Origin: Artocarpus heterophyllus
Taxonomy: Eukaryota; Streptophyta; Magnoliopsida; Rosales; Moraceae
NCBI GenBank assembly: GCA_025403435.1
Contig: CM046339.1
Location: forward strand, 5,038,212 to 5,102,211
Reading direction: 5' to 3'
Length of the DNA stretch: 64,000 bases
Shown here: piece after piece, positions 1-64,000 of the stretch
Layout of the letters: every line of letters starts with the position of its first letter
Position numbering within the stretch: position 1 is the first letter of the stretch
Made by a program: the position numbers and the translations under genes
Notes under the pieces: model-generated
What the model saw: only the letters and a program-made list of their open reading frames with translations
Database searches by the model: none
Told to the model about the DNA's origin: nothing

Positions 1-573
1 AGGGTGCCCTTGCTTGAGAAAATATACTCATTACGCCACAGCGCATGCGCACACACAAAAGAAAAGGCTCCTAAAAATTTAAAATGGGAATGCAATAATA
101 AATAGGAATTCAAAAGGGCTTTCATGATGTGGGTTCAATATTGGCTAAACTTTTCTCCAGATGTTCACAACGCCCCATCCCCCACCTTTCTTCATGTATC
201 CTTGTGTACTTTTAAACTTGATCCTAATGTATGTACTAGTACTAGAATCAAACATAATTATTTAACGTCAATAATATTTCAAGCAAAAAAAAAATCATTC
301 ATCCTCATGATCTCATTTTATTTCATCAGTTGAAGCGTAAATAAACAAATAGACCTCCGTCTTTGGATTTTACAACTCTCATATCATTTATGAGGGGAAA
401 GTAATTTATGAAGGGAAAGTAATTAACCTAACTTTATTTACAAGAAAAAAAATTAGGCTAACTTTTTTTTTTGGTGAATAGAAGTTGTTATTATCATCAA
501 AAAAGTATATGATATAATAACAATTTCTACATAAGGGGATTTCCTCAACCAAATAAGCTCATTATCTTTATTA
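1..573. other. Non-coding stretch, no gene seen
   Basis: Short open frames here have no recognisable domain and no homopolymer-free coding look. The only local structure is a short palindrome near 43 (gcgcatgcgc). I see nothing assignable. Confidence 0.6.
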
Positions 574-1101
574 CACTACAAGAAAAACTACATTTAACGA
601 TATATTATTTACGACATGTAATTTTTGAATGTTGTTGAAAAGTACATACAACGACATCTCCAACAAACATGTCGTTAATAACATTTGAAACAATAATTAA
701 CGACATCTATATAGATGCCGTATTAAAGGTCTCCTTTTAACGACAATAGTTTAGTGTCGTTAAATTATTTAACGACAAGTAGAAAATGTCGTCAAAACCT
801 TGGAGATTCCACAACACCCCTTATAGACGATATCTTGACCAATGTCGTCTATAAAGGATGTCGTAGAATCTCTAAGGTTTTGACAACATCTCCTACTTGT
901 CGTTAAATAATTTAACGGCACTAAACTATTATCGTTAAAAGGAGACCTTTAATATGACATCTATATTTATGTCATTAATTATTGTCTCAAATGTCGTTAA
1001 TGACATCTTTGTTGAAGATGTCGTTGTATGTACTTTTTAACGACATTCAAAAACTACATGTTTTAAATAATATATCGTTAAATGTAGTTTTTCTTGTGGT
1101 G
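574..1101. mobile_element. Fold-back CACTA (En/Spm) MITE
   Basis: The element starts CACTACAAGAAAAAC at 574. It ends with the inverted form at 1101, where the outermost pentamer reads CACCA after reverse complement. The two ends match for over 30 bases with that single mismatch. A 3 bp duplication TTA lies at 571-573 and 1102-1104, the size expected for CACTA transposons. The left half (574 to about 830) is an imperfect inverted copy of the right half, so a single strand could fold on itself. Many copies of a TGTCGTT/AACGACA hexamer-like motif fill the subterminal regions, as in CACTA elements where the transposase binds such repeats. No transposase is encoded, so it is non-autonomous. Confidence 0.9.
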
Positions 1102-1516
1102 TTAAAACAATAAGTAGCCAAATATAGGAAAATAAATTCAATTTCCTAAATAGTAACAAAACTTAATTCTTGAAAAAAAGATAATAAGCTGGGTACATTT
1201 GACAATAATGTCCCAAACTCAATATAAAAAGAAGAAAAAGTCTTCATCAAATTCCATAGAATAGAGATTTAGACTGATAGTGACCAAACTTTCTTAAAGA
1301 TAATACAGCCATTACAAAATCTAAGAACAAGAAATAATTTTTAATAAGTATGAGAATAAACTAATATTATTGAAAAGATTTAAAAATCTAAAATTTAAAA
1401 TGTATCTTATATCAGCTTCAACAGCATAGTTTCCCTTTGTTTGAAAATTTCTTATATAGTTGACTTAGTTGAAAAGTTATTATAACAACTAACTTTATAT
1501 AAAAATTCATAAAACA

Positions 1517-1631
1517 TTGAAACTCTCACATTGAAGAGACTATAAAACTCTCATAAAGAGAGACTTGAAAATAATTGAAACTTACATTAAAGAGACTATA
1601 AAACTCTCATAAAGAGAGACTTAAAAAATAA
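1517..1631. repeat. Two-copy tandem repeat, period 58
   Basis: Unit one runs from 1517 and unit two from 1575. Both contain actataaaactctcataaa followed by gagagact. The gagact and agtctc-like parts give the unit some hairpin character. No function assigned. Confidence 0.8.
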
Positions 1632-2249
1632 TCAGGTAAAGTAATTGAAAAATCATAACCTTTCTCGTAACCATTTTAGCCAGAAAATGCGTAACCATCC
1701 AAATTCACTCCATAACATTTTAGGTAATAGCTATAAAACCATGGCAGCCACATACATAATAGACAAATTCTTATAGACAAATTCTTCAACACATATGTGA
1801 TGCTTAAAAAGAAAAGAAAAACACTTCCATAAGTAAGACTCTATTTGCAAGTACTACTGAATATATCTACATATAATATTACATATAGTACTAGTAGTTT
1901 TGTTTTAATGAAAGTATAATTAGCAACCCGATATAATAAAAACTGATAAATATAGACATTAAAAGTTTTGCTCAATAAGATATAAAGGTAGTAATAAATA
2001 TCTGAGACTAAATGAATACTAAAAATAATAATAACTAAAAAAGAAAAAGGAGAAAAAGTATTGGGATAACCAAACTTTGATTCCATTAACTACTTAATAT
2101 CACATGCTTTATATTATGAGTTTTTAAACTATAATATTATCTGTTTTCGGATAGAAATATATATGTTTATATATACGTAATTATATGAGTAAATGGCAAA
2201 AGAAAAAAAAAAGTAAGCATATAATTATTAGCTATTCAAAAAGAAAATT

Positions 2250-2294
2250 ATATATGTGTATGTATGTATGTATATATATATATATATATGTATT
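2250..2294. repeat. AT/TGTA microsatellite
   Basis: Runs of tgta followed by about nine ta dinucleotides. Simple sequence only. Confidence 0.9.
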
Positions 2295-2457
2295 AGAAAA
2301 TATGAGTAACTGAGCAACCGTTCCCTTAAAAAAAACATAACCATATCCAACAAACAATAAATTCGACTTCTAACACTATCTCTCCCACGTAGTGCCTCAC
2401 TCCAATGGGCCGTTCCAAAGTCATGGCTTTGAAACCATGTTAAATGAGCTTGGGTGG

Positions 2458-5400
2458 TGTAATGACCGGAAAAATCCAGAAATTAATAAGTATGATTAAT
2501 TAAGGATTTTTCCATCATTACTAAGCTAAATACTTGAAAAGGTACAAGTTTAGCATTTACTAATACACAAATGTGAAGGTCTTAATAGTTGTAAGACCTT
2601 AAAAATAAATAATGATGTAAATGCACAAATTTACGTGCTTTATTTATGAAACATGTAATGATGTAATGTCATGATGGTACATTAAAACAATTAAAAATAA
2701 TTATTTAATGTGCTAAACCAAAAGTTTATAATTTATTAATTTCATGCATGAGCCAAAAAGATGATGTTATTTGGCAAAAGTGGAATTTGCAACTTACTAT
2801 GATGATGTGAAAAATTCTTATATAATGTCAGTTCAGTAAAAGAAACCCATATCAAAAGTGATCATGAGCTTCATACCATAAATTAAAAATAGTGAGCACC
2901 AAGTTTAAGTATGCAAGATTTATGACATGTTTTACTATAATCGATCTCGAAATTTAAGAAGATCATAAAGATAAGAATTTCAAGCAAGTTATATGAATCA
3001 TTGGAAATTCAAGAATTCCAATATTTTGAATGAGTATGGTTAATTATTATACACATTAATAATTACGTAAAGTTTATTATTATTAATTGTAAGGACAATA
3101 ATAATAATAACATTTATCATAGTGATAATAAAGAAGAAAACAGGCGTTGATGAGGTCCACAAATGCTGATTTATTGCTAAGACGTGGACCCATAAATGGC
3201 TCTTTACGAGAAGTAATTCGTGTTATATCCGTAAAGCACGAGATTGTGCTAAGTTTGAAATTTAAATTACATTGACTTTTAGATAGTCAATTTAATTTAC
3301 AAAATGTTTACAAAATTACAACTATTATTTTATAATGAAATTTGAAGCTTACAATATGAAAATTTTAATGAAAAGTATATGTTTTAAATTGTAAAGTAAA
3401 AAAAATAATAAAATAATAATTATATTGAGCAAAGTTTGTATATATAATATCTTTTTAAGGATACATGCATACATATATATATATATATATATGGATATAA
3501 TTATGAAAATAGTTAATCATTGGTTTTGAAGACAAATGTATTAAAGTTTATTGTTTCAGAATTTAGTCACAAAATCCATATAGCATGGATAAATTTATGA
3601 AAATCATATTTTATGTCGATATGGATAGTTTAGTAACACAATAATACAACAAGAAAATTAGAAATTTATGTGATTATCTTTAGAGTTCAAATAAGTTATA
3701 GTTTTTAAAAGTACAATTATGTTTACAGAAATTTAAAGTTACGGATCAAATTTGATCTACCCGGTACTACACAATTTAGACTATGTAGACCACAAAATGG
3801 TCTATAAATACATGACCAAAAAAAAAAAAACAGCCAATTGCAAAGCAGCCCCTCTCTCTACTTTCTCTCTCTACTCTCTCTCTCCTCAAACTCAGTCCAA
3901 GAATCCGGCCTCCATTTTTGACACCTCCTATACCATTGGAAAGCTCTCGTCGAGCTGGTTCGAACGACATGCTGAGCTGCCCACAACTCCACCGGAGCAG
4001 CTTACACTCGCCGGCTAAAGTTGTAGAAAAACTGACTTTTTTCTTGTGATATTTCTCCTCCGTCCGGCCACCGATCGACACAATTTTGGTGTCTATAGAA
4101 TCAGCTCAATGAGTAGAACATAATGCAGTAGGTGATGGCCCTTGATTTTGGCCAGAGAAGCCTTGTCGGAGTTGCTTTTTGCCGCCGTTATGCCACCCTC
4201 GATTCTGCCACCGCCATCGACGGTGATCAACACCGCCCACGCCATTCGATTTAGAACTCCATGGCGACAAAAATGCCTAGCTCAATTCCGCCGTAGCCTA
4301 GCCCAATGCCGGAGTTCCAAAGTAGCCGTCGCTAACCATCGTGGGTGAGCTGCGCTTCGCCATTGCCGGCAAGGTTGAACCAAATTGAGGGCATGATCAT
4401 GTTCAGATGGTTGAGAGGAGCAAAATGCCCAAATCAATTGGTTGCAATCATCACCGATGGTCGAAGATCGAAGACCACCATTTAGCATCGTCGTGGAGCT
4501 CATCAATCTTGCAGCTCCGACCATCATTGAGCTTAATTGACCTCACCGTTATGTTTAGAAGATCAAGGCGAGCAAGATGCCTCGATCAATTTTGTCGTAG
4601 CGTCACTGGCCACCGAAGATCAGAGTCCGACGTCACCAACCACCGAGGGGGCCACCGTGGCCACCATTCCCGACCTTGTAACCCCAAATTGGTTGGGGGA
4701 AAACGCTCAGAGGCCCACGATGAAGCTGTTGCCTCTCCCAATTTCGTGAACCACTCATGGGAAGACGGAGAACGACCTCTACCTTTGTGCGCCATCGTGA
4801 GAAGCTTCGGGCCGCCGTTCTATGCATCGGTGTCGTGCACCACTGCCACCGACATGCTCAGAAAGCCACGAAAAAGGAAACACCTAGGTCAATTTGGGCC
4901 CAACATCGGCGAAGATCCACCACCCAAGCCACCATGTTAAGCCGAGAATTTTGAGCTAAATCCACGTTGATCGGAGCCAAATTGTGTAAAATTGAGGCTG
5001 CCATCGAACTCAAAATATCCAAGACTGCCAAGAGCCAAGATTGCAGCTTTTCAAGGTCACCAGAGCCGCCGCACGCGCCCCATGTGCCGTCGCGGGTGGC
5101 CATCCTTCGGCAGACCTCGAGTCTCGAGCTCCCAACCTCCGATTGACGATCTGAGACCACCTCTTGACTCGTTTTGATGCTTTGAATGCGATGGTGATCT
5201 CTGCTCAAGCTAATTCAACTCTGATAAAAATCATCCGGTATCAATTGCACGCAGATCGAGACTACTCAAACTGCAGTAACGGAGTCCAGAATGATGTTTT
5301 CAACAATAATAAATCTCCATGGATCATTCCTAGCCATCCATAGTGGTCCGAGGAGCACTGCTGAAGATGTAGCATAGACTGTGGATACAACAAGATGCAA

Positions 5401-7181
5401 CTGGACCCACACAACTCGAAGTCCAAGTAAGTAGGAATCTCGCCTACAGTATGAATAGTTTTAAAATAAATTAATTTTAAATATTTTCATAAAATTTATG
5501 AAAATGCATGGTCAGTGGTTTATTACACTATTATATGTTATGATGTGATATGTTATGTTATGACATGATGTGAAATACTATGATGAAGATGATGATATGA
5601 TTAATGTGTGATGTATGCAATATATAAATTATATTGTTTAATCACCTTCAAGTTAAGTATGATTATGATTTACGATTCATGAGTTACGAAATTGTGATGT
5701 CATGTAGTATTAAGTCATGTTGCATACACACAATAAGACAAGTGAAACTTATGAGACAAGTTAAGGGTGTCGTACCAACCTCCCGACCCACGGGGAGGCT
5801 CCATGTTAAAGAAATGAATGATCTTGGTGTCGTTGGAACCTCGTGAACCCTAACTTCCCAAGACTCGTGCGCAACCTGTACGATCACTCGAGCCCAAAGT
5901 AAGAAGATAAGTTACATCTTAAATAATTAAGTATCAATCAAGTTGATAAGCAAGCATAAAATGCTCATGCATATTTTTATTAAAATGATTTTCAATTATG
6001 TTTTGCGAGGCTAATTTCCTACTTGCTGGGCGAAAGCTCATTTAAGTATGTTCATGCTGTAGGTAAGAAAAACCTGTCAGCGGCACTTGATGGGCAGTGG
6101 TGAGCGGTGGACGAATGGTGAAGATGGGAATGGATACCGCTCACACAATGTAATATTTTTGCATTATTATTTTACAAATTTATGCATGTTTTATTTTACA
6201 AAATTTCGTATGCTTACACCTTACGAAAATTATATGCATATGAATAAGTAAATAATTTACGTAATTATGTTTTAAAAACCGAGCTTGTGATTATGCAACC
6301 TTGGTCTAGAGGATTTTAAAGTTTAAAAACATTGTAATAGACAATGAAACAAATGTACGAAATTTTTAAGAAAGAAAATTATAAGTTTATTTGGAATTAC
6401 AAAGGATTATGAGAGTTTTACATTATGTTAAGAAATGAATTTTATGAATATATTTCTATGAAATTATTATGAAAGTTTTAAAGAAAAGCTTTAAGAAATT
6501 AGTAACTTAGGCTTAAAAGTTTAAGTTGTAAGAAATTATGTTTTGTTAAGTTTAAAAAGGCTAACTTTTAAGAGAATACAATGTTATTTTTAAGATGTTA
6601 AAATTATAAGTAAAATATATAAATAATTGCTAAGAAAGTTTTAAAGAGCATTTAAATGGGATTTTATTTTAATATTTAATTTAAAATTATCTTGAAAATA
6701 GTTTTATTTAAATTGAGAAATGTCTTTAAAGTAATACTTGCTAAATAATTATTCTTATATTTAAAAAGAAAAGCTCAAGAAAATTTCGATGGTTATGTTT
6801 CAAGAAATTAATGTTATGAATTATGTAAAGGATCGTGCTTATAGAAATTATAACTATGTTAAGACGTAATGCTTATTATTAAGTTATTATCACGTTTGAG
6901 AAATTTATGTTATTATGTTAGGTTTACGAAATTAAGTTTTGAGAAATGATTATTATGTCTTTTGAGGTTATATGTTAAGAATTTTTTTATCAATAAGAAT
7001 TCGTTTGTTATTAAGATTTGAAAAATAGTTATTATTTCCTCTAAGGTTTCATGTTAAGGATTCCACAGTAAGAATCCATTTAAAAAAAAATTACCCAAAT
7101 TTCTCTACCTTATTTGTAAGTAAGTTTAAGTTTATGATTATGTTTAAGTTAAGTGATGGCCACGTAGGACGGGTCGTTACA
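2458..7181 (+). mobile_element. Solo LTR (or LTR-only element), 4.7 kb
   Basis: It begins TGTAATGACC and ends GGGTCGTTACA. It is flanked by the identical 5 bp duplication GGTGG at 2453-2457 and 7182-7186, which marks a complete insertion. No gag or pol, second LTR or primer site lies inside, so it is best read as a solo LTR left by recombination. It has a TATA box (3803-3810) followed by a CT-rich leader, a GC-richer middle (about 3900-5210), and a conserved ctgggcgaaagctca...gctgtaggta block at about 6025-6066. It is the same family as 54224-57716 on the other strand, with matching first 60 bases and end. Open frames in 3752-5208 on both strands are unsupported as proteins. Confidence 0.85.
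3803..3810 (+). promoter_or_regulatory. TATA box of the solo LTR
   Basis: TATAAATA is followed about 45 bases later by a CTCTCT-rich leader, the usual arrangement at an LTR transcription start. This supports the + orientation of the element. Confidence 0.6.
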
Positions 7182-7334
7182 GGTGGAACTCATCCTTCAA
7201 AGTAGCTCAAAGGAAAAGAGTGCCCAATCCACGTATGAACACCTTAACAGCTCAATAATTTGGCAATGTGGGACAAATTCAATTTCTAATGTAAACCACA
7301 TCTAACATTCCAAATTTCAAAGTCTTAGAAGCAA

Positions 7335-7640
7335 GTTTTGGTTTTGAAAAGCGATTTTCACATTAAAAAAAAAAAAAGCAGAAACATTACTGTGCGAAAA
7401 GCATATAACAAAAATTTTCTTAAAACTTTTATAAAACTCGCTATGGATTATATTAATTTAAAGTTTAAATAAACATATTAAAAATTTACTTACCAGATGA
7501 AAAGAGAATCGAAAATAAACAAATGGCAAAGGACGTACTCTATGAGACGAAACCGCCGTCTTCCTTGCCTAGTCTTTGATACAGGATGAATGAACGGGTG
7601 GGCATTGGAAGAATATGGTTTATAAATAAATCACTCAACT
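7335..7640 (-). repeat. LTR-like fragment of the old minus-strand copia
   Basis: From ttttgaaaagcgattttcac onward this segment matches 24264-24560 in the same orientation, including the shared piece aacaaaaattttcttaaaac. Because the right-hand copy lies next to the gag start of the minus-strand copia, this is inferred to be part of its other LTR. The true outer boundary is not visible. Confidence 0.5.
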
Positions 7641-7796
7641 AACGTTTAGTCTCCCGCTAATTTCAATGCATGACCAAAGTAGTATTGAGAATGGAAGAAT
7701 GCTTCTTCTCTTTCTTTCTCTCTCTTTCACGTCTATATGAGGGTATTTCTACAAAGTACTCTCAGTCTTTCAAAGACTTGCAAGTGCATCTCTCAG

Positions 7797-8215
7797 TCTC
7801 ACCACCTCGATCCAATCGAAGCACTTTTATTTGCTTTCCTAGTTGCTTGTTAGCTTATGCTAAAAATTCCTTGAATTTTCCAAAAGTTTCTGATTTCTTT
7901 TGCATTAGGTAAGAATAACCATATCTTGAATAATTGTCTATAAATGTGACAAAATATTCATATCTACCTCTTGCTTGGATGTTCAAAGCTCCACATACAT
8001 CAGTATGTATTAACTCATTAGGTTATTTGGCTCTTATAGCTTTAGCTGAGAAAGGTTTCTAGATTATTTTACCTTCCAAACAAGATTCATAGACTTAAAG
8101 TTCACTAATTCTTAGTTTCCTCAAGGGACCATCCTTTACATGTTTTTCAATCTTGTTTAGGTAGATATGTCTAACTTTAAGATGCCACAGATAGTTATTT
8201 TCATGAGAAATCTTT
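7797..8215 (-). pseudogene. Copia integrase fragment (old minus-strand element)
   Basis: Reading the minus strand gives a Ty1/copia GAG-pre-integrase segment (LWHLKVRHIYLNKIEK), then CLEGK, then the integrase core with HTDVCGALN and SRYGYSYLMQKKSE, ending near RLDRGGE. The protein would insert retroelement cDNA into chromosomes. Several stops interrupt it (after ISEL, in GKII*KPF and in EFLA*ANK) and the frame breaks off after RGGE. No RT or RNase H follows to the left, so the 3' half of this element is deleted. Upstream neighbours on the same strand are the protease and gag fragments at 8325-9196 and 22089-22371. Confidence 0.85.
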
Positions 8216-8324
8216 TGCTTTTTATGCTTAGTTTCTGCAACTTTGAACATTTCAATGTCAAGCAGTAGTTTAAGACTAGATTTTAAAAAATTAAAACCAT
8301 CATTGAGTTTTCCAAAACATATTT

Positions 8325-8640
8325 TTAAACCATTCTTTGAAATAGAAATGATTTCATTATTAAAAAAAAAACTTTAAATAATTGTTCATTTAATCTAGAA
8401 ATAGAAATCAAATTTCTTCTAAAACTTGAAATATAATAGATATTATTCAAAACTAAATAATTCTTCCTAAATAGAAGCCTAACTTCTCCTACTGGTTTAG
8501 CCAAAACTCTAGCTCCATTGCCCACGACTATCATATACTCCCCATTGGCTAGCTTGTGAGAAGAACTAAGACTTGCAAAGAAGAACAAACATGATTAGTT
8601 GCTCTCAAGTCAACTACCTATTTTGAGAATCATATTTCTA
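8325..8640 (-). pseudogene. Copia protease / pre-integrase fragment
   Basis: A minus-strand frame (8325-8588) reads MVVGNGARV-like, then KPVGEVRLLF, YISSFRRNLISISRL. This is the conserved segment between the aspartic protease and integrase of copia polyproteins. Just upstream, the protease active-site block reads VVDLRATNHVC, where DSGATNHVC is usual, so the DSG catalytic triad is lost. A stop separates it from the gag knuckle frame. Confidence 0.8.
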
Positions 8641-9196
8641 AAACTAGTAAATCACATTTACCTTGCTTTATCTTTTTCTTCAGCTCCTCGAGATGCTTCT
8701 TGCAATTTCTCATCCAATGGCTTGGCTGATCACAATGAAAGCACTTTCCTTTGCCCTTAGTGTTGGAGCCGATCTGTTTCTCTTTATCAGCCTTCTTAGG
8801 CTTCTTCTTGTTCTTCTTGGACTTGGGTTTTCCAACGTTCTTGTTGTTCCTTTTGTTGCTCTTGGAAGTACTAGCTTCAACAACATTCACTTCACCACTC
8901 CTTGCACCTTGAACCGATTATATTTCTAGAGCTCGTTCAATAATTGAGTGAGCCCCATGTGCATATTGTTCATGACGTAATTGGTCGAATTGTTTGAAGG
9001 CAGGATTTAGCCTCTTTAAGATCATTCCCATTTGAGTTCTCTAATTTATGATTACTTCATTGAGTTCAATTTCATGTAGATGGTTGATCATATTAAGTGC
9101 ATGGATGCAAGTAGGAGTATCCGGCTTCATCTTGTTGTTCATGAACAACTTCATAGCATTAAGACAAGCCTTCTCGCTTGGTTGGCAAAACATGCC
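8630..9196 (-). pseudogene. Copia gag C-terminal half with CCHC knuckle
   Basis: The minus strand encodes a UBN2-type gag segment (KLFMNNKMKPDTPTC, HLHEIELNEVI, RHEQYAHGAHSIIERA), then a lysine-rich stretch and a perfect zinc knuckle CFHCDQPSHWMRNC (CX2CX4HX4C). This is the nucleocapsid RNA-binding part. It is cut at 9196 by the SIRE-type element, and its N-terminal part resumes at 22089. Confidence 0.85.
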
Positions 9197-10742
9197 TGTT
9201 GGCCCCAAGGTTTCACAAAGATATTTTTAAATTAGTTTTCATAATAACAAATCAAATTTTGGTATGATTAATCATTTTCTTGAGTTTTGCTAAGTGTAAA
9301 TGCATAACAAAAATTTGGAGCCAAATCAAATCTCAAGAACGATCAAGACATGGCACATGTGAAATATGAAGAACAAGCCATCAAGTATACAATCTTATGT
9401 TTTAGTTCTAAGTTCTCAAATGTAAGTGAGCAATTTTCTCTAAACAAATTAGTCTATGCAAGCTGAAATTACACACACACATGCATTCTTAATGTTTCAA
9501 ACATTAGTGTTTTAAAACCTAAAAAATAAGTAGCTTAAAATCTATTTTTAAAATACTTGTATTTAAAATGCAGACTTAAAATCACAGTTAAAATACACAC
9601 AAATTCACTCCAATAAATTTTCACAAAAACTGCATTTTAGAAACAGATCTTGGAAGGCCCTATTCAATAGGACTGGCCTACTAACCATTACAGGTCCTCC
9701 TACCAGTTACAAGGGATAGAAAGTTGGATTTTTCCAACCTTCTGTTAGCCTGTCGATTCTCTTGAACTGGCCTACCGAACATCCCAATAGGCCTATTGGA
9801 AGCCCCACTTTGGCCTACAAGGGGAATGTTTCAGAAGCAAGTTTTGCATCTTGCTTCGTGTGGCATGTCAGTCTCACAAGACCAACCTACCGGTGGCCTT
9901 GGTTGACCTAGCAGTCGCCCCAACGACAGGCCTATAAGATAATTGTTTGGAGCCTGTTTTGGAAAATTTTAAATTCTAGCCTACCAAACCCAATTCCTAG
10001 CGTGCTGACCAGTCTATAACGACTAGTTTTCTAACCATTATAGCTCCATGTACCAGGGCTATTTTGATCCAAAAATGATAATTTAAGCTATTTCAAAGTT
10101 CTTGGAGGTTATATGTACCCTTCTATTCATTATGTTCTATATAAGAAACATTGAGTGTAAATTGCAAAGTTTCCTACATTATTTTCATTATAAGAATTCA
10201 ATCTTTCAAACACTCTTGAGCTTATATAGTCTATATTTCTCTTGAGAGTTGCTCACACTCTCCAAAACAAGCCATTCATTATATTCATCTATATTTTGAG
10301 TTTATCTTGTGAGTGAGCCTAAAAATGTCAATCATACCTTTTTCAGAAATAGGTTACCAAGCCCTAGAAATTTGGGGGAATTTTTTGGTTTGTTAATCTC
10401 TGTAAAAATTGACATTGTAAAAGGTCTTGGTAAGCTTCAGGTAGAGCAAGTCACCGGTATTATACAAGAAGTGATAATGCTGAAAAGACGGTCATTATAA
10501 TAGAAGAGATTCAGTCAAGCTTTACTCAACAACAGTAGATGTAGGCATATTACTAAATCACTATAAATAGTGTTTGCATTCTCTTTCCCTTAATCCTTCT
10601 ATTTCACAAGCACTAATATTTGTTGCATTCGTTATTGTGTGTTTAATTTGCTTGCTTGATTAAATTTGAAAATTCTAATAATTGTGAAAAAGTTTTTAAA
10701 ACCCAATTCATCCCCTCTTGGGTAGTCATTCTTAGGTTAACA
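9197..10742 (+). repeat. 5' LTR of the SIRE-type copia
   Basis: 1546 bp, TGTTGGCC...TTAACA, clearly homologous along its length to 20553-22088. It contains a cluster of GGCCTACCG-like palindromic modules (9650-10040) and a TATA box at 10138-10145. Confidence 0.9.
10138..10145 (+). promoter_or_regulatory. TATA box in SIRE-type LTR
   Basis: TATATAAG precedes a conserved aacattgagtgtaaattg block shared with the 3' LTR (ttctataaaagagacattga near 21480). Likely U3/R boundary about 30 bases downstream. Confidence 0.6.
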
Positions 10743-10760
10743 ATTGGTATAAGAGTGGGA
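10743..10760 (+). other. Primer binding site (degraded)
   Basis: ATTGGTATAAGAGTGGGATG directly after the LTR. The canonical plant initiator-methionine tRNA site is TGGTATCAGAGC, so one base (C to A) differs in the core. Confidence 0.75.
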
Positions 10761-10804
10761 TGCTCAAACTTATTTTTGAAAAAGATTTCACAATCTTGAG
10801 CTTG

Positions 10805-12446
10805 GCAACTCAATCTTCACAAATTAGGGAACGTCACTCAACTAATAGACCTATTTTCTTCAATAGAGCTAACTACAATTATTAGAAAACTAGGATGTCA
10901 ATGTATATGCAATCTATTAATTATGATCTTTGGGATATTGTCCAAAATGGTCCTTATAATCCAATGAAAGAATTGAACAAAGTTTTGGTTCCTAAAGAAC
11001 CTAAAGAATATACCGATGAAAATAAACAAAAATTGTCTTTGAATGCTAAAGCTATCAATTTTCTATATTGTGCATTAGATAGAAATGAATTTAATAGAGT
11101 AATAATTTGCATATCTGCAGATGAGATATGGTGCACGTTAGAGGTTGTCCATGAAAACACAAACTAAGTCAAGGAAACTACGATTAATTATCTATTGCAT
11201 GATTATGAAATGTTTATAATGAAAAAGTATGAAGCTATCAATGAAATGTATACTAGATTTACAGAAATTGTTAATGGTTTGAAGTCTCGTGGTAGGACTT
11301 TTAACGATAGTGAGCTAGTGAGGAAATTATTCCAATCATTACCACCATCATGGCATGTCAAGAGAACAGCATTAGAAAAAGCTAAGGACTTGTTAAATTT
11401 ACTACTAGAAGAATTGGTTGGTTCTTTCATGACCTACGAAATTACAAGGACGCAAAATTAAGAAGAGGAAGACAATAAAAAGAAACGAATTGCTTTAAAA
11501 GCTTCCACTCTTGCAGATGAGGATGATGAAGTAAGATGAAAATGAAGGCCTAAACCTGTAGGACTTAGAAGAATGGCTGTGCTTGCAAATAAATACAAGA
11601 AGTCCCACCAGAAGTTCAATCGAAGCAAATGAACTAGAAGAAGAAAAGACCAAAATGAAAAATCAAAGAAAGAAAAGGTAATATGCTATGATTGTAAAAA
11701 ACATGGTCATATAAGATCAGATTGTCCTCTTAAAAAGGAAGCAAACAAGAACAACATAAAGAAGAAAGAATTCAAAAAGGCCTTTCAAGCTACTTGAGAT
11801 GAGTTTGAATCCAAAGACTCTGATGATGACGAGCCAAGAGAAGTAGCAACCATGTTTTGCTTTATGGCAATCAGATATGATGAGATATGTTCCCTTGCTT
11901 ATTCGTATGATGATTGTGATGATATTGATGTCATAGAATTATCAAGAACTTTTGATGAATTGCATGATGACCATGAGAAACTAGTTCTTAAAAATTCTAT
12001 GCTTGAAAAGAAAGTACCAACTTTCTTAGAAGAAATAGATGTTTTGAAAAATGAAAAATCTAAGAGTGATGCCTTAGCTATTGAGAATGCATTTTTAAAA
12101 AAGAAAGTCGATGATTTAACCAAAAATGGTTTTAAAATTCCTCAATGGTAAGAAAAATTTGGAAATAATGCTTAGTGAACAACACTGTATTTTCAACAAG
12201 GGTGGTTTACGATACAAACCACACATTGATCAAAAATATTTTAAAAATTATTTTGTTAGAGCATCAACTAGTTCTCAAAACTTTAAATATATATGCACTT
12301 ATTGCAATCAAGATGGACATGCCATTTCTTATTGTTATATCAAGAAAAGTGCATATTTTGGAGCAAAACAAAGATGGGTTTCCAAAGTTTCCAAAGCTAA
12401 TGCAAATGGACCTAAAGTCATGTGGGTACCAAAAATTGAAAGCTAA
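10805..12446 (+). pseudogene. Copia gag pseudogene with two CCHC knuckles
   Basis: This encodes the structural gag of the SIRE-type element. The N-terminal gag (FNRANYNY...KTRMSMYMQS, DLWDIVQNGP) runs to about 11167. A second piece at 11195-11461 has MKKYEAINEMYTRF and RKLFQSLPPSWHVK, both typical UBN2-domain segments. A first knuckle CYDCKKHGHIRSDC lies at about 11684-11725, then a coiled-coil-like Lys/Glu/Leu segment (11852-12151), then a second knuckle CTYCNQDGHAISYC near 12295-12336. Two knuckles separated by a coiled coil is usual for SIRE gag. Stops at 11165, 11460, 11535 and 11795 break the frame, as does a shift near 12126. Confidence 0.85.
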
Positions 12447-12474
12447 ATCATTTTTGTAAGTATCGAAGAAGGAG

Positions 12475-13590
12475 AAGGTTAAGTGGTTCCTATATAGTGG
12501 ATATCAAAACATATGATGGGGAACCTTTCATTTTTCTCAAACTTCACAAAGAAAAACAAAGGACGTGTTACTTTCAGAGACAATGCAAAAGGAAAGATTC
12601 TTGGCATAGGTGATATCAAACCTAGAAATTAAAGTCAAAGGAAAAGAGATACAATAAGATCTAAACTTTTTTCAAGAAATCATCTCTTAACCAAGTCAAC
12701 AATCACAAGAAGAAAAACATTAATTGGAGCATTCAAAAGATAAGCCTACTTCACATCCCTTACCAAAAGATTGGATGTATCATCCCTATCATGCTAAGAC
12801 TGATATTATCACTCATGATAGTCCAACACATGGGGTGAGAACTAAAACATCATTAAAAATTTTCATAATAATTTAGCTTTTCTATCACAAATCGAACCAA
12901 AATGTTTTAGAGATGCCAAAAATTATGAATTTTGGATTTTAGCAATGCAAGAAAAGCTAAATCAATTTGAAAGAAATAATATTGGGAGCTTGTTCTTAGG
13001 CGTAGTTCTCAATCCATTATTGGTAATAAATAAGTGTTTAAAAATAAAAAGGATAAGCAAGATATAAGTGTACGAAACAAGACAAGATTAGTGGTACAAG
13101 GTTTCAATCAAGAAGAAGGTATAGATTATGAAGAAACCTTTGCACCGGTTGCCCATCTAGAATCCATTAGAATGTTACTTGCTTTTGCGTCCTACAAAAG
13201 GTTCACTCTTTATCAAATGGATGTCAAAAATGCTTTCTTGAATGTATACATTTTAGAAGAAGTTTATGTTGAACAACCACCCAGTTTTTAAGATCAAAAG
13301 TATCCAGATCATGTTTTTAAGTTGAAAAAGGCTTTATATGGTTTAAAACAAGCTCCTAGAGCTTGATATGATAGATTAAGTAAATTTTTGATTGAAAATA
13401 TATTTTCAATGGAAAAAGCATATATTACTCTTTTTACTAAATCCAAGGCTGATTATTTAATTATAGTTCAAATTTATATTGATGACATTATTTTTGGTGC
13501 TACTAATGTTTCTTTATATAAAGAGTTTTTTAAGTGTATGCATATTGAATTTGAGATGATCATGATAGGAAAATTGACTTTTTTTCCTTA
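12475..13590 (+). pseudogene. Copia pol: protease remnant and reverse transcriptase
   Basis: After gag, KVKWFLYSGYQN corresponds to the protease motif W-DSG, with Asp changed to Tyr, so it is inactive. A short pre-integrase piece KGRVTFRDNAKGKILGIGDI follows. The integrase core is then absent, and the frame picks up at the RT linker (SHPLPKDWMYHPYHA, HGVRTKTSLK) about 12745. RT blocks are [39 protein letters not shown] and the polymerase motif YIDDIIFGAT near 13478-13507. RT would copy element RNA into DNA. Stops occur at about 13034, 13290, 13364 and 13590. Confidence 0.9.
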
Positions 13591-13713
13591 GATTGCAAAT
13601 CAAACAAGCAAAATATGGCATCTTCATTAATTAAAGAAAATATGTAAGGTATCTCCTTAAAAGATTTGAAATGGAAAATCTAAAGTCTATGCCAACTCCA
13701 ATGAGCTCATCAA

Positions 13714-13783
13714 TCAAATTGGACAAGGATAGAATGGTAGAGCAATAGTCAAATTGGACAAGGATAGAATGGTAAAGCAATAG
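13714..13783 (+). repeat. 35 bp tandem duplication inside copia pol
   Basis: tcaaattggacaaggataga and the following 15 bases occur twice back to back (13714 and 13749). Thirty-five is not a multiple of three, so it also shifts the frame between RT and RNase H. Confidence 0.9.
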
Positions 13784-13789
13784 TCATTG

Positions 13790-14446
13790 TATAGTACCAA
13801 GGTATAATCAGTTCCTTACTTTATTTGACTGCAAGTAGACTGGATATAATGTTTAGTGTTGGCCTTTTTGCACATTTTCAAGCAAATCCTAAAGAATCTC
13901 ATCTTAATGCAGTTAAACGTATTTTTTATTATTAAGTGGCACTAAGAACTTAGGATTGTGGTATCCCAAAGGCACACAGATAGACTTATTTATTCCGATA
14001 CTGATTGGGTTGGTTGTACATTTGATTGGAAAAGCACAAGTGGAACATGCCACTACCTAGGTTTTTCACTAATATCTTGGTTTAGTGAGAAACAAAATTT
14101 GATCGCTCTATCAAACACAGAAGCTAAATACATTTCGGTTGCTAATTGTTTGGTTCAAATTCTTTAGATGAAACAAGCACTCATGGACCTAGGATTGCAT
14201 TATAAGCATGTCCCAATTATGTGTGATAACTCAAGTGCTATCAACTTATCAAAGAATTTGGTTTTGCATTCACACACTAAACACATAGAGATTAGACATC
14301 ATTTCTTGCATGATCATGTTTATAAGGGTGATATTACACTTGAATTCATTAGCACTAATGAACAACTTGCATACATTTTCACAAAGCCTCTTGCATTAAA
14401 TCGATTTTCTTATCTTAGAAAAGGTCTTGAAATTTCAGATGCTTAG
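13790..14446 (+). pseudogene. Copia RNase H domain
   Basis: This encodes the RNase H that degrades the RNA strand after cDNA synthesis. Visible blocks are YSDTDWVGCTFDWKSTSG, SWFSEKQNLIALSNTEAKYI, CDNSSAINLSKN, HSHTKHIEIRHHFLHDHV and IFTKPLALNRF. This is the full copia RNase H C-terminus, ending at a natural stop at 14446. One stop (14165) and a frameshift at the 35 bp duplication break it. It lies downstream of RT in the usual copia order. Confidence 0.9.
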
Positions 14447-14635
14447 GATTTACATTTATAGGTTTGATATACATTTTATGAGTATTGATAAATTCTCAAG
14501 TGCTATTCTATTTGAATATGTTTGATTGTTATTGCTTTTATTGTTTGATACAATTGTTGATTATTTTTTACATTTTTGTGTCTTTAAAATTGATTTTATT
14601 TGAATTTTATGAATTTTTGTAAAAAGGTTTGGTTT

Positions 14636-14755
14636 AGTACAACCAGCCTGCTGGCCTAAAGAAGCCGGTCTACTGGCTACTTGAATCCGGCCTACTAGCC
14701 TAAGAAGCCGACCTGCCAGATACTTGAATCCGACCTACCGGCCTGTCAGGATTTA
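14636..14755 (+). repeat. GGCCTACCGGCC-like module cluster outside the LTR
   Basis: At least six imperfect copies of a C/G-rich palindromic core (cagcctgctggcct, gccggtctactggc, ccggcctactagcct, gccgacctgcc, ccgacctaccggcctg) lie between pol and the third ORF. The same type of module occurs in the LTRs of this element (9650-10040, 21000-21300). Confidence 0.7.
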
Positions 14756-15108
14756 AATACCCTAACTTCGCCCGACCGTTCATTTTCTCACCCCTCTTTT
14801 TCTACTCGCCTCCCTCTCTCTCTAAAACACTCGAATCACTTTGCCCTAGCATAAAAACTTCAAAATCTTGTGATTTCACTCAAAATTAGTGATTCTTCCT
14901 TTATTTTTTTTTTCATTTTCTCTCCAAAGATCTTATCTTTCACCATCAAATTGCACTCTTCCTCTCCAACTTTAAAACCTAACCTCTTCTTTTTGCTCTA
15001 CTTTTCTTTCAAATTCATGCTTCTCATCATCTCCAAGGCAATAGCTTTAGGTTCTCATCCCAACAAATGCACAAAATCCTTGCTCATAAAAATCAACCAC
15101 AATAGGTA

Positions 15109-16130
15109 ATTTTTGAGGAATTTTCAATTGAGAAATATGTGAAATTACTTTTGGGTAGAAAAGTAAACAAAGGAAAACTCATCTTTTTTAGTGATTTAAC
15201 TAGTTTTGGTGTTGAGGAATTGTTTGATAGATTACATTGGAAAAATATTATAACTATGAGTGAGGATACCTATCCTAGACCAGTCAAGGCATTTTATACA
15301 AATATGTATTAGTCATTAGCCCCTTTAGAACTTTCCATCATTTTCAAAGGAAAAGGTATTGATTTGACTCCAACCATTTTAAGAGAAATCCTAGAATGCC
15401 TTTAGAAGGAAATAATATTCATGGAGTGAGAGCTTGGTCTCTTGGCAAAGATGAAATGGCCAAAGTTTTTTATAAAAACAATGATGGTAGAACTCCTCCC
15501 AAGATAAATGCCTCGACTCTTCTACCAAAAAACTGAATCATTCATAGGCTCATTTCCATAAACATTCTTCCTAGAGCCGTTCACAAAGATGAAGTCTCTT
15601 TTCTTGACCTTAATCTTATCTATTGCCTTCTCACCAAAACCCCAAATAAACCTACCTTTTCTTTTGTTTCGGAAAATGATGAATGTTTCTAGAGGTACCA
15701 ATAGTGCGGGTCTACCATATGGGATGCTATTGACTAAAGTGTTTAAGTATTTTGGAGTGCCCCTTAAGGATGAAAAAGATGTTATGAGATTCAAACCTTA
15801 TCTAGCTCTTGGAAGTTTAACAGTACGCAAAATAGTGTTTGAGAAAATTCATGGTGAGTGGTCTCCCTTTGGAGGACAAGCACCAAGAAACGAGCAAGAA
15901 GAGGAAGAAGAAAAAATGGCAAACGTAGAAGAAAGAAAAAAAGAAGGAGCAGAAATTACTTTTCACCAACTTTACGAGTATCAACAATAATTGATGGCAA
16001 GTCAACAAAAGATGGGGCAAGACATCCCCTCTCTATAACAAGCTTAAGATCGATTCAAGGCTAGACAACAAGAAATTCTTCAACTTCTTCACCAAATGAA
16101 TTTTGGTGGTGGTTCTTTGAGTCATCAATG
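15109..16130 (+). pseudogene. SIRE third ORF (plant-transposon-protein-like)
   Basis: Downstream of pol the frame reads LTSFGVEELFDRLHWKN, RPVKAFYTNMY, IIFKGKGIDLTPTILREIL and, after shifts, SINILPRAVHKDEVSFLDL and SAGLPYGMLLTKVFKYFGVP (15589-15990). This matches what I know of the 'putative plant transposon protein' domain found in extra ORFs of SIRE and Athila-like elements, whose role is unclear. Stops and at least two frameshifts are present. The C-terminal part becomes Glu/Lys rich and ends near a glutamine-rich coiled segment. The domain call is from memory of the family, not a search. Confidence 0.55.
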
Positions 16131-17024
16131 ATGCTTATGCTTTAGTGATTTATGCTTTTATGTTTTGAATTTTAAGACTTGAATTTATGTTTTTGGTGTG
16201 TGATGAACACTTTTGTTGCATTTCTTTATATATTGGCTTTTGTTGATAACGAAAAAGGGAAAAGGTGATTGTTTGATTGCTTGAGGAGAAAAGGTGGTGA
16301 TTTTTGTGCTATATTTTAATTAATTTTTGATTTATGATCTTTAGTTTATGCATGTTTTGGCTGTAACACCTGAGCATTTTTAATACATTAAAATGCAATA
16401 AGTTAAGGATTATGTAAGACAAAAATACAGTTTAAAGAAAAACACTGTATAATAATATGAAAAATTATACATTATTAGAATAATACAGTGTGAGAAAGTA
16501 CACTGATAAAGTTATACAGTATGAAAATTACATTGCAAAAGTAACGTAGTATAGGAATTAGACTGTTTAAGGTTAAGCAGTATAAAACTTAGACTATTTA
16601 AGTCAAAGCAATAAAGGAATAATACTGTTTAGAGAATATGGATGAATAAAGAATGTTGTAGCAGTATGGAGAACATACCGACAGTGTAAGAAAAATACTG
16701 TCAGTATAAATTTGGACGATACAAAGTGAGATAATATTGGAATTACATTATGTGATGAATGTAAATAAGTATGGGATGTCATGGAACCTCATGAATCGTA
16801 TGAAAAAGAATACCGACAGTATAGAAAAAATACTATCAGTATAAACTTAGACAACGTAAAAAGTTTAGTGGGACACCTTGAAGTTTTAATTGGGCCACCA
16901 CATCCACTCAAATGACCCAATCACATTTGGCCACCAAAAGGAATCCACTTGATGACTAAGATGACTCACCAGCACTTTTTGTTAAAAAAAAAAAAGAAAA
17001 GAAAAAAAAGGTGAATTTACTCAT

Positions 17025-17032
17025 TATATAAG
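17025..17032 (+). promoter_or_regulatory. TATA box of nested solo LTR
   Basis: TATATAAG, followed by a purine-rich leader. It lies about 170 bases downstream of the ACAGTAT-type inverted repeats (16440-16860). Confidence 0.55.
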
Positions 17033-17051
17033 AGACGATTTGGTCTCCACG

Positions 17052-17142
17052 GTGGGAAAAAAAAAGGAAATAAATGTGAAAGAAAAGAAAGAAAGGAAAG
17101 AAAAGAAAGAAAGAAAGGAAGGAAGGAAGAAAAAAATGCTCC
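17052..17142 (+). repeat. GAAAG polypurine microsatellite
   Basis: About 90 bases of almost pure A/G with gaaag, aaagg and ggaag periodicities in the LTR leader. Confidence 0.9.
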
Positions 17143-18407
17143 ATTGTTCCCCATGCAAAACCGTTCCCTCGATGAAAGTTTCATCAAGAAATTTTGATGA
17201 ATTCCAAGCTCCAAGTCATGTTCAAAGCAAGTTCAAGACTGAAAGCTCAAGGATTTCACAAATTTTAAGGTAAAATCCAAACTTTACCCAAAGTTTTCTA
17301 GGGTTTTTGTTGAAGTTTTGATGAAATTTTTATGATGAGGTATAGGCTTGATGTCAAGGGGAGTTCGAAGGATTTCAAGCAATAAAAAGGAAGAACAACC
17401 CCTAGCAAGGATTAGGTAAAATTCTAGTCCTTGAAGTCAAGTTAAAGATTATGTTTTACGCATATTATGTATTTGATGAAATGTTTTAGGACTATGACAT
17501 GTAAGATGAATGTTAAAGCATGGTTTTTTTATATTATATGTTGATGGTGATGATGATGGCAAGAAGAAAGTAAAGGTTTCAGTGAAATTCCAAAAGGGGC
17601 TAAATTGCAAAGAAAAATAGAATTCTTGGCAGATTTGAAAATCAACCAAAAAGTCTCCCTAAATGATGGAATTTCAAGAAAGTTAAAACATGAAAGTTGT
17701 AGAACTCATTGAAACTATTAGGAAAACATAGACAGTTTTGCAAAATTCTGCTCAGTTTAGAAGTTATGAATTTTACGAGATTTTGGGCATAAAATTTCAA
17801 GAAATGAAAACGTTATGAAATGTATTGAATTTAACCATGGTACTTTTGTAAGTTTTATTCCTTGCAAAAAAATAAACGTTATGCTATAAATTGGTAGCTT
17901 TTGGTTTCGGGGACAAAAATGTAAATATTTTTGTATTTCGGGCCAAATCTGTAAAATTGTATGAAAATTGGATTTTCACTAGTGAACATTGATTTCCTAC
18001 ACTACTGTAGGATGTAAGTAATTATAGATGCTAATTTTTGAAGAAATTAAAGTTTACTCAAGGAAAGATTGGAAGAAAAAAAGATTAAGGGCAAAATGGT
18101 CATTTTATGAAAAATAGCCAAAACGGACTTGAAACGCCCGATGTTGAAAAACACCCCTTCACAGGAATTTTTTCATAACATATAAGAAATGAAACGGTAA
18201 AGTTAAGTAATGAGTTTTATAAAGTTACGAAACGAACGAAAAACCCGTCAAGGATAAAATCGTCATTTTTGAGGAAACGACTAGAATAGAGTTGAACACT
18301 CTAAATTAGCATGATAGTCTTGTATGAAAAATGTTCTGTAATACATTAAGTAATGAAATCGTCACATGAGACAAGAAATTTAATAAGGAATGTTCAAATA
18401 AAAGAAA

Positions 18408-18591
18408 GGTAACCCGATAGGTTACAAAGTTGAGTAAAGAAGGAGGTAACCTGACAAGTTAACGAGCTAATCAAAAAGAATGGTAACCTAGTGGTTAGAT
18501 AATTAAGCAAAGGGAAAGGTAACCCGGTGGGTTACAAAATTAAGTAAAGAGAAGGGTAAATCGATAGTATACCAAGTTATGAAAAAGGAAT
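18408..18591 (+). repeat. Five-unit 36-37 bp repeat with palindromic core
   Basis: GGTAACCCGATAGGTTAC-type cores begin at 18408, 18445, 18482, 18518 and 18555. The best units (18408 and 18518) are near-perfect palindromes. The linkers resemble aaagttgagtaaagaa. It lies in the transcribed part of the nested solo LTR. Confidence 0.85.
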
Positions 18592-20538
18592 GAATGTTCA
18601 ATATTTACATTTTATTATCAATCGAGTAGATTGATAAAAAGAAAGTTAATTAATAAGTTGGCTACCGTATGATAAAAACACAAAATCTAACTAATGAAAG
18701 GAAAAGGAATAGAATAGAGAATGCTAGAGTGTAGTCTATGTAAGTTTCAAATCTCACCTACAGTATGAAGTAAATGATTTTAAAATACTTATGTATATGT
18801 TTGTAAATGTGTTTGCAAGTGGTATGCAAGTTGATTTAAAAGAATGTTTGCATTTGTTATGCAAAAGGTTTTAAAGTTTAAATCATGATTTGCAACGTAT
18901 TTTTAAAGCATGATTACATATAATATGCATAAAGTTTTTGAAGATCAAGTAAAAGTTTGCAATGTAATTGTAATAATTATGTTTAAAGTACGTTTTGCAC
19001 TTGGTTAATGCTTAATGTTTTGCAGCTCAAGGTATAAGTTTTATGTTGCATTTGTTATGCAATAAGTTTTACAATACCAGTTATGATTTGCAAATGTGTT
19101 TGCATATAATGTCTTAGCATTTGATATGCTCAGTAACGTTAAAAAGAAAGTAAAGTAAAGATAATAAAAAGACAGTGTCATACTAGCCTTCTTGTTGTGA
19201 GGTATTGAAAGTAAAGTTAAAGTTGTGACCTCCTAGATGTGAGGTACACAAGTAAAGTTAAAGTTTGACCTTCTAGATGTGAGGTACATAACCTCGATGT
19301 TCGATGGTCTCAAGTCTTCCACAAGAAAAGCATCATGTTTATGATCTCATGATTAAAGATGTTGGTATGAACACTAAAGGTTATAAGATAAAGAAAGTTA
19401 AGGAACAAGGATACATGTTAAGAAAGAAAGGAATGTCTAAGTTTATAGAATGTTCATAAAATGCTCATAATTGAGCATAATTGGAATCATACATTATAAA
19501 TTTGCTTGTATTGCTTATTATAAAGCATTTACCATAAATGCTTATGAAAAACATTCTGAGGAATGTTTTATATTAAGTGTTTATGAAAACATTTTCATGG
19601 TTACATGAAAAGGTTTATAAATGATGTTTTATAAAAAGCATTCTGAGAATTGCTGCATGTTAAATGTTCTATGAAAAGCATTTATGAAAAACGTTTCAAA
19701 AATGTTTTATAAAAAATGTTAATGAAAGACGTTTTTAGAAATTTTTATGAAAAACGTTTACCAAAAATTGTTTTAAGAGAAATGTTTTCATGAGAAAAGT
19801 TTTTAAAGTATGTTTAAATGATTTGTGAGATTATATTTGAGCTTACTGAGTGAAAGCTCATTAAAAGTTGCTTCATGCTGTAGGTAGTTTTATGGGTGAC
19901 CAATAGGACTCGTTAGAAGAGCTGGATGCTGCAGAGGGCAGATGTAAAGATTTAGGTGTGGATACCACCACAGTAAGTTTTCGTTGTACAAAAAAAATGT
20001 TTTCCTATTAATTGATACAATGTTTTCAAAATTCAAAAAAGTCAAAGTTTTGATGAAGTCAAAGTATTAAGAAATGTTTTTAAAGTTTTAAGATATAGTT
20101 TATAAATTGTTTTATATAATTATAAAGTGAAGTTTTAAGCTATGATTTAATAAATGTTTCTTATTAAGTTTTAAGAAATGATTTGAAATGGTTTTAAAGT
20201 AAAGTGTTGAGTGGTGACTCAACTTAAATTGCGACAAAAGCCGCGATAGTTTTCAATAATGTTTTAAAGGATGATGATGTGAAAAAAAATTTAAAAAAAT
20301 TATTTTAGTATTTTTCTTACTAAGTAAGTAAGATAAATGTTTAAGAAAATTAAGTGACTGCTTGAAAAGGTGGGTCGTCACAATGGCAATTTTTTTTTTG
20401 AAAAGAGGGATATGTAAAAAGGGGGGTAATTATTTACTTCTAAATTTGTTTATGAATTTATACAAACATCAAGCAAGAGTAGTTGTCTTTGCTATATTTT
20501 TATGTTTCAAGCATTTCAAAAATTGTTTTATCATCATT

Positions 20539-20552
20539 AAAAAGGGGGAGAT
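20539..20552 (+). other. Polypurine tract of the SIRE-type copia
   Basis: aaaaagggggagat immediately before the 3' LTR start TGTTGGCC. This is the plus-strand primer site used in reverse transcription. Confidence 0.9.
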
Positions 20553-22088
20553 TGTTGGCCCTAAGATTTCACAAAGATAGTTTTAAATTAGTTTTGATGA
20601 TAACAAATCAATTTTTGGTAAGATTAATCATTTTCTTGAGTTTTGCTAAGTGTAAATGCATAACCAAAATTTAGAGAAAAATCAAATCTCAAGAATGATT
20701 AAGACATGGCACATGTAAAGAACGAAGAACAATCCTTGAAGTATAGAACCATATATTTTAGTTCTAAGTTCTCAAATGTAAGTGACCAATTTTCTCTAAT
20801 CAAATTCTCAAATTACACACACAAATGCATTCTTAATGTTTCAAACATAAGTGTTTCTAAAATGACAAAATATATAGCTTAAAACTTTATTTTTAAAATA
20901 CTTGTATTTAAACTACAAACTTAAAATTACACTTGAAATGCACATAAATTCACTTCGAAAAATTTTCACAAAAACTGTATTTTAGAAATAAGTCTTGGAA
21001 GGCCTTGGTCAGCAGGACAAGCCTACCGACCATTACAGGTTGGCCTGTCGGTCACAAGGGACAAAAAGCTGGATTTTTCCAACCTTCTGTTTGCCTATCG
21101 GTTCTCTTAAACTGGCTACCGAACATCCCAACCGGCCTACTGAAAGCCTTGCTTCGGCCTGTTGGTAGAATGTTTTAGAAGCAAGGTTGGCATCTTGCTT
21201 CGGGTAGCCTGCCTATCTCACAAGACTGGCCTGCCAGTGGCCTTAGTCAGCCTGTCGACCACCCTAGGTGGCCTGTCGATCAGATAGCTATTTGAAGCCT
21301 ATTTCAAAAAATTTCAAATTTTGGCCTACTAGACCCAATTCTAGGCCTCTGTTGATCAATCTATAACGACTAGTTTTTTGATCGTTAAAGCTCCATGTGC
21401 AAGCTATTTTGATGCAAAAATGATGTTTTAAGCTATTTCTAAGTTCATGGAGGTTATATATACTCCTCCATTCATTATGTTCTATAAAAGAGACATTGAG
21501 TATTAATTGTAAAGCTCCCTACATTATTTTCATCACAAGCATTCAATCTTTCACACACTCTTAAGCTTACATAGTCTATATTTCGCTTGAGAGTTGCTCA
21601 CACCCTCAAAATAAGCCTTTCATTGTATTTATCTACATTTAAAGAGTTTGTCTTGTGAGTGAGCCTAAAATTTTCAATCATATACTTTTGAGAAATAGGT
21701 TGCCAAGCCTTAGAAATTTGGAGGATTTTTTAGTTTGTCAATCTCCGTAAAAATTGACATTGTAAGAGATCTTGGTGAGCTTCGGGTAAAGCAAGTCACA
21801 AGTGTCATACAAGGAGTAATCGTGCCACAAAGACAGTCAGTATAGTAAAGGAGGTCGAGTCAACCTTTGCTTGGCAACAATGGATGTAGGCATATTGCCG
21901 AACCATTATAAGTAGCATTTGCATTCTCTTTCCCTTAATCCTTCTATTTCACAAGCACTTATATTTGTTGCATTCATTATTGAGTGTTTAATTTGCTTGC
22001 TTGATTAAATTAGAAAATTCCAATAATTGTGAAAAAGTTTTTTAAACCCAATTCATCCCCATTTTGGATAGTCGTTCTTGGGCAAACA
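20553..22088 (+). repeat. 3' LTR of the SIRE-type copia
   Basis: 1536 bp, TGTTGGCC...GCAAACA, aligned by eye with 9197-10742 including the TATA region and palindromic modules. Many substitutions separate the two copies, so the insertion is not recent. Confidence 0.9.
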
Positions 22089-22371
22089 ATGCCATGCAGT
22101 GAGGGCATTATCACATAAGCAGTTTCCATCTCCTTATGCTTCTTAAGAAGCACTTCAAATGTCCTAGCTAAGAGATAGCACTTAGCTTTCTGGTTAGCCT
22201 TTTGCCAACTACTATAGGCATCACAAAATGATACTCTAACATTTGCCGTGGGGACTGGAGGACATTCCTCTAGAAGGACAACGAGCATCAAGTTCATGTT
22301 ACTTTCCATTTGACACAATTCTCGCTAGTAAGTTGTTCAAGTACGAGCCAATTGACAATTGGATTAGACAT
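22089..22371 (-). pseudogene. Copia gag N-terminus (old minus-strand element)
   Basis: The minus strand starts ATG at 22371 (MSNPIVNWLVLEQLTSEN). After a frameshift and stops near 22310 it continues NMNLMLVVLLEECPPVP, then KANQKAKCYLLA and KEMETAYVIM, standard copia UBN2 gag segments. It is the 5' part of the gag whose remainder lies at 8630-9196. The two pieces were separated by the SIRE-type insertion and share its ATGCC duplication. Confidence 0.85.
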
Positions 22372-22373
22372 AT

Positions 22374-24930
22374 TGTTGGGATAATAAATAAATAAGCATT
22401 CAATTCGTATGCATGAATATCATAAGCAAAAAACAAGTTTTAGGCACAGTAAATATGATGCATGGATGCACATGAAAAATACATAAAACATACTTACTAA
22501 TTTTAGCTAACGATAATTCAATTTACTACAAATAATATACCATCGTAGGATAGGTTAGATTATTTACAAATCAAATCAAGACACTCTCAATAAATAAATA
22601 TTTAAAATATTTTATATTTTCAACATTTATTAATTACCGTTATTTTGGTCAAAAATGTTTTGAATTATAAAGACTTAATTCTAAAATACCGTCATAGGGT
22701 AGGTCAAATTAGAGATAAATCTCTAATTTCTATCACAAGGAAGAACAACCTTGTATTGACCCAAATGGACTCCCTTTATAGGGAGGATAAAATCAATATC
22801 ATCTCGAGGTGCTATTTAAAGCTTATGGTGTTATTCTGACAGTGGAGAACAATGGGTCGTATTGTCATTCAGCTTTCTCTCACTCAATATTTTGCAAATA
22901 TGTATTTTATTTGTAAATCATCTCATGGTTTGCAATTTTGAGAAATAGAAACATTTTATATTTTTAAATATATGGTATTCTAAAATTTATATATTGAATT
23001 CAATTTCAAATAATAATACTACTTTGAAAATCAAATTTGCAATTATTAACTAATTTAATCTCATTAAATTAATTTACATCGCATATTCCATATTTATAAT
23101 AAAATCAATTTTTAATATCATAAATAAATACACATGTGTGCATGGCATGTATAAAACATATTAGCAGGCACACTAGAACTAATATGACATGTTATGATAG
23201 ATGGACATACAATAAATTATCAATATAAAATAAAGCATTGAATTAAACAATTGTGATGGACTTGATCAGGTTCTTCAGATATATAAATTACAACCCAATT
23301 GAGATCATAAAAATTAAATAAATTCTTAAGCTATTTAATCTTAAAAATCTCCATGGGCTTGATATAATCCTCTTTGGTTAGTCCTCGTATGCCTTCTTTT
23401 AAAAAATTGGAACAAACTATGAAAACGACAGAAAAAGGCACCCCAAAAACCCTATATTAGGGTTTTTAAAGTGTTGTCTAGGGCCTAGGGCCACGACGCC
23501 CTACCCTCAGTCTATGCAGTGCCCTATAATAGGTTCTTCGGATATATAAATTACAACCCAATTGAGATAATAAAAATTAAATAAATTCTTAATCTATTTA
23601 ATCTTAAAATCTCCATGGGCTTGATATAATCCTCTTTGGTTAGTCCTCATATGCCTTCTTTTAAAAAATTGGAACAAACTATGAAAATGACAGAAAAAGG
23701 CACCCCAAAAACCCTATATTAGGGTTTTTAAAGTGTTGTCTAGGGCCTAGGGCCACAACGCCCTACCCTTAGTCTATGCAGTGCCCTAGAGCCTAGCGCT
23801 AGAGCAAAACTCTCTATTTTTTTTTTCATTTTTTGATGGTTTACAAAACGATCGAGCTGTCGATAATCTCATGACTAGCGGTTCCGATTCCTTAGGTCTT
23901 CATGGAGATTTGGGTTTTTAATATTCTTCTAGCCTTTGACATTACAATGATAGAAAATTGTGGAAAAATAAATTACAAAAAATCCTAACCCTTAATTATA
24001 GGTGAACATCAATTCTAATGAAAATAAAATTACGATTATCAACGAGATTGTTAGAACCATATAATTAGCAACCAAATCCATCGTCCATACATTCACCATT
24101 CATCACATGAATAAATAAAAATAAACATACATGTTAATGCAAAGTGCCTATCCATCACATGCATAAAAAAATAGAGAAAAAATATGTTTATTTTAATCTA
24201 TTATCTCATAATCAACGCTAAAATTAATATATTGTAGAGCCAGTTATGCTACTAGTTGTGGGTTTTGAAAAATGATTTTCACAAAAATAGCAGAATCATG
24301 GTTATAGTGCATAACGTATATAACAAAAATTTTCTTAAAACTTTTGTAAAAATCACTATAGATTATGTTAATTTAACATTTAAATAAATACATTAAAAAT
24401 TTGCTTACCCGGATAAAGAGAGAATAGGAAATAAACGAATTGTAAAAGACATTCTCTAGGAGATGAAGCCACCATCTTCTTCACCTAGTCAAGACTCACA
24501 AGTGTATCTTTAAGGAATAGAGGAGGTCTCTATTTATAAAGAATGAGAGAACTAATTAATTCCAAAAAGTCCTATTATTTTAATTTAATAAAACATAATT
24601 TAATTAAAATAAAAGATACAAGTTTCTCATTCCTTTCACTGTCATAGGTGCCACTCACACAAATATCATATTTGTATATGGCGCCAACTTAAAGAGAAGG
24701 ATGAGAGAAAATCTACTTGTTGCCTAATCTCATTTGTTTTCAAATTTAGCTTTCTATATTTGAATTAAATCACACTTATTCAAAATTATAAATTCTAAAT
24801 ATGAAAACTTGGTAAAAAAACATTGATGTGTACAAAAGACATTCTCTTGATAGCATATGGTGCCACGCATAGTGATACCCTTCCATTGTGTACGCCACAA
24901 ATAGTGTGACCCATTAACTATGTGTGCACC
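22374..24930 (-). repeat. Probable 5' LTR/leader of the old minus-strand copia
   Basis: Only two bases right of the gag ATG (minus strand) the sequence reads ...CCCAACA, an LTR-like end. No primer site is visible between them, which is unusual. A TATA box TATAAATA on the minus strand lies at 24531-24538, and 24264-24560 is homologous to 7335-7640. The outer limit is uncertain because the direct repeat at 24946 begins nearby. The interval includes the 263 bp duplication at 23268. Confidence 0.45.
23268..23789. repeat. 263 bp tandem duplication
   Basis: Unit one begins aggttcttcagatatataaa at 23268. Unit two begins aggttcttcggatatataaa at 23531. The two run in parallel through ccctatattagggttt and the near-palindrome gggcctagggcc, with only scattered substitutions. 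It is a recent segmental duplication inside the leader or LTR of the old copia. Confidence 0.9.
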
Positions 24931-24945
24931 AAAATTAATTATTTT

Positions 24946-26089
24946 ATAAATGTAATACAACAAAAGTTAGTTCATACACCTGAGCATTTAATGCTTGGAG
25001 TTGAGAATTGACACACTAAGTTTAATTTCTTGGACTCGAACACTTGATAGATGAGTAACAAATACCCAACTACGAAGACAAAGTGAAATTTCTTTAGTTC
25101 TTTGTTTCTATCTCTTTTTTTTAATTTATTTATTTCAAAAAATCCAAGTACAGGTCTCCCTTTTTTTTCATTTTTTATTGGTTGTTCTTGCTCCTTTTTG
25201 GAGGGAGATGAAAAGTTTCATTTTAACTTTTGCTTCCGGAATATTCTATGGTGCAGCTTTCTTTATTTTCTTTCATTTTTTAGTTTTTAACTTTTTTGTT
25301 GTGATTTGTCACAGCATCTTTCTACTTGGTACTAGTTGGGATGGTAAAACCTCTCAAGGGCCCAAAAATTATATAAGGTTTCAAGTATGAGGTTGGGTTT
25401 ATAAATGGCAATTTTACCCATAAACCCGTTTACTTGCAGAGGCCTATCTTAAATGAGGCGGGGACAACCCGTTTATAAACGGGTTAGGATCGTAAACGGA
25501 CTAATGGTATAACCCATCACCGGTGATAAGGCGAGGACAGATATAAAAGTCTCTGACCCTATTCCCTGTTTACACGTCCCGTTTAATTTATATTACATTT
25601 TTAAATTAAGTATATTACATATCATATGCTATAATATATATAATTTTAAGTACAATGTTATACTATATAATATCTATAAAATTCAAGAAAATATTTTTTA
25701 TTTTTAACTTATAGTCTTATATAAGTGTGTCAATTAATTAATTATAAAAATTATTAATCCGGTAAATGGGGTACCATGAGTACCCCAAACCCGTGACGAG
25801 AAAACCCGCCCTATCACCTGCTAATTTATGCAGGTTGATGGGGTGGGGATGGGGCTTGCTTTTGTTCATGGGACAGGTTGATAAGAAGACTACTCTGTCC
25901 CAAATCTACTCTGTTGCCATCCTTAGTTGGGCTGAATATGCTGGGTATGATATGTGGACATTTTTTATTTACCAAGTGGAGGCACAGTTGATTTTTTTTA
26001 ATAAATTCAGGGGGCACATTTGAAAAATTTTTAAAACTCATAAGGATTAAAAGAAAAAAATAAAAATCTCAGTGGGAGCTATAGAGTTC
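24946..26089. repeat. Left copy of a diverged direct repeat
   Basis: Homologous to 27070-27709 in the same direction. Both start ataaatg...caacaaaag, share gagcatttaatgctt and ttctatggtgcagctt, and end near tatagag. The left copy is longer only because it contains the hAT MITE at 25400-25925. The family is not identified. Open frames in these repeats are Phe-rich from poly-T and look like chance. Confidence 0.8.
25400..25925. mobile_element. hAT-type MITE, 526 bp
   Basis: Ends are TATAAATGGCAA and, reversed, TAAGGATGGCAA, resembling the TAGGGATGGCAA ends of plant hAT elements. An 8 bp duplication GTTGGGTT/GTTGGGCT lies at 25392-25399 and 25926-25933 (one mismatch), the size expected for hAT. 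The direct-repeat copy at 27520-27540 has the unoccupied site. The interior contains acccgtttataaacgggtta and ggggtggggatggggc, typical of this MITE type. No transposase is present. Confidence 0.85.
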
Positions 26090-26269
26090 TTCGCCATTGA
26101 CCAGGAAAAGCAAGTCCTTCTCGTAAAAGAAACCAAATACAATCTATTTATACGCTCAAGTGAGTTCGGTATTCACTTTAAGATTGTTTTAATTTTTTTG
26201 GACGAAATTTCTTTGATATGTTAATTCTCATTCTTCAAGATTTCATATTTGTTCCAAGCTTGGTTATGG

Positions 26270-26670
26270 GTGCTATTGGGGCTTTCAACATGTGTTTGAA
26301 ATCTTTTTGGTATTATCCTATTAAAGAGCTCTTCACCAACAAATGAGTCACCATTTGATTGTTGTCTACAATTTGATTTAAAAAGATAACATCATAAGGA
26401 AAGTGCAACATCTTTAGCCATACTACACTCCAACCAATTGCCATCTTTATCAAACCAATTAGAGCTGAATCTTCTTGATTTTTCTCAAACTTTTGTTAAA
26501 GGAAAATTATGTTCTTTAGGTTGACATGGACCTTTTTGTATACACACTCTTCGAACTTGATCTTTTACACTAGGATTATACTCCATGATTGGAATCCTAA
26601 ATCCACGGTAGGTAGAAGGTTCTCCCATGTTCAATTCTATTGTTGGCTTTTGTGCTATCATCATCATTTC
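26270..26670 (-). pseudogene. hAT transposase fragment (TTF-type zinc-finger region)
   Basis: The minus strand reads GFRIPIMEYNPSVKDQVRR, QKGPCQPKEHNFPLTKV, then after a stop RRFSSNWFDKDGNWLECS, MAKDVALSL, stop, CYLFK, and on to RFQTHVESPNSTHN. This is the conserved N-terminal TTF-type zinc-finger region of plant hAT-like transposases (GPCQPRxHxFP ... WLEYS..KDAAFCLCCYLF). The domain would bind DNA in an intact transposase. At least two stops are present, and the catalytic core and dimerisation domain are not seen. It lies between the two direct-repeat copies. Confidence 0.8.
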
Positions 26671-27069
26671 TTCCTTTAGAGAATGTTTAATCCAATTTTT
26701 TTTTTTTTAAATATCTCGTCATGACGATAGTTGTTAGACAAAAATACGTTTTACAAATTATTATAGGTCAACAAAACAACAATTTACAATTGATAAATGA
26801 AATACAATAAAAATTAGCTTACACTCTAAAAGTTACAAAAAATGTATAAAAAATTAAGTGACCATTACCATTTGTTGTATTTTTTTCTTCTTTTTTGAAA
26901 CTATTTTGGCATAGTTATAATTACTAGTTCATTGCATATATATACTTGGTATGAACACTTGTAGATTTACAAGACTAATAAGATTTAAAAAGGAAATCTT
27001 ACTAAAGTACTTGGTTCATAACATTACAATCAATCTCTCCTCAAGGAAAAATCAAACCAAAAGTTAAAG

Positions 27070-27709
27070 ATAAATGAAATTCAACAAAAGTCAGTTATAT
27101 ACTTGAGCATTTAATGCTTGACTTGGGAACTGGGACACCAGGTTTGATATTTTGGACTGGAAAGAACACTTGATGAATGAGTATTGAATACCCAACCATC
27201 AAGATAAAGTGGAATTTTTGTGTTATTTGCTTCTATCTTTTTTTTTTCCCCTTGACGATTCCATGAATGGAGTCCCTCTTCTTTCATGTTTGTTTGTTTT
27301 TTTTTTTTTTTTTTTTGTTTGCTCTTGCTCCTTTTTGGGGGGAGATGAAAACCTTCTTTTTAACTTTTACTTCCCGAGTGTTCTATGGTGCAGCTTTTTT
27401 TTTTTTTCATTTTTTAGTTTTTACCTTTTTTATTGTACTTTCTCACGGCAACTTCCTAGATGTTTCCAGTTGGGCTAGTAAATCCTTTCAAGAGCCCAAA
27501 AATTGTATAAGGTTTCAAGTTGAAGATTGGGATGAATATGTTGGGAATGATGTGGGGCACTTCTTTTACCAAATTGGGGCGCACGGTTGATTTTTTTTTT
27601 TATATATATAATAAATATGGGGGGCACATTTGAAATGTTTTAAAAACTTGTATGCATTAAGAGAAAAATTAAATAAATAAATCCCAGTGGGGGCAGGGTA
27701 TAGAGTGCC
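27070..27709. repeat. Right copy of the direct repeat
   Basis: Counterpart of 24946-26089. It lacks the MITE and so shows the empty insertion site. It includes a 20-base T run near 27299 and a second T run near 27394, which create spurious Phe-rich frames. Confidence 0.8.
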
Positions 27710-28709
27710 TCCGACAACAACAAACTTCGAGAAAGCTACTTTTGGCCTTAGATCATCCTGATTGAAATCAAATGTGTCCTGAATTACAAACTCAAATTAC
27801 TTGTTCAATTTGAATATTCAAAAAGATATTTAACTAAAGGATGCTACATTATTTAAAAAATTTAAAATGTTCTTTATACAAAGTTACTCACGATTGTGTG
27901 GTGCTTTCCCTGTAATGAGAGGAAATACATAATTGCTTCTTATATTGTTGAATAATTCGGTTGATTTTAAATACATGGTATGCAGTTGTAAGAAATTAGG
28001 GTTACAGCTCACATGCTCTGAATTTTTTTTTTTTTTTAATAATATGACGATGGGCGAGGCAGGCAAAAGTTGGAATCATATTAGGTATATCAAAGCATAA
28101 TACCAAGAAGGATCCAAAGACTATAATGGAAAAACGTTAAAAAGAAATGTGTAGATTACAGGCTCAAATTGTGACAAAACAACAGAAGAAATTTACAAAG
28201 ATGCGATGAGTGGTCTTAACAAAATTTGGGAAGATGTATAAAAGGAAGAGGAAGCAAAAAGGAGCTGGTTACGAAGGACAACGTGGATTCCGATTCCATA
28301 AACGGTGGAAAAAAATAAAAATAAAAATCAGCTAGATCAAAACTAGGGAAAAGTTCGTGGTAAAAAAAATAGGTCTAAATGTACTATAAAGAAGGCAATG
28401 AAGAAGAAGAAAACTTGTCCAAATGTAACTTTTGGTATTAAGTCCACAAGTCCCCTAAAAAACCCTTAAATCCACAATTACGTATAGTATATTCTGTATT
28501 ACATACTTGACAATTACTATTCCAAGTATAACTTATTTTAAACGATATTTTAGCAGATTAACTTATTGATTGGGATTATGTTACAAAAACTTACCATGGT
28601 ATTTATATTGTTTATATTTTTTTCTTTTAAACAATAGTATTTTATTTTCGGATCTTATTCACTTATATGCATTATATGTATGTCTGTGCTTATTCGTTCA
28701 TCTTTCAGG
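27710..28709. other. Non-coding stretch left of the gypsy element
   Basis: AT-rich with T and A runs. No domain, tRNA or repeat is recognised. It ends at the GCTTA target site (28710-28714). Confidence 0.5.
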
Positions 28710-28714
28710 GCTTA

Positions 28715-30900
28715 TGTAACGTCCCGAAATTAATTTAATGTTATTATAATGTAAAATGATGAATTCGTGTGCCATAACTAATGTTTTAAAATTAATTTGA
28801 TCATTTAATAAAATTTTGGGTGAAAGTTGTTTTGGTTATCTTAATGACTTCTAATTGTTTTAATTATTTTAAATGTCATTTTTAATCTTTGAGACACAAA
28901 AATTTGTAAAATGTCAAATGCATTCAGTTTTACAAAACCGTGGGTGGCACATGGTTTTCGCACAGTAAAACCGCTCGCTATTTCTCTCTATTTAAATCTC
29001 TCACTCTCTTCCTCTCTCACTCACTTGCTCACTCTCTCTCACTCTCCCTCTCACGCTCATCTCTCTCTCTCTCGGTCTCCCTCTTTCTCTCTCAATTTTT
29101 CCTCAAAATTTTGAAACAAAATTTCAAAGCAAGCTTTGGGTTTGCAAGAAGGAAGCTTGGGAACGTGATTTGGCAACCAAAAACGTGAATTGAAGCTTGA
29201 ATTTGAGGTTAGATTTGAAATTTCTAAACTTTTTCAAATTTTTAATTTTTCATGCATTTTTGAAATCTAAGTTTGTTTGAGCTTAGAAAACCTTTGATTT
29301 GAGTTAAAGGAACTTAGAACACCTAGAATCTAAGCTTTGTTTGAAGAAAAACGGATTCGATTCAAGATTTTTTATTTTTTCTCATTTTTCTCTATTTTTG
29401 GATTTCTTGAGATTTTGTGTTCAAATCTTGTTTAAATGAGTTCAAAAGTGTCCTTGTATGTTTTTCTATCATATATGATTGTTTTCTATGCTTGAGATTT
29501 GAGAAAAATAGGTTAAAACGAAGATTTGGGTTTTGGGAGACCCAAAAACTATGCCTGAAATTTTTGAAAATTTTTCAGTTCGGCAGGCCGGATTCAAAGG
29601 ATTCGTAGGCCAGATTCATCTATTTGGCAGGCCGAACCTGGGAATGTTTGGCCGACAGGACTTGGTCCTCTGGCAGGCCAAACTGTGCAGTTCAGCCGGC
29701 CAAACCAGGGAGACCGACAGGCCGACCGAACAAGGGCAAATTTTATGATTTTTATTCGTTTTCACTATTTTGAACCCCGATTAAAATTCTAACTTTATAA
29801 AATGATTTTAAGGATACAAATGGCACACTAGGACATTATGAAATGGTTTAGTAACATAGAATGTCTCAAACTAGATATTGATCGACTTAATTTGTATCTA
29901 GGATCGTTCGTGGTTCCGCGGAGCTAACGTGTAGCGGCCCGGGATTACGTTGTGGGGCACCGGCATGAGTATCGAGGTAGGATTTCTACCCCTTCTTTGG
30001 TAGCCTAATTTTAAATGATTTGGCCTTAAAAAGGATTTTTATCAAAATGTTTTCAAGGATGAATAACAAGGGAATTTTATCGGTTGTTTTATGAACCGTG
30101 GATTGAGATGAATTTTATAATGAACTCCATAATGAATGTAAATGATAATACTTGGTAACCGAGTTTTGAATAATGATGAAAATGAACATAAGGGCATGAA
30201 GCCATACCAAAGATCGGGTCATGTAACGATCGGCCTTCGGAGCAGGTCTCGAAACCCAGCTGGGCCACACGGTGGTGATATTCATATGGTTTGCCTAGGA
30301 AAAGAAAATGATGAGATTTCTGGTCGATCAAATAAACTGTTTTGGGTAAGAACGGTTTTGCTTAAATTTATTTATTCAAGTTTTCTTTTAAATAATCTCT
30401 TGAATAACGATATTTCTTTTGAAATTAAATGGTTTCCTAAAATATAGTCCTACTGAGCCTTTCGCTTATATTTTATTTGTTTTCAAACTTTCCCCTCTAG
30501 GTGGATTTCGTCTTAGGTCCAGAGAGGACTCAACGGACAGAACTCAGAAGCAATAGAAGGGCTAGTAAATTATTTGAAATAATTGAACAAGGCATGTAAT
30601 GTTTTAACTTTCTTTGTGCTTGGACTGTGGTTGTATTATTATATTGTTAGTACAATGTGTGTGCACAAGTTGTGAGTCAATGGGACCCATGCTCGCTATA
30701 TTTATTATTTTATTTCCTGCTTAATGATTTGCTCAATGATTTTATCTGTTTAATGATTATGAATTCTTTTACAAAATGGTTTTTAAATCTTTCATACTTT
30801 TATATTTAATTTAACCCTTAAACTCATGTTTTTAACTAAATCTTTATTTAATTAAATTAAATCAACCGCCACATCACCTTCCGTACCCCGGGACGTGACA
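28715..30900 (+). repeat. 5' LTR of the gypsy element
   Basis: 2186 bp. TATA-like TATTTAAAT at 28989-28997, then a long CTCTCT leader. A cluster of CGGCAGGCCG-type modules lies at 29578-29735. The conserved block ctactgagcctttcgct is at about 30447. Compared with the 3' LTR it carries about 23 extra bases near 29595. Confidence 0.95.
28989..28997 (+). promoter_or_regulatory. TATA-like box in the gypsy LTR
   Basis: TATTTAAAT followed by about 110 bases of CT-rich leader. The same arrangement is at 45111-45119 in the 3' LTR. Confidence 0.5.
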
Positions 30901-30903
30901 GAA

Positions 30904-30915
30904 TGGTATCAGAGC
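30904..30915 (+). other. Primer binding site, initiator Met tRNA
   Basis: TGGTATCAGAGC, three bases after the 5' LTR, matches the plant initiator-methionine tRNA 3' end. Confidence 0.95.
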
Positions 30916-31005
30916 TCAAGGTTATGAACCTTAGGAATTGTGCACACATAAGTATGACAATGAAATACCTCTGACAGTCCAAATTATGTTTTCAAAAGTG
31001 AGAGA

Positions 31006-31870
31006 ATGACACCTAGACGTCGTTCGACAGTTGACGCCGAGTTGGGAAATGATGAGGTCTATGTTTGCGGCTTTCTGGCAGATGGCAGCTAGGACCAGAC
31101 CAAAAGATTCTGATGCTAGTCGTCAGCATGCATATTTTTTTAAGGAATTTTGGCATGCCTCTATTCTGACTTTTGATGAAAATGGGGATCCGCAATTGGC
31201 AAAATATTGGCTAGACTCAATCGTGAAGCATTTGGATATCTTTGGTGTGGCAGATGAGTATCGTGTGAAATTTGCTGCATATAAGTTCGAGGGTGGTGCT
31301 AATACTTGGTGGAAGCAAGCTAAGCATTTGGAACGCAATGGTAACATCAGTTAGGACAGGTTTGAGGAGCCGTTCTATGACTGATATTTTTCGCAAGGGT
31401 ATAGAGACGAAAAGGCAATTGAGTTTTATAGGTTGCAGCAAGGTGACTTGTCAGTTCGTGAGTATAAGGCAAGATTTAATGAGTTGGCCAGGTTTACTCC
31501 ATCAGCGGTGGCATCGAAACGTGAAAAATGTGTAAAGTTTCAGGAAGGACTCAAGGCTCCTATTTGGCTACAGGTGGTTGCTCTGCGACTCAGGAGTTTT
31601 AGAGAGCTTGTGTCGTCAGCGATATCAGTAGAAAGTGATTATGCACAGTATTGTGAGGACCGAGTAAAATCTTCAGGAGGATCATAGAGGAGCGGTAGGA
31701 AGAGCACCAATAGCAGTCCAACTTCAGGAAAGAACAAGCAAGGTGGCACGAACAATGGTAGCAGTAGTTCATTTGGCAGCGGGCACAGCAATCCTTACAG
31801 CTTCCATTGTCATTATTGCCAGCAGCTAGGAGACATCAAAAGAAATTGCCCTATCAGGAGTGCCCGTCTT
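31006..31870 (+). pseudogene. Gypsy gag pseudogene
   Basis: The probable start ATG is at 31006 (MTPRRRS). A shift of frame is needed to enter the capsid-like retrotransposon gag domain: AKYWLDSIVKHLDIF, KVEG-type FEGGANTWWKQAK and, after another break, REYKARFNELARFTP and KCVKFQEGLK. The zinc knuckle region near 31808-31852 reads CHYCQQLGDIKRNC, where the expected His is Asp, so zinc binding is probably lost. Gag normally forms the particle that holds element RNA. Stops at 31354 and 31687 break the frame. Protease follows directly. Confidence 0.85.
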
Positions 31871-32139
31871 GGATCTTAGACTGGAGAAGGTGCCAGTCGT
31901 TAGCCTCAGCCTCAGACCCTACCTCCGCCTTAGCAATTTCTACAGTTGCAGTTTCCTCAGTTCTCTCCTCAACAATTGTCATATCTAGCACAAGGACAGC
32001 AGCTGCAGCATTTCCAGCATAGTGTTCTTCAATATCGAGCCCCAAGTGTAGCTAGTGTGCAGTCGTCTCCATCACAGTAGTATCGGCAAAATAATCCAAG
32101 ACCCAGCAATATTGGTAGAGGAAAAGGAAAGGTACTAGT

Positions 32140-32530
32140 TCAGGTTCAAGCGATGGCAACAGGAGGTTTAGATACCCAGACCAGTAATGCGGTAGTAGAT
32201 GGTACGATCTTAGTTTCCCAATCCCTAACTCACGTTTTATTTGATACAGGTGCCACTCATTCTCTCATTTCGAGTCGTTTTGTACATGCCTTGGGACTAT
32301 GATAGAAGAGTTCAATGAATCCCTTGTTGTAGCTTCTCCCTTGGGGTGGGTGTGTGTAAATTGTATATGTAAAGCTTGTAAAATAAAGATTGGGGATGAG
32401 ATTTTGAAAAGTGATTTGATTGTACTCCACATGAGCTCAAATGATGTAATCCTAGGGATGGACTAGTTGTTTAGGTATAAAGCAGTTGTAGACTACCAGC
32501 TTAGGAAAGTGACCCTAGTGCTTGATAGGG
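32140..32530 (+). pseudogene. Gypsy aspartic protease remnant
   Basis: LFDTGATHSLIS is readable at about 32237-32272, the retropepsin DTG active site of chromoviruses. Downstream the frame contains VILGMD, then a stop where W-L is usual. The protease would cut the gag-pol polyprotein. Confidence 0.85.
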
Positions 32531-32639
32531 GGACGATGATCACTTACTAGGGTGGTTGTGATCGGTTAATAAGTGAGTGTCTCATTAAATCATGTCTTGG
32601 GGGGCGAACAAATCTATTTTGTCATGCTTTTCTTGCAAG

Positions 32640-33307
32640 TTTGGGAGATGAGCCCTATGCCTTGAGAGGAAATATAGCAATTTCGGTGATTGACGAGTAC
32701 GAGGATGTCTTCCCCGATGAGTTGCCCAGATTACCACCGTATCGGGAGATTGAGTTTGCTATTGAGTTGATTCCAGGAACAGCACCGATTTCAGTAGCAC
32801 CTTATCGGATGGCGCCAGCAGAATGAAAGAATTGAGAAAGCAACTTCAGGAGCCTTCTAATAAGGGGTATATTCGAAATAGCACATCTTTGTGGGGAGCA
32901 CCGGTTTTGTTTGCTAAGAAACATGATGGGACTCTTAGGTTGTGTATAGATTATCAGTAGCTGGATCGTTTCATGGTGAAAAATAAGTATCCTTTGCCCA
33001 GGATTGATGAGTTGTTTGATCAGTTGGGAGGTTTGCGGTACTTCTCAAAGATAGATTTGCGCTCAGGGTACCATCAACTTAGGATTAAGGAAGAGGACAT
33101 TCTCAAGACAGCTTTCAGGACCCGGTATGGATATTTTGAGTTTCTGGGGATACTGTTTGGGTTTACGAATGCTCCGGCAGCTTTCATGGATTTGATGAAC
33201 AGGATATTCAGGCCGTATCTAGATCAGTTTGTGATCGTATTCATCGATGATATTCTAGTGTATTCTAAGACATGGGAGGAGCATGAGCAGCATCTCAGGA
33301 TCGTGCT
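32640..33307 (+). pseudogene. Gypsy reverse transcriptase, N-terminal and palm part
   Basis: The segment starts with ISVIDEYEDVFPDELP and [18 protein letters not shown], the RT leader typical of Ty3/gypsy. It continues, after a shift and a stop, with [44 protein letters not shown] and [17 protein letters not shown], and the polymerase motif FIDDILVYS near 33241-33267. It ends at LRIVL, where the minus-strand element is inserted. The thumb and RNase H part resumes at 42510. Catalytic Asp pair is retained, but the reading frame is not intact. Confidence 0.95.
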
Positions 33308-35769
33308 TGTAACGCCCCTATATGGGGGTTAACAGTTTTTAATGAATTAAAATATAAATCAAAAATAAAAGTAAAACCTTAAAAATAAAGTTGGTCGGGG
33401 CTTAAATGAAAACTCTCAAATCAAAAATAAAAATATAAACGACAATTAAACTACAGTTTAATGTAGCACCTTAAATTTAATAATAGAAACTGTCGTCGTT
33501 ATCATTTTAACCCTCAACACATTTTAATACAGTCACAGAAAGTAACAATTAATGCTTACATTATCATGAAGAACATTCCTAGTAATTGAAGCAGTCCCAA
33601 CGTACATACCTACATAGCTTCTTTAACTATTTTTCTCGTAGCCACCTCACACTTAGTGAGTCCTGAAAAGATAAAAATATAAGGGAATGAGCGACAATAT
33701 GCTCAGTAGAGAAAACCATTACTCACCTTTAGGATTTTATCATTACCACATTAAAACCTGCATGGTTAGTTAATATTCATCATTATCCAGATTATGAGAT
33801 TTATTATAATCATATTTCATGGATGCCATAGTTAATCATTACCGAGTTTCATACATATACATACATACAAATGTTACAGTTCATCATTATTCCTAGGTAC
33901 CCACATTCAATAGAGTATCACTCAACTCATCGAAACCCAAATGGGCGCGCTTGATCACCCTCTAAATATTCCAAGGGTGTTTCGGTGAGGGGACATCAAG
34001 CCTTGAGTCCTCACCAAGTCGATTCCTATACAGTGTGTTCTGAGACTTTCAACTCAAGGAAGCATCATCACCTTCCCCCTATTTTGCCTTTTAGGTTATT
34101 CATGCTCAAGGACGTAACCGCCACCCTCTTCACATCTCACCATTTCTCTATATTCAATCATTATTTATAGAGTCAGTTTTCTTAACCATGCTTCTCAATT
34201 TATAACATGTGTCAATTCATTATGTTCCTCGTCGCATAATATAAGACGATTCCATGTCATAGTTTCATATGTGATACTCATATAATAGTAGTTTAACAAA
34301 GATATATATATCTTGTGGTAAAACAATCAATTTTAATTCCATAAAAACCTCACAAAAGATGAGTAATAGAATCCCTACCTTTCAAGCTTATCACCAATCT
34401 TTTAATCCCAAAATCAATTAACGTTAGCTCCACAGTCCCTTGATCCTAAGGCGTGCATAAGGACAATTTAAAACTAAAACACAACATACAACCACATTCA
34501 TAAATAAATCATGTGTAAAGCCATCTTACTAGTGTACCATTAAAGCTTTTCTGCAAATCTCTTTTGAATACCACAATAAACAATCTTTGTCTAAACACGA
34601 TATAAAATGTATACAAGTAATCTATATGTTTTAGTCCCTAATAAGATTCATCAATCACTCAGGATAATATTGGAAAGGTTGCAAGACATTAAGGAATTAG
34701 GTGGTGAGCAAAGATGGGTTCTTGGTTCAGTTAGCAGCTAGTATACCATGACAAACTGGCAGTATACTTTTACAACAAGGATAGGTTCACTATCTACAAT
34801 CATCACTTGAGTTAACAGGTGGTTTACTTAACGTAAATGGGCGGTATATTGCCACTGGCAAGTTTACTAGTTTCCAATCCGAAAATTGAAAAATTCATAA
34901 AAAATAAAATACAACTCCGATTTAGGCTTATGATAGCTCGTTAGAAAGCTTAGGATGTCTACTTTTTAAATATACAAACTAATTTACAAAATTCATTTTT
35001 ATTTAATCCTAGAATTTCAAGAAAGAGCCACTGCCCATAGAAGTATTATAAAATTTAACAATATAAATTTTCTATCTACGACATATACACTTAGACTTTA
35101 TACATATGTTCTAAAATATCAACAAAACATATACTCAGGTTTGAGAACGCAAATTTGAATAATCCTTGGGTATATAAAAAAATTATAAATGAAAGACTAA
35201 ATTTGTTCATAAGATTTTAACCTCGGATTATGGCTAGTTGGAAGCTTGAAATTGCTTCAAAACAGGTTCCCTGACTTCGGTATGGCCGAAATTCTTGCTC
35301 AAATGGAGGTGATGATGGCTGATTTTTATGGCTGCCTTGAAGAAGTTCTCTAAGTATTTTGCTTCAGCAAGGAAATGAGAAGAGTGTGGGAACCGTGGAA
35401 GAAAAAAAGAAAAGAAAAGATGAAGTCTTTGAAGAGAAGTGATAAAAACAATTATGGAGGAGACATGTTGAAGCATGTCACGGAGCAAATAAAGAAAAGG
35501 AGGGTCAAGAGTAGTTGGGAAAGATATCCTCATGTCTCCTCTGGAGACTTTAACCCACATAATGCCAAAATGACATTTTTGAAATTTATTAGAAGTTCCA
35601 AGGCTTTTCAGTAAACATACTCAATAAGTATAGGAGAATTTTAGAAAATTTAAAAATAGATAAAAATAAATATTGTGAAATGGATTTTAAATGAAGCAAA
35701 TTTTTGGTTGGCACACTAAAAATTAATTTAATTACCTTAATATCCGTTAAGAGAATAACAAGTGTTACA
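33308..35769 (-). repeat. 3' LTR of the LOG-carrying element
   Basis: 2462 bp. Plus-strand ends are TGTAACGCC and GTGTTACA. Aligned by eye with 40065-42509 over its full length, with substitutions every 10-20 bases and a few indels. Minus-strand open frames in both LTRs (for example 35234-35560) are repeat-borne and have no recognised domain. Confidence 0.95.
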
Positions 35770-35785
35770 ACTCTACCCCCTTAAA
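35770..35785 (-). other. Polypurine tract of the LOG-carrying element
   Basis: On the minus strand this reads ttaagggggtagagt, directly before the LTR. It resembles the tract before the 3' LTR of the surrounding gypsy element (agggtggagagt). Confidence 0.85.
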
Positions 35786-36447
35786 GAAGTTTCATCCTCA
35801 AAATTTCAAATCTAGCAATACTAGTAAAAATCACGATTCCATTATGATTCCAATTCTGAGTCTAAACCGTCAATGTTGTTTGTTCTCCAAATTTAAGTTA
35901 TCGTATCTACACTTATTTACTTGCATTATGAATCTCACTCTAAATTTTAAATCCCTCAATGAGAGTATTTCTAACAGGTTCCAACTTATAACACCATATA
36001 ATGGTCTAGGAATCTGATCAGGCATACATATTGACCATACCATGATTTCAGTCCTTTATTGTTCATGGACTGTGATATATAATTACATTTAAGGTGATTG
36101 CCAGAGAAATTTTATATACTTCATCTTTAGGTTCCTTTTCCTTTTTGAGTAAGGAAAAGTCAAATATAGTTGATTTCATATTTCAACTAATAAACTAAAA
36201 CATAATCATAAAATATATATCACAAACACTTCTATTCAAAATCATACATTAAACTTATTCATAGAGATACTAGACGGAATCTCAGAGTTGCTAACAAACC
36301 TGACAGATTTTTCATTAAACAGCTATCCTCATGACACAAACGTTCAGCCCAAATAATATACTCATATTTCTTACAAAATATGCCCACAAGTGACTTTGAT
36401 ACTTCCACATAACATTAACAGAATGCTACACATTACAAACATGATAC

Positions 36448-36640
36448 GGATACGTTTCGAGAGTACAAGGTGCTGCGTATATTCAGCTATCCATATCAGG
36501 CATACTTGGAGAATACAAAAACATCAATAAGCAAAAGATCGAACCTTAAGTGGGATGCGTTTCGAGAGTATCAAGTACTCCGTATCCAGCCATCCCGGCA
36601 TTAGGCTCAATGAATCCAAAAGATTGAACAACGGCATACC
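36448..36640. repeat. Two diverged copies of a ~105 bp repeat, downstream of the LOG-like ORF
   Basis: ggatacgtttcgagagtaca at 36448 and ggatgcgtttcgagagtatc at 36553 start two related segments, each continuing to a cgtat...cag(c)...atcc block. It lies 3' of the LOG-like stop codon in gene orientation, possibly in its 3' untranslated region. Confidence 0.65.
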
Positions 36641-36763
36641 ACAAGAAATACAAAATACAAGGTTAACGGTTATTCGTGACGCACGAAATACGAACACACA
36701 TGCCTACATGCCATAGATAAAACCAAAAGATTACAGATGGAGATTCAAATCAATTGGCTGCTC

Positions 36764-37381
36764 TCAGCTTTCCCTTTCCCATTCAAGCTTGGATGTTGCA
36801 GTGTCGGATTCTGGATGTATGATTTGCATCTTATCTATCAATTCCTTAACTGTTGAAGCAGTAACAAAGATTTGTCTCTCCAATTTTGCAATGATGTTTT
36901 CTTCCACAACGTAATCTAGAAATTTCAAAAGACCATCATAAAAATAATTTACATTCAATAGTCCCAAGGGTTTGGAATGAAAGCCCAATAATTGCTCACA
37001 AGCAACTACGAATATTTCCTCAAGAGTACCTAGACCACCAGGTAATGCTATAAAAGCATCAGAATTATTGATTATGGCTTTAAAATTTCTAGGGATGCTT
37101 CTGAATGCTTTTCCCTTACCTATGGTTTCCTTATAAAGGTTTCCTTCAGCTAGAATATGAGGCCAAATTCCTACAATTGTAGCATCACTAGACCTAGCTG
37201 CTAGCGTCATATTTTCCATCATTTTTATACTACCACCCCCATAGATTATGTTAATCTTCCTGCGTGCTAGGACTTGCCCTAAGTGTTTTGCAGCTTCTAC
37301 ATAGGCTTTATCTTTTCCAAGGCTGGAACCACAAAAGACACAGACATTCTTTATTTTCTTGGTGGACTGGGAGGTAGACAT
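36764..37381 (-). CDS. LOG-family protein (cytokinin riboside 5'-monophosphate phosphoribohydrolase-like), retrotransposon-borne
   Basis: 205 residues, complete from ATG to TGA with no stop or shift. LOG enzymes release active cytokinin bases from their riboside monophosphates in the cytosol. Visible landmarks are CVFCGSS (residues 14-20), the Rossmann-type IIYGGGS (45-51), DAFIALPGG (108-116) within PGGLGTLEE (114-122), KPLGLLNV, and a LOG-type C-terminal tail. Family members are about 210-225 residues, so this is full length. The usual GGGSVGLMG reads GGGSIKMME. The MHxRK segment, which holds the catalytic Arg, reads IPRNF (96-100), so activity is doubtful. Plant LOG genes have several introns and this copy has none, which suggests capture from spliced RNA. 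It sits in sense orientation inside the LTR element. Conserved PGGxGTxEE keeps the catalytic Glu. Confidence 0.9.
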   Translation of the reverse strand: MSTSQSTKKIKNVCVFCGSSLGKDKAYVEAAKHLGQVLARRKINIIYGGGSIKMMENMTLAARSSDATIVGIWPHILAEGNLYKETIGKGKAFRSIPRNFKAIINNSDAFIALPGGLGTLEEIFVVACEQLLGFHSKPLGLLNVNYFYDGLLKFLDYVVEENIIAKLERQIFVTASTVKELIDKMQIIHPESDTATSKLEWERES

Positions 37382-38111
37382 ATTTGGTTTATATAAGTGA
37401 TTGCTTTATGTCTGCTCCATTTAGACTTCGAGTTCTACATAAGATTTTAATGATGAAGAATACGCAAAAAGAACAAAAGAGGCAGACAAATAGGAAACGA
37501 AAAGGTAATTCAAAGATTTAAACAAAATCTTGTGCGGTAAGAAAGTACGATAAGGTGATTGATAGTTTACAGAAAATCTGATTCACTTTTTGAAAAAGAT
37601 TAGACTCTAATGATATACCTTTTGACAATTGAGAATAGTTTGATAGAAGACCCTCTTGACACAACTGCAGACCTTTTGACAAATATACATCAAGTCTAGA
37701 AATTCAATATAAACAATAAATACTATAGAACTTTTGAAATTTAAGACACAAATCTTGAAATATCTAGATAAGTTTTTAAAATTCAAACATGTTACTATAC
37801 TGTATGTGACGTGTCTAATAAGATAATATATTTTATTATATATATATTTAAGAAAACCATAAATTAAATGAGATACCAACACTTACTGTATCAATCTAAT
37901 AATCACAATTATTTCAACACAAAAGCAAATATTCTGAGTAAAAGAAAAACATAAACTGTTGAACATCAGCTAAAACTGTTTCAAATAAGCAAAGACTAAA
38001 TAACCTTTATAGAGCGATGACTTATTCCCCATCTAGTCTTCTTATGACTTGGCAAACAGGATCTAGAAATACTATATTCCTGAGTCGTTGTCTTTCTACA
38101 TAAAATTTAGG

Positions 38112-38492
38112 CTAGAGTTTAAAAATAGCTCCTTGAACATATCCACTAGGGTGACCATGAAGAGGAGGATGGATGCTATCTAAGTTCTCCTTTGAAAGTC
38201 CATCCCTGCAAAACCTTATTTTATCCTCTTTATTCGTAGACATATAACCAGGTGAAGTACATTTACTATTACAATTTTGTCTTCCACATTTGTTACCCGT
38301 TCTTGGTAAACTCACATCTTGACTGAAGTCACTCGGACGGATCTTCCCCTCTATTAACATTCTCACATCACAAGGGATGCCAAAACGCATAAGAATCCAC
38401 AACCGAGTAATTCTAGCCTTGTATTTCTTTCTGAGAATCTTTTGGGAGAGTGATGAAAAATACTTTCTCAGGTGTTGGTACTTTGGGTCCAT
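38112..38492 (-). CDS. Unknown 126-residue ORF in the same LTR element
   Basis: Complete frame starting MDPKYQHLRKYF. The first half is basic and amphipathic (KILRKKYKARITRLWI). The second half holds a Cys cluster CGRQNCNSKC (near residues 69-78) and ends HGHPSGYVQGAIFKL. I do not recognise the family. It lies 730 bases upstream of the LOG-like start on the same strand. A pyrimidine-rich leader with CTCTCT tracts (38500-38650) precedes the ATG, as in plant mRNAs, and a perfect G-box lies 240 bases upstream. It could be a second captured gene piece, a captured first exon, or a former gag-like ORF. Nothing shows it is translated. Confidence 0.5.
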   Translation of the reverse strand: MDPKYQHLRKYFSSLSQKILRKKYKARITRLWILMRFGIPCDVRMLIEGKIRPSDFSQDVSLPRTGNKCGRQNCNSKCTSPGYMSTNKEDKIRFCRDGLSKENLDSIHPPLHGHPSGYVQGAIFKL

Positions 38493-38499
38493 GATGAGA

Positions 38500-38655
38500 T
38501 GAAAGAAGAGTAAATAGAAAGAAAAAATTGAGATAGTAAGTTGTAGAATCCTATAATTCCTTCTTCTTTTAAAGAGAAGAATTTCTAGAGAGAAAGAAAA
38601 GAATTTGTGATTTAGAGAGAGAGTAACAAATTAAGAGAGAGAATGAGTGAGCTTG
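38500..38655 (-). promoter_or_regulatory. Leader-like pyrimidine tract upstream of the 126-codon ORF
   Basis: On the minus strand this interval is rich in CTCTCT and TTCTT, ending just before the ATG at 38492. Such leaders are common in plant genes. No convincing TATA box is seen, only weak catatacg near 38685. Confidence 0.4.
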
Positions 38656-38730
38656 GAGAAATAAGCTCCTATGCATAGTAGACGTATATGTAAACAATAA
38701 TTAAACCACTGTAGATGACACGTATAGAGG

Positions 38731-38738
38731 CCACGTGG
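38731..38738. promoter_or_regulatory. G-box CCACGTGG
   Basis: Perfect 8 bp palindrome CCACGTGG with GACACGTA about ten bases to the left. G-boxes and related ABRE cores bind plant bZIP and bHLH factors. Its position 240 bases upstream of the 126-codon ORF fits a captured promoter, but one site may occur by chance. Confidence 0.45.
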
Positions 38739-40045
38739 GAGAGACAGTGTGAATCAAACTGATTTAGGATTTGGACTAGCCCACATGTTCTAAGTTGAAA
38801 TGGGTCAGGTTGTTTTGGGCCTTAACATATTTATAACGAGTTAAATAACAAACATAAAATTGAAAACCAATTTGTACAGATTTTAAGCCCAATTCAAAGC
38901 CCACTAAAGATAAAATTAACTATGAACAAGTCTAATTTAACGACAATCATGGATCTTCCAGAATGGTATTTAAAATCATTTCATAGTAACATAATCTTCT
39001 AGCAGCTCAAATAATTTGTTTTAATCAAAACCTTATTGAACAATGTATACACCCATGTGTTATCCCTAATACTCAACATCTATCAGTGGATTCATCATTA
39101 CTACCAAGGGTTTAGAATATGACTAACCTTGAAATCAATACGATTTACATCTTCCAACGTAGACCATATCAATAAACAAATACCTTTGATGTTACTACTT
39201 AAGAATATCTACAATCCTCACAAATCTACTTATACAATATTTAATTTCCTCATATAACAAAACCGTAGGCAACCAAAAGATTCACATCTAAACATCTAAA
39301 AGTTAAACATTTTATCGTAATTATCCAAAGTTATTATATGTGCCTTAAGTATTATGATTTACTTAAGAAAACTCCCATTGGTCATTTTCACATTGCATCT
39401 ATTCATAAAGATTCAATGATATACTTAAATACAATGTACGTAACAAAATATTCCAACCTTGAAATTCATGCATTCTTACCTTTACACAGTCTCAACAAAC
39501 CAAAAGTCTAACATCAATCTCATTCAAGATTCAATACCATGGATTCCTAACTTATCTCATATTCCTCAAATAAATAGAACTTTCAAGAAAAGTTATTGAC
39601 ACTTATGTACTCCATCGAATCCACACATAATCATTACTTAGGTCTGAATAAATTATGAAGAATTTAACATATCTATGCCAAACTTTGAAATCAATAAATC
39701 AAGCCTTATATTTCTTATTGTTTTTCACAAGATAAAAGGCTCTTAAATCTTCGTATCTACACGAATTTCTCATCGTTCTATACGAATTAGATCTGCTTAT
39801 AGATCCTAATATTATACGAATCTCTCATAAGCATTCTACTTATAAACCCATTCCATATAATTATCATTCCCTCATAACTATTAATACTTTCATTCTAGAG
39901 CCTTTCTATGTTACATCCTTATGGACTGTATAAATTAACCTGAAGGTTCATATTGATGATGACAATGAAAATTCAACTTCAAAATCATTTCAAAAACATT
40001 TTTTTTTAAAAGTGGTGCTACACTCACTAGGTTAACCGAACCTAG

Positions 40046-40057
40046 GCTCTGATACCA
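40046..40057 (-). other. Primer binding site of the LOG-carrying element
   Basis: gctctgatacca on the plus strand is TGGTATCAGAGC on the minus strand, identical to the gypsy element's site. It lies 7 bases inside the right LTR, which fixes element orientation. Confidence 0.95.
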
Positions 40058-40064
40058 AAAATTC

Positions 40065-42509
40065 TATAACGCCCCTATATGGGGGTTAACAGTTTTGAAT
40101 CAATTAAAATAAAAATCAAAATAAAAGTAAAACTTTAAAAATAAAGTTGCCTGGGGCTTAAATGAAAACTCTCAAATCAAAAATAAAAATATAAAAAATA
40201 ATTAAACTACAATTTAATGTAGCACCTTAAATTTAAAAATATAAATTGTCGTCCTCAATGCATTTTAATACAGTCACAAAAAGTAACAATTGATGCTTAC
40301 ATTATCATGAAGAACGTTCTTAGTAATTGAAGCAGTCCCAACATACATAGCTACATAGCTTCTTCAACTATTTTTCTCGTAGCCACCTCACACTTAGTGA
40401 GTCCTGAAAAGATAAAAATATAAGGGAATGAGCGGCAATATGTTCAGTAGAGAAAACCATTACTCACCTTTAAGATTTTATCATTACCACACTAAAACCT
40501 GCATGGTTAGTTAATACTCATCATTATCCAGATTATGAGATTTATTATAATCATATTTCGTGGATACCATAGTTAATCATTACCGAGTTTCATACATATA
40601 CATATATACAAATGTTACAGTTTATCATTATTCCTAGGTATCCACGTTCAATAGAGTATCACTCAACTCATCGAAACCTAAATGGGCGCGCTTGATCACC
40701 CTCTAAATATTTTAAGGGTGTTTCGGTGAGGGGACATCAAGCCCCGAGTCCTCACCAAGTCGATTCCTGTACAGTGTGTTCTGGGACTTTCAACCCAAGG
40801 AAGCGTCATCGCCTTTCGCCTATTTTACCTTTAGGGTATTCGTGCCCAATGACGTAACCGCCGCCCTCTTCATGTCTCACCATTTCTCTATATTCAATTA
40901 TTATTTATAGAGCTAGTTTTTCTAACCATGCTTCTCAATTTATAACATGTGTCAATTCATTATGTTCTTCGTCGTATAATATAAGATGAGTCCATGTCAT
41001 GGTTTCATATGTGATACTCATATAATAGCAGTTCAACAAAGATATATATCTTGTGGTAAAATAATTAATTTTAATTTCATAAAAACCTCACAAAAGATGA
41101 GTAATAGAATCCCCACCTTTCAAGCTTATCACCAATCTTTTAATCCCAAAATCAATTAATGTTAGCTCCACATTCCCTTGATCCTAAGGCTTGCATAAGG
41201 AAAATTTAAAACTAAAGTACAACATACAACCACATTCATAAATAAATTATGTGTAAATTCATCTTATTAGTGTGCCATTAAAGCTTTTATACAAATCTCT
41301 TTTGAATACCACAATAAACAATCTTTGTCTTAACATGATATAAAATGTATACAAGTAATCTATATGTTTTAGTCCCTAATAAGATTCATCAATCACTTAG
41401 GATAATATTGGAAAGGTTGCAAGACATTAAGGAATTAGGTGGTGAGCAAAGATGGGTTCTTGGTTCAGGTTAGTAGCTGGTATACCATGGTAAACTGGCA
41501 GTATACTTTTGCAAAAAGGATAGGTTCACTATCTACAATCATCACATGAGTTAACGGGTGGTTTACTTAAGGTAAACAGGCGGTATATTGCCACAGGCAG
41601 GTTTACTAGTTTCCAATCCAAAAATTAAAAAATTCATAGAAAATAAAATATAACTCCGATTTATTCTTATAATTGCTTGTTAGAAAGCTTAGGATGTCTA
41701 CTTTTTAAATATACAAACTAATTTACAAAATTTATTTTTATTTAATCCTAGAATTTCAAGAAAGTGCCACTACCCATAGAGGTATTACAAAATTTAACAA
41801 TATAAATTTTTTATCTACGGCGTATACACTTAGACTTTATACATATGTTCTAAAATAGCAACAAAACATATATTCAGGTTTGAGAATGCAAATTTGAATA
41901 ATCCTTGAGTATATAAAAAAATTATAAATGAAAGACTAAATTTGTTAATAAAATTCTAACCTCGGATTATGGCTAGTTGGCAGCTTGAAATGGCTTCAAA
42001 ACAGGTTCCCTGACTTCAGTATGGCTAAAATTCTTGCTCAAATGGAGGTGATGGTGGCTGATTTTTATGGCTGCCTTGAAGAAGTTCTCTAAGTATTTTG
42101 CTTCAGTAAGGGAATAAGAGGAAGAGTGTGGGAACCGTGGAAGAAAAAAAAAAGAAAAGATGATGTCTTTGAAGATAAGTGATAAAAACAATTATGGAGG
42201 AGACATGTTGAAGCATGTCACGGAGCAAATAAAGAAAAGGAGGGTCAAGAGTAGTTGGGAAAGATATCCTCATGTCTCCTCTGGAGACTTTAACCCACAT
42301 AATGCCAAAATGACATTTTTGAAATTTATTAGAAGTTTCAAGGCTTTTCAGTAAACATACTAAATAAGTATAGGAGAATTTTAGAAAATTTAAAATAAGA
42401 TAAAAATAAATATTGTGAAATGGATTTTAAATAAAGCAAATTTTTGGTTGGTGCACCAAAAATTAATTTAATTATCTTAATACCCATTAAGAGAGTAACA
42501 TGTGTCATA
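40065..42509 (-). repeat. 5' LTR of the LOG-carrying element
   Basis: 2445 bp. Outer ends have decayed: the plus-strand start is TATAACGCC (TG to TA) and the end GTGTCATA (CA to TA). It includes the short-module region 41476-41608 and an inverted repeat ggtgagg...cctcacc near 40725-40755. Confidence 0.95.
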
Positions 42510-43260
42510 GTACTTCAGACTCTCTAGGAGCACCAGTTGTATGCCAAGAAAGAAAAGTGTGAATTTTAGTTAACAAAGGTTAAGTTTTTGGGTCATGTCA
42601 TCTCTGAGCATGGTATTTCTGTGGATCTGTCCAAGATTGCAGCCATAGTGGAATGGGAACGACTGAGGAATGTAGCTAAAATCTGCAGCTCTTTGGGTCT
42701 TGTCGGTTATTACAGGAAATTTGTAATGGATTTCTTGAAGGTTGCAGCGTCGTTGATGAGATTGGTCAGGAAAAATGTTAGGTTTGAGTGGGATGAAGAA
42801 TGTGAGCTTGCTTTTCAAGAATTGAAGAATCGGTTGACTTCAGCCCTAGTGTTGGTTATCCCTAGCAGTGACGAGCCGTATGAGGTTTATACAGATGCTT
42901 TAGGACGCAGACTTGGATGAGTGTTGATGTAGCATAGACACGTGGTTGCATACAGATTGAGACAACTATGACCTCACAAGCAAAATTATCCTACTCACGA
43001 CTTGGAGCTCACAGCGGTGATTCACGAATTGAAGATTTGGAGATGTTATTTGGATGGGGTGACATTTCAGGTCTTTTTCGATCATAAGAGTTTGAGGTAT
43101 CTGTTCACTCAGGGGGATCTTAACTTAAGGCAGCGAAGATGGATGGAGTACATGAAGGATTATGATTTTACATTGCAGTACCATCCTGGGAAAGCTAATG
43201 TGGTCGCGGATGCGCTTAGCAGGAAGTCTTCAGGGATTCTTTCTTGTTTGGCTCTTGAGG
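42510..43260 (+). pseudogene. Gypsy RT thumb and RNase H
   Basis: Coding resumes right after the nested element with LQTL-type text, AKKEKCEF, then GHVISEHGISVDLSKIAAI, SSLGLVGYYRKFV and FEWDEECELAFQELK, the RT-RNase H connection of Ty3/gypsy. RNase H blocks include YEVYTDAL, then after a break LELTAVIHELKIWRCYL, FDHKSLRYLFTQ, LRQRRWMEYMKDYDF and YHPGKANVVADALSRK. Stops occur near 42568, 42920 and 42970. It belongs to the pol begun at 32640. Confidence 0.95.
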
Positions 43261-44810
43261 ATTGGAATAGGGATGCGACATTGAGCGAATATGGACTACA
43301 GTATCATGAAGACTATGATCGTGTTTCGATGTACCATATGGAAGCGACTCTAGCTCTTGTTCAGATGGTAAAGCAAAATCAGTGGCAGGACCAGCATTTA
43401 CAGGGGATTTGGATGCGGATTCAAAACGAAGAGCAGTTTGAAGAATGGAGAATGCATGCAGATGGATCGTTGTATTTTCGAGAACTTCTTACAGTTCCAG
43501 CTATCGCAGAGGTGACGAAAGCCGTTATGGACGAAGCTCATAGGTCTCAGTTTACTATTCATCCAGGGAGCACGAAGATGTATCATGATTTGAAGATGCA
43601 ATATTAGTGGAGAGGCATGAAGAAAGATGTTCAGAGTACGTGGCCAAGTGTATGACGTGTCTCTAGGTGAAAGCTGAGCATCAGAAGCCTACAAGTCAGC
43701 TTCAACCGCTTCCTATTCCAAGGTGGAAATGGGAGCATGTGACGATGGATTTTCTCTTAGGTTTGCCGAAGACGGAGCAACAGCATGATGTAGTTTGGGT
43801 CATGGTCGACAGATTGACAAAATCAGTGCATTTCATTCTGTTCAAGTCGACATGTTCGAGGAGGATTTTGGGGGAGTTGTGTCTGCAGAACATAATAAGA
43901 TTGCATGGAGTTCCTTTGTCCATCACTTCTGATCGAGACACCAAGTTTAATACTAAGTACTGGAGGAGTTTTCAGGAGGCTTTAGGAACAGATTTGAACT
44001 TCAGTATGGCATTTCATCCTCAGACTGATGGGCAGTCTGAGTGGGTTATTCAGATTCTGAAGGACATGTTGTGTGCTTGTGTGTTAGACTTCGGCGTGAA
44101 TTGGAAGAGATATTTGCATCTGGCAGAATTCGCGTACAACAACAACTCTGAGGCAAGCATTAGTATGGCACCATTTGAGGCATTGTATGGGTGACCGTGT
44201 AGGTCACTGGTGTGTTGGGCAGAGCCGGAAGGTAGGGTTATTCATAGGTCGGATGAGATTCATGATAGCAATGAGAAAGTCATCGTAATTCGAGATCGAT
44301 TGAGGGTAGTTCAGAGTCCACAGAAGAGTTATGCAGATAGAAGACGTCGGCCCTTAGAATTCATGGTAAGGGACTTTGTTCTCTTGAAAGTATCACCTCG
44401 TAAAGGAACTATGAGGTTCAAAGTGAGTGGAAAGCTTGCATCGAGATATGTTGGACCGTTCGAGATCACTCAGCATGTTGGTGTGGTTGCTTATCGGCTT
44501 GACCTTTTGCCCAAAATTTCTCATGTTCATGATGTGTTCCATGTGTCGATGCTCAGAAAGTGTCCGCCTGAGCAGGGTAAGATAGTTTCATTTCGTGATG
44601 TGCAGGTTCGGGAAGATACGATGTACGAGGAAGTGCCGGTTCAAATCATCGATCAGAAAGTGATCAGTTTGCGTCGTCGTGAGATACCATTGGTAAAGAT
44701 AGTGTGGCAGCATCATGGGGTTGATGAGGCCACCAGGGAGTTAGAGTTGAGCATGCGGGAGTTGTATCCTCATCTGTTTTGTTTCTCGATTGATTTGTAA
44801 ATTTCGAGGG
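43261..44810 (+). pseudogene. Gypsy integrase with chromodomain-like tail
   Basis: The N-terminal zinc-binding part is readable (MDEAHRSQFTIHPGSTKMY). The core domain follows with WEHVTMDFLLGLP, MVDRLTKSVHF, ITSDRDTKF, FHPQTDGQSEWVIQ and LAEFAYNNN, retaining the D,D,E residues. The GPY/F-type C-terminus (ASRYVGPFEI, AYRLDLLP, VHDVFHVSMLRKC) leads to a chromodomain-like end: LRRREIPLVKIVWQHHGVDE...ELEL. Chromodomains in Tekay-type elements direct insertion to marked chromatin. Stops at about 43605, 43654 and 44193 interrupt the frame. Confidence 0.9.
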
Positions 44811-44811
44811 T

Positions 44812-44835
44812 GAAATTTCTTTTAGGGTGGAGAGT
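44812..44835 (+). other. Polypurine-tract region of the gypsy element
   Basis: agggtggagagt precedes the 3' LTR start TGTAACG at 44836. Confidence 0.8.
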
Positions 44836-46998
44836 TGTAACGCCCCAAAATTAGTTTAATATTACTATAATGTAAAATGATGAATTAGCATGCCATAACT
44901 AATGTTTTAAAATTAATTTGATCATTTAATAAAATTTTAGGTGTAAAGTTGTTTTGGTTATCTTAATGACTTCTAATTGTTTTAATTATTTTAACTGTCA
45001 TTTTGAATCTTTGGGACACAAAAATTTGTAAAATGTCAAATGCATTCAGTTTTACAAAACTGTGGGCAGCACATGGTTTTCGCATAGTAAAACTGCCCAT
45101 TATTTCTCTCTATTTAAATCTCTCACTCTCTTCCTCTCTCACTCACTCGCTTACTCTCTCTCACTCTCCCTCTCACGCTCATCTCTCTCTCTCTCTGTCT
45201 CCCTCTTTCTCTCTCAAATTTTCCTCAAAATTTTGAAAAAAAAATTGAAAGCAAGCTTCAGATTTGCAAGAAGTAAGCTCGGGAACGTGATTTGGCAATC
45301 AAAAATTTGAATTGAAGCTTGAATTTGAGGTTAGATTTGAAATTTCTAAACTTTTTTAAATTTTTAATTTTTCATGCATTTTTGAAATCTAAGTTTGTTT
45401 GAGCTTAGAAAACCTTTGGTTTGAGTTAAAGGAAATTAGAACACCTAGAATCTAACCTTTTTTTGAAGAAAAATGGATTCGATTCAAGATTTTTCATTTT
45501 TTCTCATTTTTCTCTATTTTTGGATTTCTTGAGATTTTGTGTTCAAATCTTGTTTAAATGAGTTCAAAAGTGTCCTAGTATGTTTTCTATCATATATGAT
45601 TGTTTTCTATGCTTGGGATTTGAGAAAAATTGGTTAAAACGAAGATTTGGGTTTTGGGAGATCCAAAACCTGTGCCTAAAATTTTTGGAAATTTTCCAGT
45701 TCGGCAGGCCGGATTCATCCGTTCGGCAGGCCAAACCTAGAAATGTTTGGTCGATCGGACTTGGTCCTCCGACAGGCCAAACTGTGCAGTTCGGTTGGCC
45801 AAACCAGGGAGACCGGTAGGCTGACCGAACAAGGGCAAATTTTGTGATTTTCATATGTTTTCACTGTTTTGAACCCGAATTGAAATTCCAACTTTATAAA
45901 ATGATTTTAAGGATACAAATGGCACACTAGGACATCATGAAATGGTTTAGTAACATAGAATGTCTCAAACTAGATATTGATCGACTTAGTTTGTATCTAA
46001 AATCGTTCGTGGTTCCGCGGAGCTAACATATAGCAGACTGGGACTACGGTGTGGGGCACCAGCATGAGTATCGAGGTAGGATTTCTACCCTTTCTTTGGT
46101 AGCCTAATTTTAAATGATTTGGCCTTGAAAAGGATTTTTATCAAAATGTTTTCAAGGATGAATAAAAAGGGAATTTTATCGGTTGTTTTATGAATCGTGG
46201 ATTGAGATAAATTTTATAATGAACTCCATAATGAATGTAAATGATAATACTCGGTAACTGGGTTTTGAATAATGATGAATATGAACATAAGGGCATGCTG
46301 CCATATCAGAGATCGGGTCGTGTAGCGATCGACCTTGGGGGTAGGTCCCGAAACCTAGCTGGGCCACTACGGTGGTGATATTCATATGGTTTGCCAAGGA
46401 AAAAAAATGATGAGATTTCTGGTCGACCAAAAAAACTATTTTGGGTAAGAACGGTTTTACTTAAATTTATTTATTCATGCTTTCTTTTAAATAATCTCTT
46501 GAATAACGATATATCTTTTTAAATTAAATGGTCTCCTAAAATATAGTCCTACTGAGCCTTTCGCTCACATTTTATTTGTTTTCAAACTTCCCCCTCTAGG
46601 TGGATTTCCTCTTAGGTTTAGAGAGGACTCAATGAACAGAACTCAGGAGCAGTAGAAGGGCTAGTAGATTATTTGTAATAACTGAACAAGGCATGTAATG
46701 TTTTAACTTTCTTTGTGCTTGGACTGTGGTTGTATTATTATATTGTCAGTACAATGTGTGTGCACAAGTTGTGGGTCAATGGGACTCATACTCGCTATAT
46801 TTATTATTTTATTTCCTGCTTAATGATTTGCTCAATGATTTTATCTGTTTAATGATTATGAATTCTTTTACAAAATGGTTTTAAAATCTTCAATACTTTT
46901 ATATTTAATTTAACCCTTAAACTCATGTTTTTAACTAAATTTTTATTTAATTAAATTAAATCAACCGCCACGTCACCTCCTGTACCCAGGGCGTGACA
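44836..46998 (+). repeat. 3' LTR of the gypsy element
   Basis: 2163 bp, TGTAACGCCCC...GGGCGTGACA, collinear with 28715-30900. The module cluster is at 45700-45830. Confidence 0.95.
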
Positions 46999-47003
46999 GC
47001 TTA

Positions 47004-48225
47004 TTTAATCCTAATACAAAATAGCAATTTCAAAAGCAACTTTCTTTTGTTGAACAACATTTGCACTTGTTATTTCACTTGAGATTGATGCAATTTCTTG
47101 TTGTTTAATTTCCTTATTTGTGTTCTAATGCGTTGCACATGAAAATCAAAGTAATCAAAAAACTATGAACTTATTGTTTCGACAGGTACAAAATTTATCT
47201 GGCATTTTCACTTTTCAAAATCTTTTGATCTAATATATGTTAAAAGTTATTTACGTTTCTTGGAGCACCCTTAATTTCAAATAAGACAACAAGAATTTAG
47301 AATTTTTGGCTGCGACCATTTATAGATAAAGGTTGCAATAGCATTGGAAGATATTTAGTAAAAAGAGGACTGCATCTTTTTTTTTTTTTTTCTAATCTTA
47401 AATGCTCTTTTAAATGAGTTGTCCTAATGTAACTGGTTAAACACTAATTGGGACAATAGATATTAGTTTATTATAACTTATAGGAAATCTTCTTTGAAGC
47501 TTAATCCATCATAAAAGAAAAGTCAATCTAAATAACAATTTTATTCATTAATCATTTATAACTATTATACATTTTTAATTAAATTACATATTTTTATGTT
47601 GATTTTATGACCTAGGGCCTTGTATCCCAATTAGGCAATAGTTTTGACTATCATTGTTTATGTGAGCATTGATTTTTTTTTTTAATTTCTTTTGGTTTTT
47701 AAATTTGAGAGGGACATTCAACAGTTAATTGACTTACAAGACGTCATCAACTGATTTCTAGATTAAAGGGGAGATCTTAGCTTCAAATCTTGAGAACAAC
47801 TAGTTTTGTATATAAACAATAATGAAAATAATTGTGTTGTTTTACACAAGTAGCGGACATTTGCTGCGTTTGTTGTCCTCGTTGATCACGAACGTCGTGA
47901 TGTTGTCATGTGCTAGTATTCTTCAGGAAGTATGAGGCCAAGATTTCAATACCAAAGAAGTAATAACAAAAGAGCAGATAACTTTTCCCCCCTATATCGC
48001 CATAAGAATTTATAATTGATTATCCAAGAAATCTTGGACCACATGTCCACAGTCTATAGGGCTTGTATTTTCCAACTAAGGAAAGAAATGATAAATAACT
48101 AGGGTAAAATCTCTGATTTTAGCTTTAGTCCTTGGCTTTTGTTGAATTTGGCAACATTTAGCATAAATGAAATGATAGCTAGTGTACATACTTGGGAATT
48201 TAATTAGGGCTCATTTGACATACCG
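47004..48225. other. Non-coding stretch right of the gypsy element
   Basis: No domain, RNA gene or known repeat recognised. AT-rich with one T run near 47380. Confidence 0.5.
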
Positions 48226-48266
48226 TATTGTATTATATTATATTGTATTGTATTGTATTGTATTAG
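48226..48266. repeat. TATTG microsatellite
   Basis: tattg/tatta repeated about eight times, with related tattgta text continuing to about 48370. Confidence 0.9.
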
Positions 48267-48439
48267 TGTTATACAATATATTGTTTGGTTTTGCACCGTA
48301 TTAACATGTTGTATTATACTATACAATGTTTGTTTTCTACTATATTGTATTGAATTAATATTTAAATTTTAAACATAGTAAATTTAGGTCATGGTTCTAG
48401 GGTTGAAATTCAAGATTTCGATTCAAGATTTGGGAATGA

Positions 48440-48830
48440 TGTCAAAGCCAAGATTTGGGTTATAGGATCAGATTCCAAATTTGATGGTCGGGTGGGTTGG
48501 GATTCGAGGTTTAAGTTGGGTTTTAGAATTAAGGCCGGACTAGAAATTTGAGCTAGGGGTCAGGTTAGGGATTTGAGGTAGGGATCAAGATTCAAGTCTG
48601 GGTTAGGGTCGATGTCAAGATTTGAGATTTGGGGTTAGGGTAGGATTTAAAACTAGAGTCAAGGTCGGGATTCTAGGACAGAAGTCGAGGTCAAGATTCG
48701 GTGTAGGGGTTAGGGTCGAGATTCGAGACTAGAGTTGGGATCGAGATTGGGGTCGGGGTCGGGGTAGAGATTTGGAATTAGGGTCGGGGTTGGGGTCGGG
48801 TCGGGTCGGAGTGGGGTTTAGGATCATATG
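48440..48830 (+). repeat. G-rich degenerate minisatellite
   Basis: Loosely periodic units of the form ggtcgagattcgag / ggggttagggtcgg run for almost 400 bases. The + strand is G-rich and C-poor. The densest parts are ttggggtcggggtcggggta (48748-48767) and 48781-48818, both with four or more GGG runs. Several units contain ggttaggg. No coding frame. Confidence 0.8.
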
Positions 48831-48835
48831 GCAGA

Positions 48836-50440
48836 TTATTAAATTGAAAAAAAAAACTCAAATGTTTTTAATGATGACAATTTGGCCTGCTTAGAGCACT
48901 TTTCACAAGTAGGGAATTACCTACAGGACTAACTTTACGGGCCCCTAATTTCTACTTGTTCTTTAATTCAATCCCTTTTAAGTAAAACGACATAGCAAAA
49001 TAGAAAGTGTCCAAGAATCGTGAGGACCAGATGGCGGAAAAACAGATAGAACTCCGTAACATACTGAAAGCAATTCTCATCACAAAAGAGGGAAGACAAC
49101 GTCACTACAATTCTGATATGTATTCCATACTTCTCACAAAGAAATCAGCAGCTAGACAGAGGATAGTGTAAATATTCTCTTGACCTCATTCTCAAACTCT
49201 TTGCAATCCCAAAGCCATAACTCTTAACTTAGTGTCAAGACAGCTAGATTAGATTGGAAATTCTTAACTGATATTTGTCTTTGTTTATTTATGAAGTGCA
49301 AAACTAAACACCAATTTATAGGGAATAACAAGCAGTTACATGCAGTCACCCAAGCATCAAAAACCAGAACAATGACAATGATTTAAACCTCTTATTCAAA
49401 AACTAAAAGAAAGATAAATGGTACCTTGAAAAAAAAAAAAAATGTTAAAGCGTAGTCTTCACAAAATTACGAAAAGGGCAACCACGAATATATCGCCGCT
49501 GCCTCCACCAAGTGTCTGGCTACAGCATGCGCAATCTAAGATGTCCAAATCAAAACAAGAACAACCCATAAGCCACACTAATAAACTATTTGTTGTTTGG
49601 CATTCTAACGAACAACTTGCACGTACCATTTAAATCAACATATCAAATTCCATCAGCGAATGCCCAACAGTACACGAATTAACTTTTAAATCAAAAAATA
49701 AAAAATATATATTAAATCTTCCATATGAGAACAAGCAGTCATTCAGTCCCTTCATTTCGCATGGATGAGGCTGGTCTCAAATTCCACAAATAGATGGATA
49801 GGTTGAACCATATGAAAACCAACCCAAATACTCAACATGAAACTAATTTCTGAATTCCAGGAAAGTTGTGACATGCAAGAGATAATAAAACTTGTTTTTA
49901 AGCATCAGAATTGCCAAAAAAAAAATAAAATTATAGGACTCAACATGTATTTTTTGAATCATATAACTAATTTCTAGGACTCGGAATTTACAAAAGATGA
50001 AACAAAATATTATAGGCCTTATCATGTAATTTTTAAATTATAGAATCGTCTGATATTGTTTTCAAAATATGTGAAAATATTTTTATTTTAAAGAATAAAA
50101 TTTTTTTAGGAATTATGCTGAGAATGATTTTAAAATTTTTGTCTCGAAAAAAAGTGAAAAAACATTTTCAAAAATTTTAAGAACAAAAACAAACGGGGCC
50201 TATATAACCCAAAAAAATGTATTCAAAAACTTCAAACTAATTATTTAGATCTAAAATTGTAAAATCCTAACAAAATCGTCAAAAACCCCTAAAACGAAGA
50301 AGATGACACAAATTTAAGAAAGAATTACTAAAAAGACAGAAAGAAATCGAATCAAATAGAAGAATAATAGATCATAAGACTACAGTGAACTACAAAGAGG
50401 AAAACTCTTCGATCTAAAATGAAATTTCAAAAGTAATTAC
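48836..50440. other. AT-rich non-coding stretch
   Basis: No recognisable gene. A short segment near 50150-50200 (aaaaacaaacggggccta) resembles text often seen at plant transposon edges but is not assignable. If the exon at 50441-50600 is real, this would be its first intron. Confidence 0.4.
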
Positions 50441-50600
50441 CTGTAAGATCTGAAATAGAAAGCTCTTTGTTCTGTCACCAAAAAAGCATTTCGTCGTTGG
50501 AAAATGCCATTAGAGGGCAGGGAGCAGCTCAGAGAGAATTAGAGGAGAGATATCGAGAGAGCTAATGAGGAGAGAACACAAACTACAAAAGAGGAATGGA
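50441..50600 (-). other. Possible 5' leader exon of a host gene
   Basis: On the minus strand a CT-rich leader (ctcattagctctctcgatat..., ctctaattctctctgagct) ends in cttacag followed by gtaattac, a good plant splice donor at 50441/50440. It contains a 12-codon mini ORF MAFSNDEMLFW (50510 to 50475). That would be an upstream ORF or a chance frame. No following coding exon was found leftward. It could instead be transposon leader sequence. Confidence 0.3.
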
Positions 50601-50699
50601 GAAAAAATTCTGAAATAATACAATGATTTCAATAAATAATCCAAAACTATTATGAATAATCAATTGTGTTTGTCCACCAATAATTAGGATCTAAAATTA

Positions 50700-50976
50700 G
50701 TTTATGAAGTAAGCGTTGATATCAGCATAAATAATGAAATCAAATATGTCGAATTACTGTAGCAATGGTTGACTGTGATTACTATAGCAGTCTACAAGAC
50801 TGTAGTAATTACGACTACTATAGTGGGCACTATGGCATATGAAAATTTTCCTATAAATACCCCATTCTCTTACCCATATTGGATATCTGAAACTAAGCGA
50901 TTAATAAACTTTATCTCTCTACTTTTTCTTTCTAATTCTCTTACTTGCCTCTATAGTCCTTAGGTTTTATAACACA
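50700..50976 (+). repeat. LTR-like promoter region of a copia remnant
   Basis: A TATA box TATAAATA at 50852-50859 is preceded by the inverted repeat ttactatagcagtc...gactgtagtaa (50777-50809). The end ttataacaca followed by ttattagtacgaac resembles the LTR end and adjoining ATTATCAGCACGA-type site known from some plant copia elements. The left boundary is not defined and no 3' LTR partner was found. Confidence 0.5.
50852..50859 (+). promoter_or_regulatory. TATA box of the copia LTR-like region
   Basis: TATAAATA followed by ccccattctcttaccc. Confidence 0.55.
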
Positions 50977-51178
50977 TTATTAGTACGAACGTTCTAGTTC
51001 TAACTCAGGTCTCTACCCCTAGTAAGCAAAAACAAAGGTATATCATTTCTTTTATTCATTTTTATATTTGTCTAATACCATCTTATAAAGTAGAGGCTCT
51101 ATCGCCTAATTTTAAGTATAGTGCAATTGCAAAACTTATTATTGTTATTTCTAAAGCATATTCTGCATATACACCATT

Positions 51179-51410
51179 CGAAAGGTTTACCTAGTAGATT
51201 GGCATGTCCATCATACATATTCTATATATATTTTTCGAAAGGTTTACCTAGTAGATTGGTAGATCCAATACACATATTCGACATATACATTCCTCGAAAG
51301 GTTTACCTAACAGATTGGCGTGTCCGTTATATATATTCTACATATGTACTCTTCGAAAGGTTTACCTAGTAGATTGATGTGTTCATATTATTATTCATAC
51401 ATATATATTT
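51179..51410 (+). repeat. Four-unit tandem repeat, 57-59 bp, in copia leader
   Basis: cgaaaggtttacctagtaga begins units at 51179, 51236, 51295 (third unit: aacag variant) and 51354. Units end in catacatattc...atatacat. It lies between the LTR-like region and gag. Confidence 0.9.
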
Positions 51411-51970
51411 ATATATATATATATGTATATATTTTTTAACTCTCTATTGTTTATCTTAAATTTTATAGTTGATTATTGTTTACGTATTCGTTTTTATGTT
51501 ACTGTTATTAAATACGGTTTTGTATTTGTCTTAAAATTCCAATCAATGGCAATACTGTCTTTATACTATTCCAACAGTTATGGCACTATTCTAACAGTAA
51601 TAGATAGCTAAGTAGTGGCTAGTTTTTGTTCTATAAATTGGTAAATTCTTAACTCTTACATATCACTTCTCATCCTCTTCAATATCTTATCTCTTCTCTA
51701 GAAATTATCTATAGTTAGAGTTTTCACAAAATGTTTAACATAGTTACAATATTTATTATTACTACTGTTATTAGTTAAATCATTATTCTTCTTATTTTTT
51801 ATGTATCTTTAGTCAGATTTCAACCTTTTACTATAGCGATAATGTTTATCGTGATTCCTCTTTTAATGATTGCTATTTACTTCAATAACATGTAATGCTT
51901 GTACTACTTATGGTTTTAATAAATAAAGTCATGATTCTAATTACTTTTACATTTCTTATAATTAATCACT

Positions 51971-52950
51971 ATGTCAAACTTTGCAAAGCTTGAATTCATT
52001 GCATTGGATATCACGAAAAAGAATTATATGCCTTGGATTCTTGATGTAGATATACATATTGAGTCAATGGTTCTATGGGGGACAATTAAATAAGGCAATA
52101 CCATGTCATCACAAGATAAAGCAAAAGCGATGATTTTCCTTCACAGATACCTTGATGAAGGTTTAAAATACAAATATCCCACTATGAAAGATCCAAGTGC
52201 ATTATGAAAGGATCTTAAAGAAAGATTCGATCATCAAAAGGAAATTATACTTCCTACAACCCGTGATGAATGAAACGCTTTACGATTTCACAATTGAAAT
52301 TTTGTGGGGAAAAAATTACTGATGAGGAAATGTTAGAAAGGACTTACTCCACATTTCATGCTTCCTATATAACCTTATAACAACAATATCAGTTGGGTAG
52401 TTTTAGGAAATATTCTAGACTAATTTCTTCTCTTCTATAGTAGAAAAAATAATAAGCTTTTGATCAAAATTATCAGTCTCGTTTTATAGATTCAACAGCA
52501 TTTCTAGAAACAACTGCTGCAAGTATTGAAAATTTTAGATGAGGACATAATCACGGTTATGGTCGTGGCTGTGGACGTAGACATAGACGTGGTCGTGGTT
52601 GTGGTCACGGCCATAGTCGGGGACGCCGTCAAGGCAGTTTTTACCCTACATAAAACCACACAATTCAAAAGAAGCATCATGAAGGAAGGCATGATAAATA
52701 GAGAAATATTCGTAAAAATTCTTCCAAGAATCCTGAAGATTCATGTTATAGATATGGTACTAAAAGGCATTGGTCTCGGGTTTGCTAAATACCAAAGCAT
52801 CTATGTAAGCTTTATAAGGCATTCCTAATATTGAAAGAAAAGAAAGTAAATTGTGTTAAACATTTAAATCCTATAGATGATTCAACATACCTTGATGCTT
52901 TGGATTTTACTGATGATTTTGTTGACAAGGATCTTGGTGACAACTAATTA
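51971..52950 (+). pseudogene. Copia gag pseudogene
   Basis: ATG at 51971 gives MSNFAKLEFIALDIT, KNYMPWILDVDIHI and, after a stop, DKAKAMIFLHRYLDEGLKY and LKERFDHQKEI, a standard plant copia gag. It continues GKKITDEEMLERTYSTFHAS, then a His/Arg/Gly-rich run (52540-52640), and a zinc knuckle decayed to CYRYGTKRHWSRVC, whose second Cys is Tyr. About eight in-frame stops are present. Gag would package element RNA. No intact copy can be read here. Confidence 0.85.
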
Positions 52951-53086
52951 ATAATTATAAAACTATGTTTTTATTTGTTATATTTTACTTGTAATTTTTG
53001 GAAGTATTAGTGTTTTGTTTCATTGAATAAAATGCTCCTTAAATAATGCAATTAAAAATTTATTCTTATTAAATTATATATGTTAC

Positions 53087-54223
53087 GTGAAGCTTGACAT
53101 GGATAGTACTAATAAACGAGCAAATTTTAATATTAATGTTGGGGATATTTGTATACCAGATAGTGGTATAACTTACACTATCCTTAAAAGTAAAACGTAC
53201 TTCTCAGATTTAAAACCAACAAAGGCAATTTTAAATACAATATCAGGTCTTGTAGACTTAATTGAAGGAACTGGTAAACCCAACTTCATATTGCCAAATG
53301 GAATAAAGTTTTCATAAATGATGCTTTGTTGTTGCAAATCCAACATGAATTTGTTGAGTCTTAATGACATATACCTTCATGGATATGATACTCAATCTAG
53401 GACTGAAGGTAATTAATCTATATATACATTACTAATGAGATTTTTGGAAAGAAGTACATATTAGAAAAACTACCAAAGCTTTCCTTAGGATTGCATTACA
53501 CTTATTTAAATGTGATTGAATTATATGTGGTAGTTAAGGAAGATTCTTAGATTTTAAACTTATGGCATAACCGATTAGGTTATCATGGTTCATCAATGAT
53601 GCAAAGAATTATTGAAAACTTACATAGACATATATTGAAGGGCCAAAAGTTCCTTCAAACAAATAGAATTTTATGTGCAGCTTGTTCTCTTGAAAGCTAA
53701 TTTTGAAACTATCACTAGTTAAAATTAATAGTAATCGCCTATATTTCTTGAATGTATACAAGGTGATATATGTGGGGCCTATTCACCTATCGTGCGGGCC
53801 ATTTAGATATTTTATTGTATTGATATATGCCTCTAGTATATGGTCACATGTTTGCTTATTATCAACTGGTAATGTGGCATTTGAGAGATTTCTTGCCCAA
53901 ATAATCAGGTTAAGAGCACAATTTCCTAATTATACAATGTCAGAAAGTTAGACTTGATAATACTAGTGAATTTACATCCTAAACTTTTAATGATTATTGT
54001 ATGTCAATTGGGATTATTGTCGAGTATCCTATTTCTCATGTACATACACAAAATGGTTTGGTTGAATCACTGATTAAACGCCTCCAGCTTATTGCTAGAC
54101 CATTAATAATGAGAACAAAACTTCCAATTTCTGTATGGCGTTATGCAATCTTACATGTTGTAGCATTAATTTGCATAAGGCCAAATGCTTATCATAAATC
54201 CTCCCCATTACAATTAGCATTTG
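53087..54223 (+). pseudogene. Copia protease to integrase, first part
   Basis: The frame 53087-53317 reads ICIPDSGITYTIL, the DSG protease motif, then TISGLVDLIEGTGKPNF and ILPNGIKF. A GAG-pre-integrase segment follows (LWHNRLGYHGSSMMQRII). Integrase pieces include SIGIIVEYPISHVHTQNGL, then VESLIKRLQLIARPLIM, and end at KSSPLQLAF. Stops and shifts are frequent between 53370 and 53960. It is cut at 54223 by the solo LTR, and continues at 57722. Confidence 0.85.
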
Positions 54224-57200
54224 TGTAACGACCCGCTTACGTGGCTGTTACTTAACTTCAATATAATCATAATTTCAACAAACTTTAATATAAAGTATTG
54301 AAAATTACGAAATAAAATGTTTTTATCCAAATAAAATAAATTCTTGATGATAAAGAATTCGTAACATATAACCTTGAAAGAAATATTAATTATTCCTCAA
54401 AACTTAATTTCGTAAAACTAACATAATAAAATTTAATTTCTCAAAACATAACCATACCAATTTTCTTGAAACTTTTCCTTTAAACATAAGCATAATCATT
54501 TAAAAACTATTACTTTTATAATATTTCTTAAAACATAATCGTCCAAACTTTCATGATAATAAATTCATAAAACATATTCGTAAAATTCATTTCTCAACTT
54601 AACGTAAAACTTATATAATTCAATTACTTGAAAATTTTGTGCATATTGTCGCAATATCTATTGCGACAATTTAAAACTTAAGATTCTCTAGACCAAGGTT
54701 ACATAACCACAATCTCCGTTTTCGTAAACAAATACATGCGTAAACTAGTACCTCAAAAATAATACAAATCTCTCTCTCTCTCTCTCTCTTTTTACATTCC
54801 TTAAAACATACTTAAAAGCTATTACAACTTTTGTTGCAATTTTAGTTAACGTACTGCTTAACAGTTGATTTTAAAATCCTTTCAAATTGTTTCTTAAAAC
54901 TTAATAAGAAACATTTAACTGAATCCTAGCGTAAAATTTAACTTTATAATTATATAAAACATTTTGTAAATATATCTTAAACTTTGAAAATATTTCTTAA
55001 AATTTCAACTTGTTGAACTTTGATATCACTATATCAAATAGTAGAAAAATAACATTTTCTTTCCACAACGGAAACATACCATAGTGGTATCCATGCCCAT
55101 CTCCACCATTCGTCTGTCGCTTACCACTGCCCATCAAATGTCACTGACAGGTTTTCTTACCTACAGCATGAACATACTTAAATGAGCTTTTGCTTAGCAA
55201 GTAGGAAGTCAGTCTCGCAAAACATAATTAAAAAAAGTAATTTTAAATAAAAATATGCATAAACATTTTATGCTAGCTTATCAACTTGTTTCATGCTTTC
55301 TTATTTAAACTATGACTTGTCATGTTACTTAACTTTCCTTATCTTATAAAATTTAGTGTTCATACCAGCTTCATTAATCATGAGATCATAAACATGATGC
55401 TTCCCTTGTGGAAGACTTGAGATCATCGAACACCAAGGTCTTACTTTAACTTTATTTGTGTACCTCACATCAAGGAGGTCATAACTTTTACTTTGCTTAT
55501 GAATCTCACATCAAGGAGGCTGGTACGACACTTCCTTTTTATCTTTGTTTTACCTTCTTTTTAGTTTTAGTAAGCATATTAAATGCTATCACATTATATG
55601 CAAACTCAATTGCAAATTATAACTTGTACTCTAAAACTTATTACATAACAAATGCAATTTTAAACTTGTAACTTAAGCCGTAAAACTTTATGCATTAATA
55701 AAATGCAAAAATACTTTAAATATAATTATTACAAATATATTGCAAATCCATACTACGTTCATCACTTTACATGATCATACCAACACATGACATGGCACAT
55801 CATAACATAATAATTCAAATTATCATAACATAACAGCACATCATAACATACACAGTGTAACAATTCACCGTTCATGCATTTTTCATAACTTTTTATGAAC
55901 ACATTTAAAACATTTTATTTTAAAACTATTCATAATATAGGCGAGATTCCTACTTACCTGGGCTCCGAGTTAAGCGGCTCTAGCTGTATCTTGTTGTATC
56001 TAGTCTGTGAAGCATTCTCTGTTGTGCTCTCGAGTGGCCACGAATGGATAAGAATGCTTCCTGGAGATCACACATTGCTGAAAATGTCATTCTAGACTCC
56101 ATTACTGCCGTTTAAGTCACCTTGATTCGCATGCAATCGGTATCAGATAATTTTCATCAGAGTGGAATTAGCACTAATGGAGGGCACCATCGCGTTCAGA
56201 GCATCGAAAAGAGTTGAAAGGCAGTCTTGGATCATCGATCAGAGGTCTGGATTATAAAAATCCAAAGTCACCGTTGATTGACATTGACCAACCGTTGACC
56301 TATATTGACCGGCGTTGATCGGACTCCGTTGGCTGTTGGGCTCAAGCCTACCCCCCTAAATTGATGCTTCTAAGTCTTATGGCAGTGTCGATTTAGCTTA
56401 ATTTGGCCTCTAACCATGCAGATTGAAGATCAATGTTGGTGGTGAAAAATGGAACTCTGATCCTCGCTCTCCGGTGGAGCTACTGTGAAATTGAGTTAGG
56501 GGTTTTGTTCCTGGTAGCTCTCTAAACATTTCCCCTATGGTGGGGCTCCTCAACACCGTGTGGAATGATGGCACCACCTCCTCACAGCAGCACTAGACGA
56601 TGGGCCTTAGGTCTCTAGTGATCCGCAGTTGTCTCATGCAATTAAGGAGCCGAATTTCTTCCTCTCAATCCTCTGAGTGTTTTCGTGCCATCAATTTGGC
56701 ACAAAATCACCTAGAATGGTGAACCCTTGTTCGTCCACAGCAACGGTGGTGGCCTTCGATGATTTTCGACCGGTAGCTAGGCTAAGGCAGAATTGTGCAG
56801 GGGTTCTCACTCACCGTCACCGTCTGAGTTGAACTGTGGCGACGGTGTACCTCACCGCGACCATGAGTGGCGATTTTGAAGGGGGTGCAACAATGGAGCT
56901 GTGGCAGCTCCGTCAGCCTATCCAGCTAGAGTTGAATAATGAAGCTAGTATTACTTTGTTCCTCTTATCATACTGAGTTTGTGGACACCAAGATCACGTT
57001 GATTGGTGGTCAGATGGTGGAGATATCTCATCAAAAAGTTTGGGTTTCTTTGCCACTTTGACCGGCCCATATGGCTTCCTCTAGTAGAGTTGTGGGCGGC
57101 ATGGCACCTTGTCGGAACCAGCTCATCGAGAGCTTTTTGTTGGTACAGGAGGTATCAAAAACGGACATCAAAATCTTGACTAGAGTCAAAGGAGAGAGAA

Positions 57201-57716
57201 AGGAGAGAGAGAGTATAGAGAGAGAGAATTCTAAATTTTTTTGTGGGATATATCCCATTTGGGCTACATTATCAAGTACATATATAAACAATTATGTTGG
57301 TCTTTGAAATCTATACTGTGATTGGTCGGTTTGATCAAATTCTGATCCATAACATAACTATACACTTAACTGTACTCTATAGAACTGTAAAATTCTTGCT
57401 CTGTAAAAAGTACTTTCATAAGCTTTAATCTTATACTAAACTGATATCATAATTGAATTTTCACTTGATTAAAGTAAGTTGGGAAATTTCACTTTTGTCA
57501 GATAATCTCATTTCAGATATTCTAATTAAGACTCTTATAAATGCCACTTCTCTGGCTCATACATGAAGTTAGTGAATCATAAACTTTTAGTTCAGCACAT
57601 TTAAAATAATTATTTTATTGTACTATCATAACATTTTTAATTACTTAACCAAGTAATTTTGAAAAAATCCTTAATTAATCACATAATTAATTTTTAGATT
57701 TTTCCCAGTCGTTACA
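54224..57716 (-). mobile_element. Solo LTR, 3.5 kb, minus strand, nested in copia integrase
   Basis: Identical 5 bp duplication ATTTG at 54219-54223 and 57717-57721. On the minus strand it starts TGTAACGACTGGGAAAAATC and ends GCGGGTCGTTACA. Its start, GC-richer section (55950-57250) and end match the family at 2458-7181. Its middle (55370-55520) is closer to 16362-20382. The conserved gctgtaggtaag block lies at 55140-55200 (minus). A (TC)n run is at 54771-54789. No coding domain found. Confidence 0.9.
54645..54670. repeat. Perfect 12 bp inverted repeat
   Basis: attgtcgcaata, two-base loop tc, then its exact complement. It sits near the 3' end of the minus-strand solo LTR. Confidence 0.85.
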
Positions 57717-57721
57717 ATTTG

Positions 57722-58044
57722 GTCAAGAACCAAATATTTCCCATCTAAGGATTTTTTGTTGTACTATACATGTATCAATTGTTCCACCACAACACACAAA
57801 GATGGGTCCCCAAAGAAGACTAGGAATATTTGTCAGGTATAAATTGTCTTCCATTATCAGATATCTTGAGCCTTAAACTAGTGATATTTTAATGACACAT
57901 TTTGTCAATTGTCATTTTAATAAGGCAATTTTCCCGATATTAAGGGGAGATAAGAAATAGTTGGAAAAGAAAATTATATGCTGTGAACCATCTCTATTGC
58001 ATCTTGATCCTTACACAAAACAACATGAGTTAGAAGTGCAAAGG
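57722..58044 (+). pseudogene. Copia integrase, second part, truncated
   Basis: After the duplicated ATTTG the frame continues GQEPNISHLRIFCCTIHVSI, PPQHTKMGPQRRLGIFV, and a short LDPYTKQHELEVQR tail, the C-terminal integrase part of copia. It stops at 58044, where another copia begins. RT and RNase H of this element are not in the window. Confidence 0.85.
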
Positions 58045-59447
58045 TGTTGGAAAAGTAGTACGTAGTGAAATTTTAAAAATGTTGGTTTATTGGTTGAATT
58101 AATTCAAAATAAATATGTTGAATTATTGTGGATAATATCTTATTTGTATGGGTTTATCAGGATATAATTATTTTAATCAGAAAACTTCTTTGTTAGGTTG
58201 TTTGAATTAAAATTGTGACTCTATTAAAGATACCCAGAACTAATAAGATAGGAATTATCCAATAGGTTGAGATAGCATCTATCGGAACAACCTTGTATTC
58301 GAACAAATTCAATTCGGGTATCTGTGACGGCGCGGTCGACCGTGCCTTTGTATCACGGTCGACCGTAGCTATCAGATTCTGAGTCTGATTACGTGGATTC
58401 AAATTTGAAATTGATTCAAACTCAAATTTTGACGCCTTATCAACTAATGATTGACCCCAGGTCCAACCTCTCTAAATTGAAATAAGTTCTCTTTGTTATT
58501 CAGATCAGTTGAGAAATATAAAGTGAGTACTCTGCCAGTGAGACTCCGAAACTCCCCAAATAGCTAAGTCTCTATGACATATCATGATGTGTCGTATCTC
58601 CATATGATTATCTATAATCGGCTTAAAGATAAATTCTATCTTACCTTCCCAATAATTTATCTCTTATTTTCCATTATCTTACCATTGGAAAACTTGCCAA
58701 CCAAAGATAGTATACCATTCGGTTACACCTATGTATCCAAATTGTTAAGCGCTCCAGTTTCCTAATTACAAGATAATATATATAAGAGGATATCAATGAC
58801 TCCTAAAGAGGAGCTATGGATTCTGCATCTATGAATAACAAGTCTACATTATCAAGAGTCATGCCTCCAACGTACCGGTATGCGTACCAACATAAAATTT
58901 TGATGTCATCATTTGGTACATCAAAAGACATAAGTCAAGACAATGGGCCCATCATTCATCTCAGGATTAAGATACAACAAATATGATTGTCTAAAGTGAA
59001 TCAATTTGTCAAGACAAAATTATTAATCTAAATCAATTCACTTTATGTCCCGATCCAATGTGTTGTCACCTTTGACAATACACCAATGTTTCTATTCACA
59101 GAGTTCACCTTCGATTGCCAAGATAAATCATCTCCCATTAGGGATATAGACAACATAACAATCTTTGCATAAATAAATCACCCAACTTTATTTCATCGAT
59201 TGCGGATCTTATGATTTAGACTGTCACCTTTAGAATCATGTCTTTCGCATAATCTATCCATCATATGCCTGATTATTAAAAGGTTTAGACTGACAGTCTC
59301 AAACTTTTGTTTGCTTATCATATATTTAACAAATATGAACGTAAAGAGGATAAGATTTGGTATATAAATAATAAATAAATTCTTTATTAATAAAAACATC
59401 TTCAAAAATATATTACATTTTTACTCCTTAGGCATACATATCTAACA
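58045..59447 (-). repeat. 3' LTR of the minus-strand copia
   Basis: About 1403 bp. On the minus strand it begins TGTTAGATATGTATGCC and ends CTTTTCCAACA. It contains two CGGTCGACCG palindromes (58333-58342, 58355-58366) and a TATA-like tatatatatta near 58765-58780 (minus). The left end is inferred from the TG...CA rule, without a partner LTR. Confidence 0.75.
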
Positions 59448-59462
59448 ATCTTCCATTTGCAC
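59448..59462 (-). other. Polypurine tract of the minus-strand copia
   Basis: On the minus strand gtgcaaatggaagat lies directly before the LTR. Confidence 0.7.
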
Positions 59463-60250
59463 TGAGTAAATGTGATATGTCACGCATCCCCATGGCTTGA
59501 AAGGCCATAATGTCCTCTGATGCAATCAAACATATTTCCACATTTTCATTATAACATGTCTCCCTTCTATGAAGTCCTTTATCACGTGATACTTTCGATC
59601 AACATACTTACTCTTCTTGTGAAATCTTGATTCCTTAGGATTAGTTATCACTATAATGTTATCACAATAAAGCAATACCGCTTTGTCCATACCAAGAACT
59701 ACCTCAAGATCTCTAAGGAACTTGCAGAACTACACTGCTTCTTTTCAAGTATCACCAGCTGCCACATACTCGGCCTCTATCGTTGAATCCAAAGCGCAAT
59801 CTTGCTTCACACTTCTCTAACTAATGGCACCGTCGCCCAGAGTAAACACAAAACTAGAAGTCATTCTCCTTGAATCCAAACAAGATTGAAACCCGAATTA
59901 GTGCATCCTAGAGGAGTTAAGTCCTCACACGAATACACAAGCATATACGCTCGAGTACTTCTCAGGCACTTGAAAATATGCTTGACTATAACCCAATGGT
60001 TCGGTCCTAGATCTGCCTGAAATCGACTTACAATCCCGACCGCATAACAAATATTCAGTCGCGTGGAAAGCAAGGCATACATGAGACTACCTACTACCGA
60101 AGCATAAGGCACCTTCTTCATGTATTCTCTTTCTTCCTCAGACTTTGGAGAGTCTTTCTTACAAAGAGTAATTCCAGACCTAGATGGTTGCCCACTTTTC
60201 CTAGAATCCTGCATTGCAAACCTTCTGAGAATTTTATCTATGTAGTCTGC
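59455..60250 (-). pseudogene. Copia RNase H
   Basis: Minus-strand blocks: YASVVGSLMYALLSTRLNICYAV (in two pieces), GIVSRFQADLGPNHWVIVKH, CLRSTRAYMLVYS, then after shifts the STIEAEYVAA segment near 59770 and a VDRKYHVIKDFIEGRHV tail near 59570. This is a typical copia RNase H. The residues around the usual YADSDWAG motif read GCTNSGF, so the active site is damaged. Stops at several points. Confidence 0.85.
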
Positions 60251-60950
60251 CTAGGATAAAGCTATCATTCTATTCTTGCTATCCCAAAAGAACTGGATAC
60301 CTAAAACAAAATTATTCTGACCTAAGTCCTTCATTTCAAACTTCTTGGTCAACCATAATTTGATCGATGACAATGCCCCAACATCATTGACAATTGGCAG
60401 AATGTCATCTGCATAGAGTAGTAGAAAAACCACCTTCTTATGCTTAATGTGTTTATACATACATAGTTCATCCACATTTTGTGTGAACCTATAAGTTTTG
60501 ATCACTTCTTCAAATCTTATGTTCCAAGAACAAGAAGCCTGCTTAAGTCCAAATATTGACTTTAGCATCTTATAAACCTTACCCTCCTGACCCTTAATCT
60601 TGAACCTGTATGGTTGCTCTATATATATGGACTCATCAAGATAGCCATTTAGAAAGGCCGTCTTGACATCCATATGCCAAATCTCATAGTAGAAAGCGGT
60701 AGCTATGGACAAGAGAATCCGGATGGATTAAAGCATGGCTATAGGCAAAAAGGTTTCCTCGTAATCAATTCCTTCCTTTTGCGTGTATCCCTTAGCTATA
60801 AGTCTAGCCTTAAAGGTTTTGACCTTTTCATCCACTCTTCTCTTTCTCTTGTAGATCCACTTACACACTATGGATTTTACCCCTTTCGGAAGATCCACAA
60901 GCTCCCAGACCCGATTAGTCTCCATAGACTTCATCTCTGTGTTCATGGCC
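60251..60950 (-). pseudogene. Copia reverse transcriptase
   Basis: The minus strand encodes RVT_2-type [50 protein letters not shown], a stop near 60728, then MDVKTAFLNGYLDESIYIEQ, FGLKQAS, VVFLLLYADDILPIVND with the catalytic YADD, and FEMKDLG followed by LGIQF. Mutations are few, so this is the best preserved RT in the window. It is followed by RNase H to the left. Confidence 0.95.
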
Positions 60951-62065
60951 TCTGTCTAGAGTTTCAAATCAACATCCTCCATAGCCTCTTCGTAAGTGTA
61001 AGGATCCCTGTTATGTTCATTTGGTTCAGCCAAGAAGGCCTCACCAATGGACATATACTGCTAGGGTTGACACCCAATCCTCCCACTACGACGAAGGCCC
61101 TTAGGTTGTTGTTTGTGTTTGGTTGGTTTGTCTACATTGATGGGAATGGTTTCATTCAGAACCCCTGAAGTGATCGAATCACTTGCCTACTCCTCAAGCA
61201 CCACTTTGCTTTGAGGCTTAAAGTCATTCATGTAACTTTCCTTAAGGAAAGTTGCATTAGTTGAAACCATAACTTTATTTTCTTTAGGGTTATAGAAATA
61301 ACCCCTTTTAGTCCCTTTTGGATATCCTACAAAGATGCAAACTTTTGAACGTGCTTCTAACTTATTCGCATCCTTAAACAGGACATGAGCTAGACATCCC
61401 TATATGCAAATATGGTTTAAGGATGTCTTCCTACCCGTCCACAACTCATGAGGAGTTTTAAGGACCAATTTTGAAGGCACATCATTTGGAAGATAACATG
61501 TAGTTTATAGTGAATATCCCCAAAAGGACAAAGGCAATGATGAATAAATCATCATGGACTTAACCATGTCCAACAAAGTCCTATTCCTTCTTTTCGTCAT
61601 GCCATTCTACTGCGGAGTGCCCAGCGCAGTCAAATGGGATAAAATCCTATTCTCTAATAAGTGTCCCAAGAACTTATCAGAAAGGTATTCTCCACCTCAA
61701 TCGGATTGAAGTGCCTTTATGGGTCTAACCAATTGCTTTTCTACTTTAGCCTGAAACTCCCTGAACTTGTCAAAATTTTCACTTTTGTGGTACATCAGGT
61801 ACATATACCCATGCCTTAAGTAATCGTTAATAAAAGTAATGAAATACTCATACCCTCCTCGTGCCCAGATGTTCATAGGTCTGCAAACATCACTATGCAC
61901 AAGTTTCAAAACCCCTTTGGCCCTATTGCACTTAGACCTGAATGATTTTTTGGTCATTTTGCCCTCTAAACAAGATTCACATTGTGGTATAGATTCCACC
62001 TTTAAGTGACTTAAAGGTCCATCCTTTGCCAACCTTTGAATCCTATTCAAGCTAATATAACCCAA
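60951..62065 (-). pseudogene. Copia integrase
   Basis: The frame 61697-62065 reads GYISLNRIQRLAKDG, CESCLEGKMTKKSF, LVHSDVCRPMNIWARGG, YFITFINDYLRHGYMY and KFREFQAKVEKQLVRPIKAL, ending at QSD. After a stop, the C-terminal half (VFKDANKLEARSKVCIFVGY, GTKRGYFYNP) runs to about 61090. One usual DYSRYGY block reads DYLRHGY. The domain inserts cDNA. Stops and a shift make it inactive. Confidence 0.9.
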
Positions 62066-62821
62066 TCACAAACGCCAAAGATAAGTGAAATTAGAGTGAA
62101 AAGTCCTAAATCTTTTAGAGCTATTATCATTAACATCAGTGTTTAGTAGTGAGTCTATCTTAGGTTTGATAAAATATAGGTTATTTTGCATCCATCCATC
62201 ATAGATAAAAGATTTATTTTTATGAATCACCATTTTATTATTAAAAGAAAACGAATAAGAATATTTAAATAAGCAAGCTACATATATCAAATTTCTTTTA
62301 AGTTTAGGAACATAAAAACAATCTCATAAAACTAAACTCCTACAATTATCAAAATAAAGATGGACATCTCCCACTACTTCAGCCAACACAAAGGATCCAT
62401 CTCCCATCCAAAATGTGAAGTTTTCATGAAGTAAACTTCTTGTTTTCCTGAATCCCTCCAGAGAAATACAAACATGATTAGTTGCTCCAGAATCTATGAC
62501 CCATGTGTCACGTGAATCTTCAACTAAACAAGTTTCTAATAGATTACACCTACCTCCTTTGGAAAGGAAGTCCTTGCAATTCTTCTTTATATGCCCAACC
62601 TTTCCGTTCTTAGTCTTTTGCTTCCTTCTATTCCTTAGATTAGGATAGGAACCAGATGCACCTGCCAAGTTAACCTCTCCACTTGCAGGAGTTTCCCTGT
62701 TCAGATTTTTCAACTCCTGTAACTGCTTAATTAACTCCGTTAAGGTCATATACTGTCTATTGCTCAAATAAGCTCTAAACGGGATGAAATCCTTTGACAG
62801 AGTCCAAAAAACCATAATCAT
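62066..62821 (-). pseudogene. Copia protease and gag C-terminus
   Basis: The frame 62324-62821 contains LTELIKQLQELKNL, a knuckle reduced to NGKVGHIKKNC (both N-terminal Cys missing), then the protease motif WVIDSGATNHVC, retained intact. GDGSFVLAEVVGDVHLYF follows, and the pre-integrase piece (62066-62290) includes KSFIYDGWMQNNLYFI. Same type as the old copia at 7797-9196, which has a decayed form of the same protease motif. Confidence 0.85.
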
Positions 62822-63213
62822 TTATGACTCAGCATCGATATCAGCTCCACATGCTTGAGCCTAAGAAAGGTAGCCCATGACCAACATCATATGCTCCTTC
62901 ACAGATGTCCCTAGTTTTTGCTTGTAGTTTAGAAGTTTCTGAAGTGCCCCTTGCCACTTTGTTAGGGTCTAGTCTCCAAACATGTCTTCAAGATTATCCA
63001 AGATCTACTTGCAATCTCATAATCTTCATGTTGAGCCTGCAGCATGTTATTCATGCTGGCCATAACATAGCAGCGGGCCTAATCATGAGTATCTTTCCAG
63101 CGATCATATGCTTGGATTTGCTTATTAGTGGAATCTCCCGTAGGCTCGGGAGGATACGGTGTGGTGAACACAAATGTCAGTTTCTCAAAGGATAAGACAT
63201 ATTTAGGTTCCAT
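62822..63213 (-). pseudogene. Copia gag N-terminus
   Basis: ATG at 63213 (minus) gives MEPKYVLSFEKLTFVF, then after PPEPTG and QIQAYDRWKDTHD a stop, RCYVMASMNNMLQAQH and further UBN2-like segments in shifted frames. The start is chosen because an uninterrupted gag-like frame begins there. Stops at about 63080 and beyond. Confidence 0.75.
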
Positions 63214-64000
63214 TTTCAATCATTAAAATTCTCTCCGGTTAATTGGTTTTTGTCAAGTATCAAGGATAAAGCATTTTTAGACATTTTTAATCTACAATAA
63301 AGAATCATATACCAATCATAAGCAAACATGTCATAACAATTTAGTAAGATAACACAATCTTGTAAAATATACAAATGTGTTTATGTGTCAAAACCTTGAA
63401 AAAATCACAACCGTATAATGATAATTCCTAACTCAGAATTCAACAAGCTACCTTGGGGAGACTTGCCAAATTCAATTAGGAACATGGATCCCCTTTTGAT
63501 TAATATATGCCATCCAAGACCCCTATGATCCAGCATATATTAATAATCATTTCTTCAACCATTAATTTTATTAATAGAGCTCCTTAGGGAGGTTAATAAT
63601 AAAATTAACATGAGTGTATAACCATCGTTTTAACTACTTTATCCATGGTTGATTATCATTACCTTAGGGTGATCAATGATAAACCATACTAAAGTAAATT
63701 ATCCTCTCGGAGACCCAACTCATTATATGATGAAATCCCTTCCTTGGGGTCAAAACTACCATATACTACCTATGGACCAATGATGAAGACCGTAGGTCAT
63801 CTCTTCGAAAACCTTCTCCCACTCATTCTTTTGAAATCAAGGTTTTATTTTAAGAATATACATGAACAATTTTAAATGAGCGGCACTCCCTATTCTATAT
63901 GACATGTTATCAATATATATGGCAAATCATATTACAATACAGACATGCAAAGCAATCATGTAAAGCCTCAAGCAAAATAATAATAAATAACCGTAATGTT
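63214..64000 (-). other. Leader/5' LTR-side region of the minus-strand copia
   Basis: No primer site or LTR end is identifiable. Five loosely similar blocks (ccttggggag, ccttagggag, ccttagggtg, cctctcggag, ccttggggtc) recur between 63450 and 63760. The element's 5' LTR should be here or beyond the window edge. Confidence 0.4.

What the first reader, a model, noticed from the sequence alone, without database searches (positions are those of the whole stretch)
33308..42509. A retrotransposon without pol carries an intact LOG-family (cytokinin activation) gene
Seen: a complete LTR element (TSD GTGCT/GTACT, PBS, PPT, both LTRs) whose interior has no retroelement coding domains but a full 205-codon LOG-like ORF in sense orientation. 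Known: plant LOG genes have several introns, and this copy has none. Inference: a spliced LOG mRNA was captured by a non-autonomous LTR element, comparable in principle to maize Bs1. If the family is multicopy, it spreads a hormone-metabolism gene under LTR control. The ORF is open despite clear LTR divergence and despite strong divergence from typical LOGs. It may therefore have been maintained over several rounds of transposition.
Basis: partly seen in the sequence, partly recalled or inferred. Interest (0 to 1): 0.92.

Follow-up and report, generated by a model that had tools for sequence, protein, structure and literature searches.

The report
Transposon family carrying LOG-like gene cassette
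A gene-poor plant retrotransposon carries a decayed relative of a hormone-activating gene beside a virus-like nucleic-acid-binding gene; about three thousand related copies exist in this one genome, and the same gene pair also rides in a second, unrelated kind of transposon.

Summary
Window 33308-42509 is a complete LTR element on the minus strand, lacking gag and pol, with an intronless LOG-family ORF. It is not a one-off: whole-genome 30-mer tags count 2,992 LOG sites, 3,227 partner-ORF sites and 9,737 LTR sites. Both ORFs were constrained between A and D (dN/dS 0.26-0.30 and 0.13-0.18, lowest of six frames), but inside family A LOG changes near-neutrally: 8 of 38 ORF-blind copies are open. 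LOG domains in gypsy elements of Citrus and Populus are already published (PMC9289625). My searches listed no report of the virus-like partner, the Helitron copy or this copy number. New variant of a known kind.

The parts
33303..33307 (.). target-site duplication, left (GTGCT)
   Evidence: one mismatch to the right copy
33308..35769 (-). 3' LTR
   Evidence: 93.0% identical to the 5' LTR
35770..35789 (-). polypurine tract next to the 3' LTR
   Evidence: sequence; similar purine-rich tract before the 3' LTR in L039-L042
36764..37381 (-). LOG-family ORF, 205 codons here (216 in other family copies); catalytic Arg replaced by Asn
38112..38492 (-). ORF A, 126 codons here (173 in other family copies): in-frame loss that takes the basic motif, and an early stop (read by eye); the intact family form matches viral nucleic-acid-binding protein models weakly
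   Evidence: this copy itself has no Pfam match
40047..40057 (-). primer binding site TGGTATCAGAG (tRNA-iMet type; assignment recalled)
40065..42509 (-). 5' LTR
42510..42514 (.). target-site duplication, right (GTACT)
32973..33302 (+). reverse-transcriptase ORF of the older Ty3 element into which this element inserted (continues at 42515)
   Evidence: PF00078 1.5e-21

Best explanation
This is one aging copy (about 2.4-4.9 My by LTR divergence, at two recalled rates) of a very successful non-autonomous LTR retrotransposon family, A. Its interior is not gag-pol but an old two-gene cassette: ORF A, similar to plant-virus cysteine-rich nucleic-acid-binding proteins, and an intronless LOG-family gene. 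Shown: structure, copy number, the cassette's presence in a gag-protease LTR family (B) and in a Helitron (D), common descent of these LOGs, constraint on both ORFs between A and D, and loss of the LOG catalytic Arg in family A. Inferred: family A moves in trans with the proteins of an autonomous element not identified here; the cassette was selected in its source lineages for helping the transposon, ORF A perhaps by binding nucleic acid or blunting silencing and LOG perhaps by a nucleotide-related function that family A has since relaxed; in the window copy both genes are probably dead.
For: Same architecture with perfect 5-bp TSDs (read by eye) in 4 of 4 further copies fetched, LTR identity 96.4-99.1%. 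Tag counts 9,737 / 3,227 / 2,992, reversed-pattern control 0 each. 38 of 38 copies picked by non-coding DNA carry the LOG. Of the 100 exact LTR tags listed on C1, 41 same-strand neighbours lie within 30 kb: 40 at 5.9-8.7 kb, 1 at 23.4 kb. Between A and D LOG dN/dS is 0.26-0.30 and ORF A 0.13-0.18; in the tested pairs the coding frame has no stop and the lowest ratio of six frames, whereas the other frames have 8-31 stop-bearing codons. One clade for A, B and D, 100/99. Viral_NABP in 9 of 11 and Carla_C4 in 8 of 11 ORF A proteins at E 0.1 or better, 0 of 6 shuffles. Helitron end plus PIF1 helicase 1.1e-93.
Against: Within family A selection is barely visible: N/S observed/expected 0.87, 0.79, 0.72 for variants in 1, 2-3 and 4+ of 37 ORF-blind rows (P 0.15, 0.21, 0.07); with the protein-picked rows added 0.94, 0.77, 0.73 (P 0.34, 0.10, 0.045). 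Plain dN/dS there, 0.45, lies inside the off-frame range 0.43-0.80. ORF A matches to the viral models are weak (best 5.1e-5; P0122 over the cut-off, P0121, P0123 and P0124 not), and a shuffle hit another family at 0.022, so single hits at 0.01-0.02 mean little; the structure model failed (pLDDT 44) and no solved structure matched usefully. No autonomous partner was found. No expression data.
Confidence: 0.72

Rival explanations
1. One reading: a spliced host LOG mRNA was captured by this non-autonomous LTR element (Bs1-like) and it spreads an active cytokinin-activating enzyme under LTR control.
For: LOG is intronless while the one host-type LOG locus fetched is split into exons; the PGGxGTxxE motif is kept in the window copy; thousands of tagged sites.
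Against: Catalytic Arg is Asn in 67 of 68 family A rows and the GLMG stretch is changed; alanine at the equivalent and other active-site residues nearly abolished activity in CgLOG (PMC4979012, passages). The LOG clade is older than family A.
Confidence: 0.1
2. Inert passenger: the cassette is filler that replaced gag-pol in a non-autonomous element and is copied only because it lies between the LTRs.
For: Near-neutral change inside family A; 29 of 38 ORF-blind copies have a frameshift or early stop; active site lost.
Against: Constraint between A and D with off-frame controls; A, B and D keep both ORFs in the same order; stops at codons 5 and 170 are separate hits, 10 changes for 10 carriers and 5 for 5, on a weakly supported tree (codon 201: 3 changes for 5 carriers).
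Confidence: 0.3
3. The cassette is a Helitron gene capture that was later passed to LTR elements (or the reverse): transposons exchange it.
For: D carries it next to its 3' terminus with an internal, degenerate repeat of the terminal region, as read-through capture could leave (inference); A and D LOGs are sisters (100/96).
Against: B (gag-protease LTR) is the sister branch to A plus D, and Xanthoceras P0002 joins LOG to gag-protease sequence, so an LTR origin is at least as likely; direction was not tested.
Confidence: 0.35
4. Chance inclusion of a host LOG pseudogene in one element.
For: None found.
Against: 2,992 tagged sites and 38 of 38 ORF-blind copies.
Confidence: 0.01

Closest known systems
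YgdH/LOG domain in Ty3/gypsy elements of Citrus sinensis, C. clementina and Populus trichocarpa (PMC9289625, passages and one section; it cites Steinbauerova et al. 2011, not held here)
   Same: LOG-family domain as an extra domain in gypsy-type elements
   Different: There consensus sequences were built around the reverse transcriptase; here the carriers lack pol, one family has about 3,000 LOG sites, LOG is paired with a virus-like ORF, and a Helitron carries the pair too. The parts I read mention none of this.
Orchid gypsy elements with an AlkB m6A demethylase ORF (PMC9289625)
   Same: A cellular enzyme domain fixed in a gypsy lineage and kept over rounds of replication
   Different: Different enzyme; large 25-kb elements; activity was shown there, not here
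Maize Bs1 (named in PMC7264820, one passage)
   Same: LTR element with transduced host sequence
   Different: Here a high-copy family with two conserved ORFs shared by several families
Carlavirus cysteine-rich / nucleic-acid-binding proteins (PMC3689765, passages)
   Same: Basic motif followed by a Cys cluster; weak matches to both Pfam models
   Different: Longer protein (173-184 aa), Cys spacing C-X2-C-X4-C-X3-C against C-X2-C-X9-C-X4-C in PVH, no viral context
LARD-type large non-autonomous LTR elements (recalled)
   Same: Long LTRs, no gag-pol, conserved interior
   Different: The interior codes for proteins

Membership tests
LTR retrotransposon | two LTRs, PBS, PPT, TSD | tested here: met
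   TSD with one mismatch in the window copy, perfect in 4 of 4 others
LTR retrotransposon | own gag and pol | tested here: not met
   no such ORF among those of 80 aa or more; 40 of 41 neighbouring LTR tags on C1 are 5.9-8.7 kb apart; hence non-autonomous
LOG (cytokinin riboside 5'-monophosphate phosphoribohydrolase) | family profile | tested here: met
   PF03641 7.9e-27, TIGR00730 6.7e-42; but equivalog model NF058542 only 96 bits against a cut-off of 300
LOG (cytokinin riboside 5'-monophosphate phosphoribohydrolase) | PGGxGTxxE motif | tested here: met
   window copy PGGLGTLEE; 43 of 68 family A rows carry exactly that
LOG (cytokinin riboside 5'-monophosphate phosphoribohydrolase) | catalytic Arg (CgLOG Arg99) | tested here: not met
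   Asn in 67 of 68 rows (one locus counted twice), Tyr in 1; of 39 aligned LOGs the Arg is kept in 35 and lost in the 4 family A proteins, P0001 included. Filed as a LOG relative, not as a cytokinin-activating LOG
Carlavirus-type nucleic-acid-binding protein (for ORF A) | significant profile match | tested here: inconclusive
   9 of 11 and 8 of 11 members match at E 0.1 or better, best 3.9e-4 and 5.1e-5; P0122 over cut-off, P0121, P0123, P0124 below; window copy none; 0 of 6 shuffles
Carlavirus-type nucleic-acid-binding protein (for ORF A) | fold | tested here: inconclusive
   model pLDDT 44; no fold search run
Helitron (for D) | hairpin plus CTAG 3' end | tested here: met
   same CTAG end, different flanks, in 4 of 5 loci looked at (L001, L004, C26, C27; not in the 401 bases read at C16); hairpin fold z only -1.6 and -0.9
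Helitron (for D) | Rep-helicase | tested here: inconclusive
   PIF1 helicase 1.1e-93 in the L001 copy; the two further frames scanned gave no Pfam match; 5' end not reached
Bs1-like gene transduction | host-derived intronless gene inside an LTR element | tested here: met
   but the capture predates this family

The most novel reading that the evidence does not exclude
ORF A plus LOG is a portable transposon helper cassette, passed between LTR retrotransposons and Helitrons, that manipulates the host: ORF A as a virus-like silencing suppressor or zinc-finger regulator and LOG as a means to favour dividing cells where new insertions are inherited. Family A would be a late form in which LOG has lost its catalytic Arg and perhaps taken a binding role.
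Probability: 0.2. Interest if true: 0.92.

Novelty: new variant of a known kind. Interest (0 to 1): 0.72.

Why it matters
It would show a plant transposon lineage equipped, like a virus, with a nucleic-acid-binding accessory gene and a hormone-pathway gene, amplified to thousands of copies and shared with a DNA transposon. It makes testable whether plant transposons use silencing suppressors and cytokinin metabolism to spread. In practice, gene catalogues may count such ORFs as host LOG genes: the Xanthoceras protein P0002 joins LOG to gag-protease sequence.

Tried and rejected
Within-family dN/dS by Nei-Gojobori: not used as evidence for selection because it lies inside the off-frame range. 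The copies were picked by protein likeness, so open frames are over-represented; one search gave an ORF-blind set instead. Family D was first read as a short-LTR family from its ~500-bp direct repeats; ends and shared boundaries showed a Helitron. Structure of ORF A: pLDDT 44, no fold search made. PDB profile search: nothing useful. The weak KduD, MCM_OB and prolyl hydroxylase matches were set aside as probable chance. YN00 gave no value for pairs of A or D with B. Family B tag count: not completed. Species: not identified. Rows dropped: L025 and L029 (length); L074 as a duplicate, and L012 and L034 in its joint run; L074 and L034, where 8 further rows had another codon 5 and were not counted. 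L034 and L062 are one locus and both stand in the 68 rows.
Full report
What is there. The element occupies 33308-42509 and reads on the minus strand: 5' LTR 40065-42509, PBS 40047-40057, ORF A 38112-38492, LOG 36764-37381, PPT 35770-35789, 3' LTR 33308-35769, TSDs 42510-42514 and 33303-33307. It interrupts the reverse-transcriptase frame of a plus-strand Ty3 element. The LTRs are 93.0% identical, K2P 0.0635, i.e. about 2.4-4.9 My at 1.3e-8 and 6.5e-9 per site per year (rates recalled).

The family. The genome that holds the window is 985 Mb in 334 contigs. tblastn with the LOG scored 150 of 6,079 candidates (a cap); all 150, the window's own copy included, match at 87% identity or more. Four further copies (L039-L042) have the same layout, perfect 5-bp TSDs (read by eye) in 4 of 4 and LTR identities of 96.9, 96.4 (over 1.7 kb), 97.6 and 99.1%, so the family moved recently. 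30-mer tags with up to 3 mismatches count 9,737 LTR, 3,227 ORF A and 2,992 LOG sites, with 0 for the reversed patterns. If each tag marks a full piece this is of the order of 3-4% of the assembly (inference). The listing of LTR tags is capped at 100 exact ones on C1; 41 same-strand neighbours lie within 30 kb, 40 at 5.9-8.7 kb and one at 23.4 kb. In that sample no gag-pol-sized class is seen.

The LOG ORF. It is a LOG-family protein, intronless. Twelve sites elsewhere carry the canonical MH(Q/E)RKAEMA exon; the one fetched (L092) is split into exons. Other family A copies have 216 codons; the window copy stops at 205. In an ORF-blind sample (39 other copies matched by non-coding DNA; 38 fetched, the 39th being L012, already held), all 38 carry the LOG: 8 are open, 1 has a late stop, 8 an early stop, 21 a frameshift. 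The family A protein has Asn at the position of the catalytic Arg in 67 of 68 rows (Tyr in 1; one locus stands twice), Phe for the neighbouring Lys in 66 of 68, and mostly KMM for GLM in the glycine-rich stretch. Of 39 aligned LOGs, 35 keep the Arg, B and D among them; the 4 without it are family A proteins, P0001 included. In CgLOG, alanine at AMP-binding and catalytic residues, Arg99 among them (S19A excepted), gave almost complete loss of activity (PMC4979012, passages). The window protein is therefore probably not a cytokinin-activating enzyme.

ORF A. A second sense ORF precedes LOG in family A (173 aa), in B (184 aa) and in D (173 aa). In the window it is damaged: an in-frame loss takes the basic motif and first Cys, and it ends early (by eye). 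Scanned one by one, 9 of 11 ORF A proteins match Viral_NABP (best 3.9e-4) and 8 of 11 Carla_C4 (best 5.1e-5) at E 0.1 or better; P0122 passes the Carla_C4 cut-off, P0121, P0123 and P0124 do not pass either. None of 6 composition-preserving shuffles of P0122 matches either, though one hit another family at 0.022. The alignment shows a basic run followed by C-X2-C-X4-C-X3-C in most rows. [quoted passage not shown] Kinship is likely but not proven; the structure model was unusable.

Other carriers. Family B (L003, L005, L007): 2.1-kb LTRs, gag and protease frames, then ORF A and LOG. In L007 a TGGCGCC-type PBS lies 6 nt behind the LTR, and gag (PF03732 4.5e-9) and aspartyl protease (PF13650 2.2e-6) were confirmed by Pfam there. 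The gap between protease and ORF A is only about 0.6-0.8 kb in 3 of 3 copies, too short for pol, and no RT or integrase ORF is listed. Family D (L001, L004): two loci share 95% identity over more than 10.3 kb from a sharp CTAG-plus-hairpin end, and on the opposite strand in the L001 copy lies a PIF1-type helicase (1.1e-93 with a Pif1 2B domain), i.e. a Helitron. Of three more D loci checked, C26 and C27 show the same CTAG end with other flanks; C16 had no match in the 401 bases read. A D tag occurs 19 times. An internal degenerate repeat of the terminal region beyond the LOG fits read-through capture (inference).

Descent and selection. In a 39-protein tree the LOGs of A, B and D with P0001 are one clade (100/99), A with D (100/96), inside a 30-row clade with Populus, Reevesia, Primulina and unnamed proteins (99/99) and apart from AtLOG3, AtLOG8 and Musa LOG (99/96); the fork that joins the 34 non-canonical rows is less sure (87/87). 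Xanthoceras P0002 contains a stretch of the family B protease region (E 3e-10 among 144 proteins, 41% over 70 residues), so LOG-gypsy linkage occurs there too. Between A and D, LOG dN/dS is 0.26-0.30 at dS 0.84-0.97 and ORF A 0.13-0.18 at dS 0.99-1.30 (YN00). The off-frame control (two pairs for each gene, Nei-Gojobori): LOG 0.25-0.27 in frame against 0.38-1.62 in the other five frames; ORF A 0.15-0.17 against 0.22-1.54; no stop-bearing codon in frame, 8-31 in the others. The closest control is the antisense frame that shares third positions. Within families YN00 ratios are similar or higher (LOG 0.30-0.36 in A, 0.17-0.65 in B). Within A, N/S relative to a mutation-type- and context-matched expectation is 0.87, 0.79 and 0.72 for variants in 1, 2-3 and 4+ of 37 ORF-blind rows (P 0.15, 0.21, 0.07); for the 30 protein-picked rows 0.85, 0.84, 0.44 (P 0.17, 0.26, 0.005); for both 0.94, 0.77, 0.73 (P 0.34, 0.10, 0.045). 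The stop at codon 5 needs 10 changes for 10 carriers and that at codon 170 5 for 5, so these look like post-insertion hits; at codon 201 it is 3 for 5. Much of that tree is weakly supported.

Reading. Family A is a hugely amplified non-autonomous LTR element whose payload is an old two-gene cassette. The cassette was kept by selection over the time that separates A and D, in LTR and Helitron carriers; family A's LOG has since lost a catalytic residue and now decays almost freely. How the cassette helps its carriers is inference.

Prior art. PMC9289625 (passages and the domain-screen section) reports the YgdH/LOG domain in gypsy consensus sequences of two Citrus species and, with a looser filter, Populus trichocarpa, citing Steinbauerova et al. 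2011, which is not held under the DOI I tried. Searches listed no report of a carlavirus-like ORF or a Helitron with LOG; these were judged from listings, and the held library is partial.

Noticed in passing
L001 and L004 (C20:24332596-24335988; C17:24137789-24141181) with L045-L048: A Helitron carries ORF A and LOG near its 3' end, antisense to its PIF1-type helicase; an internal degenerate copy of the terminal region lies beyond the LOG.
   Followed up: partly
L003+L090, L005+L089+L091, L043+L044: A second LTR family has gag and protease followed by ORF A and LOG, with no room for pol in 3 of 3 copies.
   Followed up: partly
L005 region as joined, about 649-1116 on the opposite strand: A further, diverged ORF A-like frame suggests yet another element family with this gene.
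   Followed up: no
LOG codon 5 of family A copies: CAG to TAG at codon 5 needs 10 changes for 10 carriers; a CHG context makes methylation-driven mutation likely (inference).
   Followed up: partly
P0002 (Xanthoceras sorbifolium): A predicted plant protein joins LOG to a gag-protease stretch; some catalogued LOG genes may be transposon ORFs.
   Followed up: partly
P0121-P0124: The ORF A relatives in the protein database sit on contigs of 727-1312 bases from ENA, which look transcript-sized; a hint, not proof, of expression.
   Followed up: no
family A LTR tags on C1: Tag spacing falls in two classes, about 6.2 and 6.6-6.9 kb; an LTR deletion like that in L040 may explain the shorter one.
   Followed up: no
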